Shown: positions 1 to 64,000 of the stretch, in pieces
Layout: every line of letters begins with the position of its first letter
Numbering within the stretch: position 1 is the stretch's first letter
Assembly (NCBI GenBank): GCA_037200525.1
Contig: JBBCGG010000001.1
Span: 3,526,501 to 3,590,500, forward strand
Length of the DNA stretch: 64,000 nt
From: Methylocella sp.
GTDB taxonomy: Bacteria > Pseudomonadota > Alphaproteobacteria > Rhizobiales > Beijerinckiaceae
Direction of reading: 5' to 3'
The notes under the pieces: model-generated
Database searches by the model: none
Seen by the model: only the letters and a program-made list of their open reading frames with translations
What the model was told of the DNA's origin: nothing
Position numbers and translations under genes: made by a program

Positions 1-1502
1 AGGTGCGAAATCTGTTTCTCGGCTATGGCCACGACCCGCTGTTCGTCGAGGGAGACGATCCCGCCGCGATGCACCGCCTGATGGCGGCGACGCTGGACGC
101 CGCATTCGACAAGATCGGCGCCATTCAGAAAGCGGCCCGAGACGGACGCACGACGAGCGAGCGCCCAAAATGGCCTATGATCGTGCTGCGAAGTCCCAAA
201 GGCTGGACCGGTCCTAAAGAAGTCGATGGCTTGAAAGTCGAGGGCTTCTGGCGCGCCCATCAGGTGCCGATCGCCAACCCTCGCGGCAATCCAGAGCATC
301 TGCAATTGCTCGAACATTGGATGCGAAGCTACCAGCCGGAAAATCTTTTCGATGAGAACGGCCGACTGCGCGACGACCTGCAGGCGCTCGCGCCAGCCGG
401 CGAGCGGCGAATGGGCGCCAATCCACATGCCAATGGCGGATTGCTGAAGCGCGAACTCAAATTACCGGATTTCCACGCCTATGCCGTGAAGGCGCCGAGC
501 CCTGGCGGCGTCGAAGCCGAAGCCACGCGCGTCATGGGGCAATTCCTCCGCGAGGTCGTATCGCTGAATGCCGAGGCGCGAAATTTCCGCATCATGGGAC
601 CGGACGAGACCGCGTCGAACCGGCTCGACGCAGTGTTCGACGTTACCGAGCGGGTCTGGATGGAGCGCATCCAATCCTACGACGTCCATCTCGCCCAGGA
701 CGGCCGCGTGATGGAGGTGCTGAGCGAGCATCTCTGCCAGGGCTGGCTCGAGGGATATCTGCTGACCGGCCGGCACGGTTTCTTCTCCTGCTATGAGGCA
801 TTTGTTCACATCGTGGATTCGATGTTCAACCAGCACGCCAAGTGGTTGAAGGTTTCGCGTGGCCTGCCCTGGCGGCGCCCGATCGCCTCGCTCAACATTC
901 TGCTGACCTCGCATGTTTGGCGCCAGGACCATAACGGCTTCAGCCACCAGGATCCCGGCTTCGTCGACCTTGTCGTCAACAAGAAGGCCGATATCGTCCG
1001 CGTGTATTTTCCGCCCGACGCCAATACCCTGCTCTGGATCACCGACCATTGCCTGCGGACCTACGACCGCATCAACGTGATCGTTGCCGGCAAAGCCTTC
1101 GCCACAATGGCTGACCATGCAGCAGGCCGCGACGCATTGCGATGCCGGCATCGGCATCTGGACATGGGCGGGCACCGAAATCGAAGGCTCCGAACCGGAC
1201 GTGGTGATGGCCTGCGCCGGGGACGTGCCGACGCTTGAAACGCTCGCCGCTGTGGACCTTTTACGAAAGGCGTTTCCCGATCTGAAGATTCGCGTCGTCA
1301 ACGTCGTCGATTTGATGACGTTGCAGCCCAGAGACCAGCATCCGCACGGCCTTAGCGATCGCGATTTCGATGGCGTGTTTACATGCGACAAGCCTGTGAT
1401 TTTTGCCTTTCACGGCTATCCGCACCTGATCCATCGCCTGACCTACAATCGCACGAACCATTCCGGAATGCACGTTCGCGGTTTTGAGGAGGAAGGCACG
1501 AC
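1..1502 (+). pseudogene. Phosphoketolase (xylulose-5-P/fructose-6-P), 3' part, frameshifted and IS-truncated
   Basis: Phosphoketolases cleave xylulose 5-phosphate or fructose 6-phosphate with phosphate to acetyl phosphate, using thiamine diphosphate in the cytosol. The 5' end lies outside the window. Family-typical stretches such as [37 protein letters not shown] and [11 protein letters not shown] are readable. The frame changes near 1091-1094: codons up to ...VIVAGK are in the frame starting at base 3, and PSPQWLTM onward is in the frame of 1084-1533. The gene then stops at an IS3-family element at 1503, losing roughly the last 80-100 residues, and the missing end is not on the other side of the element. 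Non-functional as it stands; the frameshift alone could be a sequencing error, the IS truncation could not. Confidence 0.9.
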
Positions 1503-1536
1503 TGGCCTGCCCCCATGGGGTGATCCAGTTTGAATG

Positions 1537-2403
1537 TTAGTGCATTGTCGGCCCTGGCGCTATTGCTGGCGTGGCGGGCGAAGCTGGTCCGGATTGCGAA
1601 GCCGGCCATTGCAGGGTCTCCGGGGCTGGCGGCTTGTAGCCCAGCGATGAGTGCGGGCGCACGGTGTTGTAGTGGCGTCGCCATCGCTCAATGACGACCT
1701 TCGCCTCCTTGAGAGTGTAGAAGATTTCACCATTCAAAAGCTCGTCGCGCAGCTTCGAGTTGAAGCTCTCGCAATAGCCGTTCTCCCAGGGACTGCCCGG
1801 CATGATGTAGGCGGTCTTCGCGCCGACGGCGGCAATCCAGTCACGCAACGCCTTGGCGATGAACTCCGGGCCGTTGTCGGAACGAATGTGGATCGGAACC
1901 CCTCGCAAGATGAAGAGGTCCGAGAGAACGTCGATGACGTCCGCTGCCTTCAGCTGCCGGTTAATCCTGATCGCGATGCATTCGCGGGTAAATTCGTCGA
2001 TGATATTCAGCATGCGATATTTCCTGCCATCATGAGTGCGGTCCTCGACGAAGTCATAGGACCAGACGTGGTTGGGGCATTGCGGGCGCAGCCGGACGCA
2101 CGAGCCGTCATTGAGCCAGAGACGCCCGCGCTTGGGTTGTCTGGCCGGAACTTTCAGCCCCTCGCGTCGCCAGATCCGCTCGACCCGTTTGACGTTGACC
2201 TTCCAGCCTCGCTCCCACAACATCGCCGTGATGCGGCGGTAGCCATAGCGGCCGTACTGGATGGCGAGCGCCGTGATGTCGGCGATCAATGCCGCTTCGT
2301 CATCGGGCTTGGTCGGAACCTTGCGCTGCGTGGAGCGATGCTGACCGAGAACCCGGCAAGCGAACCGCTCGGAAACGCCATGTTCGGCGATCACATGCTC
2401 CAC
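1537..2403 (-). CDS. IS407-like transposase OrfB (DDE integrase)
   Basis: Catalytic part of the IS3-family transposase, 288 residues in the open frame; in vivo probably translated as an OrfA-OrfB frameshift fusion. HTH_21 region followed by an rve core with WSYDFVED (first Asp), IRSDNGPEF (second Asp) and WENGYCESFN (Glu). The frame is intact, so this copy may be active. It differs from the second copy at three residues (S/P, I/T, Q/K). Confidence 0.9.
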   Translation of the reverse strand: MEHVIAEHGVSERFACRVLGQHRSTQRKVPTKPDDEAALIADITALAIQYGRYGYRRITAMLWERGWKVNVKRVERIWRREGLKVPARQPKRGRLWLNDGSCVRLRPQCPNHVWSYDFVEDRTHDGRKYRMLNIIDEFTRECIAIRINRQLKAADVIDVLSDLFILRGVPIHIRSDNGPEFIAKALRDWIAAVGAKTAYIMPGSPWENGYCESFNSKLRDELLNGEIFYTLKEAKVVIERWRRHYNTVRPHSSLGYKPPAPETLQWPASQSGPASPATPAIAPGPTMH

Positions 2404-2426
2404 GCAGGCGCGACGACGCGCGGAGC

Positions 2427-2708
2427 TCAGAAGTTTCCCGAGGCAGCCTCTTTCAGGATCAGCTTCTCAAGCGTCAAATCGGACACCGCTCGACGGAGCC
2501 GCGTATTCTCCGCCTCCAGCTCCTTCAGCCGCTTCACCTGATCGCCCTTCAGGCCGCCGTATTCCGACCGCCATCGATAGTATGTAACTTCCGTCACCCC
2601 TATCGAGCGGATCGCCTCCGCGACCGGTCGCCCTTGCGCGCTAAGCACTTCGACTTGCCGTAGCTTCGCGACGATCTCTTCCGCCTTGTGTCTTTTCCTC
2701 GGCATTGC
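2427..2708 (-). CDS. IS407-like transposase OrfA (HTH protein)
   Basis: Start chosen at MPRKRHKAEE, 93 residues. It is an IS3-type OrfA: an N-terminal helix-turn-helix (VAEAIRSIGVTEVTYYRWRS) followed by a leucine-rich coiled coil (VKRLKELEAENTRLRRAV) for multimerisation. It ends at ASGNF and is read into OrfB by a ribosomal frameshift in this family. Identical to the copy at 24644-24925. Confidence 0.9.
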   Translation of the reverse strand, partial: AMPRKRHKAEEIVAKLRQVEVLSAQGRPVAEAIRSIGVTEVTYYRWRSEYGGLKGDQVKRLKELEAENTRLRRAVSDLTLEKLILKEAASGNF

Positions 2709-2772
2709 GCAGTCCTCCATCAGGCTCATAAGCCCATACTTCACGGAGGATCACTTTTCAGGGGGCAGACCA

Positions 2773-2890
2773 CCGCAGCGATGCAAAGCATGTCTATCCA
2801 TAGTCCGCGAGCGGCTGATGAAACCGCCCGCAATGCAGAATCCGACAACCAGTCCGACCAATAAAATTTGCTCCAGGTCGTGCCGCTCAT
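2773..2890 (-). pseudogene. Prophage replication-region gene, N-terminal fragment cut by IS407-like copy 1
   Basis: The ATG at 2890 overlaps the dnaB-like stop by ATGA, the same coupling used throughout this operon. The readable 39 residues begin MSGTTWSKFYWSDW and continue SAARGLWIDMLCIAA, a pattern seen at the start of phage replication-module proteins of the Trp-rich ARGLWIEML type (family resemblance from memory). The gene runs directly into the IS end. It is the last prophage gene before the break, so the rest of the leftward operon and the remaining phage genes are lost beyond this point. Confidence 0.7.
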
Positions 2891-4290
2891 GCGGATAAAT
2901 TCCTCACGGCGTTGCTGGCGAGGTCAGCGAATAGGCGCACGGTTCCGGTGGCGCCCTGGCGTTGTTTGAGAACGCTGACCTCGAGCACATTCTTGACGCG
3001 ATCGAGCTCCATTTCCTGTTCGAGGGTGCGGTTTCCCATGCGCTCCAAATAATAAGAGTCCCGGTAGGCGCTCATCACGACGTCGGCGTTTTGCTCGATC
3101 TCCCCGGACTCGCGGAGGTCGGAAAGCATCGGTCTCTTGTCCGGGCGCTTCTCGCACTCGCGCGAAAGCTGGGACAACATCATGACATGCGTATCGGTTT
3201 CTCGGGCCACCGAATGGAGCCCGGCGCTGATCTCGCCGATTTCGCGAACGCGATCGCCTCGATACCGGCTCGACGCGCCGACAAGCCCTATGTGATCCAC
3301 GACCACGAGAGCGAGATCCAGATCTCTGTCTTTATGGTAGGTGATCGCGCGGCGGACGCGCGCGGCGATTTGGGACACCGATAATCCGGTCTGCTGCTCG
3401 ATGATGAACGGCAGCCTGTCCAAGACCGAATAAGCGTATTCGATCCGATCGACTTCGTTGGCCGAAACCCTCCCCGTCGCAATCCGGGTATATTGAACGG
3501 CCGCACCATTATCGAAGACCACGGAAGCGAGCGCGCGTTGAGCCAGAAGAAGAGACCCCATCTCGAGAGAGATGTAAAAGACCGCCTTTCCCGACACGGC
3601 GACATTGCGCGCGATTTCCAAGGCGAGCGCAGTCTTGCCCATTGACGGACGCCCGGCGACCACGGACCCCGCGCCACGCTCCAGGCCGCCGATCATAGCG
3701 TCAAGATCTGAAAGCCCCGTCTTGAGCCCTCGCGATGGTTTTCCCTCCTTGGCATCAACACAAGCGACGAAAGCATCCCGCGCCGACTCGCCGATGGATA
3801 TGCGGCGCATGCTGCGCGGGATGCCAAGCGAAGCGATACCGTCGAGCTCGGAAACCATTTCGGATGCGATGGCGGACGGTTTTTCGCCGGCTTGGGCGGT
3901 GTAGGATCGATCGATGAAATTAGTCGCCGTCTCGATAAGCTTCCGCCGCATAGCCAGGTCGAATATCGTCTGGGCATAATCTGGCGCCGTGATGATCGCC
4001 ACCGCTTCGGCGCAGAGACGCGCGAGGTATTGGTGGCATGTCATCTCTTCCCCGAGCGTGAAATCGGCGACGAAGGCCTTGATGGTTGATGGTGACGCGG
4101 TGCGCCCGTCGCCGATCAGTCGCTCGGCGGCATCGAATATCCGGCGATGGATTTCCTCATAGAAATGCTCGGCCTTGACGATTTCGGAAACGCGGTGGAA
4201 CGCCTCGTTATTCAACATCACCGCGCCGAGCAACGCCTGCTCGCACTCGATAGAGTGCGGCAAATCCGGTATTTTGACAGGGCCATTCAA
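2887..4290 (-). CDS. Replicative DNA helicase, DnaB family (prophage)
   Basis: 467 residues, close to the usual DnaB length. The N-terminal DnaB domain starts PHSIECEQALLGAVMLNNEAF. The C-terminal RecA-like ATPase has Walker A GRPSMGKTALALEIARNVA, Walker B LALVVVDHIGLV and the arginine-containing LRESGEIEQNADVV motif. It would form the hexameric helicase at phage replication forks. It overlaps the next upstream gene (4287-4493) by 4 bases and the downstream truncated gene by 4. The context of a phage early operon argues for a phage rather than the host enzyme. Confidence 0.95.
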   Translation of the reverse strand: MNGPVKIPDLPHSIECEQALLGAVMLNNEAFHRVSEIVKAEHFYEEIHRRIFDAAERLIGDGRTASPSTIKAFVADFTLGEEMTCHQYLARLCAEAVAIITAPDYAQTIFDLAMRRKLIETATNFIDRSYTAQAGEKPSAIASEMVSELDGIASLGIPRSMRRISIGESARDAFVACVDAKEGKPSRGLKTGLSDLDAMIGGLERGAGSVVAGRPSMGKTALALEIARNVAVSGKAVFYISLEMGSLLLAQRALASVVFDNGAAVQYTRIATGRVSANEVDRIEYAYSVLDRLPFIIEQQTGLSVSQIAARVRRAITYHKDRDLDLALVVVDHIGLVGASSRYRGDRVREIGEISAGLHSVARETDTHVMMLSQLSRECEKRPDKRPMLSDLRESGEIEQNADVVMSAYRDSYYLERMGNRTLEQEMELDRVKNVLEVSVLKQRQGATGTVRLFADLASNAVRNLSA

Positions 4291-4493
4291 GCGCGGCCTC
4301 CGTTGTCTTGGCGAATGCCCATGGCCCCGATGATTTCAAAAAACCGATCAATAGATCCGGCTCTTTCCACAAGGGCCATGGCCGCGACGCCTATCTCCCT
4401 CCATTCGGCGTCGGCGTCTGGGAACAGCCGATCTCGATTAAGACCACGGTCTTGAATGGCCTTCGAATTAGGCATAAATCTCTGGTCAGCCAT
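4287..4493 (-). CDS. Small prophage protein of unknown function
   Basis: 68 residues, no recognised domain. Supported by position and ATGA overlap with the start of the DnaB-like gene. The sequence is charged at the N-terminus with a central helix-like stretch (EIGVAAMALVERAG). A 90-base gap separates it from the gene before it. Confidence 0.55.
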   Translation of the reverse strand: MADQRFMPNSKAIQDRGLNRDRLFPDADAEWREIGVAAMALVERAGSIDRFFEIIGAMGIRQDNGGRA

Positions 4494-4583
4494 TTCGCAC
4501 CTCTAATGCGTGGTGGTCAGAGGCTGGATCGAGCGCGCAACCGCTCTCCAGCCTCGATTGGACACTGACTGCGGACATCGCGC

Positions 4584-4805
4584 TCATTGCTCAGCCCCGC
4601 CATTCCCTGCCGCGGCCGCGCGCGCGTCCTGCCGCCGGCGAATTTCCGTCAGATATTTCCGCAGCTCGTCGAAGCGCTCGATCAGCAGGGTGTGTTCGCT
4701 ATCCCGCATGCCGCAGTGTTTTGCGCCGGCGTGGTTCAAGGCTTTGTCGCCGAGAACCAGCGTGCTTAGGTGATAGCGGGCCTCTGTCCGGACGGGATCG
4801 GTCAT
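4584..4805 (-). CDS. Small prophage protein of unknown function
   Basis: 73 residues starting at MTDPVRTEARYHL. The start is set by ATGA overlap with the stop of the methyltransferase-like gene at 4802; a longer frame upstream exists but lies inside that gene. The C-terminal half is helical and charged (LLIERFDELRKYLTEIRRRQ) with an alanine-rich tail. No family recognised. Confidence 0.6.
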   Translation of the reverse strand: MTDPVRTEARYHLSTLVLGDKALNHAGAKHCGMRDSEHTLLIERFDELRKYLTEIRRRQDARAAAAGNGGAEQ

Positions 4806-5386
4806 GGCTTCTTCCTCAGCCAATCGACCGTTGGCGCGCTCGTGTGCCCGAGTTCCCAAATGAACCATGCGAAGTCGCTTTTGCCGCCACCCGGCGCGAT
4901 CCCGGCCTCGATAACCGGACCCGGCGGCATGCTCGGGCGCGGCGTCAGGATCAGCACCTTCGCTAGCGGCGTGCTCGCCAGCCAGCGAGAACGCTCATCT
5001 CCGTGCAGCCAAAGCGTGGGAAGGAGCAGCGCGACCTTGTTCGTCGCGACCTTCAGAGCCTTTTCAGCAAACTCTCTCGTGATCCCGAAAGGCGGGTTGG
5101 AAATGATCGTCGATATCGGTTCGAGTGGCCACCACTCAAGAAAATCGTGCACTTCGAGGCAGAATTCAGACCGCTTTACTTTATCGTGGCCGAAGGCCCC
5201 ATAACCAGCGTCGATCGCCGATGACACGATGCGGCCTAGGCCGCAGGCTGGGTCAAGAATGAAGTCTTCGAACTCCTCAACCTGAAATAGGCGTTCAGAG
5301 CACCATCTAGGTTCGACGTAAAAATCATCAGGGTGACGATCCCAAATATGCGCCTTCAGCTCGCGCTGATTTGTTTCGATGTTCAT
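4802..5386 (-). CDS. DNA adenine methyltransferase-like protein (prophage)
   Basis: 194 residues. The SAM-binding motif I is visible as DPACGLGRIVSSAIDAGYGA and the catalytic motif IV as NPPFG, the signature of N6-adenine methyltransferases. No target-recognition domain is obvious, and many phage proteins of this size modify phage DNA or act as orphan methylases. It overlaps both neighbours by 4 bases within the leftward operon. An RNA or protein substrate cannot be excluded from sequence alone. Confidence 0.8.
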   Translation of the reverse strand: MNIETNQRELKAHIWDRHPDDFYVEPRWCSERLFQVEEFEDFILDPACGLGRIVSSAIDAGYGAFGHDKVKRSEFCLEVHDFLEWWPLEPISTIISNPPFGITREFAEKALKVATNKVALLLPTLWLHGDERSRWLASTPLAKVLILTPRPSMPPGPVIEAGIAPGGGKSDFAWFIWELGHTSAPTVDWLRKKP

Positions 5387-5721
5387 TCGGCGCTCCGTAG
5401 ATATTTAAGCGGCCATGTGCGGGGCTCGTCGCAGCCATCGAAAATGACCCAAGCGAAATCTTCAATGCTTGACAGAACGCGGCCGCGAGCTGGCAGGCAC
5501 ATGCCAATCGTGCGCACGAATGAGCCGTCATAAATCTCCTTAGTCGAATGGAGATTGGCCTCTAAGCTCCGATGCGCTTCAGCAAGCTGCTCCCGCAAAG
5601 ATCTAATTTCGCCTGATAGAAGATCCCGATCCGAGCGGATTTTCTGCAACGACAGATCAAAACTATCGATTGGCCCGTTTAGAATGCCCAGCGCAGCCGA
5701 AGTTGGGACGAACGGACTCAT
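5383..5721 (-). CDS. Coiled-coil prophage protein of unknown function
   Basis: 112 residues with a coiled-coil segment at about residues 25-58 (LQKIRSDRDLLSGEIRSLRE and following). The C-terminal part (FAWVIFDGCDEPRTWPLKYL) looks globular. 4-base overlaps on both sides support it as a real operon member. No family recognised. Confidence 0.55.
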   Translation of the reverse strand: MSPFVPTSAALGILNGPIDSFDLSLQKIRSDRDLLSGEIRSLREQLAEAHRSLEANLHSTKEIYDGSFVRTIGMCLPARGRVLSSIEDFAWVIFDGCDEPRTWPLKYLRSAE

Positions 5722-5975
5722 GTTCGCTCCAGAAATTTAATCCTTGGTAGGCCGGGGACTCTGTAGACGCCCTGGCCGCCGGCGAGGTCGTCGTGACAAG
5801 CTGGGGGCGGACCAGCCAACGCAGACCGCGAAGGGACCGGGTCACCTAAGAGCAAGGCCGTGAGGCTTACCGCCTCTCTCGGTCCCCGCGCGCGGAAATA
5901 GCGCTCGGCATGCTCTTCGATTGTCAGGAATGGATTTTCGGCTTTCAGCCGGGTTTCGCGGTTACTCGCTCTCAC
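5718..5975 (-). CDS. Small prophage protein of unknown function
   Basis: 85 residues, overlapping both neighbouring genes by 4 bases. Proline- and alanine-rich middle; no recognisable domain. Call rests on operon structure. Confidence 0.5.
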   Translation of the reverse strand: MRASNRETRLKAENPFLTIEEHAERYFRARGPREAVSLTALLLGDPVPSRSALAGPPPACHDDLAGGQGVYRVPGLPRIKFLERT

Positions 5976-6379
5976 TTTAACACCTCCGTAACGCGTATGC
6001 CGAAATAGAGCTCAGCGGCGCGTTTTCGTAGGCGATACGCCGGGTCTCCGGCCGTTCCGCCTTTGCCCCGGCCCTTAACGTCCTCTATGACCCGATCGAC
6101 GACGCCGCGGCGGAAGTAGCCAAAGTCGGCGGTGTAGGTGCAGAACTTCACGCCATTGATCATGATGTCGAACGCGGGTTGGCATTCGAGATGGGTGATC
6201 TCGCCGACGCGCTCCATCTGCTTCAGGATGGCGTAGCGCCGGGCCTCCCGCTTGGAAGAAAAGACGAGTCCATCAACCGTGCGCTCGGTAACCGGCGAGA
6301 CGCCGAAGCGACCTCTCTTCGCCGGCGCGGCGAGAGCGCGATATTGGACGGAGGAGATTGTGTTTCCGGCGTCGCTCAT
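5972..6379 (-). CDS. DUF1064 family predicted nuclease (prophage)
   Basis: 135 residues. The DUF1064 pattern is visible: DGLVFSSKREARRYAIL, then HLECQPAFDI, YTADFGYF and VIEDVKGRG, ending TEVLK. The ExK-like EDVKG after the aspartate-containing YTADF resembles a PD-(D/E)XK nuclease core; family members are small phage proteins predicted as Holliday-junction or recombination nucleases. ATGA overlap with both flanking genes. Confidence 0.8.
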   Translation of the reverse strand: MSDAGNTISSVQYRALAAPAKRGRFGVSPVTERTVDGLVFSSKREARRYAILKQMERVGEITHLECQPAFDIMINGVKFCTYTADFGYFRRGVVDRVIEDVKGRGKGGTAGDPAYRLRKRAAELYFGIRVTEVLK

Positions 6380-6521
6380 CGCTTCGCCTCATCGATCATG
6401 GCCTGCCAGACGCCGTCTATATTGTTAAGCTGACTGCCAAGATCGTTAACGTCGAAATCTGCGGCGTCGTATCCTGCCCTCTCCATGGCATCGGTAGGCT
6501 CGCCCATCTCATCAAGGACTG

Positions 6522-7360
6522 CTAGGCTCAGGACCTATTAAATTTGCCTGAGATGTGATTCCTGGTCTCCGCATGGGGAGGCTGGGATGAGTGATTTGTT
6601 TTTGTTGGGCGAGCGGCAGATGGCGCGGCTTGCGCCGCATTTTCCTCTGTCGCATGGCGTTCCGCGGGTTGACGACCGTCGGGTGGTCAGCGGAATCGTC
6701 TATGTGATCCGCAACGGCCTGCAATGGAAAGATGCGCCCAAGGATTACGGGCCGCACAAGACGCTTTACAATCGCTTCATCCGCTGGAGCCGGCTCGGCG
6801 TCTTCGACCGCATATTCGCCGCGCTCGCTGGCGAAGGTCCAAAGCCCGAGCGCATCATGATCGACGCCACGCATCTGAAGGCGCATCGCACAGCGGCGAG
6901 CCTGCTCAAAAAGGGGCTCTTCCCCGCCGTATCGGGCGCACGAAAGGCGGACTGAACTCGAAGCTCCACGTCGTTTGCGACGGCGCCGGCAAGCCCCTCG
7001 TCATGTTGCTCTCGGAGGGCCAGATGAGCGACCACAAGGGCGCGCGGCTGATGCTCAAGGCTTTACCGCCCGCTTCAATGTTGATCGCCGACAGGGGCTA
7101 CGACAGCAACTGGTTCCGCGCCGCGCTGAAGGCCAGGGGCGTCGAGCCCTGCATCCCGCCAACCAGAAGCCGCAAGCTTCCCATTGCCTATGACAAGACG
7201 CTCTACCGCCAGCGTCACAAAATCGAGAACATGTTCGCCAAGCTCAAGGACTGGCGGCGCATCGCAACCCGCTATGATCGATGCGCCCACACCTTCTTCT
7301 CCGCCATCTGCATCGCAGCCGCCGTCCTCTTCTATCTCAATCAATGAGTCCTGAGCCTAG
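6522..7360 (+). mobile_element. IS5-family element (IS427-type), copy 1, CTAG target
   Basis: Bounded by CTAGGCTCAGGACC and GTCCTGAGCCTAG, with inverted ends GGCTCAGGAC. Target is CTAG (TA or CTAG shared by both ends). Carries two overlapping transposase frames. A near-identical copy in opposite orientation occupies 29787-30619, and a diverged relative is split between 54449 and 63371. Confidence 0.9.
6587..7347 (+). CDS. IS5-family transposase, two frames joined by frameshift (copy 1)
   Basis: First frame 6587-6955 (MSDLFLLGERQMARLAPHFP, DUF4096-like domain) ends ...GARKAD. The second frame begins inside the overlap (RTKGGLNSKLHVVCDGAGKP) and ends ...AAAVLFYLNQ at 7347. DDE residues: IDATHLKAH, ADRGYDSNWF and RHKIENMFAKLKDWRR. 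Two-frame organisation with a slippage region is normal for the IS427 group, so this is probably a functional transposase. Confidence 0.85.
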
Positions 7361-7452
7361 GCCGATGCTCATTTCTGATGCGGTCTTGCCCCACGCCGAC
7401 ATTTCTGCGACGTGCTTCTGAACGGCCTTCCCGATCCGGCGCGCCATCTGGC

Positions 7453-7704
7453 TCATGCGCGCGACGCCGTCTGATCAAAGCCGGGCCAAAGACCATCGCC
7501 ACGGCCGGCGGCGAGCATGAAGCCATCAAATTTGAACTTGTGGCGCTTGCCGACGATCGCCTGCGGGACCCCGGATTTCGAGACAATGACCAGCTCGGGA
7601 TTGCCCTTGATGAAGGTCTTGACGACCGAGCATTTGCCTTGCTCACAAAGCAGAAAATAATTTTCGGCTTGCTCTTGGTCTTTGATCTCTCTTAGGTCAG
7701 ACAT
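7453..7704 (-). CDS. Small prophage protein of unknown function
   Basis: 83 residues from MSDLREIKDQEQAENYFLLC. A longer TTG-initiated frame reaches 7761, but the ATG at 7704 is the more likely start. Contains GKCSVVKTFIKGNPELVIVS, predicted beta-alpha-beta. Overlaps the following interrupted gene by ATGA. Confidence 0.55.
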   Translation of the reverse strand: MSDLREIKDQEQAENYFLLCEQGKCSVVKTFIKGNPELVIVSKSGVPQAIVGKRHKFKFDGFMLAAGRGDGLWPGFDQTASRA

Positions 7705-7761
7705 AGCGCGACCATCCGTCTTGTGCGCGCACGGGCGCGCGGGGTGCAATCTGTATGCCAA

Positions 7762-8052
7762 TCAGCGCATATTCAGCGCGGACTTATACAGCTCTAGAAT
7801 CGCCTCAAACTCCGAGCGCTCGGAATGATCCTGGCGGCGGATGCAGACGATCTCTTTGATCGCCTTCACATCGAAGCCGCGTCCACGCGCCTCCGCGTAG
7901 ACATCGCGCTTGTCGTCGTTCAGATCTTTGATCTCAGTTTCCAATCGCTCGATGCGTTCGACGAAAGCTTTCAGCTCCTCGCCGGCGACGCCTGTCTCGG
8001 CTATGTCCGCGCCAGCGGAGTTGTGACCCTTGGAAGGTTCAGGCTTCGGCAT
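7762..8052 (-). CDS. GapR-like DUF2312 nucleoid protein (prophage copy)
   Basis: 96 residues. The DUF2312 core is clear: LKAFVERIERLETEIKDLND, then KRDVYAEARGRGFDVKAIKE and IVCIRRQDHSERSEFEAILE LYKSAL. GapR of alphaproteobacteria is a coiled-coil tetramer that clamps overtwisted DNA ahead of replication and transcription. This copy has an extra N-terminal tail (PKPEPSKGHNSAGADIAETG). The position in a phage early operon with a helicase suggests a role in phage replication or in overriding host GapR (inference). Confidence 0.88.
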   Translation of the reverse strand: MPKPEPSKGHNSAGADIAETGVAGEELKAFVERIERLETEIKDLNDDKRDVYAEARGRGFDVKAIKEIVCIRRQDHSERSEFEAILELYKSALNMR

Positions 8053-8194
8053 GATCCAGCCTCTCTATCCTCCAGGGCGCCACGACTCCGAGCAGCGTCA
8101 TCAAAGCAACCACGCACCATTCGATGATCGAGCCGTAGACATTCCTGGCGTAATGAAATGGGTCGCTCGCGCGCGGACACTCAGCGGTCGGCAT
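8039..8194 (-). CDS. Small membrane protein, 51 residues
   Basis: ATG at 8194 overlaps the upstream stop as TAATG, and the end overlaps the GapR-like gene start. Residues about 24-40 form one hydrophobic segment (IIEWCVVALMTLLGVVAPW). No family recognised. Coupling to both neighbours supports translation. Confidence 0.55.
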   Translation of the reverse strand: MPTAECPRASDPFHYARNVYGSIIEWCVVALMTLLGVVAPWRIERLDHAEA

Positions 8195-8643
8195 TACCGT
8201 CCTCCGTCTGCATAATCGTCTCGATCATCTCGGCTTGGTCGGCCCGTTGGCTGCCCTTCCTGATATGTGCCAGGGCCGACCGCTTCAGGCGTCGCATGAT
8301 CAACCCGAGCGCCGATCGTCTCCACGCGCGCGGTAAGGGCGGTGAGCGCAGCACGTAATTCCAAAACTGTAGGTTCAAGGGTCGCTTCCTTAATCTGCTG
8401 AATGCGCGCGGCCTCCCGCGCATCTTCGTCATGTTTCAGTTTGGCGACCACGGCGCGAACTTTATCGACAGACTTGCTGTTCGGATTTTCGCTCTCCTTG
8501 TAGAAGAACGTTTTGGCCGTCCGATAGCTGACGCCTGCGATCCGACCCGCATTGGCGATCCATGATTCCTTCGTGTCGAACGCTGAGCGCTCGCCCGCAA
8601 GGAGCACGATGCCATCCTGCATCTCGGTACAAATATCGTTCAC
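8194..8643 (-). CDS. Prophage protein of unknown function, possible DNA binding
   Basis: The start is placed at GTG 8643 because a GGAG lies 8 bases upstream and because the region before it holds phased GGAA repeats; the open frame continues to 8766. About 149 residues. Residues IANAGRIAGVSYRTAKTFFY could be a helix-turn-helix, followed by a long charged helix (LRAALTALTARVETIGARVD). The C-terminal tail is Asp- and Arg-rich. Function unknown. Confidence 0.55.
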   Translation of the reverse strand: MNDICTEMQDGIVLLAGERSAFDTKESWIANAGRIAGVSYRTAKTFFYKESENPNSKSVDKVRAVVAKLKHDEDAREAARIQQIKEATLEPTVLELRAALTALTARVETIGARVDHATPEAVGPGTYQEGQPTGRPSRDDRDDYADGGR

Positions 8644-8951
8644 GACTCTTACTCCGTCGCCGGAAGAACTTTCCGTTTCGTTGGAAGACTTTTCCGCCAC
8701 GTTGGAAACTCCTTGTGCTTCACTCCATGAAGCGAAAGGAGTTTCCTTTGGTTTACGTACGCACACAGGTGAACTCGGATCTGGCCGGCAAACCAGATTT
8801 CACGACCTTAGGCGCTGAAACGCTTACGGTCGTATCGAAGCTTCGCTCTCTCCTTTTTCCGAGGAGAGAAAACAATGAACTGGGCGCCTCTATTCAAAAT
8901 CTCTCAGAGGCGCTGAAGGAAGCGAACCTCTCATTCGAAAGGGTGTCAGCC
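8644..8951. promoter_or_regulatory. Regulatory gap with phased GGAA palindromes and hairpins
   Basis: GGAA occurs at 8662, 8683 and 8704, exactly 21 bases apart. The first two form palindromes, GGAAGAACTTTCC and GGAAGACTTTTCC. The third starts an 11-bp inverted repeat (8704-8714 with 8736-8746, GGAAACTCCTT/AAGGAGTTTCC). A second stem-loop (CTCTCCT...AGGAGAG) lies near 8850-8866. No convincing gene on either strand. Likely operator or origin-type sites for the gene starting at 8643. Confidence 0.5.
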
Positions 8952-9068
8952 TCACTCGGAATGGACGTCGTCGTTGACGGAGCCGATGGGCGCAGACTGA
9001 CGGGGCGGCCAGAGCACGATGGCGCAGAGCCCGACAAGCAGGAGAAATCCAATCAAACTGGAGATCAT
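8952..9068 (-). CDS. Small single-pass membrane protein
   Basis: 38 residues, MISSLIGFLLLVGLCAIVLW followed by a short polar tail. Its start overlaps the stop of the previous small gene (ATGA). Hydrophobic for most of its length; no family recognised. It could be an inner-membrane phage peptide such as an exclusion or lysis accessory, but nothing in the sequence decides this. Confidence 0.5.
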   Translation of the reverse strand: MISSLIGFLLLVGLCAIVLWPPRQSAPIGSVNDDVHSE

Positions 9069-9166
9069 GTTCTGCAGCCTTTGCTTCGCGAGGGCGTTTG
9101 AAAGAAAGGGCCGGCGGCGTCGAAGCGCCAAGCCAGCGGGTGATCGGGGGAAAGACGCGGCTTCAT
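9065..9166 (-). CDS. Very small prophage ORF, 33 residues
   Basis: Starts MKPRLSPDHPLAWRFDAAGP. Overlaps the upstream stop (9163) and downstream start (9068) by ATGA on both sides, which is the only support. No domain. Confidence 0.4.
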   Translation of the reverse strand: MKPRLSPDHPLAWRFDAAGPFFQTPSRSKGCRT

Positions 9167-9363
9167 GCGCGGAGCCTCGCTGCCCGCTTCGACCAGCGGT
9201 AGGCCGCGCGCAGCGGACACGCCGCAAGGATGATTCCGATGAAAATCAGATTGAGCAGGATCTCGACGCTATCCTCGACCGGCATAAGGATGTGTCGCGG
9301 TAGGACGGATGCCCTATCGCGGATGTCGGCTATGGGTTGACGGAGATCGAGCGCGAGGATCAT
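9163..9363 (-). CDS. Small membrane protein, 66 residues
   Basis: Begins MILALDLRQPIADIRDRASV; a hydrophobic segment (VEILLNLIFIGIILAACPL) is followed by a basic tail (YRWSKRAARLRA), so the C-terminus is probably cytoplasmic. ATGA overlap with the Cro-like gene upstream and with the 33-residue ORF downstream. Unknown function. Confidence 0.55.
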   Translation of the reverse strand: MILALDLRQPIADIRDRASVLPRHILMPVEDSVEILLNLIFIGIILAACPLRAAYRWSKRAARLRA

Positions 9364-9599
9364 GGCGCGCTCGCTAATTCAGATGGCGCTTCCCACAGAT
9401 CGGGACGCAGCTGCCAACGAGGCACCTTCCCGTTCGTCACCTCGTCGATCTTCTTTGCGAGAATCGGAGCTATCGAAATCTGACGCAGAAGCATCTTGGA
9501 GATAGTCTGTTGGGCACAGTCGCAATGCCTAGCGAGCGCAGCCTGAGAGCCGACTAGCCTGATAGCTTCTTGGATCTGAGGGTGAACATCGGCTTCCAT
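9360..9599 (-). CDS. Cro/YdaS-like phage transcription regulator
   Basis: 79 residues from MEADVHPQIQEAIRLVGSQA. A helix-turn-helix is visible in AALARHCDCAQQTISKMLLR, the YdaS/Cro pattern. First gene of the leftward early operon and divergent from the CI-like repressor at 9675, the classic arrangement of a lambdoid switch. The start at 9599 sits inside the first of four TTACCC/TAACCC operator-like repeats, suggesting autoregulation. A longer frame to 9617 is possible. Confidence 0.8.
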   Translation of the reverse strand: MEADVHPQIQEAIRLVGSQAALARHCDCAQQTISKMLLRQISIAPILAKKIDEVTNGKVPRWQLRPDLWEAPSELASAP

Positions 9600-9663
9600 T
9601 ACCCACGTGTAACCCACTTCGGCGTTACCCGCAAGTGTGTTTTACGCATTACCCTCAGGGGGG
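9599..9663. promoter_or_regulatory. Immunity-region operator array (TWACCC repeats)
   Basis: The 75-base gap between the divergent regulators holds TTACCCAC at 9599, TAACCCAC at 9610, TTACCCGC at 9625 and TTACCCTC at 9649, all in the same orientation. The same motif recurs around the promoter at 17051-17103. Likely binding sites for the Cro-like and CI-like proteins. A run of G (9658-9663) before the repressor start could serve as its ribosome binding site. Confidence 0.6.
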
Positions 9664-9674
9664 TATAAGTGCGC

Positions 9675-10193
9675 ATGAATACTCGGCGGAAGCTCGTTCA
9701 CAAAATCATCGATGAATTCCAGAAAGCCGAAGAGCTTTCGCAGCAAGGACTCGCGGATCGCGCCGGAACATCTCAAAGTGTCGTGCAGCGGATCCTCTCA
9801 GGCAAGGGAATGAAATCCCCCTACCTCTTTGATGTAGCCGCGGCCCTCGGCATTGATATTGCAGAGGTGATAGCCCAAAGCCCGAGCGCCAGGAAAAGCG
9901 CAATTATTTCAGATGGCGCTCTCCCTTTTTTAAAAGACGCGCCTAGCCAACATTTCAATTCAGTAGAGGGAAAAGAAAGAGCAAATCACCTGATTGAGGC
10001 AACATTTGATGCAACGCTTTCTGCCCTCCATGTAAGAATGACTGATGGAGCTCGTGACGAGTTATTCCAAGAAGTCCTACGAGTTCTTCTAGAGAAGCCA
10101 ATTGACGTAGCCCATCTTGATCAAGAGACTCTGGATCAGATTCAAACTTCGTACGAAGCGCGTGCATTCGCAAAAATAATCTCGCGCGGATAA
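9675..10193 (+). CDS. CI-like phage repressor (Xre family)
   Basis: 172 residues from ATG 9675; a GTG at 9669 is also possible. N-terminal Xre helix-turn-helix: LSQQGLADRAGTSQSVVQRI followed by LSGKGMKSPYLFDVAAALGI. The C-terminal half has no visible S24 Ser-Lys protease motif, so LexA-type self-cleavage on RecA activation is not evident; induction may work otherwise. The coding GC is lower than that of its neighbours. Divergent from the Cro-like gene with shared operators. Confidence 0.8.
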   Translation: MNTRRKLVHKIIDEFQKAEELSQQGLADRAGTSQSVVQRILSGKGMKSPYLFDVAAALGIDIAEVIAQSPSARKSAIISDGALPFLKDAPSQHFNSVEGKERANHLIEATFDATLSALHVRMTDGARDELFQEVLRVLLEKPIDVAHLDQETLDQIQTSYEARAFAKIISRG

Positions 10194-10717
10194 TTCCACC
10201 ATTATACATAGATATAAACCACTCTAATGACAATCGATCCGCAGTTGATAAGTATATAAGCCGTTAAGTTTATATTATTAGTTGATCAGCGTAGTGACAT
10301 TCTGGCTGAAATATGCTACTTATGTAAAATAAACAGTGTAGTTGTGTTTTATGTCTAGACACCCATAAGTACACACACGATCTTGTGATCACAATTACCT
10401 TGCGGGATGGGTGCGACAATCGGCCGGAGCGTTGTCCCGGCGAAGGTCCAACAGCATGAACGAAGATGAAATTGATGCCGCTTATGCAGAAACAGCAGGG
10501 CTCAGGAAGAGATATGGCATAAAATAAACGGCGCCGGATACGATCCTTGGGGACGAAGCGCGAGTCACTAGTCGCTACAAAATGGGATTCTGGACTTTAG
10601 CCGAGGCCATTGTGATTATGGTTCCGCTGCAATTTATCTGGACCTGAAATAAGAAACTGGATCCGACCTCAGCACGCAAAAAAATAGAGGCGCGTAAGCG
10701 CATCAGGAGCAAAAGGA
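10194..10717. other. AT-rich intergenic region after the repressor, no clear gene
   Basis: 524 bases, much richer in A+T than the surrounding DNA. Contains a perfect 12-bp palindrome TTGTGATCACAA at 10383-10394 and an inverted repeat TACTTATG/CATAAGTA at 10317-10324 and 10364-10371. Only very short frames occur (10456-10527, 23 codons; 10582-10647, 21 codons, hydrophobic). I see no tRNA or terminator. May hold a small RNA or late regulatory sites. Confidence 0.45.
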
Positions 10718-10978
10718 ATGACCCCCGTACAACCGGACGAAGCAAATAATCAAAATGACAGGATACTTCATCTGGAAAATAGACTGGACAAGCTTGATGC
10801 GGTGATTGTTAGCTTGATTGGTGCTTTGGTGAAATCATACGGAGCCATAGGAACAATCGTAGCGTTAAATAAGGACTTGTCTTGGTCCAAGGAGCTAACA
10901 ATGCTTCAAATCGGAATGGGGGACGCTTTGGAGCAAGCCTTTAAGCACTTCGAGAATTATGAGAGCGCTGATGAGTGA
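10718..10978 (+). CDS. Small prophage protein, coiled-coil start
   Basis: 86 residues. Shine-Dalgarno-like AGGAG lies ahead of the ATG. The N-terminal segment NDRILHLENRLDKLDAVIVS is an amphipathic coiled coil, followed by a mildly hydrophobic helix (LIGALVKSYGAIGTIVAL). Overlaps the next gene (10971). Unknown function; low GC like the preceding repressor. Confidence 0.6.
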   Translation: MTPVQPDEANNQNDRILHLENRLDKLDAVIVSLIGALVKSYGAIGTIVALNKDLSWSKELTMLQIGMGDALEQAFKHFENYESADE

Positions 10979-11261
10979 CCTTAAGATAGTGGAGCTCAAT
11001 AAGTACAAAAGGGAATTCGATCAACGGCTCCATGCCTTGCAATCCAGTAGCGGTGGGGGCACATTCGACGGCATGGAAACGCGTTTGGCCACTGTAGAAA
11101 CCCATATCGAGCATCTGCGCGGAGACGTGACGGATCTCAAAACCGATGTTCGCGGCCTGCGATCGGATATGTGGTCGCAGTTCAGGTGGACGATCGCGCT
11201 GCTCGGCGGCCTGATCATTGGGCTCGGCGGGATCATGGCGCATGGGTTTCATTGGTTCTAA
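10971..11261 (+). CDS. Coiled-coil protein with C-terminal membrane anchor (XhlA-like)
   Basis: 96 residues from MSDLKIVELNKYKREFDQRL. The heptad region (METRLATVETHIEHLRGDVT, DLKTDVRGLRSD) precedes one transmembrane helix (WTIALLGGLIIGLGGIMAHG). This coiled-coil-plus-anchor layout is found in phage hemolysin/XhlA-type and related membrane proteins (structural resemblance only). Overlaps the upstream gene by 8 bases; followed by a strong terminator at 11348. Confidence 0.65.
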   Translation: MSDLKIVELNKYKREFDQRLHALQSSSGGGTFDGMETRLATVETHIEHLRGDVTDLKTDVRGLRSDMWSQFRWTIALLGGLIIGLGGIMAHGFHWF

Positions 11262-11347
11262 GCAACCAACCCGACTGAAGCCGGCCCTCGGAACCACGCG
11301 TCACGCTTTGCATTTACAATTGACTTTCCCATCTCCTCGGTAAACTC

Positions 11348-11375
11348 AGCCCGGCTTCGCGCCGGGCTTTTTTTT
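11348..11375 (+). terminator. Rho-independent terminator
   Basis: AGCCCGGC, loop TTCG, CGCCGGGCT, then eight T residues. It ends the rightward repressor-proximal transcript (10718-11261). Confidence 0.9.
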
Positions 11376-11697
11376 ATGTTGCCGCGTTACAACGGCTGAC
11401 GGTATTCGTCACTCCGCGGCTTAGTTTGGAATTGCGTAGGCGGACCGGGAAGAGGATCGTCCCCTGGGGGCGGCTTCGTGGTTGGGAAGCTGCCGTGTCG
11501 GTAGAAGCTGCCCTCGACTCTCGTCCAAGTACTTTGGCTGGGCCGCTGCTTGCCGCCACGCGATTCGATTCTCCATGAAAAATTCACCCGGCCCCCTCAA
11601 CACCGGCCCGCTCTTGACCGCCGCGTCAGCGAAGCGCTCGAAACGCGACCATTGCTATTCGTCGTCTTTCACGGCTGATTTGTCTTTAGGATAACTC
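11376..11697. other. Intergenic stretch, no convincing gene
   Basis: Minus-strand frames here (for example one ending at 11387 with a Pro-rich tail) and the plus-strand frame up to 11694 show no recognisable domain or ribosome site. A degenerate phage gene on the minus strand (WSRFERFADAAVKSGPV readable near 11650-11600) is possible but not demonstrable. Confidence 0.35.
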
Positions 11698-11746
11698 ATG
11701 ATGCCATATACCAGGGATGCTGGGGATGATGAGTTAGGGTCCAGAC

Positions 11747-12335
11747 TCACAACCAGTAGCAAACGGTAGCGGCGATGCAGACTGTGGCGAGGAAGTTTAA
11801 TGCGTTTCGGTCGTAGCGCGTAGCCACGCGCCTGAAGTCTTTCAGGCGGCAGAACATGCGTTCGATGGCGTTGCGGTTTCGATAGAGGAAGGGCGAGAAG
11901 CAGTTCTTCCACCTGCGATTGGCCTTGGGCGGGATATTCGGCATAGCTCCGCGCTCCTCGACCTGCCGACGGATCGCATTTGCGTCGTAGCCCTTGTCGC
12001 CATGGAGGATTTCGCAAGGAGGAAGTCGCGCGATAAGCTCCGCGCCCGCCGAGCAATCGGCGATTTGGCCGCCGGTGAGCATGAAAGACAGCGGGCGGCA
12101 GTCCGCATCGGTCAATGCGTGGATTTTGGTTGTGCGCCCGCCGCGCGAACGGCCGATGGCCTGATTCTTCTCCCCCCTTTGCCGCCACTGGCCGAGCGAT
12201 GCGCCTTGACCGCCGAGGAGTCGATGAGGACCTGCGCCGGCGGCCCGCCTGCTTGCGCAAGCGCGTGGAACAGATCGATCCAAACGCCCTTAGCAGCCCA
12301 GCGAACGTAGCGATTGTAGAGAGTCTTCTTTGGCC
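11747..12335 (-). pseudogene. IS5-family transposase, C-terminal part
   Basis: Carries YGPKKTLYNRYVRWAAKGVW, VLIDSSAVKAHRSASGGKGG (first Asp) and LHGDKGYDANAIRRQVEERG (second Asp), then NAIERMFCRLKDFRRVATRY (Glu) and the end VCYWL. Joins at the CGTACTCC duplication to the N-terminal part at 14851-15019. Inactive because of the IS66 insertion. Confidence 0.85.
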
Positions 12336-12365
12336 CGTACTCCGTAAGCGCTTAGCCGAGGCCGT

Positions 12366-13967
12366 TCAGGCGGCGTATTTCCAGGGCATGAGGGCATCGA
12401 TTTCGGCATTGGGCCAGCCGTTTGCGACGCGCTCGAGTGTCTGGGTGAGCCAGGCCTGAGGATCGATGTCGTTCATTTTTGCAGTTTGCAGCAATGTGGC
12501 TATGGATGCCCAAGTACGGCCTCCACCATCGCTGCCGGCGAAGAGTGAGTTTTTTCGTGTGATTGTTTGCGGCCGGATTGCACGCTCTACGATGTTGGAG
12601 TCGATCTCGATGCGGCCATCATTCAGGAAGCGTTCGAGCGTCGCCCGGCGTGAGATGGCGTAACGTATCGCCTCGGCGAGCTTAGACTTGCCGGAGATAC
12701 GTGGGAGCGCATCTTGCCAAAGCCTGAACAGATCAGCGACGATCGCCACCGCAGTTTCTTGCCGGGCCGCAGCGCGCACTTCTGGCTCTTTGCCCCGGAC
12801 GTTTTCCTCGACCTCCCATAGATGGGTCATGCGTTCAATCGTAGCCGTGGCAAGCTCGGAGCTGCCATTGACGTGCAGTTCGTAAAATCGTCTCCGGACA
12901 TGGCTCCAACATCCCGCGAGCGTGACGGCGTCATTGCCGCGGTCTGGCCTCGCGAGGCGATTGTAGGCCGTATATCCGTCGACCTGCAGAATGCCCCTAT
13001 AACCACCGAGATGACGGGCGACACAATCGCCAGACCGGCTATCTTCGAAGCGATAGGCAACCATCGGCGGGCCGCTGCCGCCAAAGGGGCGATCGTCTCT
13101 CGCATAGGCCCAGAGATAGGCTGTCTTTGTGCTGCCGGAACCGGGCGCCAAGGTCGGCAAGGTCGTTTCGTCGGCGAAGATTCTTTCCGCCTGTTTGATC
13201 CGGGTGAGGACGTGTTCAGAGAGGATCTCAAGTTCAAACCCGAGCCGGCCCATCCATTGGGCCATCAGGGCGCGATTGAGTTCCACCTTGTCGCGCGTGT
13301 AGATGGCCTCTTGCCGGTAAAGCGGCAGGCCATCGGCATATTTGGAAACGGCAATAAGCGCCAGGAGAGCTTCCGTCGGAACGCCGCCCTCGATGATATG
13401 GGCCGGCGCTGGAGCCTGGATGACACCATCCTCATTCTTGAATGCGTATTTAGGCCGGCGCGTGACGATGACGCGGAACTTGGCCGGCGTGACATCGAGC
13501 CGCTCGGAGACATCTTCGCCGATCAGGATCTTCTGTTTGCCTTCATTCTCGGGAAGAGTGTCCGGTTCGATGACGATTTCGAGCCGCTCGAGATGGGCGG
13601 CAAAACCTTTGCGGGGACGTGCGGCTCGTTTGGCCTTATCGGGACTGGGCCGCTTGTCGAGTTCGGCCTGGATGGCTCCGATCCCCGTTTCAATCTCGTC
13701 GAAGACGAAGGCACTCTGTTCGTCATCAAGAGCTTTCGAGCCAAGCTTCTCGGAGCGGCGCCCGAACCTTGCCCGTTCCAATGCCTTGAGGATGGAGGTC
13801 AGTCGCGCGATGCGTTCGTCGGCGCTCGCATTCAAGGCTTTGAGATCGGCAACTTCGGCTTCAAGAGCTTCCGCGCGAGCCGCTTTTTCAGTCATGGCCA
13901 ACACCATGGCCTTGAGCGCATCAACGTCGTCGGGGAGCTTGGAGCCAGGCACTACCATGGGGCTCAT
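12366..13967 (-). CDS. tnpC: IS66 TnpC transposase
   Basis: 533 residues, full length for the family. N-terminal leucine-zipper region (LKAMVLAMTEKAARAEALEA), zinc-binding/linker region, then the DDE transposase domain with FADETTLPTLAPGSG, QVDGYTAYNRLARP and the C-terminal DSNIVERAIRPQTITRKNSL holding the Glu. No hairpin insertion of the kind at 50804 is present at its Glu. Confidence 0.93.
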   Translation of the reverse strand: MSPMVVPGSKLPDDVDALKAMVLAMTEKAARAEALEAEVADLKALNASADERIARLTSILKALERARFGRRSEKLGSKALDDEQSAFVFDEIETGIGAIQAELDKRPSPDKAKRAARPRKGFAAHLERLEIVIEPDTLPENEGKQKILIGEDVSERLDVTPAKFRVIVTRRPKYAFKNEDGVIQAPAPAHIIEGGVPTEALLALIAVSKYADGLPLYRQEAIYTRDKVELNRALMAQWMGRLGFELEILSEHVLTRIKQAERIFADETTLPTLAPGSGSTKTAYLWAYARDDRPFGGSGPPMVAYRFEDSRSGDCVARHLGGYRGILQVDGYTAYNRLARPDRGNDAVTLAGCWSHVRRRFYELHVNGSSELATATIERMTHLWEVEENVRGKEPEVRAAARQETAVAIVADLFRLWQDALPRISGKSKLAEAIRYAISRRATLERFLNDGRIEIDSNIVERAIRPQTITRKNSLFAGSDGGGRTWASIATLLQTAKMNDIDPQAWLTQTLERVANGWPNAEIDALMPWKYAA

Positions 13968-14032
13968 AAGAGCACATTTTGCCCGCGATTGCCGCCCTAT
14001 TGAAACGCCCGATTCACTCTGTCGCAGGCGTT

Positions 14033-14377
14033 TTATCCAGCAAACTCCGGCCGTTTCACTGCCACCGCGTGAACGCGTTTCCAGTCCATCCCATCGACCA
14101 GCGCCATTAACTGAGCCTGGTTGAGTTGAATCCGGCTATGCCCGATCTTCGGCCAGCAAAACTGCGCTTTCTCAAGACGTTTCGCATAAAGACAAACGCC
14201 GGATCCATCCCAAAATACAATTTTGATTCTGTCGGCCCTTTTTGCACGGAAGACGTAAAGCGCGCCATCGAATGGATCGCTGCCGCTGTCACGGACCAGG
14301 GACAGCAAACCGTCTACGCCCTTGCGAAAATCGATCGGGTGACTTGCCAGAAACACTTTGACGCCCGATGGGATCAT
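14033..14377 (-). CDS. tnpB: IS66 TnpB (Orf2)
   Basis: 114 residues from MIPSGVKVFLASHPIDFRKG, the diagnostic IS66 Orf2 start. It contains GALYVFRAKRADRIKIVFWD and ends VAVKRPEFAG. ATGA overlap with tnpA indicates coupled translation. Confidence 0.92.
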   Translation of the reverse strand: MIPSGVKVFLASHPIDFRKGVDGLLSLVRDSGSDPFDGALYVFRAKRADRIKIVFWDGSGVCLYAKRLEKAQFCWPKIGHSRIQLNQAQLMALVDGMDWKRVHAVAVKRPEFAG

Positions 14378-14727
14378 GCCGAACGAACCGCGCGGATCAC
14401 GCGCCGCAAATGTGTTTCGTCGGCCGTCGCATCCGCGCGGATGACAACGCCGCCGACAACAATTTCGATAACGCAAGGCGTGGGCTGCGTGACTTCAAGA
14501 GATGCATCCGCCGGTGGCGCTGGCAGGCTGGCCGATCCCTTACGTAAGGCCATGCGCCGCCAATCAAAAAGCTGCGCGGGACTGATGCCGATGCCTCGGG
14601 CGATCGCCGAGACATTCGCTCCAGGCACCAGAGATGCAGCTACGGCCTGTTCTTTGATCTCGTCCGACCATCGCCGCCGCAGCTGCGACGGTGCTCCCTC
14701 AAGACGATCAGGAAGCACCTCGATCAT
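14374..14727 (-). CDS. tnpA: IS66 TnpA
   Basis: From MIEVLPDRLEGAPSQLRRRW, about 117 residues; a longer frame reaches 14763. A helix-turn-helix is visible (VSAIARGIGISPAQLFDWRR). Stop overlaps the tnpB ATG. Accessory protein required with TnpB and TnpC for IS66 transposition. Confidence 0.88.
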   Translation of the reverse strand: MIEVLPDRLEGAPSQLRRRWSDEIKEQAVAASLVPGANVSAIARGIGISPAQLFDWRRMALRKGSASLPAPPADASLEVTQPTPCVIEIVVGGVVIRADATADETHLRRVIRAVRSA

Positions 14728-14858
14728 ATGGAAGCTTCTATCCCTAGACCTATGCGCAGACATAGAAGTTCAAACCAGCATTTATTGCAGCTCCCGCATA
14801 AATACCTGCTCGTCAGACGCTCCGCCATATGGGTCCAGCTTGGCGCTTACCGTACTCC

Positions 14859-15019
14859 AGCGGCGCGTCAATCCAGCGTCCGCCAGATTTCAGCACATGA
14901 ATGATCCCGCTGATCACCCGGCGATCATCGACGCGCGCCTTGCCGCGCGTGTCCGTGGGAAGATGCGGCGCGATCTTCGCGAACTGCGCGTCCGTCAGCC
15001 AGAATTGATCCCGATTCAT
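14859..15019 (-). pseudogene. IS5-family transposase, N-terminal part
   Basis: Starts MNRDQFWLTDAQFAKIAPHL and continues TRGKARVDDRRVISGIIHVL, then KSGGRWIDAPLEYG, where IS66 interrupts. Frame continuity with 11747-12335 is exact once IS66 and one 8-bp repeat are removed. Confidence 0.85.
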
Positions 15020-15509
15020 AGTCGCTTCCTTTCGGAAGCTGTGAATCACAATCCGCCTGTCACGCCAACCATTTTATGGGTCTGGGCCCTAGATCGCATG
15101 GTTGAGACTCTGCAAGAGCCCTACCATGACTTTTGGTTCCAACTCGGCAAATTTATACATACATTCGCTCTCGCCGAAGCCGAGCTTCTACTTCTACTGA
15201 AGTATGTTAGCGGGCTATCTGGACCAAAAGCCGGGGCTCTTTTCTCAGGAGCGCGCCAAGAAGGCGCACGCGATACGATAAACAATATTCTGCAAGCGAC
15301 GAAAAAGAATATTAAAAAGAAACGCCTAGAAAGACCGTTCGCGCAATTGGCCACAATTGGTACTGTTCGTAACAATTTAGTCCATTGGGGCGCAACTCAT
15401 GACAGAGGAAATGGCGAAAGCTTCCTCGTTTCAAATGAGGCGCGCAAACCCCTGAAACCAAGAACCTACTCGGTAACCGTCCAGGATTTAAACGATATGT
15501 GTGATGATA

Positions 15510-16064
15510 TCATACGCATCGTGTTTTTGATGCAATACGAGCGCGAAGCTTCGGATATTCCGCTGACACAGCGCGATGTTTTTGCGCAGAAATCATGGCT
15601 CTATACACCGCCTCAGCCGCCTCCTCCGCAGAAAGGCACGCGTCGCCGTCGTCACGCTCGCGAAGAATAGCTGCCCCCATCTCACGCATAGAAGTTGTCA
15701 CATTAATTTCCGGACTGTCACGCATCTCAACATCAACATGAGATAGCTGTGAAGCAAGGTCGTCTAAAAAGCCACTTCTGGCCAAAGCCACAAAAACTAG
15801 AGCCACCCCCTGAGCATAGTCCAGTAGAGAAACACATTCCCCCGTGGCTAAGCGAAGGTCAGAAAGACCTTTTTGTACAGCATATTCAGGCAGCGAAAAT
15901 GAGGTCTTCCCGACCGACACGTGCACAACGCGCTCAAGAAAAGGCACGGGCCGAGAAGAAGACGCTGCAGGCTGAAAATATTCGCCGGAGCCAGGAGGGA
16001 GAAGCTCGCTCAAAATCACGTTCTTCTGGTCAGACTTAACGCGGTCGAGCGGCGGGGCTTTCAT
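15510..16064 (-). CDS. Prophage protein of unknown function
   Basis: 184 residues from MKAPPLDRVKSDQKNVILSE, start set by ATGA overlap with the upstream gene. A helical stretch (VSLLDYAQGVALVFVALARS) and the C-terminal LSAEEAAEAVYRAMISAQKH are the only visible features. Its 3' end overlaps the convergent HEPN-like gene, which is unusual for two real genes. Confidence 0.5.
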   Translation of the reverse strand: MKAPPLDRVKSDQKNVILSELLPPGSGEYFQPAASSSRPVPFLERVVHVSVGKTSFSLPEYAVQKGLSDLRLATGECVSLLDYAQGVALVFVALARSGFLDDLASQLSHVDVEMRDSPEINVTTSMREMGAAILRERDDGDACLSAEEAAEAVYRAMISAQKHRAVSAEYPKLRARIASKTRCV

Positions 16065-16342
16065 GGCGCGCCTCCATCGCCGATCGAAGAATTCGGCCAG
16101 GCGGCGACAAGCGCATCTCTCAAAGATTCTAAATCGCCGCACGCACCTAAATGAAGTGCACTGGAATTATCTGCCCACCAACAGTTAAACGCTTCTTCCA
16201 AGGCAATATATTCTTCTGAAGAATACCTCTCCTGTGATTTTGAGTCTCCTCGGCTCATGTCCGAGCTTTCTGGGCTGATGTCCGAAAACGACGCGAACCT
16301 CCTAACGGCCGGTTCTCGCGACGAGCTTTGCGTCATATTCAT
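16061..16342 (-). CDS. Small prophage protein of unknown function
   Basis: 93 residues starting MNMTQSSSREPAVRRFASFS, with AAGGAGAA just before the ATG. Ser-rich N-terminus, then a compact EYIALEEAFNCWWADNSSAL region. Overlaps the next gene by 4 bases. Confidence 0.55.
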   Translation of the reverse strand: MNMTQSSSREPAVRRFASFSDISPESSDMSRGDSKSQERYSSEEYIALEEAFNCWWADNSSALHLGACGDLESLRDALVAAWPNSSIGDGGAP

Positions 16343-16351
16343 TTCTCCTTA

Positions 16352-16375
16352 GCCCGCTCAGCGCGGGTTTTTTCA
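16352..16375 (+). terminator. Rho-independent terminator-like hairpin
   Basis: CCCGC-TCAG-GCGGG-type stem (CCCGCTCAGCGCGGG) followed by six T on the plus strand. It would stop rightward transcripts before 16421; on the minus strand it lies in the leader of the 16342 gene. Confidence 0.6.
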
Positions 16376-16420
16376 TGTGCAGAACGGCGCTGCTATAGTC
16401 CCCATTTCGAGGGCGACGAG

Positions 16421-16639
16421 ATGGGTATGCCGGAGATAATCAAAGAGTTTGAGGCTTTTGACATTGATGTTCATCTGACGATTGATGGTCTTGCGTTTCT
16501 GACTCTGATAACGGACCGCGGTAATGTGGCAATCCATATGAAGCGGCAAGTGCTTGAGTCTCTGGACGCAAGAACCAGGCGCGAGCTAATTCGCGCAGTC
16601 GGCAACGGTCACTCTCCGAGATCCGACCCGGAGGCATAA
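16421..16639 (+). CDS. Small prophage protein, possible paralogue of 16697 gene
   Basis: 72 residues from MGMPEIIKEFEAFDIDVHLT. The pattern LAFLTLITDRGNVAIHMKRQ, VLESLD resembles ERATLSVMGPKPIMIHLSRA, ALLALQ of the next gene, so the two may be duplicates. A TATAGT box lies about 30 bases upstream. Unknown function. Confidence 0.5.
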   Translation: MGMPEIIKEFEAFDIDVHLTIDGLAFLTLITDRGNVAIHMKRQVLESLDARTRRELIRAVGNGHSPRSDPEA

Positions 16640-16696
16640 GGGCGGAAGTCGGCTGCGCAGAAGACATAACAAACCACTTTCGACGGAGGGGTGATT

Positions 16697-16897
16697 ATGG
16701 TGTCCTATCAGGATGTTCCGATATTTGACGCGATGAGTATTTCGGCGGTTCTGATGCCGAATGGCGAGAGAGCCACGCTTTCAGTGATGGGACCGAAACC
16801 GATAATGATCCATCTGAGCCGCGCTGCACTTCTAGCCCTTCAGCGGCAAATAAATGAGCAGCTAGAGAAACGGCCTCCTCCCTCTCGGCAGGACTGA
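16697..16897 (+). CDS. Small prophage protein, possible paralogue of 16421 gene
   Basis: 66 residues starting MVSYQDVPIFDAMSISAVLM with a strong GGAGGGG ribosome site; GTG 16691 is an alternative start. Similar spacing of hydrophobic and basic residues to the preceding gene. The antisense frame 16695-16970 is rejected. Confidence 0.55.
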   Translation: MVSYQDVPIFDAMSISAVLMPNGERATLSVMGPKPIMIHLSRAALLALQRQINEQLEKRPPPSRQD

Positions 16898-16982
16898 ACA
16901 GATGCTCGCCGTCGCGATCCAGGGGCATAGGCACCGAATCCGGGTTCTCTGAAGGCATCATAAACCCCATTCAATTATGGAC

Positions 16983-17010
16983 GGGAGTCGCCCAACCGGC
17001 TCCCGTTTGC
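16983..17010 (+). terminator. Possible terminator hairpin
   Basis: GGGAGTCG and CGGCTCCC form an 8-bp stem with one G-T pair around CCCAAC, followed by only a short T run. It would separate the 16421-16897 genes from the operon promoter at 17076. Confidence 0.4.
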
Positions 17011-17050
17011 ATGCGTAGGATAGCAGGACGAATCGGCGGGAGCAAATAAA

Positions 17051-17103
17051 ATACCCACATTGGTGTTCTAGTGGGTTGACTATAACCCACATTCGGGTAT
17101 TCT
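17051..17103 (+). promoter_or_regulatory. Rightward early promoter with repressor operators
   Basis: Sigma-70 boxes TTGACT (17076-17081) and TATTCT (17098-17103), spacer 16. The -35 is embedded in the perfect inverted repeat GTGGGTT-GACTAT-AACCCAC (17071-17090). Further half-sites are ATACCCAC at 17051 and CGGGTAT at 17095. The TWACCCAC motif matches the immunity-region array at 9599-9654, so this promoter is probably controlled by the same Cro/CI pair. It would drive the 17132-28881 operon. Confidence 0.75.
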
Positions 17104-17131
17104 CTCTCCATCAACCCGATGGAGCGCCGAC

Positions 17132-17668
17132 ATGCAATTCGAAATCAGAAATAGGTGGAGCGGAGACGTTCAGTTCACGGCCGAGATCGAATGCGCAGAT
17201 GATGCACCGATCTCAATCAAGGTCGGGCTGGCGGTAAAATGGGGCTTCTCTAACGGCGCGAGCCTGGTCGGCGCGAGCCTGGACGGCGCGAACCTGCGCG
17301 GCGTGAACCTGCGCGGCGCGAACCTGCGCTCCGTGCGGGCGGATCTGTACGATATTCTTCTGCGCGCTATCCCCGAGGTTCCGGCGCTCCTGACCGCTCT
17401 GCGCGAGGGTCGCGTCAACGGATCGACCTACGAAGGCGAATGCGCTTGCCTGGTCGGCACGATCGCGAACGTCCGGCAGGTTTATTACGACACTCTCGGA
17501 CTGGCCGATAGCTCGAGGCCTGTCGAGCGCTGGTTCCTTGGCATCAATAAGGGCGACACCCCGGAGAATAGCCAAATCGCCAAAATCACCGAAGGCATGA
17601 TCGTTGAGTTCATGGACCTCGTCGGCCTGAATTCTACGGTCGTCGCGGAAAGTGCGGTGCAATCATGA
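17132..17668 (+). CDS. Pentapeptide-repeat protein (prophage)
   Basis: 178 residues. A short run of pentapeptide repeats at about residues 40-68 (GASLVGASLDGANLRGVNLR, GANLRSV) follows an N-terminal domain common in phage early genes (MQFEIRNRWSGDVQFTAEIE). The C-terminal part (VERWFLGINKGDTPENSQIA) looks globular. First gene of the rightward operon, GGAG upstream of the ATG. Some pentapeptide proteins mimic DNA and bind gyrase, but this repeat block is short and the role is open. Confidence 0.85.
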   Translation: MQFEIRNRWSGDVQFTAEIECADDAPISIKVGLAVKWGFSNGASLVGASLDGANLRGVNLRGANLRSVRADLYDILLRAIPEVPALLTALREGRVNGSTYEGECACLVGTIANVRQVYYDTLGLADSSRPVERWFLGINKGDTPENSQIAKITEGMIVEFMDLVGLNSTVVAESAVQS

Positions 17669-17950
17669 GCGCCGATCTCATCCACCACATTGTGACTTTC
17701 ACTGACGGCCGTGTGGGGCATCCCGCCGCCGGCGCGTTCGAAGTTGAATTCCCGCTCGACCGCGCAACGATGCTCGAGGATATCGCCGAGGAGCAATATC
17801 CCGATCTCCTGGCGATCTACGAGATCAATCTCACCGCCGGCACGGCGCGGGATGTGACCGAAGATGTCGCCGCGGAACTCGCCAAGACATACGATTACGA
17901 CGAGCTGCCGCAGGAGGCGCGGGATCTCTGCGCACGATTTCTCCTCAACC

Positions 17951-18820
17951 TAGGCCGTTGTGACGAATTCGGCGTTTGGGGGATTCTCGCGAGGATCTTT
18001 CCATGATTCAAGGCTGATTTTTGGAGATCAGCCTTGATGATTCGGGATGTCGATGCGCTGCGAGACGATCAATGGGAGCGGCTTTGTGATCTTGTGCCAG
18101 GCGGAAGAGCCGGCCAGCGCGGGCCGCGCTGCGACAATCGACGCTTCGTCGACGCGCTGTTATGGATGGCCCGCTCGGGCGGCCGCTGGCGCGATCTGCC
18201 CGAACGCTTCGGCGACCATCAGGCGGTGAAACGCCGCTACTATCGCTGGATCGAGCGCGGCGCCTTGGACGGATTTCTTGAGGCATTCACCGCCGAGGCC
18301 GATCTCGAATGGCTGATGATCGACTCAACAATCGTGCGCGCCCATCAGCACGCGGCCGGCGCAAGGATCGCCAAAGGGGGGCGGATGCCCATGGCCTGGG
18401 CCGCTCTCGCGGTGGTTTGAGCACCAAAATCCACGCCGCGACAGACGCACTCGGCAACCCCGTTCGGCTCCTTCTCGGACCTGGGCAGCGCAACGACATC
18501 ACAAAAGCGCACGCCCTGATCGAAGGCTTTGCGGCCGATGCGATCATCGCCGATAAAGGTTATGACGCCAATCACTTGCGCAAGGCTGTTCTTATGCGTG
18601 AGGCTGAGCCGGTGATCCCATCAAAATCCAATCGCCGCGCGCCGCTCCCCTACGACAAGGCGCTCTACAAGGAGCGCAATCTCGTCGAGCGTTTCTTCAA
18701 TAAACTGAAGCAGTTCCGGCGCGTCGCAACCCGATACGACAAGCTCCTCGCAAACTACCGAGGCTTCGTATTGCTCGCCGCTATTGCTATCATGCTCAGG
18801 TAATTCGTCACTACTGCCTA
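17951..18820 (+). mobile_element. IS5-family (IS427-type) element, second kind, copy 1
   Basis: Ends GGCCGTTGTGACGAATTCGG and, inverted, GGCAGTAGTGACGAATTACC, flanked by CTAG on both sides. A nearly identical copy in the opposite orientation is at 41894-42766. Two overlapping transposase frames. Confidence 0.9.
18037..18803 (+). CDS. IS5-family transposase, two frames (copy 1)
   Basis: Frame 1 (18037-18420) starts MIRDVDALRDDQWERLCDLV; frame 2, entered at the AAAGGGGGG run near 18373, continues GLGRSRGGLSTKIHAATDAL and ends ...LLAAIAIMLR at 18803. DDE residues: LMIDSTIVRAHQHA, IADKGYDANHL and RNLVERFFNKLKQFRRVATR. The homopolymer is the expected frameshift site for this group. Confidence 0.87.
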
Positions 18821-18900
18821 GATCACGCGCCGATCGAGCACGCATACGCGATGCTGGCGCATTCCAAATCCCCCGAAAATTGGTCTCGGAGGGAACGGGC

Positions 18901-19140
18901 GTGACCCAGATCAGCCGAACCCCCATGGATCTGAAGCGCGAGCGCGCCTTCGATCTTGCCAACGCGGACGCGGGCTATTTCTCCCACGCCGAATATGCCG
19001 CGAAGTGGTCTGATCACGGCCAGCACCGCGATCTTGATCGCGCACCGGAAATGCTGGCCAGCCTCTATTTCATCGACGAGTTTCTCATATCGATGCTGCT
19101 CGTCGCTGGCGTGTGTCTCTTGATCGGGTGGATGTCGTGA
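18901..19140 (+). CDS. Small prophage membrane protein
   Basis: 79 residues from GTG 18901 (MTQISRTPMDLKRERAFDLA). The polar N-terminus is followed by a C-terminal transmembrane helix (FLISMLLVAGVCLLIGWMS). GTGA overlaps on both ends couple it to its neighbours. No family recognised. Confidence 0.55.
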   Translation: MTQISRTPMDLKRERAFDLANADAGYFSHAEYAAKWSDHGQHRDLDRAPEMLASLYFIDEFLISMLLVAGVCLLIGWMS

Positions 19141-19373
19141 GGTCGAGCACGAAAATCCACGCCGATAATGGCGTCAAGCTCAGCGCCGTGGAGTGCGGCA
19201 ACCTCACATGGTTCGAGATCATAGATCTCGCTGAGCCGTATATGCCCTCGCAGTTTCAGTTCTGCTTGCATGGCGTCGAGCACAGTCAGCTCGAGCGCGC
19301 GGTCGCGGCCTTCAACGCCATCATGTCCGAGGGCGCCGCAGAGCCGGCGCAGATCGCGATGGCGGCCGAATGA
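19137..19373 (+). CDS. Small prophage protein of unknown function
   Basis: 78 residues from GTG 19137 (MRSSTKIHADNGVKLSAVEC), start set by GTGA overlap. Compact, acidic, no visible domain. Overlaps the next gene by 4 bases. Confidence 0.55.
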   Translation: MRSSTKIHADNGVKLSAVECGNLTWFEIIDLAEPYMPSQFQFCLHGVEHSQLERAVAAFNAIMSEGAAEPAQIAMAAE

Positions 19374-19621
19374 AAACCCTATCAGCCTTCGGAGGCGACC
19401 ATGATCCGAATTATTTTAATCGCGAGCTTAGCCACCACGAGCGCGCCCGCTTCACCCCCGAAGAGTTCGAGCTTTTTAGTTCCGGGCTCGACGAAGTTCG
19501 AGAAGTGGAATCCCCAGCCGCGCGCGAAGTGCGGGCGCAGTTGCGTTGGGTAAGGCGCCTGATGTGCGCCATCGCGATCGTCTGCATCGCGGCGTCTCTT
19601 TGGTCGAAGGTGATGTCATGA
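19370..19621 (+). CDS. Small prophage protein with C-terminal membrane helix
   Basis: 83 residues. Soluble charged N-terminal two-thirds (RARFTPEEFELFSSGLDEVR) and one C-terminal hydrophobic helix (LMCAIAIVCIAASLW). ATGA overlap with the ERF gene downstream. Confidence 0.55.
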   Translation: MKTLSAFGGDHDPNYFNRELSHHERARFTPEEFELFSSGLDEVREVESPAAREVRAQLRWVRRLMCAIAIVCIAASLWSKVMS

Positions 19622-20451
19622 ACGAGCAATCAGCCGGACGGCAAATCGCCGCGATCGACGATCGGCGCGGCGCCGTGGTTTCCGCGCCCGTGTCGGATGG
19701 AGATTCCCTTCTCGCCGTAATCAGCAAGGCCGCGCGCGATCCCGCCGTCAACGTCGATAAGATGGAACGGCTTATGTCGATGTATGAGCGCGTCGAGTCC
19801 GCGCGGGCGAAAACCGCCTATTCCGCCGCTCTCTCGGCCATGCAGCCTGACCTCCCGGTTATCCAGGAGCGTGGCAAAATCACGATCCACAAAAAGGATA
19901 AGCCTGGCGAGATCCAGCAAGAAACGCCTTATGCGCGCTGGGACGACATCAATCAGGCAATCCGCCCGGTTCTCGGCAAGCACGGGTTTGCCATTTCTTT
20001 CCGCACGGGCCTCGCCAGCGACGGCAAGATCACCGTCACCGGCATTTTGAGTCACGCGGGAGGCCATCAGGAAGAGACCACGATGACGCTGCCGCACGAT
20101 AGCACCGGCAGCAAGAACGCGGTTCAAGCCGTGGGGTCATCCACCAGCTACGGCAAGCGCTACGTCGCCATGGCGCTTTTGAATCTGAGCAGCACCCGCA
20201 GCGAGGACGATGACGGGCGCGCCGGTGGCCACGCTGAACCCGAGTTGCCAGACTCCGTGCGCGCCTATCTCGATCTTGCCGCCGAAAAGATCGCTGCCTC
20301 CCAGACAGCCAAAGAGCTGAGCGATTGGTGGTCCGAGCAGAAAGAGCAACGCATTGCGCTTGACCTAGTCAACACGCTCCAGGGGCCCCGTCCCGGCTAT
20401 CAGCAGCTTTTCGGAGCTTATTCCCGACGTGGCAAGGAGTTGAGCCGATGA
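19618..20451 (+). CDS. ERF-family single-strand annealing protein
   Basis: 277 residues from MNEQSAGRQIAAIDDRRGAV, start set by ATGA overlap. ERF superfamily features: KMERLMSMYERVESARAKTA, QPDLPVIQERGKITIHKKDK, ETPYARWDDINQAIRPVLGK, and AVGSSTSYGKRYVAMALLNL near the end of the core. ERF proteins anneal complementary single strands during phage recombination. It partners with the YqaJ exonuclease encoded next, a Red-like two-component system in the cytoplasm. Confidence 0.93.
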   Translation: MNEQSAGRQIAAIDDRRGAVVSAPVSDGDSLLAVISKAARDPAVNVDKMERLMSMYERVESARAKTAYSAALSAMQPDLPVIQERGKITIHKKDKPGEIQQETPYARWDDINQAIRPVLGKHGFAISFRTGLASDGKITVTGILSHAGGHQEETTMTLPHDSTGSKNAVQAVGSSTSYGKRYVAMALLNLSSTRSEDDDGRAGGHAEPELPDSVRAYLDLAAEKIAASQTAKELSDWWSEQKEQRIALDLVNTLQGPRPGYQQLFGAYSRRGKELSR

Positions 20452-21089
20452 ACGTCATCGAGTGCGCCCAGGGATCAGCGGAGTGGCACGCCGCAAGATG
20501 CGGGCGCGTGACCGCCAGCCGCGTCGCCGATGTCATCGCCAAGACTAAATCCGGTTGGGGCGCCAGCCGCGCCAATTACATGGGCGAATTGATCGCCGAA
20601 CGCCTGACCGGAGAACCCGCAGAGAAATACACCAATGCGGCTATGGCATGGGGCACGGAAAAAGAGCCAGAGGCGCGCGCCGCTTATGAAATGGCGACCG
20701 AGACATGGGTTTCGGAAGTCGGCTTTGTTTTGCATCCGAGAATCGAATGTTCCGGCGCCAGCCCCGATGGACTGGTCGGAGCCGACGGTCTCATCGAAAT
20801 CAAAGCGCCTAATACCTCGACACATATTGAGACCCTATTGGGGCAAAACGTGCCCAGCCGCTACGTCACGCAGATCCAATGGCAATTGGCCTGCACCGGT
20901 CGCGCCTGGTGCGACTTCGTCTCTTTCGATCCTCGCCTACCAGAGGCCATGCGCCTTTTTACCTCGCGCGTTACCCGCGACGAGAGGCTGATCGCCAGCC
21001 TTGAGGCGGAAGTCGCCGCTTTCCTGATCGAGCTCAATGACAAGGTTCTGGCACTCACCGATCTCTATGGGGAGAGGGCGGCGGCATGA
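20448..21089 (+). CDS. YqaJ-type viral recombinase (lambda exonuclease fold)
   Basis: 213 residues. GSAEWHAARCGRVTASRVAD at the start, then ECSGASPDGLVGADGLIEIK with the PD-(D/E)xK catalytic Asp, Glu and Lys, and YVTQIQWQLACTGRAWCDFV, the Q-rich motif of YqaJ enzymes. It degrades one strand of double-stranded ends, giving substrate for the ERF annealase. 4-base overlaps with both neighbours. Confidence 0.93.
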   Translation: MNVIECAQGSAEWHAARCGRVTASRVADVIAKTKSGWGASRANYMGELIAERLTGEPAEKYTNAAMAWGTEKEPEARAAYEMATETWVSEVGFVLHPRIECSGASPDGLVGADGLIEIKAPNTSTHIETLLGQNVPSRYVTQIQWQLACTGRAWCDFVSFDPRLPEAMRLFTSRVTRDERLIASLEAEVAAFLIELNDKVLALTDLYGERAAA

Positions 21090-21610
21090 GCGCACTCTTA
21101 ACGATTAATTGGCGCTGGGACGGTGACGCGCTAACGCCATTCAGCGCGAGGGGTCGGCTAGATGCCGATAAGGAACTTGTGATCGGCGAAACCTATAAGC
21201 TCGCCGTGGTCGAGAATGTCTCGCAGGCGTCGCGCGGCCATTATTTCGCCTCCCTCAAGGAAGTCTGGCGGAATTTGCCAGAGAACCGTGCTGAGCAATT
21301 TCCCACACCCGAGCATTTGCGCAAGTACGCCCTGATCAAATGCGGATACGCAGATTCTCGCCAATTTGTCGCCCGGACCGGCGCCGAGGCGCGCGAACTG
21401 CAGATGTTCGTACGCCCGAGCAATGACGAATACGCCCTGATCCTAGTGGATCGGTGCGTCGTGACGATCTGGACCGCCCAAAGCCAGAGCGAGCGCGCGA
21501 TGGGCAAGAAAGCGTTCAACGAGTCCAAAAACGCGGTGCTCGATTATGCGCAATCCTTGATCGGCGTGACGCGCAAGGAGCTCGAAGAGAACGCCGGGCG
21601 AGCGGCATGA
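21086..21610 (+). CDS. Conserved prophage recombination-module protein
   Basis: 174 residues. Readable blocks: RGHYFASLKEVWRNLPENRA, HLRKYALIKCGYADSRQFVA and MGKKAFNESKNAVLDYAQSL. The pattern is familiar from proteins next to exonucleases in rhizobial prophages, but I cannot name a characterised family. Start set by ATGA overlap; its stop overlaps the HNH gene. Confidence 0.7.
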   Translation: MSALLTINWRWDGDALTPFSARGRLDADKELVIGETYKLAVVENVSQASRGHYFASLKEVWRNLPENRAEQFPTPEHLRKYALIKCGYADSRQFVARTGAEARELQMFVRPSNDEYALILVDRCVVTIWTAQSQSERAMGKKAFNESKNAVLDYAQSLIGVTRKELEENAGRAA

Positions 21611-21999
21611 TGCAGGATGTCGCCACCACAAAGCGCAAGCCGCTGACGAAAACCCAGCGCCGGACCATGTGGGAAACTCATGGCGGGATTTGCATAATCT
21701 GCAAATTACCGATCGACCCGCGAAAGGTTTGGATCGACGAGCACGTTCGCGCGCTGGGTCTCGGCGGCACGAATGACCTATCGAACCGCGGCCCGGCCCA
21801 TTTCGAATGTGCAGAGGTCAAGACCGCGATGCATGACATGCCGGCGATCGTCAAAGCCAAACGCCAGAAGGATGCGCATCTCGGAATCAAAGACGAGACC
21901 CGCGCCAAGATCCCATCGCGCCGAGCCGAGCCGAAAGAGCGTCGATTTGATCGCACCTCACTGCCGCCGAGGCCGCTTTATGTAGAGGAAACGAGATGA
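21607..21999 (+). CDS. HNH endonuclease domain protein
   Basis: 130 residues. The core has C-x2-C ICIICKLPIDPRKVWIDEHV, RALGLGGTNDLSNRGPAHFE, then C (CAEVKTAMHD), matching a zinc-ribbon HNH fold in which E/D-H replaces part of the His pair. The C-terminus is basic. Small phage HNH nucleases often act in DNA packaging or recombination; this one lies in the early recombination block. ATGA overlaps on both sides. Confidence 0.8.
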   Translation: MMQDVATTKRKPLTKTQRRTMWETHGGICIICKLPIDPRKVWIDEHVRALGLGGTNDLSNRGPAHFECAEVKTAMHDMPAIVKAKRQKDAHLGIKDETRAKIPSRRAEPKERRFDRTSLPPRPLYVEETR

Positions 22000-22436
22000 T
22001 GCTGCGCAGATCTTTCCTGAAATTCCTCGGTGCCGCGCCGGCGGCCATCTCTCCATTGGCCGCTGACGCGGCGCGCATGGCTGGGCTGAACGCCACGGCA
22101 TTGGGGGGTTACACCCCGATGATCGGACTCTCCAACAATAGCACCGTCGGCATGCCGGTACCGAATTCTCACCAAACAGGAGAAGGCCTAGCCAAATGGC
22201 TTCTAGTCCACGGCGTGCCTGATTGGGTCAAAGAGAATATGCGGCAACGGCACAGAGTTCCAAACGCCCTCGATGCCGATCTGGCCTCCAATCGATCGTT
22301 CTCGCTTGCTGCGAAAATACTGATCCAGCGAGAGCGCGATTATGATCGTGCGGTCAAAGACCTGTTCTCGAAAAACAAAATCGATATCAGCCGTGTCGCC
22401 TTTGAGAAATCTACCGGGCTCCAATTTTGGGTATGA
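21996..22436 (+). CDS. Prophage protein with Tat-like signal
   Basis: 146 residues. The N-terminus MMLRRSFLKFLGAAPAAISP has a twin-arginine motif and a hydrophobic stretch with an Ala-x-Ala region, implying export to the periplasm or membrane. The mature part (AKWLLVHGVPDWVKENMRQR) has no recognised domain. An exported protein in an early operon is unusual. Confidence 0.6.
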   Translation: MMLRRSFLKFLGAAPAAISPLAADAARMAGLNATALGGYTPMIGLSNNSTVGMPVPNSHQTGEGLAKWLLVHGVPDWVKENMRQRHRVPNALDADLASNRSFSLAAKILIQRERDYDRAVKDLFSKNKIDISRVAFEKSTGLQFWV

Positions 22437-22777
22437 TGATGATCTTCGCCAAACTATCCCTCGATCAAATTCACGCCTACGTCGAAAAGGGCTCGCTAGC
22501 GCTGCGCTATGATGGGGTGATTTTCGACTCCATTTCGCAGGCCTATCCGGCGCCAGTGCGACCGGAAGACCGGATCAAGGACGTGCTGTTCCCCGCGCGC
22601 AAGCCCGGATGGTTGCTGCAAGAGATGAGCGACGACTGGAATCTGCGGTCCATTGAAGGCGACCAAACGGCATTTGCTTTCTCGCTCTGTTCATCCGGCG
22701 AGACCGACTATTACGCCATGATGATTGCAGGGCGCCTCCGCAGAGAGATGACGGAGCAGATCGCGGGGAACATGTGA
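22433..22777 (+). CDS. Prophage protein of unknown function
   Basis: 114 residues from ATG 22433. Beta-strand-rich start (IFAKLSLDQIHAYVEKGSLA) and a hydrophobic YYAMMIAGRL near the end. Overlaps both neighbours. No family recognised. Confidence 0.55.
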   Translation: MMMIFAKLSLDQIHAYVEKGSLALRYDGVIFDSISQAYPAPVRPEDRIKDVLFPARKPGWLLQEMSDDWNLRSIEGDQTAFAFSLCSSGETDYYAMMIAGRLRREMTEQIAGNM

Positions 22778-23694
22778 TGGGCGAGCATAGCAAGATAGAA
22801 TGGACCGATGCGAGCTGGTCACCTATCCGCGCGATGGCGGCGACGCACGAAGGCCCGCGTTTCGGCTGGCATTGCGAGCACGTCAGCGAAGGTTGCCGGA
22901 ATTGCTATGCGGAGAGGATGAATATTCGGCTTGGGACAGGCTTTGAATTTAAGCCCGGGCGCCTGCACGGAAACACATTCGGCGATACACGACGCGATGT
23001 TAGCCTTTTCCTCGACGAGAAGATGCTGCTCGCGCCGACGCGCTGGAGGCGGTCCCGAATGATTTTCGTCTGCTCAATGACCGATCTGTTCGCTGACTTT
23101 GTGACGGACGAATGGATAGACCCCATGTTCGCCGTGATGGCGCTTTGTCCGCAGCATACGTTTCAGGTGTTGACGAAACGCAGCGCGCGAATGCGCTCAT
23201 ATTTTGCGGAACTTAAAGCTTCAGGTCGATGGCTGCTTTGGACGCATCCGCAGTTCGGTCACCAGATCTTTGATCCGATCGCTGCCAAGTTTGAAGTGAT
23301 GTTCGCGCATATTTGGCTTGGCGTGTCTGCCGAGAATCAGGAAACCGCCGACGCGCGCATTCCTGATTTGCTGGCAACGCCCTCCGCCGTGCGCTTTGTG
23401 TCGGCCGAGCCGTTGTTAGGACCGATCGATCTGTTCAAGATCCGAGAGACAACCGGATTCACATTTAACGCCCTCTCAAAAAAAGCTGGGATCGGCTTCC
23501 GCAGCTGCGGGCTCGATTGGGTCATCTGCGGCGGCGAGAGCGGCCCCGGAGCGCGGCCAATGCAAGAAGCTTGGGCCGAAAGCCTTCGAGATCAATGCAA
23601 GGCCGCTGGTGTGGCCTTCTTCATGAAGCAGATGGCGAAGAAGGCCCCGATTCCAGAGTACCTCATGATCAGGGAGATGCCGAATGCACGGTGA
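22777..23694 (+). CDS. Phage Gp37/Gp68 family (DUF5131) protein
   Basis: 305 residues. DUF5131 hallmarks: EHSKIEWTDASWSPIRAMAA, C-x2-C in EGCRNCYAERM, FVCSMTDLFADFV, HTFQVLTKRSARM, WLGVSAENQETADARIPDLL, RFVSAEPLLGPIDL and WVICGGESGPGARPMQ. The cysteine cluster suggests a radical-SAM-like or metal-binding protein; the biochemical role is not established in the family to my knowledge. ATG 22777 overlaps the previous stop; GTG 22774 is an alternative. Confidence 0.92.
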   Translation: MGEHSKIEWTDASWSPIRAMAATHEGPRFGWHCEHVSEGCRNCYAERMNIRLGTGFEFKPGRLHGNTFGDTRRDVSLFLDEKMLLAPTRWRRSRMIFVCSMTDLFADFVTDEWIDPMFAVMALCPQHTFQVLTKRSARMRSYFAELKASGRWLLWTHPQFGHQIFDPIAAKFEVMFAHIWLGVSAENQETADARIPDLLATPSAVRFVSAEPLLGPIDLFKIRETTGFTFNALSKKAGIGFRSCGLDWVICGGESGPGARPMQEAWAESLRDQCKAAGVAFFMKQMAKKAPIPEYLMIREMPNAR

Positions 23695-24118
23695 TCTCGC
23701 GATCATTGCTCTGATCGAATGCGGACGCCTGCGTGTGGATGCGGAAGCCGGGCATGTATACGCGCCTAAATCCAACAATCCAGATAAACCGATCGGATGC
23801 TTGACGAAGAAGGGATATCTTCGCGCATGCGTCAGTGTCGGTGGAAAGCAAATGCACTTTATGGTGCATCGCATCGTCTGGGTGTCTGTTCATGGGCCAC
23901 TACCTGAAGGACATCAAGTTGACCATGGAGTTGCGGGAAAGGCGGTGAACCGCATCACCAATCTTGATGCAGTTACCGGTACCGAAAATATGTCGAGAGC
24001 CGCCCGAGACGGAAAATTCGCCCATGTCGGCCGCCGAGATGGAATCAGAGATATTGCGGGCAGGTTTGGCAAGAAAACCGTCTCCCGCCATCTCGCGGCA
24101 AAGGAGAGCGCGTCGTGA
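23684..24118 (+). CDS. HNH-family endonuclease-like protein
   Basis: 144 residues. VHRIVWVSVHGPLPEGHQVD, HGVAGKAVNRITNLDAVTGT and ENMSRAARDGK follow the HNH_3 pattern (His...Asp/Asn-His...N-x2-NL), though the middle Asn-His is Asp-His. Such proteins include free-standing homing nucleases. Overlaps the DUF5131 end by 11 bases and the J-domain gene by 4. Confidence 0.72.
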   Translation: MHGDLAIIALIECGRLRVDAEAGHVYAPKSNNPDKPIGCLTKKGYLRACVSVGGKQMHFMVHRIVWVSVHGPLPEGHQVDHGVAGKAVNRITNLDAVTGTENMSRAARDGKFAHVGRRDGIRDIAGRFGKKTVSRHLAAKESAS

Positions 24119-24643
24119 CCACCGCATTCCCGCTTTCGTGGCCCGATGGATTCCCGCGCACGATAAGGCGCGAGACTGGCCAGTTTAAGACGACGCTCGC
24201 TGGCGCCTTGGAGAACGTCGAGACGAGTCTCACGGCTTTCGGCAAAAGCAGCGGCAAGCCAGTCGCGAACATCATTCTTTCCTCGAACGTGTCGCTGGGC
24301 CGCGAGAAGCCGGACGACCCCGGCGTAGCTGTTTGGTTCACTTGGGAAAACACACAGATCTGCATTCCGGTCGATCGCTACTCGACGCCGGCGGCGAACC
24401 TTCAGGCGATCCATCACGTGATTGAAGCGCGGCGGACGGAACTGCGACATGGAACCCTGGCCGTGGTCCGCGCGACCATGAAGGGGTTTATCGCCCTGCC
24501 CGCGCCCGGCGGCAAGCGCCCTTGGTGGGAAGTTCTCGGCGTTGAGCGCAACGCCACCTCCAATGAAGTGGACGGGGCCTGGTCTGCCCCCTGAAAAGTG
24601 ATCCTCCGTGAAGTATGGGCTTATGAGCCTGATGGAGGACTGC

Positions 24644-24925
24644 GCAATGCCGAGGAAAAGACACAAGGCGGAAGAGATCGTCGCGAAGCTACGGCAAGTC
24701 GAAGTGCTTAGCGCGCAAGGGCGACCGGTCGCGGAGGCGATCCGCTCGATAGGGGTGACGGAAGTTACATACTATCGATGGCGGTCGGAATACGGCGGCC
24801 TGAAGGGCGATCAGGTGAAGCGGCTGAAGGAGCTGGAGGCGGAGAATACGCGGCTCCGTCGAGCGGTGTCCGATTTGACGCTTGAGAAGCTGATCCTGAA
24901 AGAGGCTGCCTCGGGAAACTTCTGA
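24644..24925 (+). CDS. IS407-like transposase OrfA, copy 2
   Basis: 93 residues, identical in protein to the OrfA of copy 1: helix-turn-helix then leucine-rich coiled coil. Start MPRKRHKAEE; an in-frame ATG further upstream (24608) is less likely. Confidence 0.9.
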   Translation, partial: AMPRKRHKAEEIVAKLRQVEVLSAQGRPVAEAIRSIGVTEVTYYRWRSEYGGLKGDQVKRLKELEAENTRLRRAVSDLTLEKLILKEAASGNF

Positions 24926-24948
24926 GCTCCGCGCGTCGTCGCGCCTGC

Positions 24949-25815
24949 GTGGAGCATGTGATCGCCGAACATGGCGTTCCCGAGCGGTTCGCTTGCCGGG
25001 TTCTCGGTCAGCATCGCTCCACGCAGCGCAAGGTTCCGACCAAGCCCGATGACGAAGCGGCATTGACCGCCGACATCACGGCGCTCGCCATCCAGTACGG
25101 CCGCTATGGCTACCGCCGCATCACGGCGATGTTGTGGGAGCGAGGCTGGAAGGTCAACGTCAAACGGGTCGAGCGGATCTGGCGACGCGAGGGGCTGAAA
25201 GTTCCGGCCAGACAACCCAAGCGCGGGCGTCTCTGGCTCAATGACGGCTCGTGCGTCCGGCTGCGCCCGCAATGCCCCAACCACGTCTGGTCCTATGACT
25301 TCGTCGAGGACCGCACTCATGATGGCAGGAAATATCGCATGCTGAATATCATCGACGAATTTACCCGCGAATGCATCGCGATCAGGATTAACCGGAAGCT
25401 GAAGGCAGCGGACGTCATCGACGTTCTCTCGGACCTCTTCATCTTGCGAGGGGTTCCGATCCACATTCGTTCCGACAACGGCCCGGAGTTCATCGCCAAG
25501 GCGTTGCGTGACTGGATTGCCGCCGTCGGCGCGAAGACCGCCTACATCATGCCGGGCAGTCCCTGGGAGAACGGCTATTGCGAGAGCTTCAACTCGAAGC
25601 TGCGCGACGAGCTTTTGAATGGTGAAATCTTCTACACTCTCAAGGAGGCGAAGGTCGTCATTGAGCGATGGCGACGCCACTACAACACCGTGCGCCCGCA
25701 CTCATCGCTGGGCTACAAGCCGCCAGCCCCGGAGACCCTGCAATGGCCGGCTTCGCAATCCGGACCAGCTTCGCCCGCCACGCCAGCAATAGCGCCAGGG
25801 CCGACAATGCACTAA
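24949..25815 (+). CDS. IS407-like transposase OrfB, copy 2
   Basis: 288 residues, rve-type DDE core as in copy 1 (WSYDFVED, IRSDNGPEF, WENGYCESFN). Frame open; probably expressed as a frameshift fusion with OrfA. Three residue differences from copy 1. Confidence 0.9.
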   Translation: MEHVIAEHGVPERFACRVLGQHRSTQRKVPTKPDDEAALTADITALAIQYGRYGYRRITAMLWERGWKVNVKRVERIWRREGLKVPARQPKRGRLWLNDGSCVRLRPQCPNHVWSYDFVEDRTHDGRKYRMLNIIDEFTRECIAIRINRKLKAADVIDVLSDLFILRGVPIHIRSDNGPEFIAKALRDWIAAVGAKTAYIMPGSPWENGYCESFNSKLRDELLNGEIFYTLKEAKVVIERWRRHYNTVRPHSSLGYKPPAPETLQWPASQSGPASPATPAIAPGPTMH

Positions 25816-25983
25816 CATTCAAACTGGATCACCCCATGGGGGCAGGCCAGGCCTATCGCCGTCTAGCGCAAAAGCTCCATCCTGACCGTGGCGGATCAAC
25901 TGCGGCAATGGCCGAACTGAATGAAGCCCGCGATGAAGCGCAGCGTCGATGACCGCCGCCCGAGATCAAGCCCGAAAGGAACG

Positions 25984-26172
25984 ATGGATATGAGCGCTTA
26001 CAAGGCTGAAGATTTGGCGAAGTCACTCAACCAAGTCCATGCCTGCATAGACGGGCAATATGTGCCGGCGCGCCCGATCAACTACAGATGCGATACGCCC
26101 TGGATGCGCATCCGACTGGCTTGGGCCGTGCTCACCGGAAAGATGGATGCAATCAAATGGTGGAAGCAATGA
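25984..26172 (+). CDS. Small prophage protein of unknown function
   Basis: 62 residues from MDMSAYKAEDLAKSLNQVHA; AAGGA lies upstream. Aromatic C-terminus (WMRIRLAWAVLTGKMDAIKW). The stop overlaps the next gene's ATG. Confidence 0.6.
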   Translation: MDMSAYKAEDLAKSLNQVHACIDGQYVPARPINYRCDTPWMRIRLAWAVLTGKMDAIKWWKQ

Positions 26173-27098
26173 CCGAGCACACCCCCACCCCCACCAGCCC
26201 CATGCGCAGCGACAGCGCCTACGAAGCAGAGATCGCAGGGCTCAAGAATAGAGTGGATGGCCTTGATCAGGAAAACGCGCGTCTAAACGCACGTCTCGTC
26301 GCCGTGGAAAAGGAGCGTGACGTTTTAGCCAAGCGCTTCAATGGCCTCAATGCCATCATCTCAACCGCCTGCGCGGCTTCCGATGCGGTCGAAGCGGCAG
26401 TGGAGGGCTACGACAGCGTTAACCCGTCATTCTATATGAACGACCACCCTAAGGCCATGCAAGCCGCGCTCACAGCGGCCAATCTTAAAGCGATCAAGAT
26501 CATCGAAGATGCGCAAGCGGCTCCGGACGCGGTGGAGGCGATGGAAAACGCGTTTTGGGAATGTGATGGAAATACTAGCGACAGCCTCAAGGCTGCGCTC
26601 ACAGCAGCCAACATCAACATTGCAGCCGAGCGCGAGCCGGTGGCGGTCGACGAAGTTGAACGGGTTGCCCGAATGATCGCGCGCCGTCTCGGCCACAATG
26701 ACGACGAGGGAATGTACTGGGACAGGTATGTTCTGCCCGCACGGCTTATCGCGGAGCATTACGCCGCTGTGCGCGAGCTCGCCGAGAAGGCCGAGGCCGA
26801 GCGGGATGCGGTCCTCTTCGCCAACAAAGACCTGAAGCTTCATTGGGATGTGTTGAAGGCGGAATACGACAAGGTCATTGCCGAGCGGGATAGGCTGAGC
26901 GAAGTCATCCGGCTCGCGCATCTTCAGGACTCGGTGAACGATTGCTATCAGGGCCGAAGCTCGACGATGGAAGACATCTTCGGCAAGGCGCCTGCCTATT
27001 CATCGGCGCGCTATCCCGCATGGCATACGGCGGAGCACTGGAGACGCGGCAGTATCGACCCATTCGCCGCGCCGGTCGATGGAGAGAGCAAGCCATGA
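26169..27098 (+). CDS. Coiled-coil prophage protein with internal repeat
   Basis: 309 residues from MTEHTPTPTSPMRSDSAYEA. Coiled coil at about 18-60 (LDQENARLNARLVAVEKERD) and again at 215-260. Two similar segments in between, AMQAALTAANLKAIKII and SLKAALTAANINIAAE, each preceded by a DAVEA-type block, indicate an internal duplication. Looks structural or regulatory; no catalytic motif. Confidence 0.65.
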   Translation: MTEHTPTPTSPMRSDSAYEAEIAGLKNRVDGLDQENARLNARLVAVEKERDVLAKRFNGLNAIISTACAASDAVEAAVEGYDSVNPSFYMNDHPKAMQAALTAANLKAIKIIEDAQAAPDAVEAMENAFWECDGNTSDSLKAALTAANINIAAEREPVAVDEVERVARMIARRLGHNDDEGMYWDRYVLPARLIAEHYAAVRELAEKAEAERDAVLFANKDLKLHWDVLKAEYDKVIAERDRLSEVIRLAHLQDSVNDCYQGRSSTMEDIFGKAPAYSSARYPAWHTAEHWRRGSIDPFAAPVDGESKP

Positions 27099-27262
27099 TC
27101 GTCAAATATTGGATTGATCGGGGTGTCTCTGGAAACGACATCGAAGACGAAATCGAGCTTGACGATGACGCCACCGACCATGAAATCGACGAAGCCGTCA
27201 AGGAAGAGATGTGCAACGTCATCTCTTACGGCTGGGAGAAGAAGGACAGCCCCAATGGATGA
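27095..27262 (+). CDS. Small acidic prophage protein
   Basis: 55 residues, MIVKYWIDRGVSGNDIEDEI. Highly acidic (DIEDEIELDDDATDHEIDEA), as in DNA-mimic or inhibitor proteins, though nothing proves that role. ATGA overlap upstream; the next gene starts inside its end. Confidence 0.6.
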   Translation: MIVKYWIDRGVSGNDIEDEIELDDDATDHEIDEAVKEEMCNVISYGWEKKDSPNG

Positions 27263-27536
27263 TTTACGTGAGCGCATTGCGAAGGCGATCTACGAATCTG
27301 AAGACGACATTGAGGCTGTCATGGCCATCATCGAACCCGAACTCGCCGCCATCCGCCAGAGCACGCTTGAGGCGGTACGGGAGAAGGCTGGCTTATTCCA
27401 TCGGAACGAAGCTGAAAGTCTGCGCAAGACAGCATCTAAAAATCCTCCCGGCGAGGGACGTCTTGCGCTCGTCTACAAGGCTGCGGAGCACATTGAATAT
27501 GCCGAGGCTATCGAGAAATTGGAGCTAGGCGAATGA
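27255..27536 (+). CDS. Small prophage protein of unknown function
   Basis: 93 residues, MDDLRERIAKAIYESEDDIE. Mostly alpha-helical and charged; no recognised domain. Overlaps both neighbours. Confidence 0.6.
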   Translation: MDDLRERIAKAIYESEDDIEAVMAIIEPELAAIRQSTLEAVREKAGLFHRNEAESLRKTASKNPPGEGRLALVYKAAEHIEYAEAIEKLELGE

Positions 27537-28168
27537 GCTACGACGCAATTTACTCGGCCACACTGTCAGAAGTCACGCGTCTTCACGAAACCATCGCTGC
27601 CAAAGACGCCGAGCTGGCTGCATTGCAAGCTGACCATGACAAGCTGTCGGCAGCTTATGGCGAGATGTACACGGAGCTGGCGTTGATGCGGGAGGCGCTG
27701 GAGCCGTTCGCAAGGACGCCGTGGCTTTCCGAAATCGAGGAAGATGATCTCGTTATCTACAGCAATGGTGGTCAGGTTTTGACATGGGACGACCTACGCC
27801 GCGCCCGCGCCGCCCTTCAGGCGGTGTCGTCGCAACAGATGAGCGACGCAAACTGCAATACCGATGCAGCACGCGACGTGATCGCCGAACGCAAGCGGCA
27901 AGTCGAAGTAGAGGGTTGGACGCCGGAGCATGACAACCTGCTCCGCAAAGGCGAACTGGCCCTTGCAGCCGCTGCGTATGCCTTTGCGACGACGGATTCA
28001 GACAAGAGCCGATCCGCGGGCTTGAGGCCTCTTTGGTGGCCATGGTCGCTGTCGTGGTGGAAGCCGACTACGCGCCGCCGAGACCTGGTCAAAGCTGGCG
28101 CCTTGATCCTCGCCGAGATCGAGCGCTTAGACCGCGCCGCCCTTCAGGCGAGTAAGGAAAAGGCATGA
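27533..28168 (+). CDS. Prophage protein with DUF-like EGWTPEHD domain
   Basis: 211 residues. N-terminal coiled coil (LHETIAAKDAELAALQADHD). The C-terminal domain has VIAERKRQVEVEGWTPEHDN, LLRKGELALAAAAYA, a Trp-rich WWPWSLSWWKP and LVKAGALILAEIERLDRA, a block common in phages of this group and related to nucleotide-pyrophosphohydrolase-associated phage proteins (recollection). Enzymatic role not established. Confidence 0.7.
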   Translation: MSYDAIYSATLSEVTRLHETIAAKDAELAALQADHDKLSAAYGEMYTELALMREALEPFARTPWLSEIEEDDLVIYSNGGQVLTWDDLRRARAALQAVSSQQMSDANCNTDAARDVIAERKRQVEVEGWTPEHDNLLRKGELALAAAAYAFATTDSDKSRSAGLRPLWWPWSLSWWKPTTRRRDLVKAGALILAEIERLDRAALQASKEKA

Positions 28169-28881
28169 GCGACCGCCCTATCCCATTCAGCGCGCCGATG
28201 ATCCGGGCTTTGCTCGACGGCCGGAAGACGCAGACCAGAAGAATCATAAAGCCGCAGCCGCTAGCCGAAGCAGTCGCCGATGGCTCTTTCATGCGGGATG
28301 CGAACGCTTTGATCTCGCCGCGACCAATTCGTTGGAGTGTAGGCGACCACCTATGGGTGCGCGAATCTCTAAAGGCTTACAATCTTGATATGGGAGCAAT
28401 GCTTGGGCTCTCTGAGCCTTTGGCCGACGTAGACATGATGAGAGGGGATCTTTGCGCCTCTTACGCCGCCGATGATGAGCCCTGCCGCAATGATTTCGAA
28501 TTTGATTTTTCGTGGGTATGGAAGCGTTCGACGTTGCCGTCCATCCACATGCCGCGCGGATTTTCGCGCCTGACGCTGATCGTGAGCGACGTGCGCGTCC
28601 AGCGCTTGCAGGACATCAGCGAAGAGGATGTGATCGCTGAGGGTATCGACTGCGCCGCAAACGACTTCGGGAACGGCCCGGCATATTGCGATTATGGGTC
28701 GGCTCATATCGAAGACACCGCAGAATGGTTCAGCAGCCCGATCGACAGCTATCGTAGCCTGTGGACGAGCCTTCATGGCGCTATCTCATGGGCGGGAAAC
28801 CCCTGGATCGCGGCCCTCACCTTCACCGTCAACCGCGTAAACATCGACGCGCTGCCCGCGCTCGAGAAAGGCCAAGCCTGA
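28165..28881 (+). CDS. ASCH-domain prophage protein
   Basis: 238 residues. IPFSAPMIRALLDGRKTQTR, then RRIIKP, SVGDHLWVRESLKAY and the C-terminal LTLIVSDVRVQRLQDISEED, VIAEGI, NPWIAALTF are the standard phage ASCH arrangement. ASCH domains bind RNA or modified nucleosides; the phage proteins are uncharacterised. Overlaps the previous gene by 4 bases. Confidence 0.9.
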   Translation: MSDRPIPFSAPMIRALLDGRKTQTRRIIKPQPLAEAVADGSFMRDANALISPRPIRWSVGDHLWVRESLKAYNLDMGAMLGLSEPLADVDMMRGDLCASYAADDEPCRNDFEFDFSWVWKRSTLPSIHMPRGFSRLTLIVSDVRVQRLQDISEEDVIAEGIDCAANDFGNGPAYCDYGSAHIEDTAEWFSSPIDSYRSLWTSLHGAISWAGNPWIAALTFTVNRVNIDALPALEKGQA

Positions 28882-28884
28882 ACC

Positions 28885-29337
28885 ATGAGCCGCGCCTCGA
28901 CTCTCTCGATCGACCAAGTTGGCCCGAATACCCCAATCAGGCTATCGGTCGCGGCTGATCTGGCCTTTCCTGACGGCTCGATGACCGTCTCGGGCTTGCG
29001 TCGGGAGCGCGACCGTGGAACTTTAATTGTGGAAAGGATCGCGGGCCGCGAATATACCACCCTCGAAGCGATCGGAAAGATGAGAGAAAAATGCCGAGGC
29101 CCTCAAAAGGAGCCCGTCTATGGCCCAGGCCAGAACAAAGGCACCCCGAAACTGGGAAGATCATCGAAAAAGCCCAATGGGTTATCCGAGACGGGGGCCG
29201 CTCAAAACGCACAGGCTGCGCTCTTGAAGCAATTGGAGAGGCGGAGAAGCAGCTCGCCGACTATATTACCGGGAAACACGAAGCAGACCGGACGCCAGAA
29301 CGTCGTGCCTCTGAGATCGACCTCGCCGACGTCCTGA
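28885..29337 (+). CDS. Excisionase-like DNA-binding protein
   Basis: 150 residues if read to the stop at 29337. The N-terminal half, PIRLSVAADLAFPDGSMTVS, GLRRERDRGTLIVERIAGRE, YTTLEAIGKMREKCR, matches the MerR/Xis-like helix-turn-helix proteins that precede rhizobial phage integrases. The C-terminal half is low-complexity and overlaps the integrase gene in another frame (29091 start). It would favour excisive recombination. Confidence 0.78.
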   Translation: MSRASTLSIDQVGPNTPIRLSVAADLAFPDGSMTVSGLRRERDRGTLIVERIAGREYTTLEAIGKMREKCRGPQKEPVYGPGQNKGTPKLGRSSKKPNGLSETGAAQNAQAALLKQLERRRSSSPTILPGNTKQTGRQNVVPLRSTSPTS

Positions 29338-29786
29338 GCATTTACGACGCCGACATTGTCGCCAAGCACGCGAGACCGAAAGAGACGGCTTCCCGCTTGA
29401 TCGCTCTCACCAAATTTTGGGGCGATAAGAAACTTTCCGACGTCAACGGACAATCCTGCCGCGAATATGCGCGAACGCGGACCAGCCAAGCTTCCGCGAG
29501 GCGCGAGCTCGAGGATTTGCGTTCTGCGATCAATCATCATCTCGAGGAAGGCCTATCGACTGAGATCATCAAGGTCGTCCTGCCGGATAAGTCGCCGCCG
29601 CGGGAGCGCTGGCTGACTCGCGACGAAGCCGCCAAATTGATTTGGGCCGCCTGGCGCTATCGAGAGACTCAGAAAGGCCACGAGACGGGCAGGAAGTCGC
29701 GGCAGCACATTGCCCGTTTTATTCTGGTTGGTCTCTACACCGGGACACGAGCGGCCGCGATTTGCGGCGCCTCCTTCGTGGCTGGG

Positions 29787-30619
29787 CGCTCAGGACTCAT
29801 TGATTGAGATAGAAGAGGACGGCGGCTGCGATGCAGATGGCGGAGAAGAAGGTGTGGGCGCATCGATCATAGCGGGTTGCGATGCGCCGCCAGTCCTTGA
29901 GCTTGGCGAACATGTTCTCGATTTTGTGACGCTGGCGGTAGAGCGTCTTGTCATAGGCAATGGGAAGCTTGCGGCTTCTGGTTGGCGGGATGCAGGGCTC
30001 GACGCCCCTGGCCTTCAGCGCGGCGCGGAACCAGTTGCTGTCGTAGCCCCTGTCGGCGATCAACATTGAAGCGGGCGGTAAAGCCTTGAGCATCAGCCGC
30101 GCGCCCTTGTGGTCGCTCATCTGGCCCTCCGAGAGCAACATGACGAGGGGCTTGCCGGCGCCGTCGCAAACGACGTGGAGCTTCGAGTTCAGTCCGCCTT
30201 TCGTGCGCCCGATACGGCGGGGAAGAGCCCCTTTTTGAGCAGGCTCGCCGCTGTGCGATGCGCCTTCAGATGCGTGGCGTCGATCATGATGCGCTCGGGC
30301 TTTGGACCTTCGCCAGCGAGCGCGGCGAATATGCGGTCGAAGACGCCGAGCCGGCTCCAGCGGATGAAGCGATTGTAAAGCGTCTTGTGCGGCCCGTAAT
30401 CCTTGGGCGCATCTTTCCATTGCAGGCCGTTGCGGATCACATAGACGATTCCGCTGACCACCCGACGGTCGTCAACCCGCGGAACGCCATGCGACAGAGG
30501 AAAATGCGGCGCAAGCCGCGCCATCTGCCGCTCGCCCAACAAAAACAAATCACTCATCCCAGCCTCCCCATGCGGAGACCAGGAATCACATCTCAGGCAA
30601 ATTTAATAGGTCCTGAGCC
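29787..30619 (-). mobile_element. IS5-family element (IS427-type), copy 2, in integrase
   Basis: Same element as 6522-7360, inverted. The right end keeps CTAG (30619-30622); the left end reads GGGC-GCTCAGGACT, three bases (TAG) shorter than expected, a small end deletion. Transposase proteins are identical to copy 1 in both frames. Confidence 0.9.
29797..30557 (-). CDS. IS5-family transposase, two frames (copy 2)
   Basis: Frame 1 30189-30557 (MSDLFLLGERQMARLAPHFP...) and frame 2 ending 29797 (...AAAVLFYLNQ). Same sequence and frameshift layout as the copy at 6587-7347. Confidence 0.85.
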
Positions 30620-31144
30620 TAGGTCACGGCTTCCTCGATCTGGACCGCGCTTTATTCTATCGCAAGGCCGCCGGCGAACGCGAGACGAAGAAGCGGCAGC
30701 CCCCAGTTCGCTTATCCAAGCGACTCAATGCCCATTTGCGCCGCTGGCGGGATAAGGGAATTTCACGAGAATTTGCGGTCGAATGGTATGGGGAACAGAT
30801 CGGAAGGGTGAACAAGGCGTTCTCCCGCGCCGTTGCCGATGCTGGGCTTGGCCAAGATGTGACGCCGCACGTCCTGCGGCACACGGCCGCGACTTGGTCA
30901 ATGCAGAACGGCACCGACCTTTGGGAAGCCGCCGACTTGCTCGGCATGACGGTCAAGACGCTCGAGCGAGTTTACGGCCACCACCATCCGAACTATCAAA
31001 AGGACGCGGCGGATAATCTCAGCAAATCTCCTGGACGAGCCGTCCGCACAGATACCGCACAGAAATCACGTGAACAAACAGGGACAAACGCGAACAATCC
31101 AAAAAAAAACAGTCGATAATTCATATACTTACGGAAGCCTAACG

Positions 31145-31191
31145 CGTTCGGGACGAGGGGGTCGGAGGTTCGAATCCTCTCACTCCGACCA
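31145..31191 (+). tRNA. Partial tRNA-Pro(CGG): prophage attachment-site remnant
   Basis: The sequence from the anticodon loop (TTCGGGA, anticodon CGG) through T-arm GGAGG-TTCGAAT-CCTCT, acceptor CACTCCG, A and CCA matches the 3' 47 nucleotides of tRNA-Pro(CGG). The D-arm and 5' half are absent: the bases before 31145 do not pair. This is the distal att copy left by integration into the 3' end of a tRNA gene, directly beside the integrase. The full tRNA should lie at the other prophage end, which is not in this window. Confidence 0.85.
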
Positions 31192-31237
31192 ATTAAATCA
31201 ACCACTTAGCCATCACCATGAAAGACAAAAAAGACGC

Positions 31238-31277
31238 GGTGGACCTTTGGTGGACCGCTGGTGGACTTTCGGTGGAC
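31238..31277. repeat. Four GGTGGAC repeats at 11-bp period
   Basis: GGTGGAC at 31238, 31249, 31260 and 31271, each separated by 4 bases (CTTT, CGCT, TTTC). It lies 47 bases beyond the att CCA, on the chromosomal side. One copy per helical turn would place all on one DNA face. A 20-codon frame from 31218 runs through it but has no other support. Confidence 0.7.
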
Positions 31278-31749
31278 TAAATTCAGGCAAAAAAGACCGC
31301 CGCGGTGCCGCGGGACGCCAGGGCCCCGGGGAAAGCGTCGTTGCGTTAGTCCCCCGCCGCTGAACGGCGCGCAGATCTGAGCATGGCAAGAGCCACTCCC
31401 AACCATCGGCTATTTCGATTTCGACGCACACAACTTTCCCAACGAAATGGCTTCATCCACGTCCCGCACGACCGGCAACTTGTTCGCTCGGGATGCGGCG
31501 GCGCCACGTTTGCGTCATGCCCAACTGGCGGCGGACGTCGCGCCTGGAAATGGGAAAACTTCTCATGGGCGCTGGGCAGAAAATGGATGAGGCATAATAA
31601 TCGGGCCAGAAAAGCGGCCGCAAGAAATTTGGCCAGGATTGGAAGGAATATTGTTAGGCTCGTGAGCTGCAGCGCCGGGAGAGGATAGGCCTGGAGGAAG
31701 CGGAATTGCGCCGCTGCTGATAGCAACTTGCCAAGAGGCGGTTCGCAAA
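31278..31749. other. Intergenic, no convincing gene
   Basis: 472 bases between the att site and the glycosyltransferase. Open frames on both strands (31383-31688 plus, 31346-31726 minus) have no recognisable domain. Promoter of the glycosyltransferase probably lies near the right end; no clear boxes seen. Confidence 0.4.
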
Positions 31750-33063
31750 ATGCGCATATCGATCATGGGAATCGGCTCACGCGGCGACATTCAACCTTCG
31801 CTCGCGCTCGCCCAAACTCTCGCGCGCCGAGGACATAGCATCAAGGTCATCACGCATCCCTGTTTTGCCGATCTCGCTGCTGGCCGGGGATTTGATTTTA
31901 TGCCCTTGGCGACAATGGAAGGCGGATTTGCCGGGCTAAAGCGAAGAAAAAGCTCCATCAAAGCTCTTCGTTCAATCAACGAGTTTTGGGACGCGATCGA
32001 TCCGGCGAAGCGCTATTACCTCGAGTGGAGCAGGCAATTTCGTGACCTAGCGGCAGGATCTGATTGCGTCATCGGAACCGTGCTCGCCGCTTTCTTAGCC
32101 GCCACTATGGGTAAGCATTGGAAAATCCCCTTCATTCAGGCGTTTTTTCAGCCAATGATGCCCACACGGGCCTTTCCGAGCATTTTCTTATCCAACTTGC
32201 CCTTCGAGCTCCCTCGCGCCTACAATCGCATTTCCCATCAGGCCGTAAACCAGATTCTGTGGTCTGTGCTGCGCCCTTTTGCTCGTCAAAGTCTGCGCGA
32301 AGTTTGGCGCGATGATGAAACGCCTTGGCGCAGCCCGATACGCCCGATAGGGGATCCACAGCGACCAACCCTGATGGGGTTTAGCCGCTATGTCATTCCG
32401 CCGCCAGATGATTGGGATCCATCGGTTGAGATCACCGGCGCTTGGTTTTTGGACAGGCCGGATGGGTGGCGACCGCCTGATGGCCTCACGGCTTTCATCG
32501 AAGATGGACCGCCGCCGGTTTACGTTGGGTTCGGCAGCATGAATGTCAAAGATCCAGCGAAGATCGCCTCAATCGTGCTTTCCGCAATCGCCAAAACTGG
32601 CAGTCGGGCCGTCATCAGCGCCGGGTGGGGCGGTTTTCGGCCAACCGAATTGCCCTCCGGGGTTTTTGCTGTTGAAGACGTGCCGCATGACTGGCTTTTC
32701 CCGCGCATGGCTTCGATAGTCCATCATGGCGGCGCGGGGACAACCGCGGCCGCGCTCCGCGCCGGGCGTCCATCCGTCATTATCCCCTTTTTCGCAGACC
32801 AGCCATACTGGGCTTCTCGTCTGCGGGACCTTGGGGTAGCGCCCGCTGCACTGTCCTATCGCGAACTAAATGAAGCAGCGCTCACCGAGGCGGCAGCACG
32901 CTGCTTAAAGGATCAAGACATGCGGGCGAGAGCCGCGCGCCTCGGCAAACTCATTGAAGCGGAAAATGGCGTCGAAAGAGCAGCCGATGTCGTCGAACGG
33001 ATCGTCCGCAGCGCTCAGCCGTCCTCAGTCGGCGCCTCTATCAGCGGCTGCTCGGGAGATTAG
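31750..33063 (+). CDS. Glycosyltransferase, GT1 family (sterol/MGT-like)
   Basis: 437 residues. N-terminal GT28-like fold begins MRISIMGIGSRGDIQPSLAL, LAQTLARRGHSIKVITHP. The C-terminal nucleotide-sugar site is clear: PVYVGFGSMNVKDP, VFAVEDVPHDWLFPRMASIV, HHGGAGTTAAALRAGRPSVI and IPFFADQPYWASRL. It transfers a sugar from a nucleotide donor to a lipid or small molecule, in the cytosol or at the membrane. A methyltransferase gene converges on it 33 bases downstream. Substrate cannot be assigned. Confidence 0.93.
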   Translation: MRISIMGIGSRGDIQPSLALAQTLARRGHSIKVITHPCFADLAAGRGFDFMPLATMEGGFAGLKRRKSSIKALRSINEFWDAIDPAKRYYLEWSRQFRDLAAGSDCVIGTVLAAFLAATMGKHWKIPFIQAFFQPMMPTRAFPSIFLSNLPFELPRAYNRISHQAVNQILWSVLRPFARQSLREVWRDDETPWRSPIRPIGDPQRPTLMGFSRYVIPPPDDWDPSVEITGAWFLDRPDGWRPPDGLTAFIEDGPPPVYVGFGSMNVKDPAKIASIVLSAIAKTGSRAVISAGWGGFRPTELPSGVFAVEDVPHDWLFPRMASIVHHGGAGTTAAALRAGRPSVIIPFFADQPYWASRLRDLGVAPAALSYRELNEAALTEAAARCLKDQDMRARAARLGKLIEAENGVERAADVVERIVRSAQPSSVGASISGCSGD

Positions 33064-33096
33064 GAATCCAAATTCGATGCTTACGCGCGCGGAAAA

Positions 33097-33798
33097 CTAC
33101 GCGCGCGCGGAAAACAATGCGGCGCAGCCCACAATCTCGATTGAGACCGATCGGAAGCGCTGACCAAGAGCGCGGCGTAGGCCATCGACGTCGTCGCTCT
33201 CATTCGAAAATATCCCCTTCCCATTATAAATTTCCATGAGGCGAATTGCAGTTCGGCTCCGAGCGACGCCGCCTTGCAGCAAGGTCGAGCCGAATACGAC
33301 GGCCCCCGGATTCATCAGCGCCTTGAGATGATCGAAAGCCGCCGACTTCGAGTCCATGGAGCCCGGAAGGCAGTGAAGGAGATAGTTGACGCCTATGGAG
33401 TCGAACTTCGCCCCATCTATCGAGATTAGCTCAAGGACATTTCGGATATAGGTTTCGGGCTTGTATCGCGCAATTCTGCGAGAAGCGAAGTCGAGCGTGT
33501 TCTTATTGAGATCCATCAACGCGATGCGCGGCGCGGTCGACGGAAATTGGCAGCGATCGAGGTAATAGCCAGTTCCCACCCCGACATCCAGATGATTTGC
33601 GGTGACGTGCTTGTTGTAGTGCTCTACGAGGCGCGGAGTGGGGCACTTCCAAATCAGACGATTGGAAATGGCAAGCACGACAAAATCGTAAAGCGCGAGC
33701 TTGCGCTTTGTGTAGACAGCCTGTCCTGCCGCTATCTGCTCGGAACTAACGCTCATAGCTTGCCTTTCCTGCGACTGCTGCGAAGCATGCTCTGTCAT
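33097..33798 (-). CDS. SAM-dependent methyltransferase, class I
   Basis: 233 residues. Motif I HLDVGVGTGYYLDRC, acidic motif II IALMDLNKNTLDFA and post-motif FDSIGVNYLLHCLPGSMDSK. A start at MSVSSEQIAAGQAVYTKRKL (33756) is also plausible. The size and KCPTPRLVEHYNKHV region resemble small-molecule methyltransferases of natural-product or lipid modification. Possibly linked functionally to the convergent glycosyltransferase (inference). Confidence 0.88.
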   Translation of the reverse strand: MTEHASQQSQERQAMSVSSEQIAAGQAVYTKRKLALYDFVVLAISNRLIWKCPTPRLVEHYNKHVTANHLDVGVGTGYYLDRCQFPSTAPRIALMDLNKNTLDFASRRIARYKPETYIRNVLELISIDGAKFDSIGVNYLLHCLPGSMDSKSAAFDHLKALMNPGAVVFGSTLLQGGVARSRTAIRLMEIYNGKGIFSNESDDVDGLRRALGQRFRSVSIEIVGCAALFSARA

Positions 33799-33948
33799 CC
33801 ATCTCGTAGAACCACCATCGGGAGCGGTAGGCCTTATAGATCAAGGAGCAATCAGCGTCACGCCGCCTAAAATCGAATGATGGCATGAGTTGCTTTCGGT
33901 TTCTTGACCGATGTCTCGCCAGCATGAAACGCTAAAGCGTTTCTCGCA

Positions 33949-34788
33949 TCACCCTTCAAGTCTGGAGAGGATGATGTCTGGCGCAATGCCGTGTCTGGCG
34001 AATTCTTTCACGAGTTCAGCTTCCGAAAGAGCCGCGTGGATTCCCGTGCGCACCAATGCGGCCACGGCGCCAAACCGATGGGCGCCGACGATGTCATGTT
34101 CCACGCTGTCTCCAACGCATAGAATTTCGCCTGGGTCGGGCGAGCCGACAAGCGAGGCCGCAGCGGAGTAGATGGCGGGGAAAGGCTTGCCAATCCAAAT
34201 AACCGTTCCCCCAAGTCTTTCATAAAGCTCAGCGATCGCGCCGGCGCCGGGAACGGCGCCATTCAAGCCCAACATGCGCTTGTCCGGATTTGTACAGACG
34301 CAGGGTACGCGCCGCCGGGCCGCTGGCGCCAAACGCGCCGCATAATCTTCAAGACCTATGCGGTCTGCCTGGCTGCCGCTGATGACGACGAGATCGGCTT
34401 CATCGCCACTCTCGGTTGACGCAAGCCCGACGCTGTCGGCAAGCTCATGCTCATCGGACGAGGAGATTGTCATGCACCGCATCGGCGCCCTGAGCCGGAT
34501 CGGCGGATCAGCGGCCTGAAGCATCATTTTCGCGACATCGCCCGAGGTCAGAAAGTGGTCATAGAGATCGCGCGAAAATCCCAGTTTAGCCATCCGCAGC
34601 GCATTCATTTGACCGGGGCGCCCGGAATTGGAAACGATGACGACTTTTGTTCCCCGCTTCCGCAAGGTCTTCAGAGCCGTGACAGCGCCCGGATATGCCC
34701 GATAGCCATCATGAAGCACGCCATATTGATCAAGAAAGATAATCTCGAAGGCTGCGGACAATGCGGCGAATAAAGATAAGCGCTTCAT
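33949..34788 (-). CDS. HAD-superfamily phosphatase, subclass IIA (TIGR01459-like)
   Basis: 279 residues. HAD motif I is IIFLDQYGVLHDGYRAYPGA, with an unusual D-x-Y pattern; motif II VVIVSNSGRPG; cap with CVCTNPDKRMLGLNGAVPGA; then GGTVIWIGKPFPAIY and motif IV ILCVGDSVEHDIVGAHRFGA. Subclass IIA members include p-nitrophenyl and glycerol-3-phosphate phosphatases. It lies about 100 bases after glpD on the same strand, so a role in glycerol-3-phosphate turnover is plausible. Confidence 0.88.
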   Translation of the reverse strand: MKRLSLFAALSAAFEIIFLDQYGVLHDGYRAYPGAVTALKTLRKRGTKVVIVSNSGRPGQMNALRMAKLGFSRDLYDHFLTSGDVAKMMLQAADPPIRLRAPMRCMTISSSDEHELADSVGLASTESGDEADLVVISGSQADRIGLEDYAARLAPAARRRVPCVCTNPDKRMLGLNGAVPGAGAIAELYERLGGTVIWIGKPFPAIYSAAASLVGSPDPGEILCVGDSVEHDIVGAHRFGAVAALVRTGIHAALSEAELVKEFARHGIAPDIILSRLEG

Positions 34789-34894
34789 GTCATGACGCCT
34801 TCATGCGCGCAAGCACGGGTCGCGCAGCTCCATCGCAAGGCTTCGACACATTGCGGGCGCGCTTGAAATTCTGGATCGATTCTGATTGCCTTCG

Positions 34895-36406
34895 TCATGG
34901 CTGTTTGGGGCCGCCGTCGGAAAGCCATTGCTCGAAAACCGAGCGCTGCCCCGCCGTAAGATGCAGGCCATGTTTGGTGCGGCGAGCGAGAATGTCATCC
35001 GCCGTCAAAGCCCCCTCCTGATCGATTAGAAAGCGAGCCTCGCGCTCGTAAAAAGTCCCCCCGAAATAATGGCCGAGATCGCCGGCAGACGCCGCGCCGT
35101 GCAACAACGTTTGGGCGCGCGTACCATAGCGGCGCGCGTAACCGAGGGCCACGTCTGCGGGCAACCACGAGTAGCTTTGCTTCAAAGCGATGAGCATCGC
35201 ATCAAAGTCGGCTCCAGGCATTTCTCCCCCTGGAAGCCCGGCGTTCCGCGTCCAGGCCGGCCCCATGGTGGGGAAAAACTTTCTGAGCTTCTCGAGGGCA
35301 TGCTCGGCAAGCTTGCGATATGTCGTGATTTTACCGCCGAAGATCGAAAGCATCGGAGCCGCGCCATTTGGCGCATCGACATCGAACACATAATCTCTGG
35401 TTACAGCGCTCGGATTGGCTGCCTTATCGTCATAAAGCGGGCGAACGCCTGCAAAAGAATGCAGGATGTCGACTGGCGTATGCTGGGTCTTGAAGTAACG
35501 GTTCACGGCGCCGAGCAGATAATCCGCTTCATCCAAACTGATTTTCACATCGCCGGCGGCCCCGTCAAATGAAATGTCCGTGGTGCCGATCAGGCACAGA
35601 TCGCCCTCATATGGGTTGACGAAGATCACCCGCTTGTCAGGGTTTTGGAGAAGATAGGCCTGATCGCCCTCCCAGAATTTCCGCATGATAATGTGGCTGC
35701 CCTTGACAAGCCGCACCCTGTTTCCCGCATGGCCTCCCGCTCTGCGCAGGACATCCTCAACCCAGGGACCCGCTGCATTGACGATCACTTTTCCGCGCGC
35801 CATCAATTGCTCGCCGGTCACGCTATCTTGAAGATCTACAGACCATAGGTCGCGCTCTCGCCTCGCCGCCAAAAGAGGCGTTCTTGTCTTCACAACGCCG
35901 CCGCGCTTTTGCAAATCAAGCGCGTTGAGCACGACCAGTCTCGAATCATCAACCCAGCAATCCGAATATTCGAAAGCCTTGCCGTAGCCCGCGCAAATTG
36001 GCCGCCCTTCCGGCGCTGTGGCAAGATCAAGGCTTCGCGTCGGGAGCAGCTTCTTGCGGCCGCTCAGATTGTCGTAGAGAAACAGGCCGAGGCGTATCAT
36101 CCAGGCCGGTCGCTGATCGGGACTATGCGGCAACACGAATCGCATGGGCCAGATGATATGCGGAGCGACATTAAGCAAAACTTCGCGCTCGATCAGCGCT
36201 TCGCGCACAAGGCGGAATTCATAATATTCGAGATAGCGCAGACCTCCGTGCAGGAGCTTTCCCGAACGTGAAGAGGTGCCTTGCGCAAGATCATCCTTCT
36301 CGCACATCAGAACGGAAAGGCCGCGCCCCGCAGCGTCCCGGGCGATGCCCGCTCCATTGACGCCGCCGCCCACCACGATGAGATCGAATGATCCTAGGTC
36401 CAGCAT
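34895..36406 (-). CDS. glpD: Aerobic glycerol-3-phosphate dehydrogenase
   Basis: 503 residues, full length. FAD-binding DLIVVGGGVNGAGIARDAAG, SSRSGKLLHGGLRYLEYYEF, RVIFVNPYEGDLCLIGTTDI and SIFGGKITTYRKLAEHALEK, and the C-terminal DAO_C domain to residue 490. It oxidises glycerol 3-phosphate to dihydroxyacetone phosphate and passes electrons to ubiquinone at the inner membrane. No glpF, glpK or glpR beside it in the window. Confidence 0.96.
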   Translation of the reverse strand: MLDLGSFDLIVVGGGVNGAGIARDAAGRGLSVLMCEKDDLAQGTSSRSGKLLHGGLRYLEYYEFRLVREALIEREVLLNVAPHIIWPMRFVLPHSPDQRPAWMIRLGLFLYDNLSGRKKLLPTRSLDLATAPEGRPICAGYGKAFEYSDCWVDDSRLVVLNALDLQKRGGVVKTRTPLLAARRERDLWSVDLQDSVTGEQLMARGKVIVNAAGPWVEDVLRRAGGHAGNRVRLVKGSHIIMRKFWEGDQAYLLQNPDKRVIFVNPYEGDLCLIGTTDISFDGAAGDVKISLDEADYLLGAVNRYFKTQHTPVDILHSFAGVRPLYDDKAANPSAVTRDYVFDVDAPNGAAPMLSIFGGKITTYRKLAEHALEKLRKFFPTMGPAWTRNAGLPGGEMPGADFDAMLIALKQSYSWLPADVALGYARRYGTRAQTLLHGAASAGDLGHYFGGTFYEREARFLIDQEGALTADDILARRTKHGLHLTAGQRSVFEQWLSDGGPKQP

Positions 36407-36458
36407 ATCCGCGATCTCTGTTCCTCATTGGATTGGCCGCCGATAAAACCGGCTTCGA

Positions 36459-36605
36459 TTAGCATAGATTAAGGGGCGGCTTCCCAGCGATGTATCGGCG
36501 CACCTCTTCCGCTGCGGCCTCGGCGGCAAATTTCACTGTCTTCACTGAAGTCCCCGCGATGTGCGGCGTCAGGGTCACATTGTCGAGACGAAGCAGCTTT
36601 CAACT
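36459..36605 (-). pseudogene. D-2-hydroxyacid (3-phosphoglycerate) dehydrogenase, C-terminal remnant
   Basis: The last 46 or so codons of a hydroxyacid dehydrogenase are readable: LLRLDNVTLTPHIAGTSVKT and VKFAAEAAAEEVRRYIAGKP, stop TAA at 36459. The PHIAG motif carries the catalytic His. Nothing of the N-terminal part remains upstream, so this is a fragment. Confidence 0.75.
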
Positions 36606-36839
36606 GGCCGGCGCGGGCTCAACGCCAAAGGTTTCTATGGCCGCAGCGCGCAGATGCCGGCTCTTTCATCAGGTTAAGGCGGCCGGGGGCGGCGACAATG
36701 AACTATGCATGGAATTCGCGTTTCGCGAGCGCGAACCCGCGGACCGCAACGTGGTTCCGATGATCAAGGAATTTAGCGGAGTTCTGGAAACCTTACGTTG
36801 ATGTTGGACGGCGAGGCCGAATGCCCCGGCCCCGGCGCT

Positions 36840-38486
36840 TCAATTCAGCGGCTCCGGCTGCAGGCCGAAGGTAATCTCAGCGCCAAAAGTGCGTGCGGCC
36901 CCGGGCGGCGGCTTCGGGAACGGCGCCGCTCTTGCGACCAACGCAACGCTTTCGATGTCAAGATCCGTGTCGCCGCTTGTTTGGAGGAGTGTAACATTGG
37001 TCAATTCGCCATCTTCATTGATGGAGAAACCGACCACAGCTTTTCCCGACGCGCCGCGGTCGCGCGCGCTGTGCGGATATTGTTTGGCTCGCTCCAAAAG
37101 GCCGAACACGATCTCTTTATAGCTCATCGGTTCATCGCCGTTTTCCGTCGGCAGCGGAACGGCGACGGCGCGGAAGTGATCCGGCCCGAAATCATAGGGC
37201 AGCGGCAGGCCGTTCAATTGATTGCCTGCGGTCTTGGCGGCTTCCTCGTCGAGCGCAGCCGATTTTGATGCATTAGTCTCAAAGGCCTCCTTCCGCGCCT
37301 CCAAGGCCTTTGCCTGTTCCTGCAAAGCCTCTTTCTCCGCTTCCAGAGCCTGTTTCTCCGCCTGCAACGCCTCTTTCCGCGCCTCCGCCGCGGCGGCTCT
37401 CGCCGCAGCCTTCGCCTGCGCCGGAGAGGGTTTTTTCTCGGCATGTTTCGACTCCGCCGCCTTTTGTTCGGCGGCTTTTTGTTCGGCGGCCTTCTGCTCC
37501 GTTGCTTTCTGTTCGGCCGCTTTCTCCTCCGCGGCCTTGGCTTCGGCGGCCTTCTGTTCCGAGGCTTTCTGCTCGGCCGCCTTCTCCTCCGCGGCCTTGG
37601 TTTCAGCGGCCTTCTGTTCCGAAGCTTTCTGCTCGGCCGCCTTCTCCTCCGCGGCCTTGGTTTCAGCGGCCTTCTGTTCCGAAGCTTTCTGTTCGGCCGC
37701 CTTCTCCTCCGCGGCCTTGGCTTCGGCGGCCTTCTGTTCCGAGGCTTTCTGCTCGGCCGCCTTCTCCTCCGCGGCCTTGGTTTCAGCGGCCTTCTGTTCC
37801 GAAGCTTTCTGTTCGGCCGCCTTCTCCTCCGCGGCCTTGGCTTCGGCGGCCTTCTGTTCCGCTGCTTTCTGCTCGGCCGCTTTCTCCTCCGCGGCCTTGG
37901 CTTCGGCGGCCTTCTGCTCTGCTGCCTTCCGCTCGGCCGCCTTATCCTCCGCGGCTTTGGTTTCGGCGGTTGGCTTCTGCTCCTCAGCCTGCTTTTGATC
38001 TTGCGGTTTTGCCAAAGGCGGCAAAGTTTGCGCCTTTTGCGTTTGTTTTTCTGCTGCGGCCGGAGGGGAGTCCTTTGGCGCGGCGGGGGGAGGCGGCGGC
38101 GGCTCGATTACTACCTCCACCGGCGTTTCGTTGAATCGTTCGGGCGTTTGCAACGGCGGCTCGAGCAATACGAGCGCCATCAGTATGCACGCATGCGCCG
38201 CCAGCGAGACCCCGACGAGCCATAGCAAAAAATGGCGATTTCTTCGCTCCAGAGCGGTTTGGTTGGTCTGCGGGGCGACGACCCTCTCTTCGTCATCGGC
38301 GACGAGGTTTGGGCTTCCCTCTGGCCGGTCGAGACCTTGCCGATCTGGAGCCCGCAGGTCAGCATAAGGCGCATCAAGTTTGCGCAGCGCCACAGCTGGA
38401 TCTCGCAAGTCCGAGGGCCGCAAATCTGGGTTCTGCGAATCGGGATTCGGCAAGTCTCTGTTCCGAAAGTCGGGCGTCAACTCCAT
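36840..38486 (-). CDS. TonB/TolA-like energy-transducing protein with long Ala-Glu-Lys repeat
   Basis: 548 residues. The cytoplasmic N-terminus holds DLR-P repeats (DFRNRDLPNPDSQNPDLRPS), one membrane helix (FLLWLVGVSLAAHACILMAL), a proline stretch (VVIEPPPPPPAAP), a long coiled-coil repeat of AEEKAAEQKASEQKAAETKA type from about residue 180 to 350, and a C-terminal TonB domain (YPHSARDRGASGKAVVGFSI ... TFGAEITFGLQPEPLN). Such proteins span the periplasm and couple inner-membrane energy to outer-membrane receptors. The repeat length is probably variable between strains. No exbB/exbD neighbours. Confidence 0.9.
   Translation of the reverse strand: MELTPDFRNRDLPNPDSQNPDLRPSDLRDPAVALRKLDAPYADLRAPDRQGLDRPEGSPNLVADDEERVVAPQTNQTALERRNRHFLLWLVGVSLAAHACILMALVLLEPPLQTPERFNETPVEVVIEPPPPPPAAPKDSPPAAAEKQTQKAQTLPPLAKPQDQKQAEEQKPTAETKAAEDKAAERKAAEQKAAEAKAAEEKAAEQKAAEQKAAEAKAAEEKAAEQKASEQKAAETKAAEEKAAEQKASEQKAAEAKAAEEKAAEQKASEQKAAETKAAEEKAAEQKASEQKAAETKAAEEKAAEQKASEQKAAEAKAAEEKAAEQKATEQKAAEQKAAEQKAAESKHAEKKPSPAQAKAAARAAAAEARKEALQAEKQALEAEKEALQEQAKALEARKEAFETNASKSAALDEEAAKTAGNQLNGLPLPYDFGPDHFRAVAVPLPTENGDEPMSYKEIVFGLLERAKQYPHSARDRGASGKAVVGFSINEDGELTNVTLLQTSGDTDLDIESVALVARAAPFPKPPPGAARTFGAEITFGLQPEPLN
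37490..37960. repeat. 60-bp tandem repeat (minisatellite) in the TonB-like gene
   Basis: About seven to eight 60-base units, each encoding AAEAKAAEEKAAEQKASEQK-type segments. Several are identical over the whole unit (for example 37561-37620 and 37741-37800). Unit length is a multiple of 3, so copy-number change keeps the frame. Confidence 0.92.
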
Positions 38487-38789
38487 GGCGTTCAGCGCTG
38501 CCTTTACAACGGTCTATTCCTTCCACCGGAGCACATCCCGAAAAGAAGGTTTTTCCGATCCATCATGCCTCGAAACTAAGGGATAGAGAGCATTAGAGCC
38601 ATCATGCTCGTTCTCGGCGTTTCAACGCTTAATCCTATCCAAGACGCTTGCCATGCGGACTTGCGAGTTTGGCCGCATCGCCGCAACTGAAATCGGCGTG
38701 GCGAGAATAACTTTAATCTGAAACCATCGCGGCTTCCCCGCTTACCTTAACGTAAACTGTCAGCTGGAGAAATTTGCGCTCTGTCTGCA

Positions 38790-39449
38790 TCATGGCCTGA
38801 CGCGCGCCCTGGTCCGCTCGCGGCGCGCCCCTTCCGCCGCCTCGACGATAGCGAGCGCCGCCTGGAACGCAGCTTCGACATCGAGCCCCGTCGTATCCAG
38901 CAAGACGGCATCCTTAGCCGCCTTCAGCGGCGCCGCGGCGCGGCTCCGGTCGCGCTCGTCGCGCTTGCGAATATCATCGAGCACGGCGGCATAATCGGCC
39001 TTCACGCCGGCGTTTCTCAGCTCCAGGGCTCTCCGGGTCGCCCTCGCTTCATCGCTCGCCGTGACAAAGATCTTAAGGCATGCCTCGGGACAGATCACCG
39101 TGCCTATATCTCGGCCATCGAGCACCGCTCCGCCGGGACGACGGGCGAAACTGCGCTGCATTTCGGTCAGCGCGGCGCGCACCTCGGGGATCGCGGCGAC
39201 GACTGAAGCCGCCTCCCCCATGTCGCGGCCGCGCAGCAACGTCTCGTCGAAATCGGTCAGGGCGAGGCCCCGCGCGGCAAAAACCGCAGCGGTGCGATCG
39301 GAAAGACCATGACCTTGATCCAGCAAGGCCCGCGCGGTGGCGCGATAGAGCAACCCTGTGTCAAGGTGCGGCAACGACAAATGCCGCGCCAGGCGACGCG
39401 CTAGAGTGCCCTTCCCCGATGCCGCTGGGCCGTCGATGGCTATGATCAT
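38790..39449 (-). CDS. cmk: Cytidylate kinase
   Basis: 219 residues. P-loop [35 protein letters not shown], and [20 protein letters not shown] for CMP binding. Phosphorylates CMP and dCMP in the cytosol. The ATG overlaps the aroA stop by 4 bases; aroA-cmk is the common order, but rpsA, usually next, is not found downstream here. Confidence 0.96.
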
Positions 39450-40816
39450 GCAAAACGCCCCCCAAGGCGCTCCATGAGGTTCTTGAACGTCGGAAAGCTG
39501 GTCGCGATCATGGTCCCGTCATCGACCGCGATCGGCTCAAGGGATGCCAGCCCAAGACACAGAAAGCTCATCGCGATGCGATGGTCGAGATGAGTCTTGA
39601 CCAAGCCGCCGCCCCGGACGCCGCCGCCGCGTCCCTCGACGACAAGATCATCGCCTATGATTCGCGGATCGAGGCCCGCCTCCCGCAAGCCGGCTGCGAC
39701 GGCCTCGAGTCGATCGCATTCCTTGACCCGCAGCTCATGGAGGCCGCGCATTCTCGTCTCGCCCTGGGCGCAAGCGGCGGCGACGGCGAGGATCGGATAT
39801 TCGTCGATCATTTTTGGCGCCCGATCGGCCGGAACGTCGACGCCTTTAAGATCGGCGGCGCGAACTCGCAGGTCGGCGACCTCCTCGCCGCCTTCCTCGC
39901 GGCGATTGATGATTTCAATATCGGCGCCCATTTCGATCAGCGTCGTCAGCAGACCCGTGCGCAGGGGATTCATCATCATCGCCTCGATGACGATATCCGA
40001 TCCCGGCACGATCGTCGCGGCGACCAATGGAAACGCGGCGGAAGACGGATCGCCCGGCACGGCCACCGGCGCGGGGCGCAGCTCGGGTCGGCCTTCCAGC
40101 GTAATTTTGCGCCCATGCGCCCCAAAAGCTTCGACCTTAACCGCCGCGCCGAAATATTTGAGCATTTTTTCCATATGATCGCGGCTCGCTTCCGGCTCAA
40201 TCACCACCGTGCGCCCAGGCGAATTCAGCCCGGCGAGCAAAACCGCCGATTTGATCTGCGCCGAGGCCACCGGCGAATGATATTCGATGGGAATTGGCTC
40301 GCTGACGCCCTTCAGCACGATCGGGCAACGGCCGCCCTTCGCCTCGGCCAAAACCTCGGCTCCCATCAAAACAAGCGGATCGAGGATGCGTCGCATTGGC
40401 CGTTTGCGCAATGATTCGTCGCCGTCGAACGAGGCCGTGATCGGATGGCCGCCGACAACGCCCATCATCAGCCGCATCCCGGTGCCCGAATTGCCGAAGT
40501 CGAGCCCCTCGCGCGGCGCCAGCAAGGAGCCGATTCCGCAGCCCCGCACCCGCCAGCGCCCGTCGCCCAGCCGCTCGACGCCAGCGCCGAGAGCGCGGCA
40601 GACCGCTGCGGTGCGAAGCACGTCATCACCCTCGAGCAGACCCTCGATGTTGGTTTCGCCGACGCTGAGCAGGCCGAGAATCAGCGCCCGATGCGATATC
40701 GATTTGTCTCCCGGCGGCTTGAGGCGACCGCGCAACGGCCCGCTCCGCAGCGCCGTGAGGCGGCCTGGCGCGATCTCCTTGAAGGCCTGTTTTGCTGAAT
40801 TGTCGAAAGAAGACAA
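39446..40816 (-). CDS. aroA: 5-enolpyruvylshikimate-3-phosphate synthase
   Basis: 456 residues, class II length. [40 protein letters not shown] (in place of the class I NAGTA), and [20 protein letters not shown]. It condenses shikimate 3-phosphate with phosphoenolpyruvate in aromatic amino acid synthesis. Divergent from the TIGR02300 gene and co-directional with cmk. Start could lie at ATG 40816 or slightly downstream. Confidence 0.97.
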
Positions 40817-41004
40817 AAAAAATCCCTCAAGTTGGCGCTGCGTTGTCGCAGCGCTGGTAGCATGCCGCTCGGCGCTTTGTCATCAAAGTCGGGCCTGCGG
40901 CTCAACTTCCATTTGACACGCGGCCTTTGCATGACTAACCGGACCAAAAGTTGCGACGGCGGCCCACCGCCAGAAAAGCTTCCGTCCCTGCAAGAGGTAA
41001 GTCC

Positions 41005-41364
41005 GTGGCGAAACCAGAACTTGGCAATAAACATCAATGTCAAAATTGCGGTGCAAAATTTTTCGATCTTAACAAAAATCCTATCGTATGCCCAAAATGC
41101 GGCACGATATTTCAGGGCGCGCCGGTTTCCCGGGCCGCTCAGCGAGCCGCTGCGGTTGAGGACGAGGAAGTCGATCCCGTCGTGGGCGCGGAACTCGTCT
41201 CGCTCGAGGATGCCGACGCCGGCGATGATAAAATCGCCGCCGTCCCGGACGATGACGTCGAAATCGAAGTCGCTGACGACACCTTCCTCGAGGAAGAGGA
41301 GGAAGATGGCGACAGCGTCGTCGATCTTATCGACGGCGATCGCGAGGACGACGAGGAACGCTGA
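41005..41364 (+). CDS. TIGR02300 family zinc-ribbon protein
   Basis: 119 residues from GTG 41005 (MAKPELGNKHQCQNCGAKFF), with AGAGGT upstream. Zinc ribbon C-x2-C/C-x2-C (CQNCG, CPKCG) and FFDLNKNPIVCPKC, then a very acidic tail (FLEEEEEDGDSVVDLIDGDR). The family is typical of alphaproteobacteria and regularly lies next to aroA; function unknown. Confidence 0.93.
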   Translation: MAKPELGNKHQCQNCGAKFFDLNKNPIVCPKCGTIFQGAPVSRAAQRAAAVEDEEVDPVVGAELVSLEDADAGDDKIAAVPDDDVEIEVADDTFLEEEEEDGDSVVDLIDGDREDDEER

Positions 41365-41505
41365 TGTTTCGCTTGTGCGGCGCGGGAGATGCGGTTATAC
41401 AGCGCGCCTCCCCGCCGTTCATCCGGCGGCGGCGCGGTTCCGATCGCGACCTAAGTCCGGCCCAAGCGGACAATAGGAAAATTTGCGCTGGTTGCGTAAA
41501 AAGTT

Positions 41506-41893
<388 letters not shown>

Positions 41894-42766
41894 CTAGGCA
41901 GTAGTGACGAATTACCTGAGCATGATAGCAATAGCGGCGAGCAATACGAAGCCTCGGTAGTTTGCGAGGAGCTTGTCGTATCGGGTTGCGACGCGCCGGA
42001 ACTGCTTCAGTTTATTGAAGAAACGCTCGACGAGATTGCGCTCCTTGTAGAGCGCCTTGTCGTAGGGGAGCGGCGCGCGGCGATTGGATTTTGATGGGAT
42101 CACCGGCTCAGCCTCACGCATAAGAACAGCCTTGCGCAAGTGATTGGCGTCATAACCTTTATCGGCGATGATCGCATCGGCCGCAAAGCCTTCGATCAGG
42201 GCGTGCGCTTTTGTGATGTCGTTGCGCTGCCCAGGTCCGAGAAGGAGCCGAACGGGGTTGCCGAGTGCGTCTGTCGCGGCGTGGATTTTGGTGCTCAAAC
42301 CACCGCGAGAGCGGCCCAGGCCTTGGGCATCCGCCCCCCTTTGGCGATCCTTGCGCCGGCCGCGTGCTGATGGGCGCGCACGATTGTTGAGTCGATCATC
42401 AGCCATTCGAGATCGGCCTCGGCGGTGAATGCCTCAAGAAATCCGTCCAAGGCGCCGCGCTCGATCCAGCGATAGTAGCGGCGTTTCACCGCCTGATGGT
42501 CGCCGAAGCGTTCGGGCAGATCGCGCCAGCGGCCGCCCGAGCGGGCCATCCATAACAGCGCGTCGACGAAGCGTCGATTGTCGCAGCGCGGCCCGCGCTG
42601 GCCGGCTCTTCCGCCTGGCACAAGATCACAAAGCCGCTCCCATTGATCGTCTCGCAGCGCATCGACATCCCGAATCATCAAGGCTGATCTCCAAAAATCA
42701 GCCTTGAATCATGGAAAGATCCTCGCGAGAATCCCCCAAACGCCGAATTCGTCACCACGGCCTAGA
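41894..42766 (-). mobile_element. IS5-family (IS427-type) element, second kind, copy 2
   Basis: Same element as 17951-18820, inverted, again between two CTAG sequences (41894, 42763). Proteins differ at one residue (K for M after GGRMP). It sits at the broken edge of the IS3-family remnant at 42766-43340. Confidence 0.9.
41912..42678 (-). CDS. IS5-family transposase, two frames (copy 2)
   Basis: Frame 1 42295-42678 (MIRDVDALRDDQWERLCDLV) and frame 2 ending 41912 (...LLAAIAIMLR), joined at the A3G6 run as in copy 1. DDE residues intact. Confidence 0.87.
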
Positions 42767-43340
42767 AATGACGCTCGCTTTGGCGTCTTGTTGCGCAATT
42801 GCAGGCTCAGTTCCTTGTAGAGCCGATAGATCCGCTTTGCATTGACGAGCCAGCCTTCGCGGCGCAGCAGCACATGGATGCGCCGATAGCCGTATCGCAC
42901 GCGCGTCTCGGCAAATCTCCTTGATCCGCTGTTTGAGGTCGGCCTGGCCGCCGCGCTTCGACTTGTAGACGCAGAGCGCTCGATCAACCCTGAGCGCGGA
43001 ACAGGCTCGCCGGATCGATGCCTCTTCCAATCCGATCGGACCTCGTCGACAAGCTCCCGCTTGCGGCCAGGCGTTAGTGCTTTTTTGCCAGCACGTCCTG
43101 CAGCATGGCTTTGTCGAGAGACAGGTCAGCGACGATCCGCTTCAACTTGGCGTTCTCTTCCTCGAGTTGCCGCAGCCGCTTCATCTCGGAGGGCATCAGG
43201 CCGGCATACTTCTTCCGCCAGTTGTAAAACGGCGCATCCGAGAGTCCCGCCTTCCGGCAGACTTCGGCGACCGCCACACCGTCCTCAGCCTGCCTCAGAA
43301 TGAAGGCGATCTGCGCTTCCGTGAACTTGGTCTTCTTCAT
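42767..43340 (-). pseudogene. IS3-family transposase remnant (OrfA complete, OrfB truncated)
   Basis: OrfA 43074-43340 (88 residues): KKTKFTEAQIAFILRQAEDG, VAEVCRKAGLSDAPFYNWRK, then coiled coil LRQLEEENAKLKRIVADLSL. The OrfB start is readable as RKRELVDEVRSDWKR and LRVDRALCVYKSKRGGQADL; a single extra base near 42912 shifts the frame to ETRVRYGYRRIHVLLRREGW. OrfB is cut at KTPKRAS by the IS5-family element; its DDE core is lost. Confidence 0.82.
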
Positions 43341-43492
43341 GGAACTCTCCTCGTCCCCAAGCGGGGACCGTAAGTGGAAAATTCCAGCTTCAGATGGACC
43401 GATTTACCGGGAGCACGTCACTTTCGTCGCGGTAGGGCTGGCGGTGTTGCGCCCCTATCCGGAGCTTTGCTACGCCGGGCCGCTGGTTACGC

Positions 43493-44584
43493 TCAGTCCG
43501 GGATGTCGCTGATCGCTGCTGGCTCGATGCGCGGCTGCACGTTCATCTCATGGCGAAAGCGGCTCGATTGGTCGTAGACCGACTTTCTCACGCGCATGAT
43601 GGCACCGAGCGGGCGATGCTCTTCGATGCCATTCCATGGGGTAAACCGGAGAACATCGTCGCCAAAGACGCGACGCGCTGGCGAAAACGCCTCTTGCGGC
43701 GGAATGCGCAGCGTGGCGATAGCCTGATGCGGCGACAGTTCTTCGGGCCAGAGTACGCTCGCATCTTCGATTGGCATGCGGTCCAGATCGACGCAGAGCT
43801 GCGCGCGCAGCTGATAGTCCGCGCCTTCCCGTCGGAAATGCTCAACGACGAGATCGCGCATGGTCGAATTGCCTACATCGTCGACCTGTCTGCCCGTCAG
43901 CGCCTTGACATTGGCCGAAAGCGGCGCCGCACTGATCTTGGCGACATAATCGCCGAAGCGGATGGCGGCCATGGAGTGGTAAGTTTCCCCAAGCAGATTG
44001 GCATTATCGCGCGCAGCTGTTTGCACAACAGCTGAGGGCTCGACGCCTACCGCCTCTTCCACCGCTTCAACGCCGCGCGCCACTGCTGCGAGGCCCCGCT
44101 GAACGAACTCCGGCGAACTGGCAACCGTCTTGTTCAAGTTGAGCAGATTTTTGTACAGCGGGAGCGTTCCAGGCGCGAACACCGGGATATTGATGAGCAG
44201 GAAATCCTGATTGTGCCCCGTATGGTCTGGCAACAGCCTCGCGCCGTCAACGCCGATAAGCTTGATCGCCATGCCTCGGGCTTCTGGAATCGTGTCGCTG
44301 ACGATATCGCCAGAAGCCGAGGATAGGCGGATGACGACTTGATACGTCGCAGCGCGAGCAAAAACACCCTGTCGCAGATGTTCGGGTAAGTCCCCGGAGA
44401 TGCTAAGCTCTCCCTTCAGAAAGCCATGGCTCTTTGCAAAGGCATCTCGAAAAGCGTGCCGGCGTAGGTCGAAGGTTTGCCGGCTGGTGGCGGCCATTTC
44501 TTTGAGTATATCGCTGGTCAGTGCGGCCTCGTCCGGGGCCATCACCTCGATTCCCGGCGTATATCTTACGTATTGTAATTTCAT
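43493..44584 (-). CDS. Catalase-like heme protein (y4iL-like)
   Basis: 363 residues, shorter than true catalases (about 480 or more). Catalase-fold blocks: FRDAFAKSHGFLKGELSISG with the likely distal His, ARAATYQVVIRLSSASGDIV, DTIPEARGMAIKLIGVDGAR, HNQDFLLINIPVFAPGT and FTPWNGIEEHRPLGAIMRVR. The y4iL-type branch is known from rhizobial plasmids; heme peroxidase or lipid hydroperoxide activity is suspected, not shown. Start ATG at 44584 follows GAGGAAG. Confidence 0.85.
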   Translation of the reverse strand: MKLQYVRYTPGIEVMAPDEAALTSDILKEMAATSRQTFDLRRHAFRDAFAKSHGFLKGELSISGDLPEHLRQGVFARAATYQVVIRLSSASGDIVSDTIPEARGMAIKLIGVDGARLLPDHTGHNQDFLLINIPVFAPGTLPLYKNLLNLNKTVASSPEFVQRGLAAVARGVEAVEEAVGVEPSAVVQTAARDNANLLGETYHSMAAIRFGDYVAKISAAPLSANVKALTGRQVDDVGNSTMRDLVVEHFRREGADYQLRAQLCVDLDRMPIEDASVLWPEELSPHQAIATLRIPPQEAFSPARRVFGDDVLRFTPWNGIEEHRPLGAIMRVRKSVYDQSSRFRHEMNVQPRIEPAAISDIPD

Positions 44585-44899
44585 GTCGACTTCCTCCTCA
44601 TCCGTAATCCCGAGTCACACGACGACAATTAAAAATCGGCGTGGGGCTTTGAGAGAGCTTCTAAAGTCTCGTAAGGCTCGGCTCTTTTCTTGTGACTTCG
44701 ATTTCGCGCCCCGTTGGCCGGATCAACCGCGCCCGGCGTTGTCGGCACTCACGATGTAGTTGACTAAAGCGCAGCCTAATTACTCGAGTGTGACCGCTCG
44801 GCCGATTTTGCCTACTAATGAAACTATCAATCCTCCCTGGGCCAAACGTTCCGGCATAGACCTCGCCGGCCAGCCCTGGCGGCGGAAATCATCGCGAAG
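44585..44899. other. Intergenic, no gene seen
   Basis: 315 bases upstream of the catalase-like gene. No frame with a recognised domain. Probably contains its promoter. Confidence 0.35.
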
Positions 44900-45133
44900 T
44901 TACGTCAGGTCGCCGTGCTGACTGACAGCGCAAGCCGTCGCAAAAGCGGTTCGCACGATATCTGCGTCCTTCTGAAGCGGGTGAAACGCAGCAGCGATGT
45001 CCTGGATCCGGTTGCGCATGGCGTCTCCCGATAGAACTGCTACTTCGTGGCCTTCTACGATCAAAATACGTCCCATGCCAAGCAGCGAACTGATACGACC
45101 CGTCGCGGGTGTAGAGGCAATAATAACTTTCAT
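44900..45133 (-). pseudogene. MGT-type glycosyltransferase, N-terminal fragment
   Basis: 77 residues with the start of a macrolide-type glycosyltransferase: MKVIIASTPATGRISSLLGM, GRILIVEGHEVAVLSGDAMR, then PLQKDADI. It ends at TGA after QHGDLT and no donor-binding domain follows, so this is a truncated remnant. Unrelated in sequence to the intact enzyme at 31750. Confidence 0.75.
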
Positions 45134-45209
45134 GCGGTTCTGTCACTTTGATCGTTGAAAAAGCGCTATGATCACCATGGCGCGGCCTTATGTCGGCATA
45201 ATCACAAAG

Positions 45210-45567
45210 TTATTCCCTCTGTAATCTCCGGTACGCTGCTGCGCGGAAATCCGCAATGATGTGGAAATCGGGTCGGTTCAAGTCGGCGACGGCCATCACG
45301 TCGACCCGCGGGCCCGCGCCGATTGGCGGGACTAACAGATCCCGCGGCTGTAGTAGCCGTAGCGGAGCAAGGCGACCATCATGCCCGGATGATAGGGCGG
45401 GAAGTCGCGTTCCTCGGTGTAAGTGGCCAGGATCGCGGAAAGACCGAGCGCCTCGCGAACCATGTCCCGACGAAGTGGGCCAAGTGACCTGGAGGCACAA
45501 ACTCATGCAGCGAGGGCGGCAGAAGCCAACCCTGATCTATATCCGAGGAGCGAAATGTCTTGGCCAT
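45210..45567 (-). pseudogene. IS1182-like transposase remnant
   Basis: Start MAKTFRSSDIDQGWLLPPSL, HEFVPPGHLAHFV is the usual N-terminus of IS1182-type transposases. Frame changes follow; the tail VDVMAVADLNRPDFHIIADF is readable in the other frame. Much of the DDE domain is missing. Confidence 0.75.
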
Positions 45568-45689
45568 AAGCCAAGTGAATCACTCAACAGCCCCGCCATC
45601 GAGACGATCACTCGGATAGGCTCCTAGTTATCTGTAAAGGTCTATAGCCCGCGCCCTGCCCCCGTCTACCGTCTCGTCCCGACAGGAAT

Positions 45690-46679
45690 TCACTGCTGCT
45701 CGACAGCCGCCATGAACTGTTCGGAGTAGCGTTCGCCTCGGACGCCTTCGGCCATGGCGGCAGCTATGAGGGCCATGTCATGGGCATCAAGCCGGAGGTT
45801 CACTGCATGCACGTTATCCTCCAGATGAGCCACCTTCCGTGAACCGGGAATGGGCACTATGTCGTCGCCTTGGGCCAGCACCCAAGCGAGAGCAAGCTGT
45901 GCGGCGGTAGCCCCGCGCTGGGCGGCCATTTCGCCTAGTGTGTCGGCGAGCGCTACGTTTGCCTTCAAATTGCCATCTTCAAATCGGGGAAGCCACGCGC
46001 GCATATCGTTTTCGCCGAGATCCTCCCGCGTCCGGATCTTTCCCGGGAGAAAGCCGCGACTGAGCGGGCTATAGGCCACGAAGCCAATCCCAAGCTCACG
46101 GCAAGTTTGCAGCACCCCCTTCTCTGGATCGCGTGACCAGAGTGAATATTCGCTCTGTACCGCAGCGATCGGGTGTACAGCATGGGCGCGACGGATCGTC
46201 TGCGAACCCGCTTCGGACAAGCCCAACGCCCGCACTTTGCCTGCCTGCACCAGTTCGGCCATTGCTCCCACTGTCTCTTCGATTGGAACCGCTGGATCGA
46301 CGCGATGCTGAAAGAAAAGGTCTATAGTATCGACGCCGAGCCGCTTCAATGACGCGTCGGCGACCGCCTTAACATGCTTGGGACTGCTGTCGAGCCCCGT
46401 CACCGCATCAAAACCAACACCTGGACCGATGCCGAACCCGAACTTGGTGGCGATGATCACCTGGTCTCGCAGGCCGGCGAGAGCGCGGCCGACCACCCGC
46501 TCGTTTTCAAACGGCCCGTAAACCTCAGCAGTATCAAAGAAGGTGATTCCCAAATCCACTGCGCGACGCAGCGTTTCTATCGATGCCGATTCCTCGTGTC
46601 CGCCATAGGATGACGTAAACCCCATGCAGCCGAGTCCAATCGCTGATACCTGTAGGGGGCCAAGAGCACGTTTGTCCAA
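45690..46679 (-). CDS. Aldo/keto reductase
   Basis: 329 residues, typical length. The catalytic tetrad is visible: Asp and Tyr in GITFFDTAEVYGPFENER, Lys in QVIIATKFGFG, His in IDLFFQHRVDPAVP. NADPH-site GSRKVAHLEDNVHA near the C-terminus. AKR13-like (YajO/Tas type); reduces aldehydes or ketones. Stands alone in the decayed island, yet intact. Confidence 0.94.
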   Translation of the reverse strand: MDKRALGPLQVSAIGLGCMGFTSSYGGHEESASIETLRRAVDLGITFFDTAEVYGPFENERVVGRALAGLRDQVIIATKFGFGIGPGVGFDAVTGLDSSPKHVKAVADASLKRLGVDTIDLFFQHRVDPAVPIEETVGAMAELVQAGKVRALGLSEAGSQTIRRAHAVHPIAAVQSEYSLWSRDPEKGVLQTCRELGIGFVAYSPLSRGFLPGKIRTREDLGENDMRAWLPRFEDGNLKANVALADTLGEMAAQRGATAAQLALAWVLAQGDDIVPIPGSRKVAHLEDNVHAVNLRLDAHDMALIAAAMAEGVRGERYSEQFMAAVEQQ

Positions 46680-46855
46680 TCAGATTCTCCGTTCGTAGGA
46701 AGAGCGATTGCCGCCCGAAAGCGACGCGGAATTGTTTAGACGAATAGACCATTTGGATTGTGACGAAGGGGTTTCAGTGGAGATCAATCGCGCTACGATT
46801 GCAATGTCATGCGCAGTTGGCATCGAAGCTACGTACGCCGATCGCCTTTAGTAAA
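46680..46855. other. Intergenic, no gene seen
   Basis: Upstream region of the aldo/keto reductase gene (promoter side). No domain-bearing frame. Confidence 0.3.
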
Positions 46856-46942
46856 TTATTTCCTCAGCCTCACGCCGGCCCCTCCACCATTCTCGGCGAT
46901 GAATTCGACGCCGGCTGCTTCAAGGGCGATGCGGAGCTTTCT
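46856..46942 (-). pseudogene. Xre-type regulator, C-terminal remnant
   Basis: The end RKLRIALEAAGVEFIAENGG, GAGVRLRK, stop, is the stereotyped C-terminus of small Xre-type regulators of Hyphomicrobiales. The helix-turn-helix part is not found upstream. Confidence 0.65.
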
Positions 46943-47654
46943 GACCGAAGTCATCGGACACTTTTGCGACATTCGCGGTCGCTGAATACGGCCTTTCTTG
47001 CCTTGATGGGGGATCGCGGATTTCTTGATGACGACGCGATCAACTCTGTCGCTGCGACGCTGGAACACGCTTCACCGCAAACTATGGGTGCATTCGGATT
47101 TGGGCCGTCCCGGGCTTGATTGCCGTAGCGTCTGGGATCACTGATGACCTCGAAAGAACGAACAATTAGCGCTGATGTTCAGTAAGGTGCAGCGCGGAAC
47201 GGAGCCGGACATTTTGAGACCGAGTTCTTTGAACGAGAACCCCCGTCGCCCTAGAGAGCGACAGGGGCAGCCAACATCAAAGCCACCGGCTCACGATCGT
47301 TGGGCCTTGAAGAAAGTACTCACCAAGACTTCAAGGGGGTGGCGAAACGGTCCGGCTCCCGCGCGGGCATGGGCCCCGCACCTTCTGGCCAGACGAGACC
47401 TGCTGTAAGCTCCCCTGGCCAAAACTTCTAGCGGGCAAAACTTACAAACCGCTTGTTACATGGCGATTTCATCGCACAGGAAACTTGTTGCGAACGTAGC
47501 CTAACGAGCGTTCTAATGTGATCCTTGTGGCCACACGTCGGTTGCATAACGTCAGCGACGAGCTCGACAAATATCTCGCCATCCAACCGCCTTCAAAAGC
47601 ATGGACGCAGCAAATGACACGTTAAGAAGCAATGGCCAAGGCCAAGAAACATAG
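46943..47654. other. Decayed intergenic region
   Basis: About 700 bases with no frame showing a recognised domain on either strand. Flanked by gene fragments, so probably old, degraded coding DNA. Confidence 0.35.
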
Positions 47655-47990
47655 AAGAGACAATCCGAGGCCGATCTCGATGAGTGGTTGCTACAGCGCA
47701 CAGGCTCCGCTGAGGAGGCCGCGGGTGACGAACACTTCGCCCGCGAGGAGGAACTGATAGAGCTCATTTTACCCGCGCCAGCGCCTTACCACTGGATGAT
47801 ATTTTGCAAGTTCGAGATCATTAACTATTACCTCACCAAGCACGGCGAAGCCTCATGGACCGAATTACTGGCATTGCAGGCGCTCGACGCCATCAAGGGC
47901 GACATGCTTCGAATGGGCCAGGTGCGCGAAAGGCACATTGGGAAGGAGTTCACCGCCCGGTGGGCACCACTCTCCGAACCTACCACATGA
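47655..47990 (+). pseudogene. Hypothetical protein fragment
   Basis: Readable LDEWLLQRTGSAEEAAGDEH, FAREEELIELILPAPAPYHW, MIFCKFEIINYYLTKHGEAS, then WTELLALQALDAIKGDMLRM. It looks like a real conserved alphaproteobacterial protein, but the start lies behind a stop and frame change near 47650. Function unknown. Confidence 0.5.
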
Positions 47991-48936
47991 AGAGGGTCGT
48001 CGAATCTAACGCGGGCGGAGCGTCACGTTGATCGAACGCACTCGGGGCAAGGACCCGTTCGGGTGAGGCTCCGAGAATCGCGCGGGTGTCATTGATCATG
48101 TGCGCTTGGTCCGAAAAGCCACACGCGTAAGACAGATCCGCCCAGGCCCACCCGGCAGCTCGCGCAGCCAGAACCTTCTCAAGGCGCCCCATGCGAGCAA
48201 ACTCCTTCGGGCTGATTCCGAAGACGGCGCGGAACCGGCGAGATAGATGTCGCTCGCTTACGCCCGATTCCGCAGCCAAATGCCGGATACGGAAAAGAGG
48301 GTTATGCCGAAGGCGTTTCGCTGCCCAGGAAACGACTGGGTCTGGATCTCGTTCTCGCATATTCACCCGCAGAAAATCCGTGACGATCGCGATTCGCTCG
48401 ATGCTGCTCCTAGCTTCCGCGACCCTTCCCTCCAATACGGATGCTCCGCCACGCCCCAATAGGTCACCCAGACCAATCTTTGTGTTCGCGAAAGCTCCCA
48501 AGCCGTCGCCAAGGAAACGCGCAGCAGCCTCGGGCCTTAGCTTGACCACCACGACCCCGAGTGGACCGGGGGGCCGCACCGTGACCACTCCAGACCGAAT
48601 ATTCGTTGCAACGTTCCCATACTGCCCGTGACTTTCAGACGCGTTATCGAATTCGAGAGTCGATCCAATCGGAACGCGATATTGAATAAGCACTAATGGA
48701 GCGGGGCTGGGCAGCACTTTGATGGAAAGTTTCCGTGCCGCTTCCGTATCCCGAACGTCCAGATCGGCTATGGCATCCACAAGGCCTTCCTGCACGCCCA
48801 ACGGCTTCATAATGTCCTGCGAACCCGGGGCTCGCAGCGTCCGAGAATATCCAGTGAAGATACTGTTCGTTAGTATCTGTCCAGCTCGGACGGGCCGGCC
48901 AGTATTTTTGCCCCGCTGCCTCGCGCTGACTATCAT
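47980..48936 (-). CDS. AraC-family transcription regulator
   Basis: 318 residues. The C-terminal double helix-turn-helix is clear: FRIRHLAAESGVSERHLSRR, FRAVFGISPKEFARMGRLEK and WAWADLSYACGFSDQAHMIN. The N-terminal cupin-like sensor region (VLIQYRVPIGSTLEFDN) resembles DUF6597-type domains. Its 3' end overlaps the convergent fragment by 11 bases. Target genes unknown; the start could be internal (MKPLGVQEGL). Confidence 0.9.
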   Translation of the reverse strand: MIVSARQRGKNTGRPVRAGQILTNSIFTGYSRTLRAPGSQDIMKPLGVQEGLVDAIADLDVRDTEAARKLSIKVLPSPAPLVLIQYRVPIGSTLEFDNASESHGQYGNVATNIRSGVVTVRPPGPLGVVVVKLRPEAAARFLGDGLGAFANTKIGLGDLLGRGGASVLEGRVAEARSSIERIAIVTDFLRVNMRERDPDPVVSWAAKRLRHNPLFRIRHLAAESGVSERHLSRRFRAVFGISPKEFARMGRLEKVLAARAAGWAWADLSYACGFSDQAHMINDTRAILGASPERVLAPSAFDQRDAPPALDSTTLFMW

Positions 48937-49208
48937 GTAAGCTCCAATCCCGTTTGGAGGCCAGGATCCTCGGCGGATAAGATATCCGATGATCCCGGCT
49001 TAGGTGCCGGACATTAAGCGTTAGCGTCTGTATCGCCGATCTAAGTTCATTTATGCGAAGACGCCAGCCCCGCAGAGCCAACAAGCTTTACTGACATCGC
49101 CGCTAGAGCGGTTGCCGGTCGTATTGAATAGACCGCCTGTCGATTTCCGCCGAGAATTGACCCAGGATTTCCATTGAGAACTGACCCGGCTTGATGATGA
49201 TTTGTGGG

Positions 49209-50003
49209 TCAGGCGTTCGTCAAGTTTCGCGGTTTCTCCTTGGTGGGTTTGGCGGGCTTCGCCGAGCTGTTTTTGAAGCGGAAGCTGTCATTTCCGGTCT
49301 CAACGATGTGGCGGCGATGGGTGAGGCGGTCGAGCAGCGCCGTCGTCATCTTGGGATCGCCGAACACGGTCGCCCATTCGCCGAAGCTTAGGTTCGTCGT
49401 GATGATGACGCTGGTTCGCTCGTAGAGCTTGCTCAAGAGATGGAAGAGCAGCGCTCCACCGGAGGCGCTGAACGGCAGGTAGCCAAGCTCATCAAGGATG
49501 ACGAGGTCGGAATAGGCGAGCCGCCCTGCGATCTGGCCAGCTTTCGCTTGGCTCTTCTCGTGCTCGAGGGCGTTGACGAGTTCGACGGTGGAGAAGAACC
49601 GGATGCGCTTTCGGTGATGTTCGATGGCCTGGACGCCGATGGCCGTGGCGAGATGCGTTTTGCCCGTGCCTGGGCCGCCGACCAGGACGACGTTGTGCGC
49701 GTCCTCGAGAAACTCGCAGCGGTGAAGCTGGCGGACGAGCGCCTCGTTGACCTCGCTGCTGGCGAAGTCGAAGCCGGCAAGGTCACGGTAGTTCGGGAAG
49801 CGGGCCGCCTTCAATTGGTAGGCCGTCGACCGCACCTCCCTGTCGGCGGTCTCCGCCTTCAGGAGTTGCGACAGGATCGGCAGAGCGGCCTCGAAGGCGG
49901 GAGAGCCTTGCTCGGTCAGTTCGCCGACCGCTTGAGCCATGCCGTGCATCTTGAGAGCCCGCAGCATGATGACGACGGCGCCGGCGGCGGGATTATGACG
50001 CAT
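49209..50003 (-). CDS. istB: IstB-like ATPase of IS21
   Basis: 264 residues. AAA+ ATPase related to Dna[21 protein letters not shown] (Walker A), [20 protein letters not shown] (Walker B), [20 protein letters not shown]. Works with IstA in target selection. Overlaps the istA end by 11 bases. Confidence 0.95.
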
Positions 50004-51571
50004 GACGCGCCTCCCGGGTCTTGCGCAGAGCGTCGTAGCGCTCGACGTTGGCTTGCGGCTCGGTGGTCAAGGTCAAAGCCTGCGGAGCCTTTATTGGAGG
50101 CGTGTCCATGGGCTTTCCGTCGACCAGCCTGTGGAGCAGGTTCAGAATATGTGTCTTGGTCGGCGCGCCAGCCTCCAGCGCCAGTTCGACAGCCGTGAGC
50201 ACGGCTTGCTCGTCGTGCTGGAGAACCAAGGCTAGAATCTCGACCATCTCGCGGTCGCCGCCCGGCGTCTTGAGCAGGCGCTGTTGCAAAGCCCGGAAGG
50301 CAGGCGGCAGTTCGGCGAAGGGCGCGCCGTTACGCAAGGCTCCGGGCTTGCGCTGTATGACCGCGAGATAATGCCGCCAATCGAAAACGGTCGCCGTGGT
50401 CTTGCGTTCGTGGGAGCGGGCGAAGACGCGGGCGTGCTCGCAGACGATCTGCCCTTCGGCAGCGACGACGATACGCTCGGGATAGACCCGCACGCTGACC
50501 GGGCGATTGGCGAAGGACGCCGGCACGCTGTAGCGATTGCGGTCGAGATGGACCAGGCACGTCGGCGAGACGCGCTTGGCGTATTCGACGAAACCGTCAA
50601 ACGGCCTCGGAAGCTGCATCAGATGCCGCGTCTCTTCGGCCCAGGCGTCGGCTACCGAGCCCGCCTGCGAGTTGTGCGCCGTTTGCGCCCACAGTTCCCG
50701 GCAGCGCGTCTCCAGCCAATTGTTCAGCGCCGCCAGGGAGGGAAAGCTGGGCGTCGGTTGCCAAAGCCGATGGCGGGCGTCCTGGACGTCCTTTTCGATT
50801 TGACCTCCGCCCGCCATCCAACATGCTTCGCATGCCGGACCCTTGGCGGGCTCCGCCTTTCTCCCACCCGGACGCCGGATTGCAGAACCCGGCCTCGAAC
50901 AGGAAGTGACTGACCATGGCTAAGAAGCGGGCGTTGACCTTGCGCTCCTTGCCGCGTCCGATCTTATCGACGGCGGTTCGCATATTGTCGTAGATGCCGC
51001 GCCGCGGCACGCCGCCCAGGACGCGGAAGGCGTGATTATGCGCGTCGAACAGGATCTCATGGGTCTGTTGCGGATAGGCGCGGAGAAAGAAAGCGCGGCT
51101 ATAGCTGAGCTTGAAGTGAGCGACCTGGAGCTTGGTCCGCTCGCCCGCGATGACCGCCCAGTCCTCTGACCAATCGAACTGGAACGCCTCACCGGCCATG
51201 AACGCAAGGGGCACGAAGACGCCGCGGCCCGTGGTCTTTTGCTCTCGCTGTCGGGCGTCCTTCCAATCCCGCGCGAAAGCCGCCACGCGATTGTAGGATC
51301 CGTCGTAGCCCAGCGCCGCCAGATCGGCGTGCAACTGCTTGATCGTGCGCTTCTGCTTGCGCGACTTCCCTGCCTCCTGTCGCAGCATATGCGACAGCTT
51401 GTCGGCGTAGGGGTCCAGCCCGCTCGGCCGCTCAGGAAGATTAAACTTGGGCTCGATGCTGTCAGAGCGCAGGTACTTGCGCACCGTGTTCCGCGACAGA
51501 CCTGTGCGCCGCGATATCTCTCGGATCGAAAAATGATCCCGATAATGCCAGCGCCGGATGACGCTCAATAA
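49993..51571 (-). pseudogene. istA: IstA transposase of IS21, frame broken by 52-bp hairpin insertion
   Basis: N-terminal frame (start MELLSVIRRWHYRDHFSIRE near 51577): HTH, FQFDWSEDWAVI with the first Asp, GIYDNMRTAVDKI with the second, up to CNPASGWEKG. The second frame continues GQIEKDVQDARHRLWQPTPS with the catalytic Glu, then YSVPASFANRPVSVRVYPER to the stop at 49993. Deleting 50804-50855 restores WEKG-QIEKDV in one frame. The insertion length (52) shifts the frame by one. Confidence 0.9.
50804..50855 (-). repeat. Palindromic mini-insertion, copy 1 (in istA)
   Basis: 52 nt between GAGAAAGG and TCAAATCGAA on the minus strand. Starts CGGAG and ends GCGGAGG. Outer stem GCCCGCCA/TGGCGGGC (8 bp), purine bulge AGGG, inner stem TCCGGCATGC/GCATGTTGGA (10 bp, two G-T pairs), loop GAA, so the apex is GCGAAGC. 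Placed in the Gly codon just before Gln-Ile-Glu, Glu being catalytic. Same architecture and boundaries as 53610-53663. Confidence 0.85.
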
Positions 51572-51830
51572 CTCCATGTCGATCACTCCATCGCCCCCCC
51601 CGGCCACGCCAAAGGGGTAAGGTTCGAACATGGGTCAGTTCTCGGCGGAAAAACCCGCGCTGCCTGGGTCAGTTCTCAGTGGAAATCAACAGACCGCCGC
51701 GGCCGTAAAAGCGATATGTCCGATTTTTGCAATTCGTCAGCTGCCTTTTCCAGCAAGTTCTACCTACAGACGCGATCTGCGGTCAGGACCTGTTGCCCGC
51801 GGCTGCATCTAAACTGCTACGGAGACATCT

Positions 51831-52391
51831 ATGCCACGCATTGCGCTGTACACTTTCGGCGTTCTAAAAGCCTTCACCGGATCGTCGATGCTGACCGACT
51901 TCGTCGCCGCCGCTCCATTGGTGTTTGCGGAGGCCGCGACAGTCGATGGATTCATCGCCCATGCGGGTGCCGCTCGTCCTGACTTGGCCGGGAAAGCGAA
52001 GTTGGGAAAAGACTTTGGCGCTTGGGGTACTGCTGTCGCCCCCCGCTTTTACAAAGCCTCGACGAAGCCAGGCGAAGATACCATGATAACAACGCTGTCG
52101 CTGTGGCGCGACATCGGGACGGCCCGACGATTTACGTACGGCGGTTTACACCACGCCGCCTTGAGGCGGCGCAGCGACTGGTTCCAAAAACCCGAGTGGC
52201 CAGGCTACGTGCTGTGGTGGGTTGCCGAAGACAAAACCCCCACTTGGACCGAGGGCGCACGCAAGCTTGAAGCGCTCGATGACGACGGGCCAACCAGTTT
52301 GGGCTTTAATTTCACAACATGCTTCGATTGGGCGGGACGGAAAATCGAGCCCGTTCCAAGCAACGAACGCAGGCGAAGTGCGGAGGCATGA
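51831..52391 (+). CDS. DUF3291 domain protein
   Basis: 186 residues, GGAG before the ATG. DUF3291-type layout: MPRIALYTFGVLKAFTGSSM, APRFYKASTKPGEDTMITTL, SLWRDIGTARRFTYGGLHHA and WPGYVLWWVAEDKTPTWTEG. The fold is related to small antibiotic-monooxygenase-like ferredoxin-fold proteins; function unknown. Intact despite surrounding decay. Confidence 0.82.
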   Translation: MPRIALYTFGVLKAFTGSSMLTDFVAAAPLVFAEAATVDGFIAHAGAARPDLAGKAKLGKDFGAWGTAVAPRFYKASTKPGEDTMITTLSLWRDIGTARRFTYGGLHHAALRRRSDWFQKPEWPGYVLWWVAEDKTPTWTEGARKLEALDDDGPTSLGFNFTTCFDWAGRKIEPVPSNERRRSAEA

Positions 52392-52443
52392 ATTTTCTAC
52401 GTGCTCCAGTCGCCAATATGACAACACCTTGTCGGAGGCCAAA

Positions 52444-53106
52444 ATGAAGGCATGGATTATAGGCCTAAGGATCGCCTCGATATTCCTTTACGGCCTTATC
52501 CGTGGCCTGCTGCGCAACTTTGGGCTCAAGGTTGGCGTCGTCGGTTTGATCGAATTCGAGGAACGGATTGTCGAACTTGTCGAAGGCATGCCAGACCTTG
52601 CGGAGATCATGGCGTCTTTGCTTGACGCTCGTCGCACGCTCCGCGAGCAGGTCGCGAAGCTGCACCGAAAGCTGTTGTCGATCGTCCGCGAAGATGACGT
52701 GTGCCGGCGATTGATGACGATCCCGGGCGTCGGCCCGATCGTCTCCTTGGCTTTCACCGCGACCATCGACATACCGGCTCGCTTCAAGAGTTCTAAGGCT
52801 GTCGGGCCGGCTTTGGGATTGACGCCGATCCTCAATCAATCGGGTGAAAGCAATCGCGTTGGTCGGATCTCGCAGTGCGGCGACGGTATGATGCGAACGC
52901 TGCTCTATGAAGCGGCTCAAGTCATGCTGACGCGCACAACCAAATGGTCGTGGTTGAAGGCCTGGGCGATGAATGTCGCCAAAAGACGTGGCAAGCAAAA
53001 AGCCATCGTCGCCCTGGCGCGCCGGCTGGCCGTGATCTTGCACCGCATGTGGAGCGATGGGACGGAGTTCCGCTGGACGAAGGAAAACGCGCTGGCGGCA
53101 GGCTAA
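52444..53106 (+). pseudogene. IS110-family transposase, N-terminally truncated
   Basis: Readable from MKAWIIGLRIASIFLYGLIR to KENALAAG. The C-terminal transposase_20 domain is present: RRLMTIPGVGPIVSLAFTAT, VGPALGLTPILNQSGESNRV, GRISQCGDGMMRTLLYEAAQ with the catalytic Ser region. The N-terminal DEDD domain is missing. The longer open frame starting at 52222 is a chance extension antiparallel to nothing and overlapping the DUF3291 gene. Confidence 0.85.
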
Positions 53107-53375
53107 CGATGTTCAAGACATCGAGGCCCCGAAAAGTAGAATAATCGAGATCCGCCTTCTGGCGGAGAAATGTCCTTCGCGGGACGACGGATGAAATGAG
53201 TGCGTGCCGGGACTCGTATCGATCGTGGCGACGCGGTGAGAACGCTGTTTAGATTGCTCCATTCATCCTCCTGATCCTATATTGGGAAAGCCGAAGAGCT
53301 GATCCCGAAGAGAAGCGCGGACCCGCGAGCGACTACCGACAAACGGAAAAGCACACAGCTCGAAGATGCTTGACA
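53107..53375. other. Intergenic between IS remnants, no gene seen
   Basis: About 270 bases, no recognised frame; probably IS end sequences of the IS110 and IS481 remnants. Confidence 0.3.
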
Positions 53376-54406
53376 TCAACCCGCCGAATAGAGAAGTCCC
53401 GGCATTTGATGGATTGGATCGAGTTTGAATCGTTCTGGTTCGATTGTCCATCTTTTGCAGATGAACTCGTAGGGCGTGAGGCCTTTTAGGGTCTTCAGTC
53501 GCCGGCCGAAATTGTAGGCGCTGACGAAGTCGAGATGCCTGCTGAGCTGATCATGTGGCAGCGTTTGACAGTCGCGCCCTTGATGGTTCGGTTCATCCGT
53601 TCGACCTGACCTCCGCTGGCTTCTCCAACGAGCTTCGCTCGCCGGAGCCTCAAGCCAGCTCCGCCGTTCGTCCACGGATGGTTGATCTTGGTGAAGCGGT
53701 GCTCGATGCCGTTCTCGCGGCAGCGCATGGTGAACATGTGCGTCATGTAGCGAGCGGTCGGGCCGTCGGCGTATCGTGGGGCGTAACGGAACTGGATGCC
53801 GTTGTCGGTCAGGATCGTGTGGATCTTGTACGGCGCGGCTGCGATCAGGGCGACCAGGAAGGCTGAAGCCGTGACCCGGTTCGCGCTCTTCACCAGTTGC
53901 ACGAAGGCGAATTTGCTTGTCCGATCAATGGCGACGAACAAATAGAGTTTCCCCTCGGCGGTCTGAACCTCGGCGATGTCAATGTGGAAGAAGCCGATCG
54001 GATAGGACTTGAACCTCTTCTTTGGCTCCTTGTCGCCCTCGATATCCGGCAGCCGCCCGATCCCATGCCGCTGCAGACACCGGTGCAGCGACGAGCGAGT
54101 CAGGCGGGGGATGGTGGCCTGCAGCGCATAAAGGCAATCGTCGAGAGGAAGCAACGTATGCTTTCGGAAAGCGACGATGATCGCCTCCTCCTCAATCGAG
54201 AGGACCGTCGACTTTGGTTCTTTCGGACCGGTCCGCAGATCGGCCGCCGAGGTCCGCTTCCTCCATTTGGCGACGGTCTTCTGGTTGATCCCGTAGCGCT
54301 TGGCCAGGGCCCTCAGGCTTTCTTCACTATGCTGTATCGCTCGACGCACCGCCGCTGTCGTGGTGGCGCTCCCGTGCAAAATCTGGCCCATAGCGCATCC
54401 TTCCAT
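53376..54406 (-). pseudogene. IS481-family transposase with in-frame hairpin insertion and later frameshift
   Basis: Starts MGQILHGSATTTAAVRRAIQ (HTH), then FFHIDIAEVQTAEGKLYLFV (first Asp), HTILTDNGIQFRYAPR (second Asp), IEHRFTKINHPWTN. An 18-codon insertion (53610-53663) follows, then GQVERMNRTIKGATVKRCH with the catalytic Glu. A small deletion near 53560 shifts to the frame HLDFVSAYNFGRRLKTLKGL, TPYEFICKRW, ending at 53376. Two separate lesions, so inactive as read. Confidence 0.88.
53610..53663 (-). repeat. Palindromic mini-insertion, copy 2 (in IS481 transposase)
   Basis: 54 nt between ACGAACGG and TCAGGTCGAA on the minus strand. Starts CGGAG and ends GCGGAGG. Outer stem GCTGGCTT/AAGCCAGC (8 bp), purine-rich bulge GAGGC, inner stem TCCGGCGAGC/GCTCGTTGGA (10 bp, same two G-T pairs), loop GAA, apex GCGAAGC. 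No stop codon in the translated frame, adding 18 residues before Gln-Val-Glu. Confidence 0.85.
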
Positions 54407-54512
54407 TTCGAGGAAAATAATGCACCATCAAAGCCCGGGATCAAACAACTAGGCTCAGGACCTATTAATTTCTTTTAATCTATGATTCACAGTCTCCTGT
54501 GAGGAGGCTTTG

Positions 54513-54936
54513 ATGGGTGATTTGTTTCTGTTGAGCGCGCGCCAGATTGCGCGAATTTCACCGCATTTTCCACTTTCGCATGGCGCGCCGCGGGTCGATG
54601 ATCGACGAGTTGTGAGCGGGATTGTCTATATGATCCGTTACGGCCTGCAATGGAAAGACGCTCCAAAAGGGTATGGTCCACACAAGACGCTCTACAACCG
54701 CTTCATGCGTTGGAGCCGATTGGGCGTGTTCGACCGGATCTTCGCCGCGCTGGCCGGCGAAGGGCCAAAGCCTGAGCGGATCATGATCGACGCCACCCAT
54801 CTGAAGGCCCACCGCACGGCGGCAAGCCTTCTTAAAAAGGGGATGTTCCCCGTCGTATCGGGCGCACGAAAGGCGGCTTGAACTCCAAGCTCCACGCCGT
54901 CTGCGACGAAGCCGGAAAACCGATCATCCTGCTGCT
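54513..54936 (+). pseudogene. IS5-family transposase, N-terminal half
   Basis: MGDLFLLSARQIARISPHFP ... IDATHLKAHRTAASLLKKGM, then second-frame LNSKLHAVCDEAGKPIILLL. Interrupted at the TAG where the defective IS copy begins. Confidence 0.85.
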
Positions 54937-55593
54937 TAGGACCTGTTGACGAATAGTATTCCCATCGTGGCAAGGATCTGATTCAAGGTCGCTTTCGCAA
55001 CCGGCAGTTCCGGCGCTGGACGCTCGCCGGATTATGGGAACTCTTTCTAGACGCCCTGAACGAGACCGAGGGCGTCGGCGAGAGCGTTCAGATGATCGAC
55101 TCGACCGTTGTCCGGGCGCATCACTGCGCAGCCGGCGCTAAAGGGGGACTCCGCGTCAGGGTCTTGACGCTCAAGAGGTGGCTTCACGACAAAAATTCAC
55201 CTCCGCACGAACGGCGAAGGATTGCCGATAGCCGCCGATATTACCGCAGGCGAAGTCTCTGATTATTCGGGCTTTGATCCATTGATGGAAGCGGACGGCC
55301 CGGAGCCCAAAGTCATGCTTGCCGATCGCGGCTATGATTCTGATCATATTCGCAAAACATTGGAGGAAAAGGGTGCGGCGGCGGTCATTCCATCACGCAG
55401 AAACCGCAAGGTCCAGATCCCGGTCGATGGCCACATCTACGCCCTGCGCAACCGCATCGAACGCTGCTTCAACAAGCTCAAGAACGCACGAAGGCTGGCG
55501 ACCAGATACGACAAAACCGCAGCCAGCTATCTCGCTTTCGTCCACATCGCCGCGATCCGCCTATCGACCCGCGCATTTGTCAACAAGACCTAG
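54937..55593 (+). mobile_element. Defective IS5-family element, left copy
   Basis: Ends TAGGACCTGTTGAC and, inverted, TAGGTCTTGTTGAC; 657 bases, shorter than a complete element. The transposase start is missing and the middle has frameshifts: QMIDSTVVRAHHCAAGAKGG in one frame, then MPIAADITAGEVSDYSGFDP to NKT in another (55222-55593). Identical to the copy at 62368-63024. Confidence 0.9.
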
Positions 55594-55844
55594 TTACGGC
55601 AGAGGAAAGCGCGCGGCTCTCGGAAGACGAAGACCCAGTTATCGCCAGTCTTAAGGCCGACATCCCTAAGGTGATTGCGGCGTCATCTGCCGAATCTGTC
55701 GCTCGTTTGCAAGCGATTGCCGCTGACCCCAACATAGACCTCACTGCGGATTTTGCGTCCAAGGAGGCCAAGGCCCGAAGCGATGCGATCATGGCGGCTA
55801 GGGCACGCCAAGCGGCGTTCGACAAGGGAGTCGGACCGTCGTAA
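55593..55844 (+). pseudogene. Gene fragment of unknown function, 3' end only
   Basis: An open frame runs from the IS end to TAA 55844: VTAEESARLSEDEDPVIASL, KADIPKVIAASSAESVARLQ, AIAADPNIDLTADFASKEAK and a helical tail. Composition is that of a real protein; the 5' part was cut off by the defective IS. No family recognised. Confidence 0.5.
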
Positions 55845-56117
55845 GCGCGCTTAATGTGGTATGGCGACCCGCGACGTGGCAGACCGAAGACCCTTCTGTC
55901 GCGGTGTAGACAACCTCCGGCATCTCGCAAACCGCTTACCTCACCCAATACATTCGTAGCAACGTCGAAATCAGGCCGTAGCCCGATCGGATCAACATAT
56001 TGTTTCTGAACATACCCATCTCGCCTGAATGACGGAACAGTTGGAGCCGTCACCGCATCGCGTCGAAGACTATGCTGCTTGACGGCGATCCTAACCCTAA
56101 AGCAAAAGGAGACTGTC

Positions 56118-57461
56118 GTGACCCTTACGAATGGTAAGCATGCCGTAGTCGTCGGCGCGGGCATCGGTGGACTGGCGGCAGCTGGGGCGCTCGCCGGCTA
56201 CTTCGAACGCGTGACCGTGTTGGAGCGTGACGCGCTCCCATCAAACGTCGATGCTAGACCGGGCGTACCGCAGTCGAGTCATCCGCACGCATTGTTGGTC
56301 GGCGGTCTACGCGCACTCTGCGAGCTTTTCCCGGGATTCGATCGAGATCTCTCAGAGGCAGGTGCAGTCGAGATTCGCGGCGGTCCCGACGCCCGAGAGG
56401 AATTGCCTGGCTATGACCCCTTCCCCCAGCGCGATTTTGGCTGGATTGTCTACACCATGTCGCGGCCGCTGATCGAACGGGTCGCGCGACGGCGCTTGCA
56501 GCAATTATCCAATGTCAGGCTGCGCGACCGAAGTCGCGCTCTCGACATCGTGCCTGCCCCCGATGGCTCCGCCGCCGGCGTTCGATGCGAAACCGCAGAT
56601 CGCGCACATGAAATGCTGGCGGCCGATCTCGTGGTTGACGCGTCCGGCCGTGGCGCGCTCACTCTTTCCCTTCTTAAGACCACCGGAAGGCCACAACCGA
56701 AGCAGACGACCATCGGCATTGATATTAGCTACGCCACCACTACTTTCGCGATTCCGAAGGGTGAAAGGGAGTGGAAACTGGTGATAACCCTCCCGGATTT
56801 ACCCGTGCACACGAGAGGTGGCCTGGTAACGCCAATCGAAGGCGACCGCTGGCTGGTTCTCGTCAGCGAGCGGCATACTAAGCTTTCCTCCATAGATGCT
56901 CACGGTTTTCTGGATTGGGCGCGGCGAACCCGCACTCCCACAATTTACGGTGCCATCAAAAACGCTGAGCCGTTGGATAAAATCCATCTCTTCAACTTTC
57001 CAGAAAGCTCCTGGCGACATTACGAGGGATTGAACGATTTCCCAAGAGGAGTGATTCCGCTCGGCGATGCGATCTGTCGCTTCAACCCTATCTACGGCCA
57101 GGGCATGACTGTTGCCGCGAAAGAAGCCGTAGTCCTCAAAGATCTGCTTCAAAAGCGGGTTGGAGAGGTTCATCCTCTTGCCGGGCTGGAGCAGGCATTC
57201 TTCGCGGGGGTGCAGCCAATTATCGCCGCGACGTGGTCAATGGCGGCTATCCCTGACTTCGCCCATCCGAAGACCACAGGGGACCGACCGGCTGATTTGG
57301 AGAACTCGCTCCGATTTGGAGCAGGGCTTTTGCGTCTCGCGGCCCGTGACCCTGAAGTGCACAAGTTGATGATGGAGGTTCGCCATCTCATCGAGTCCCC
57401 GAGCGCCCTCCGCGATCCCGAACTGGTGCGCCGAGTACAAGCGGAAATGGCCGAAGCCTAG
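56118..57461 (+). CDS. FAD-dependent monooxygenase/oxidoreductase
   Basis: 447 residues from GTG 56118, AGGAG 6 bases upstream. Rossmann FAD site HAVVVGAGIGGLAAAGALAG, Glu of VTVLERDALP, DLVVDASGRGALTLSLL and the second FAD motif GVIPLGDAICRFNPIYGQGM. Related to squalene-epoxidase- and geranylgeranyl-reductase-like flavoproteins of natural-product clusters. An alpha/beta hydrolase follows in the same direction 75 bases on; both are cargo of the IS-bracketed segment. Substrate unknown. Confidence 0.9.
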   Translation: MTLTNGKHAVVVGAGIGGLAAAGALAGYFERVTVLERDALPSNVDARPGVPQSSHPHALLVGGLRALCELFPGFDRDLSEAGAVEIRGGPDAREELPGYDPFPQRDFGWIVYTMSRPLIERVARRRLQQLSNVRLRDRSRALDIVPAPDGSAAGVRCETADRAHEMLAADLVVDASGRGALTLSLLKTTGRPQPKQTTIGIDISYATTTFAIPKGEREWKLVITLPDLPVHTRGGLVTPIEGDRWLVLVSERHTKLSSIDAHGFLDWARRTRTPTIYGAIKNAEPLDKIHLFNFPESSWRHYEGLNDFPRGVIPLGDAICRFNPIYGQGMTVAAKEAVVLKDLLQKRVGEVHPLAGLEQAFFAGVQPIIAATWSMAAIPDFAHPKTTGDRPADLENSLRFGAGLLRLAARDPEVHKLMMEVRHLIESPSALRDPELVRRVQAEMAEA

Positions 57462-57536
57462 TCGCATATCGATGGCAAAAGTTCCAACGATGCGAGGCGA
57501 GTATGACTCGCGGTCTGCCCTAAGTAGGAGGTGCGA

Positions 57537-58268
57537 ATGATTGTTTTCCTGCACGGTGTCCCAGAAACTGCCGCGATTTGGAAAAAGACTCGTCAAGCCG
57601 TTGAGCAGAAATCGATTGCGCTCTCGTTGCCCGGCTTCGGTTGTCCGCGCCCACCCGGCTTTGTCGCCACCAAGGATGAGTACGTCCGCTGGATCCTCGG
57701 CGAACTCGACCGGATTAGCGGCCCTATCGATTTGGTCGGTCACGACTGGGGCGCCGGATTTACCTACCGCATCGCCACGGCCTACGGCGAACGCCTGCAC
57801 TCCTGGGTCGCCGACCTCGGCAACGGCGTCCACCCCGACTACCAATGGCACGAGTTTGCGAAGATATGGCAGACGCCAGGTGAGGGAGAAGCATTTTTCG
57901 CCAGTCAGAACGCGTTGCCGCCCGAGCAACTGGCGCCGCGGTACGAGGCCATGGGGGTGCCGTTGGCCGACGCGCTCGAGATGGCGGCTGGGGCGGACGC
58001 CACGATGGGTGACTGCATTCTCGACCTCTATCGGTCGGCGACTCCTAACTTGTACGCACTTTGGGGACCATTCAATCCAACGAAGGCGCCGGGGCTAATA
58101 TTGCACGCGACCGATGATCCCTTTAGCGACAAGCGATTGGCCGCAGAATCTGCTTCGGCCCTCGGCGCTCGCTTCGAACTCATCCGCGACGTTGGTCACT
58201 TCTGGCCCTATGAAGCGCCAGATAAAGGGGCGGCAATCCTCAAGTCATTCTGGGCGTCGCTCACCTAA
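57537..58268 (+). CDS. Alpha/beta hydrolase
   Basis: 243 residues from ATG 57537 with GGAGG upstream. Oxyanion region MIVFLHGVPETAAIWKK; nucleophile elbow IDLVGHDWGAGFTYRI with Asp in the G-x-D-x-G position as in haloalkane dehalogenases and epoxide hydrolases; acid LILHATDDPFSDKR; His in LIRDVGHFWPYEAPDKG. An Asp nucleophile points to epoxide hydrolase or dehalogenase chemistry, which would suit a monooxygenase partner (inference). Confidence 0.9.
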   Translation: MIVFLHGVPETAAIWKKTRQAVEQKSIALSLPGFGCPRPPGFVATKDEYVRWILGELDRISGPIDLVGHDWGAGFTYRIATAYGERLHSWVADLGNGVHPDYQWHEFAKIWQTPGEGEAFFASQNALPPEQLAPRYEAMGVPLADALEMAAGADATMGDCILDLYRSATPNLYALWGPFNPTKAPGLILHATDDPFSDKRLAAESASALGARFELIRDVGHFWPYEAPDKGAAILKSFWASLT

Positions 58269-59302
58269 GTCCCGCGATCACATCGCTGGCGTGAGAACAA
58301 AAATTGACGGCTGCGCCACGAATACCGAGGCCTGCGACCCGACCTTCCTTAGCGCCTTGGAGATCGCGCCATGCGGCGCAGCCGCGCGTCCTCAAAAAAA
58401 GCCGCGCTCTTCGCGTGTTCGGCTTCAAGGTTTCCCGAATAGTCGCCAAAGTTGCCGCCAATGCCAGTCAGCTAAAACCCGCAGCGAGGCGTGGCGATAG
58501 CCCGAGCGACGCGCCTTGATTAGCTTCGCGCAGCACATTCGCTGCGCCAGTCGCGGCGGCGCTCAAATCCGCGCCGAGATCGCGCACGGGGCCTTCCGAC
58601 GCCTCTTCGGGCGAGCGCAATTGCGTGTCGTCGACGAGCGGGGCTTGCTGCGGAACGATTGAGGAGAATGATGGTAAGGGTCAATAGCAGCCGGAGCTGC
58701 AGGCCGCTTGACCGCGCCAGACCTGATCTTTGGCATGAGCTCGTTTTCGATCGCGGCTGCTATGTCGGCTTGTGACATGCTTCGCGGGAAAATCCACTAG
58801 CCCGACGCCCGTGACGTTGACCCGCTGCATCGCTCCAGAAGTCACTGGCTGTGCGGCGGAGGGCTGCGCGGCAGGCGCGCCGTGCAGCCTTTGAGCTGCT
58901 GCGACGGACTGATTCTCGCTGGCGCATCGACCTCGCATGTCTCGCCAGTGGGAGCGGTGACTCGGTATTTCGGCGTTCCGGGCTCCGAGACGGCGGGCAC
59001 CGCAGCAACCGGGGCGGAGAATGCAGCATACGGGTCCGCAGGCTGCGAAGCAGTGGCCTAGGCGGAAGCGATTACGGTCACCGCACCCACGACGGGCCTA
59101 AACGGACGGCCGAGGTAGAATAGAGTTGCTTTGGGTGTCTACGTCGAATGGCCCGAAAGGTCGGCCGCGATCGAGCCTGCACAGAAAATATGCAACCATC
59201 ACGATAACTGGTATTCCTGTTATCAGGTTCCTGCGTTCGTGATTTGCCAGAGGCATGCAAGGACCATGCGCATGGTTCCCCCCCCAAGCTTAGAAATTAA
59301 TA
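58269..59302. other. Decayed region with broken coding remnants
   Basis: About 1 kb without an intact gene. On the minus strand, pieces in different frames look like one broken protein: PKYRVTAPTGETCEVDAPAR, VNVTGVGLVDFP and SMSQADIAAAIENELMPKIR (58563-59030). No family can be named. Nothing recognised on the plus strand. Confidence 0.4.
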
Positions 59303-59649
59303 TCAGTACATTTCTCGTCGAGCACCAATTTTGAACTGGATCGTCCGCTCTGCCATTTCGATGTCGGAAAGGATTTCTTTCTTCGCCAACAGGCGGGTGA
59401 AGGCCTCGACCCACTGATAGTAATATTCGGGCGAACCGGCTGGCGCAGCCTCGCAAGAACTGGCCGAGATCTCCGCGAACAGCAGCTCCTCGAAATCATC
59501 CCAAGGATAGATGCCCTTAGTGTGCAGGCCGACGACCATCCCGAAGGCGCGGCTTTGTCAGGGAGCGTCGAACACGGGTTCGCCATTCTTGCGCGGATAG
59601 GCGACCGCGCCCTCCATCGCCGGGATGGTGACCGCGGCGCGGGTCATGT
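59303..59649 (-). pseudogene. Nitrile hydratase accessory protein with in-frame TGA
   Basis: From ATG about 59649 (MTRAAVTIPAMEGAVAYPRK, NGEPVFDAP), a TGA at 59558-59560 stands where the family has Trp (APWQSRAF), then QSRAFGMVVGLHTKGIYPWD, DFEELLFAEISASSC, YYQWVEAFTRLLAKKEILSD and stop at 59303. About 115 codons, the length of nitrile hydratase/thiocyanate hydrolase activator proteins. The start overlaps an upstream stop by ATGA; that upstream frame (LGSVAELMTRDAMIGTGGLL) is perhaps the end of a hydratase subunit. One point mutation is the only lesion in the accessory frame. Confidence 0.68.
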
Positions 59650-59759
59650 TCGCGCCTCCCATTCGGGGCGGGTCAGCAGGCCGCCGGTACCGATCATAGC
59701 GTCGCGTGTCATCAACTCGGCGACGCTCCCGAGGGCTTGGACACGCAGGAACTGGCATT

Positions 59760-60120
59760 AGCTGTAACCCGATCTAACGGAATGGATGCTGGCGACGCCG
59801 TGCTCCGCAAGGCCGCGGTCTATTCGATAGTCATTACGATGAGGGGCAATTTCAGCGGGGGAAGGTTTTAGACGGCGGAATGCGACGCGGCGTGAGGGTA
59901 TGGCAATTCGATAGCGTCTCAGTTTGGATATAGCCAGCGGCGAGAATCTGATACTTTAAATACGCTGCAAATATGGGCGTTACCCGCACCCCCTAACGTC
60001 ATAGATTTCAATAACATAGAGGAAAAAATTATAGATGTTCCGGCAGCTGGAATTCAGGCTCACCCGCGTTTGGGCTGCCGCAACTCAGCCGAAAAACAGC
60101 GTAGCCGACCGCGGCCTACG
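59760..60120. other. Intergenic, no gene seen
   Basis: About 360 bases between two breakpoints; an AT-rich patch near 60000-60040. No recognisable frame. Confidence 0.35.
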
Positions 60121-60264
60121 TTAATGTGCGCATCTCCATTTTCGGTCCTCCCTTTTGGTTTGGGGACCGCCCGGAGCAAATTGCACGATCGCGAAAGAGA
60201 TAAGAAGGATCCCGAAGACCGTCGGAATCATCAAAAGAATGCGGCGAGCGATATAGGCGAACAT
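60121..60264 (-). pseudogene. YejB-like ABC permease, N-terminal fragment
   Basis: ATG at 60264, 9 bases after the yejA-like stop. MFAYIARRILLMIPTVFGIL, LISFAIVQFAPGGP is the start of YejB/DppB-type permeases; homology ends at about residue 34 and the frame stops at 60121. The rest of the transporter operon was lost at this breakpoint. Confidence 0.82.
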
Positions 60265-60273
60265 CAGGCCCCG

Positions 60274-62172
60274 TCAGCGGCCAGCAAAATTGATGCGCTT
60301 GGCTTTCGCGTCATCATACCACCAGGTGGAGAGGACGCCGATGTCATATTTCGGGCCGCGCTCCGGGCGGCTGAAGACATCCCAGAAGGCGACGAGATGA
60401 TTGGGCTTGTTCCACATCGGAACCCAAGAATGGCCGGCCCGCAAAATGCGGTCGATCGCCCGGCAGATGAACGTCAATTGCTCGCGCGTCTCAACGACGA
60501 GCGCCTGCTCGATCAAGGCGTCGACGACCTTGTCCTTGATGCCCGAGACATTTCGCGAACCCGCCATGTCGGCGGCTTCCGAACCGAACGCCGCCCGCAT
60601 GCCCTCCCCCGGCGTAAGCCCAAGGCCAAAACGAGAAGGCACGACATCATAATCGAAGGCGTCGGTGCGGCGCTTGTATTGGGCGGCGTCAACGACTCTA
60701 TAGCGCGCCTCGATCCCGAGCAGCTTCAGGTTCTTGATGAAAGGCGCCGTGTGCGGCTCGAAAGCGCTATTGAAATCGAGAAATTCGATTTCGAAGGGTT
60801 TGCCGTCGGGCGAAATCAAGCTCGAACCCTGCCGTTTGCATCCCGCCGCCGAAAAAAGCGCGTTGGCGCGGCGCAAAAGCTCGCGGTCTTGCCCCGAGCC
60901 ATCCGACGCGGGCGGCGTGTAGACTTCTCCAAAGACCTCTGGCGACAGTTCGCTCCGGTAAGGCTCTAGCAGCGCCGCTTCCTCCGGCGAGGGCGTTCCC
61001 TGCGCGGCCATCGGCGAATTCTGGAAAAAGGATGTCGTACGGGCGTAGACCCCATACATAATATTGGCGTTGGTCCATTCGAAATCGAAGGCGAGGCCAA
61101 TCGCCTCGCGGACGCGGGGGTCTTTGAACTTGTCCCGCCGCATGTTGAAGAACCAGCCTTGAGTTCCCATCGGCGATGCGTCGGGAAGCGTCGCGCGCTG
61201 GACCCGGCCTTCCTTCACGGCTGCAAAATCATAGCCTGTCGCCCAAACGGCAGAGGTGAATTCCTCGCGGAAAGTGAAAATCGCAGCTTTGAAGGCCTCG
61301 AAAGCGACTTTGCGGTCGGCGAAATATTCAAAACGGATGCGGTCGAAATTCGCCTGGCCGACATTGACGGGCAGGTCCTTGCCCCAATAATCGGGCACGC
61401 GATCGAAGCTGATGAAATGGCCTTGATCGAAGCGCCCAACCTTATAGGCGCCCGAGCCCAGCGGCGGCTCCAGCGTCGTCTCGTCGAACGGATGCGCGTC
61501 ATAATAGGCGGCGCTGAAAATCGGCTGTCCGGCGACGATCAAGGCGGCCTCGCGGCTGTGATGGGGCTTCAACCGCACCAGAATCACATCATCGGCCTCG
61601 ACCTCGACGGCATCGATATCGCGCAGCGGCTGGCGGATGGAGGGATGTCCTTTAGTCCGCAGAATATTCAGCGAAAAGGCGACATCCTGCGCACGCAATG
61701 GCGAACCATCGTGGAAGCGCGCCTCTTTGCGCAGAAGGAAGCGATAGCCGTTCTTGTCGGGCGAGATCCGCACCGCGCGGGCGACGAGACCATAGAGGGA
61801 GTCCGGCTCATCGCCGCTGCCGCTCATCAGCGAATCGAAAGTGAGCCCCATCCCGGCGGCGCCGTCGCCCTTTAAAATATAGGTGTTGAGCGTATCGAAG
61901 GTCGCGAAGTTCTGATTGCCCGACGTCGCGCTTATCTGCAACGCGATCTCGCCGCCCTTTGGCGCGTCCGGATTCACATAAGCGAAGTGAGTGAAATCGG
62001 CGGGCTGCGCCAGATCGCCAAACACCGAAAGACCATGGGTCTCGATCTCTTCGACCGCCGCCCCCGCCCGGCGGGAGAGGAACTGCGGCAGAATCAGGCC
62101 TCCGGCGGCAAGTTTCAGAACAGAGCGGCGAGAAAAGCGAAAGGGACGGAGTGAAGGGAGCGTCGCGGTCAA
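60274..62172 (-). CDS. Peptide ABC transporter substrate-binding protein (YejA-like)
   Basis: 632 residues. Tat-type signal FRFSRRSVLKLAAGGLILPQ with cleavage after RRAGA. SBP_bac_5 domain: AYVNPDAPKGGEIALQISAT, FDSLMSGSGDEPDSLYGLVA, RFLLRKEARFHDGSPLRAQD, ending YDIGVLSTWWYDDAKAKRIN. It binds oligopeptides in the periplasm for a YejBEF-type importer, here left without its permease. Intact protein, probably an orphan. Confidence 0.92.
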   Translation of the reverse strand: MTATLPSLRPFRFSRRSVLKLAAGGLILPQFLSRRAGAAVEEIETHGLSVFGDLAQPADFTHFAYVNPDAPKGGEIALQISATSGNQNFATFDTLNTYILKGDGAAGMGLTFDSLMSGSGDEPDSLYGLVARAVRISPDKNGYRFLLRKEARFHDGSPLRAQDVAFSLNILRTKGHPSIRQPLRDIDAVEVEADDVILVRLKPHHSREAALIVAGQPIFSAAYYDAHPFDETTLEPPLGSGAYKVGRFDQGHFISFDRVPDYWGKDLPVNVGQANFDRIRFEYFADRKVAFEAFKAAIFTFREEFTSAVWATGYDFAAVKEGRVQRATLPDASPMGTQGWFFNMRRDKFKDPRVREAIGLAFDFEWTNANIMYGVYARTTSFFQNSPMAAQGTPSPEEAALLEPYRSELSPEVFGEVYTPPASDGSGQDRELLRRANALFSAAGCKRQGSSLISPDGKPFEIEFLDFNSAFEPHTAPFIKNLKLLGIEARYRVVDAAQYKRRTDAFDYDVVPSRFGLGLTPGEGMRAAFGSEAADMAGSRNVSGIKDKVVDALIEQALVVETREQLTFICRAIDRILRAGHSWVPMWNKPNHLVAFWDVFSRPERGPKYDIGVLSTWWYDDAKAKRINFAGR

Positions 62173-62367
62173 AATCGCCTCTTTGGCAAAGCTTCGGGAA
62201 TTGGCTGGCTTTAGGACGAGACCCTGTCTCAGAACAACTACTTAGCGCGGTGCGGTCGGAGACCTGGCCGATTGATGGGCCATATTATTCTAGGCACCCC
62301 GCGTTACACGACGATTTCGAAGTTTGGTAGTGGCATTACGTCTGTCATCCGGCCCTGTTTCCCTCAC

Positions 62368-63024
62368 TAGGACCTGTTGACGAATAGTATTCCCATCGTG
62401 GCAAGGATCTGATTCAAGGTCGCTTTCGCAACCGGCAGTTCCGGCGCTGGACGCTCGCCGGATTATGGGAACTCTTTCTAGACGCCCTGAACGAGACCGA
62501 GGGCGTCGGCGAGAGCGTTCAGATGATCGACTCGACCGTTGTCCGGGCGCATCACTGCGCAGCCGGCGCTAAAGGGGGACTCCGCGTCAGGGTCTTGACG
62601 CTCAAGAGGTGGCTTCACGACAAAAATTCACCTCCGCACGAACGGCGAAGGATTGCCGATAGCCGCCGATATTACCGCAGGCGAAGTCTCTGATTATTCG
62701 GGCTTTGATCCATTGATGGAAGCGGACGGCCCGGAGCCCAAAGTCATGCTTGCCGATCGCGGCTATGATTCTGATCATATTCGCAAAACATTGGAGGAAA
62801 AGGGTGCGGCGGCGGTCATTCCATCACGCAGAAACCGCAAGGTCCAGATCCCGGTCGATGGCCACATCTACGCCCTGCGCAACCGCATCGAACGCTGCTT
62901 CAACAAGCTCAAGAACGCACGAAGGCTGGCGACCAGATACGACAAAACCGCAGCCAGCTATCTCGCTTTCGTCCACATCGCCGCGATCCGCCTATCGACC
63001 CGCGCATTTGTCAACAAGACCTAG
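62368..63024 (+). mobile_element. Defective IS5-family element, right copy
   Basis: Same 657-base sequence and same lesions as 54937-55593, in direct orientation. The two bracket 6.8 kb of unrelated genes, and the outer flanks share TAG, as expected for a unit that moved or recombined as one. Confidence 0.9.
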
Positions 63025-63358
63025 CGAAGGCCGGATGAGCGACCATAGGGGCGCATGGCTTCTGGCCGATACGCTGCCGCCTGCCTCAGCGCTGATCGCC
63101 GACAGAGGCTACGACAGCAACTGGTTTCGCAAGGCGTTGACCGACAAGGGCGTCGAGCCCTGTATCCCTTCGACCAAAAGCCGCAAGCTTCCCATTGCCT
63201 GTGACAAGACGCTCTACCGCCAGCGTCACAAAATCGAGAACATGTTCGCCAAGCTGAAGGACTGGCGCCGCATCGCCACCCGTTACGACCGATGCGCCCA
63301 CACTTTCTTCTCCGCAATCTGCATCGCAGCCGCCGTCGCCTTCCATCTCAATCAATGA
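63025..63358 (+). pseudogene. IS5-family transposase, C-terminal half
   Basis: Begins EGRMSDHRGAWLLADTLPPA, then IADRGYDSNWFRKALTDKGV and RHKIENMFAKLKDWRRIATR, ending AFHLNQ. Partner of the half at 54513-54936. Confidence 0.85.
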
Positions 63359-63371
63359 GTCCTGAGCCTAG

Positions 63372-63801
63372 TGGCGTTATGTCTCTGCTCTTGGCTTTCC
63401 ATGTCGAAAACGTGGAACAGAATCAAAGAATGGCGGCCAGCGGCGATGGCGAAAAGCCGGTTGAAGGGAAAGCTACTATATTCGGTGCATCTATAGCAGG
63501 CAGAGGTAGTTCGGATGCAGCTTATCCCGACGCCACCCCGGCGGAATCAATGTAGTCGCACGCGACTTTGCAAGGCCGAGGTTGGATTCGCTCACTGCTC
63601 CTGGCTCCCAAAATAGGCACTTCAAGTTCAAACTTGAAGTGCCCACCGTCCGTCTATCCCGCAAAGTGCGTCCGGGACAGAGCCCGCCCTTCAACGCTGA
63701 ATCTAGGCCGCCGATCGGGTCGCACCCTGAAGGCAACATCCAGGACCGACCAAATGTATACGCATGCGCGCCGCCGCATCGGCCCAGAGCTTGCGCCGGT
63801 C
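63372..63801. other. Intergenic with a 28-nt palindrome
   Basis: 430 bases with no recognised gene. Contains a perfect 13-bp inverted repeat around CA at 63616-63643 (arms GGCACTTCAAGTT and AACTTGAAGTGCC) without a T run. Confidence 0.5.
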
Positions 63802-64000
63802 CTACGGGTTCCGGTCCCGCGCCTCTTCCCTAAAGGCTGTCACGTTTGCCAGGGCACGCGCCGCCGTCCACGCGGCTGGAAAGCCCGCATAGGGAGCCGT
63901 CTGCACGATGGCCTCCTCGATCTCGGCCCGGGTCAGGCCGTTCGTCAGGCCGACGCGAAGATGGTTCTGTAACTCCGCGGTCTGGCGCAGGGCGATCAGC
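63802..64000 (-). CDS. Carboxymuconolactone decarboxylase family protein, partial
   Basis: The C-terminal 65 residues are in the window; the start lies beyond 64000. Readable ALIALRQTAELQNHLRVGLT, NGLTRAEIEEAIVQTAPYAG, FPAAWTAARALANV. This is the CMD fold of PcaC/AhpD-like proteins (decarboxylase or alkylhydroperoxidase-type). The Glu and His of the PcaC type are present (TRAEIEEA, QNHLRVG). Stop TAG at 63802. Confidence 0.82.
   Translation of the reverse strand, partial: LIALRQTAELQNHLRVGLTNGLTRAEIEEAIVQTAPYAGFPAAWTAARALANVTAFREEARDRNP

Follow-up and report, generated by a model that had tools for sequence, protein, structure and literature searches.

How did two short inserts of the same hairpin architecture come to lie within two unrelated transposase genes of one Methylocella genome? 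The question was raised by a window of 64,000 nt (the whole stretch of DNA that was analysed), in which the following features are relevant.

49209..50003, minus strand: istB helper ATPase (the matching gene in a plasmid relative is annotated istB)
49233..51692, minus strand: IS21 stretch hosting copy 1 (2460 bp in common with a second copy, with a 1-nt difference in a C run)
49993..51631, minus strand: istA, which the insert breaks into two frames that overlap (51631-50597 and 50817-49993)
50804..50855, plus strand: hairpin element copy 1, 52 nt, within the IS21 istA gene that runs antisense to it, out of frame
53495..54406, minus strand: IS481 transposase frame, which continues across the 54-nt insert and thereby gains 18 residues
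53610..53663, plus strand: hairpin element copy 2, 54 nt, within the IS481 transposase gene that runs antisense to it, in frame

Architecture of the two inserts

A sequence-only reading had assigned the two inserts to different host families, IS21 and IS481, and both this assignment and the insert boundaries (50804-50855 and 53610-53663) proved correct. The covariance-model footprints span 50803-50858 and 53609-53666. Read on the minus strand, both copies start with CGGAG, end with GCGGAGG, and contain an 8-bp outer stem, a purine bulge (4 nt), an inner stem in which two pairs are G.T, and a GAA loop, in agreement with the initial description. An inner stem of 10 bp had been proposed for both; this holds for the 52-nt copy, but the stem of the 54-nt copy has 11 bp. 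Six shared stem pairs differ between the copies, and pairing is kept in all six (stems compared by eye). In single-strand folding, both inserts formed the same bulged hairpin, and none of 200 shuffles was equally stable. Relative to 200 shuffles, z-scores for the two inserts were -4.81 and -4.85 for RNA folding, and -4.45 to -4.97 for DNA folding of both strands. A search of Rfam with window positions 50000-54500 gave no match at E up to 1.

In the same istA copy, Pfam rve (just below the cut-off) and Mu-transpos_C_2 fall on either part. The IS481 frame departs from the usual frame after ...ATVKR (by eye), and its sister copy L033 carries rve and rve_3 domains.

Filled and empty sites

Uninterrupted relatives of both hosts were aligned, i.e. 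four for IS481 (L106, L090, L091, and L092) and five for IS21 (L120, L131, L122, L123, and L142); the residues encoded by the inserts are absent from these intact relatives. The IS481 homologue L106 (G000:C1:4767001-4767970) lies in the genome of the window itself (G000). It lacks exactly the 54 nt of the insert; elsewhere, 965 of 967 aligned bases are identical, with one 3-nt indel in addition. For the IS21 region, 167 records of a plasmid collection matched. The best hit splits in two, with the annotations istA and istB over the parts, and the pieces of six of the best 10 of the 167 hits stop at window positions 50793-50806, which is the insert edge.

Filled/empty pairs were also detected in IS21, IS3, IS1380, and IS66, with a difference of 54 nt (52 nt for L039 and L071_1335), flank identity being lower in some of these pairs. 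One pair is reciprocal: the Glu site is occupied and an N-terminal site empty in L033, the opposite is true of L040, and the flanks are 93-99% identical. We set aside the comparisons of L044_1501 and L071_967 with L018, where the alignment of the left flank falls within another element, as well as the doubtful rows L067 and L069 (flanks 75-81%). Each of the filled/empty pairs fits either gain or precise loss, and they come close to direct evidence that the hairpin family is mobile. The idea of a mobile structured palindrome with compensatory changes, located mostly in transposases, is supported.

It would be hardly tenable to regard the inserts as ancient and without mobility of their own, having spread only with their host IS elements. 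To be sure, hairpin copy 1 has two further identical copies in this genome, all three IS21 copies are filled, and several same-site copies in related IS (L160/L177 and L159/L174) seem to be inherited, both the element and its flanks having diverged. However, host-only spread is contradicted by the filled/empty pairs, some with the empty site in the same genome, and by about 70 different sites in many IS families. The elements at the IS481 site are also more conserved than their surroundings: at the Glu site, the elements of L033 and L035 are identical (56/56), whereas the 150 nt on either side agree in 95 of 164 and 102 of 155 aligned columns.

Copies across genomes

A first covariance model (R1), which included flanks, was dropped; R2 (ten sequences) and then R3 were used instead. 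Further copies were found at about 70 sites. Hairpin carriers comprised 20 of 397 genomes of the family, two of 397 genomes drawn from the order, and one of 385 from the class. With up to 14 candidates scored per genome, the 20 carriers in the family yielded at least 57 matches; rescoring of these genomes gave 87 matches, 43 of them in one genome. Lichenifustis holds 43 hairpin copies, and the carrier genome with the most copies is referred to as G133. The model footprint is 58 nt at 54 of 69 sites, and the canonical net insertion is 54 nt.

For the site counts, 66 of 70 matches were kept (four same-place repeats were taken out) and 24 were added, giving 90 rows. The Methylobacterium stretch L024 was weak and was removed, which left 89 rows, grouped in 73 clusters. 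Among the clusters, L072/L073_20, L040/L041, and L082/L083 are pairs that each represent the same site, reducing 73 clusters to 70 sites; judged by eye, L085 and L159/L174 may also correspond to homologous positions in related IS. Three copies in genome G690 lie outside the site counts. Statistics on flanks and motifs refer to the 69 clusters with enough flank.

A search of genome contigs for the exact core pattern returned nine stretches, with the full architecture in three from Lichenifustis and one from Rhodospirillales. Those from Planctomycetales, Arthrobacter, Rhodobiaceae, and Vitreoscilla had neither the ends nor the outer stem and were judged by eye to be chance matches. One match on a viral contig (L031) lies inside a frame with a transposase HTH domain. 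The plasmid search for the hairpin yielded a single record, from Methylocapsa, and a plasmid search with another hairpin variant yielded none.

Over-representation in transposase genes

At least 43 of the approximately 70 sites lie in transposase genes, with about a dozen IS families represented, as supported by Pfam, NCBIfam, or leave-one-out comparison. This number is a hand sum of 31 sites where a frame that overlaps or abuts the element shows a Pfam family of transposase type (among which L045, L069, and L165 have only a general HTH or fall just under the Pfam cut-off), 11 sites with leave-one-out support, and one NCBIfam site (L064, below the cut-off of that model). The host genes belong to IS3, IS21, IS66, IS630, IS5-like, IS1380, IS256, IS701-like, IS110, ISL3, and IS91 elements, family names being assigned by eye where no family matched; some copies lie in non-transposase DNA. 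About 27 of the roughly 70 sites were not counted as transposase, several of which adjoin other intergenic palindromes, and some frames, including L043, L055, L051, and L046, had no family above the cut-off.

In the final leave-one-out control, which used merged sites and random windows of matching size, 25 of 70 sites were in transposases, compared to 1.1% of the random windows drawn from G000 (452 of 39,780) and none of 19,780 in G133. An earlier, unmerged control gave 28 of 73 clusters versus 3,295 of 400,000 bases.

Several host frames are open across the insert and contain transposase domains (L050, 539 aa; L074, 445 aa; L162, 428 aa; L170, 476 aa). The istA copies are an exception to the open host frames. 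A tblastn frame test was set aside: same-locus queries were counted, and even 52-nt copies scored as in frame.

The bias toward transposases could partly reflect ascertainment, in that IS copies proliferate and are dispensable. A stronger proposal would be a dedicated transposon hyperparasite, in which an undescribed trans-acting system truly prefers transposase genes. Insert length, open frames, and matching repeats at the ends would then keep the transposase working, with the out-of-frame cases handled by removal or skipping at the level of RNA or ribosome. We regard such a dedicated system as quite unlikely.

Insertion site and junctions

The inserts had further been suggested to target the Gly-Gln codons before the catalytic Glu. 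This was not borne out as a general rule: in a six-frame test only 3 of 69 site clusters were of this kind, and no preference for G-Q-(V/I)-E codons was apparent. Gly-Gln-x-(Glu/Asp) was found at the junction in 4 of 69, i.e. the IS481 clusters L033/L035 and L036, the IS21 cluster L039, and L172, which has no recognised transposase frame. The usual insertion point is instead directly before GCCC (GGGC on the other strand). The next base beyond GCCC is weakly biased to A (32/69), and no flank motif other than that on the GCCC side was found among the 69 clusters. Five of 69 filled sites start with ACC rather than CCC, with CCC on the right in none of the five. Judged from empty sites, the ACC sites fit a 2-nt CC repeat and the GCCC sites fit no duplication. 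The outermost bases of the element are mostly direct repeats (CTCCGC/CTCCGC), present near both ends of most copies including those of the window.

These junctions bear on two alternatives. A MITE moved by an end-recognising DDE transposase, as proposed for RUP and IS630-Spn1, would account for a short non-autonomous repeat within many IS families, and RUP is itself reported in more than six IS families in the available part of PMC2229807. However, such an element would not be expected to end mostly in direct repeats instead of terminal inverted repeats, and the empty sites gave no clear sign of a target duplication of constant size; this origin appears distinctly improbable.

Still less probable is a mobile translational-bypass element, where the ribosome would hop from a codon in one GCGGAG (or CTCCGC) repeat to the matching codon in the other and the 52-nt istA copy would be silent too. 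The direct repeats suit this model, and a hop would leave +6 nt, in frame, for 52- and 54-nt inserts alike (hand count). Furthermore, the two IS21 copies with the out-of-frame insert differ over their common 2460 bp by the one base in the C run, and no intact close istA turned up when this genome was searched at the DNA level. Yet most copies are 54 nt net and need no hop, copies occur in both orientations and also outside genes, and the istA copies are explicable by transposase supplied in trans from a lost or distant IS21. In L071_1335, read by hand, a hop would not restore the frame. The mitochondrial byp elements of yeasts are mobile, hairpin-forming sequences of tens of bases within genes; they differ from the present family, for which translational bypass is not in evidence.

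A probable DNA hairpin and its possible mobilization

Changes on both sides of a stem numbered 25 versus 6.8 in shuffles (small MAFFT alignment), and 289 versus 80 for 93 matches, in an alignment fitted to the model, which favours structure. Only about 20 of approximately 1264 paired cells in the 93 matches were wobble. The triloop was TNC in 57 of 77 elements and the mirror form GNA on the same strand in none of 77, these elements being related and so not independent. A top-strand A.C mismatch is kept (A in 76 and C in 71 of 93). For both window copies, the minus strand folds better as DNA (-18.0 vs. -15.6 kcal/mol). Covariation that is strictly Watson-Crick, the restriction of the GNA triloop to one strand, and the retention of the mismatch are all signs of a hairpin formed by DNA.

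Such signatures, together with the frequent GCCC/GGGC neighbour, recall REP-type elements moved by RAYT or another Y1 HUH transposase of the IS200/IS605 group, with a fixed tetranucleotide and no ordinary target duplication. Cleavage of REPs by RAYT also needs a mismatch at the loop edge, according to the available sections of PMC3733652. G133, the carrier with the most copies, contains a single Y1_Tnp gene as well as four Y2_Tnp matches. Nonetheless, this origin seems unlikely: no Y1_Tnp (PF01797) was found in G000, which yet holds the pair with 965/967 identity; there is no GTAG tag (GTAG 0, CTAC 5, and CGTC 6 of 71 ends); and the copies are mostly inside genes. Among the genomes searched, Y1_Tnp was present in 4 of 13 carriers (G133, G185, G231, and G045) and one of five non-carriers, and Y2_Tnp in 5 of 14 carriers (G133 included) and one of five non-carriers; G000 has only a Y2_Tnp fragment and no intact Y1 or Y2 HUH transposase. 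Searches of the Y1 and Y2 families revealed no enzyme or autonomous partner of the hairpin. The HUH explanation finds no support in G000 and mixed support elsewhere, an HUH enzyme being possible in other carriers since Y1_Tnp or Y2_Tnp occurs in some of them.

We consider it probable that the inserts belong to a single family of short DNA hairpins, mobile but non-autonomous, which resides in the alphaproteobacterial family including Lichenifustis and mainly inside insertion sequences. The element may move as a folded single DNA strand, presumably the strand with the GNA loop and the G.T pairs. An enzyme supplied in trans would place it next to a short GC-rich sequence, in most cases on the 5′ side of GCCC, which is 3′ of GGGC on the folding strand. 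It would be kept and multiplied because it is seated in dispensable, self-copying host elements, and the frequently open host frame may contribute to its persistence. The family behaves like a hyperparasite of IS elements, and a benefit to the host IS need not be assumed.

Comparison with known systems

The hairpin family represents a case in which one mobile DNA is nested in another on the scale of 54 bases, and it is a means by which transposases gain insertions of 18 residues. Its nearest known counterparts are the Rickettsia palindromic elements, the CGTC-REPs, and RUP. No description of it was found in the open-licence literature searched, including the accessible portions of PMC10969869, PMC3733652, and PMC2229807, in which the movement of intragenic palindromic repeats is treated as an open question. 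This question is now testable, given a complete genome that contains near-identical filled/empty alleles, roughly 70 sites for comparison, and evidence for structure on one strand.

As far as the available text of PMC2229807 goes, RUP of Streptococcus pneumoniae and a 107-bp Neisseria repeat are likewise small repeats that occur within the transposase genes of several different IS families. Features of RUP are terminal inverted repeats, TA-containing targets, and stops in all six frames (PMC2229807, in part), none of which applies to the hairpins described here. GTAG REPs with their RAYT share the single DNA hairpin and a mismatch that matters for recognition (PMC3733652, in part); the present hairpins differ by lacking GTAG (0 GTAG and 5 CTAC, 71 sites) and by the missing Y1 transposase in G000. 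CGTC-tagged REPs predominate in alphaproteobacteria and are in some cases intragenic, with transposase genes not being partners in the sections of PMC3733652 available. The resemblance lies in short palindromic repeats of predominantly alphaproteobacterial distribution, whereas the hairpins here carry no CGTC tag (6/71 ends) and are strongly biased toward IS genes.

Rickettsia palindromic elements (RPE), to which the inserts had been likened from the start, are a fair analogy. RPE-4 and RPE-6 of R. conorii are classed with the short CGTC-REPs in the accessible part of PMC3733652. RPE lengths are given as 105-146 bp or as approximately 150 bp, and their hosts as metabolic or conserved genes (PMC10969869 and PMC2229807, both in part). 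In comparison with these longer families of 105-146 bp, the hairpins reported here are 54 nt long, lie mostly in transposases, and occur in other bacteria. RPE are, according to these partial sources, short palindromic selfish repeats of alphaproteobacteria, often in frame inside protein genes, and the present hairpins are likewise palindromes that often lie in frame within protein genes, the istA copies being an exception.

Two inserted hairpins and their empty sites

Two inserts interrupt transposase genes in the window:
50804-50855, 52 nt, in the istA gene of an IS21
53610-53663, 54 nt, in an IS481 transposase gene

A sequence-only reading had placed both inserts at these coordinates, and they fold as it described. 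Read on the minus strand, they start with CGGAG and end with GCGGAGG, and the six stem pairs that differ between the two copies are all compensated. The proposed two-stem hairpin architecture also held, with one correction: the inner stem, given as 10 bp in both, has that length in the 52-nt copy but measures 11 bp in the 54-nt one. The stretch with both host insertion sequences is an IS pile-up surrounding a small gene at 51831-52391; an IS110-like (52222-53106) and an IS5-like transposase piece (54510-55593), named by eye from their translations, lie beside the hosts.

The element is mobile, by gain or precise loss. The strongest single result came from another IS481 copy in the same genome (G000:C1:4767001-4767970): outside the element, 965 of 967 aligned bases equal those of the window IS481, with one 3-nt indel besides, and exactly 54 nt are absent. 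The empty site reads CTGACCGTTC, the filled site CTGACC-TCC...CTCCG-CCGTTC. Two closely related IS481 copies (loci L033 and L040) carry different elements at different sites, each being empty where the other is filled. Comparable pairs were found for IS21 (versus genome G172), IS3, IS1380, and IS66, and in some of them the flanks of the relative are only about 70-90% identical. Three IS481 lineages of G000, the genome of the window, have strongly diverged flanks at the Glu site and elements there that agree at 55-56 of 56 bases; separate recent insertions explain this more easily than inheritance does. At the locus pairs L160/L177 and L159/L174, the element diverged along with its flanks, indicating that old insertions persist too.

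Copies and distribution

The covariance-model search suggested by the sequence-only reading retrieved more copies, in G000 and in other genomes. G000 contains nine in total:
three identical copies in IS21 istA
four copies in IS481, all at one codon
two copies in an IS481, near the N-terminus

A 23-base core gave seven matches in G000 at up to one mismatch, and none in the reversed-sequence control. In the family sample, 20 of 397 genomes together had 57 matches with E no higher than 1e-4, a lower bound given strict filters and scoring of at most 14 candidates per genome. A later model gave 87 matches in the same 20 carriers, 43 of them in one Lichenifustis flavocetrariae genome (G133). Under the same strict filters, carriers numbered 2/397 in the order sample, G000 among them, and 1/385 in the class sample, namely G000. 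Outside these samples, the element also occurs on a Rhodospirillales contig, in two copies, on one Methylocapsa plasmid, and on one viral contig. With carriers sparse in the order and class samples and few records outside, the host range is narrow within the sampled genomes.

The only order-sample carrier outside the family (G690) holds three equal-scoring copies inside 20 kb (L180, L181, and L182); by eye, the host of L180 looks like an IS5-type transposase. In Lichenifustis, a stretch of about 600 bp of one IS3-type gene (L071, 967-1558) contains four elements of the family, three with a net length of 54 nt and one of 52 nt.

Hairpin structure

The footprint opens with CCCTCCGC and a stem, followed by TCC, a mismatch zone of two bases, a stem of 5 bp, and a triloop, and then runs back; one side has a 4-nt bulge, and GCTCCGCCC stands at the end. 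Covariation exceeded both controls in two alignments. In a small unfitted one, both sides of a pair had changed in 25 cells versus 6.8 in shuffles. For 93 matches, whose alignment was fitted to the covariance model and thus leans towards the structure, the covariation score was 0.524 versus 0.167 when shuffled and at most 0.089 when slid, with 289 both-side changed cells versus 80 in the control. Among about 1264 paired cells in these matches, only about 20 are wobble pairs. Changes in the arms therefore keep almost strictly to Watson-Crick pairing; more G-U steps would be expected were the function at the RNA level.

Among 77 elements with a triloop, 57 have TNC, each of the four bases occurring at N, and none has GNA on the same strand. 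Hence, it is the opposite strand that bears GC-GNA-GC, the loop found in DNA mini-hairpins of very high stability. An A.C mismatch is conserved on the TNC strand (A in 76 and C in 71 of 93 matches), corresponding to G.T on the opposite strand, which is the better DNA fold in both window copies. We take the strict pairing, the loop asymmetry, the kept mismatch, and the better fold of the opposite strand as signs that selection acts on a single DNA strand in its folded form.

At one site represented by two copies (L044, 2688-2749, and L168, 1501-1558), the same element measures 62 and 58 nt, the longer form (L044) having additional bases in the stem region. Hairpin length can thus change in place.

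Insertion sites and host genes

Flanks were compared for 69 clusters of copies. Targeting of Gly-Gln-x-Glu codons, as proposed from the two window copies, was not borne out: in a scripted test, the motif lay at the junction within a transposase in only 3 of the 69 clusters, and in one more in what is a chance frame. Apart from a weak A immediately beyond the right end, no flank motif emerged. Filled ends were CCC...CCC (51 clusters), ACC...CC(G/A/T) (five), CTC...CTC (three), or mixed (ten). Empty sites of the CCC class are mostly GCCC, with the 54 nt positioned ahead of the G; those of the ACC class can be explained just as well by a 2-nt CC repeat, and we found no single cut position that fits both classes. 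In 54 of 69 clusters, non-genic ones included, the footprint measures 58 nt, a net insertion of 54, so that the 54 nt are a property of the element itself and not of frame selection alone.

At least 43 of about 70 sites lie in transposase genes, as judged by Pfam, NCBIfam, and leave-one-out homology. The host types are IS3, IS21, IS481, IS630, IS66 (tnpB and tnpC), IS5-like DDE_Tnp_1, IS1380, IS256 (Mutator), DDE_5 (IS701-like), IS110, ISL3, and IS91. Using a library of 35 host transposase frames, with the own loci of each site left out, homology was found within 30 nt at 25 of 70 merged sites, versus 452 of 39,780 control windows of the same size (1.1%) from 400 kb of G000 DNA sampled at even intervals and 0 of 19,780 from 200 kb of G133 (large contigs only). 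In several host genes the reading frame remains open despite one insert or even a pair of them; one such frame, of an IS1380-type transposase, spans 494 codons. The bias to IS genes can follow from tolerance and amplification, as these genes are dispensable and copy themselves; a true targeting preference may also exist.

The sites not assigned to transposase genes include a DnaG-like primase gene (L169) and a GGDEF/EAL gene (L176), besides palindromes between genes and unassigned DNA. Intergenic-looking copies occur at L052, L053, L056, L066, L171, L175, L178, and L179; several adjoin further GC-rich palindromes, of the form ...CTTCTCCC...GGGAGAAG..., which might connect them with wider alphaproteobacterial repeat families.

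Possible movement and relation to known repeats

In the mechanism we propose, the element would move as a folded single strand, by an enzyme supplied in trans. A Y1 HUH transposase was detected in 4 of 13 carriers, including the richest (G133), and in 1 of 5 non-carriers searched; a search of G000 found none. For Y2, the counts were 5 of 14 carriers, G000 having no more than a fragment, and 1 of 5 non-carriers. G000 therefore gives no support to the known REP/RAYT and IS200/IS605 enzymes as movers, which may still act in other carriers.

A bypass or splicing role is a possibility, to which the matched end repeats of the element would point, as would two IS21 copies that have one out-of-frame insert in common over 2460 bp and differ at one C-run base. 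Among three otherwise identical IS21 copies, the C run near the istA start (window 51594) varies in length, being 1 base shorter at L184 and 4 longer at L185 than in the window; this looks like slippage, which would shift the reading frame there.

RPEs, CGTC-REPs, GTAG-REPs, and RUP each have single features in common with the family, but none of them agrees with it in every feature that was tested or is reported. For this reason, we file the family as a short palindromic mobile repeat outside these four groups.
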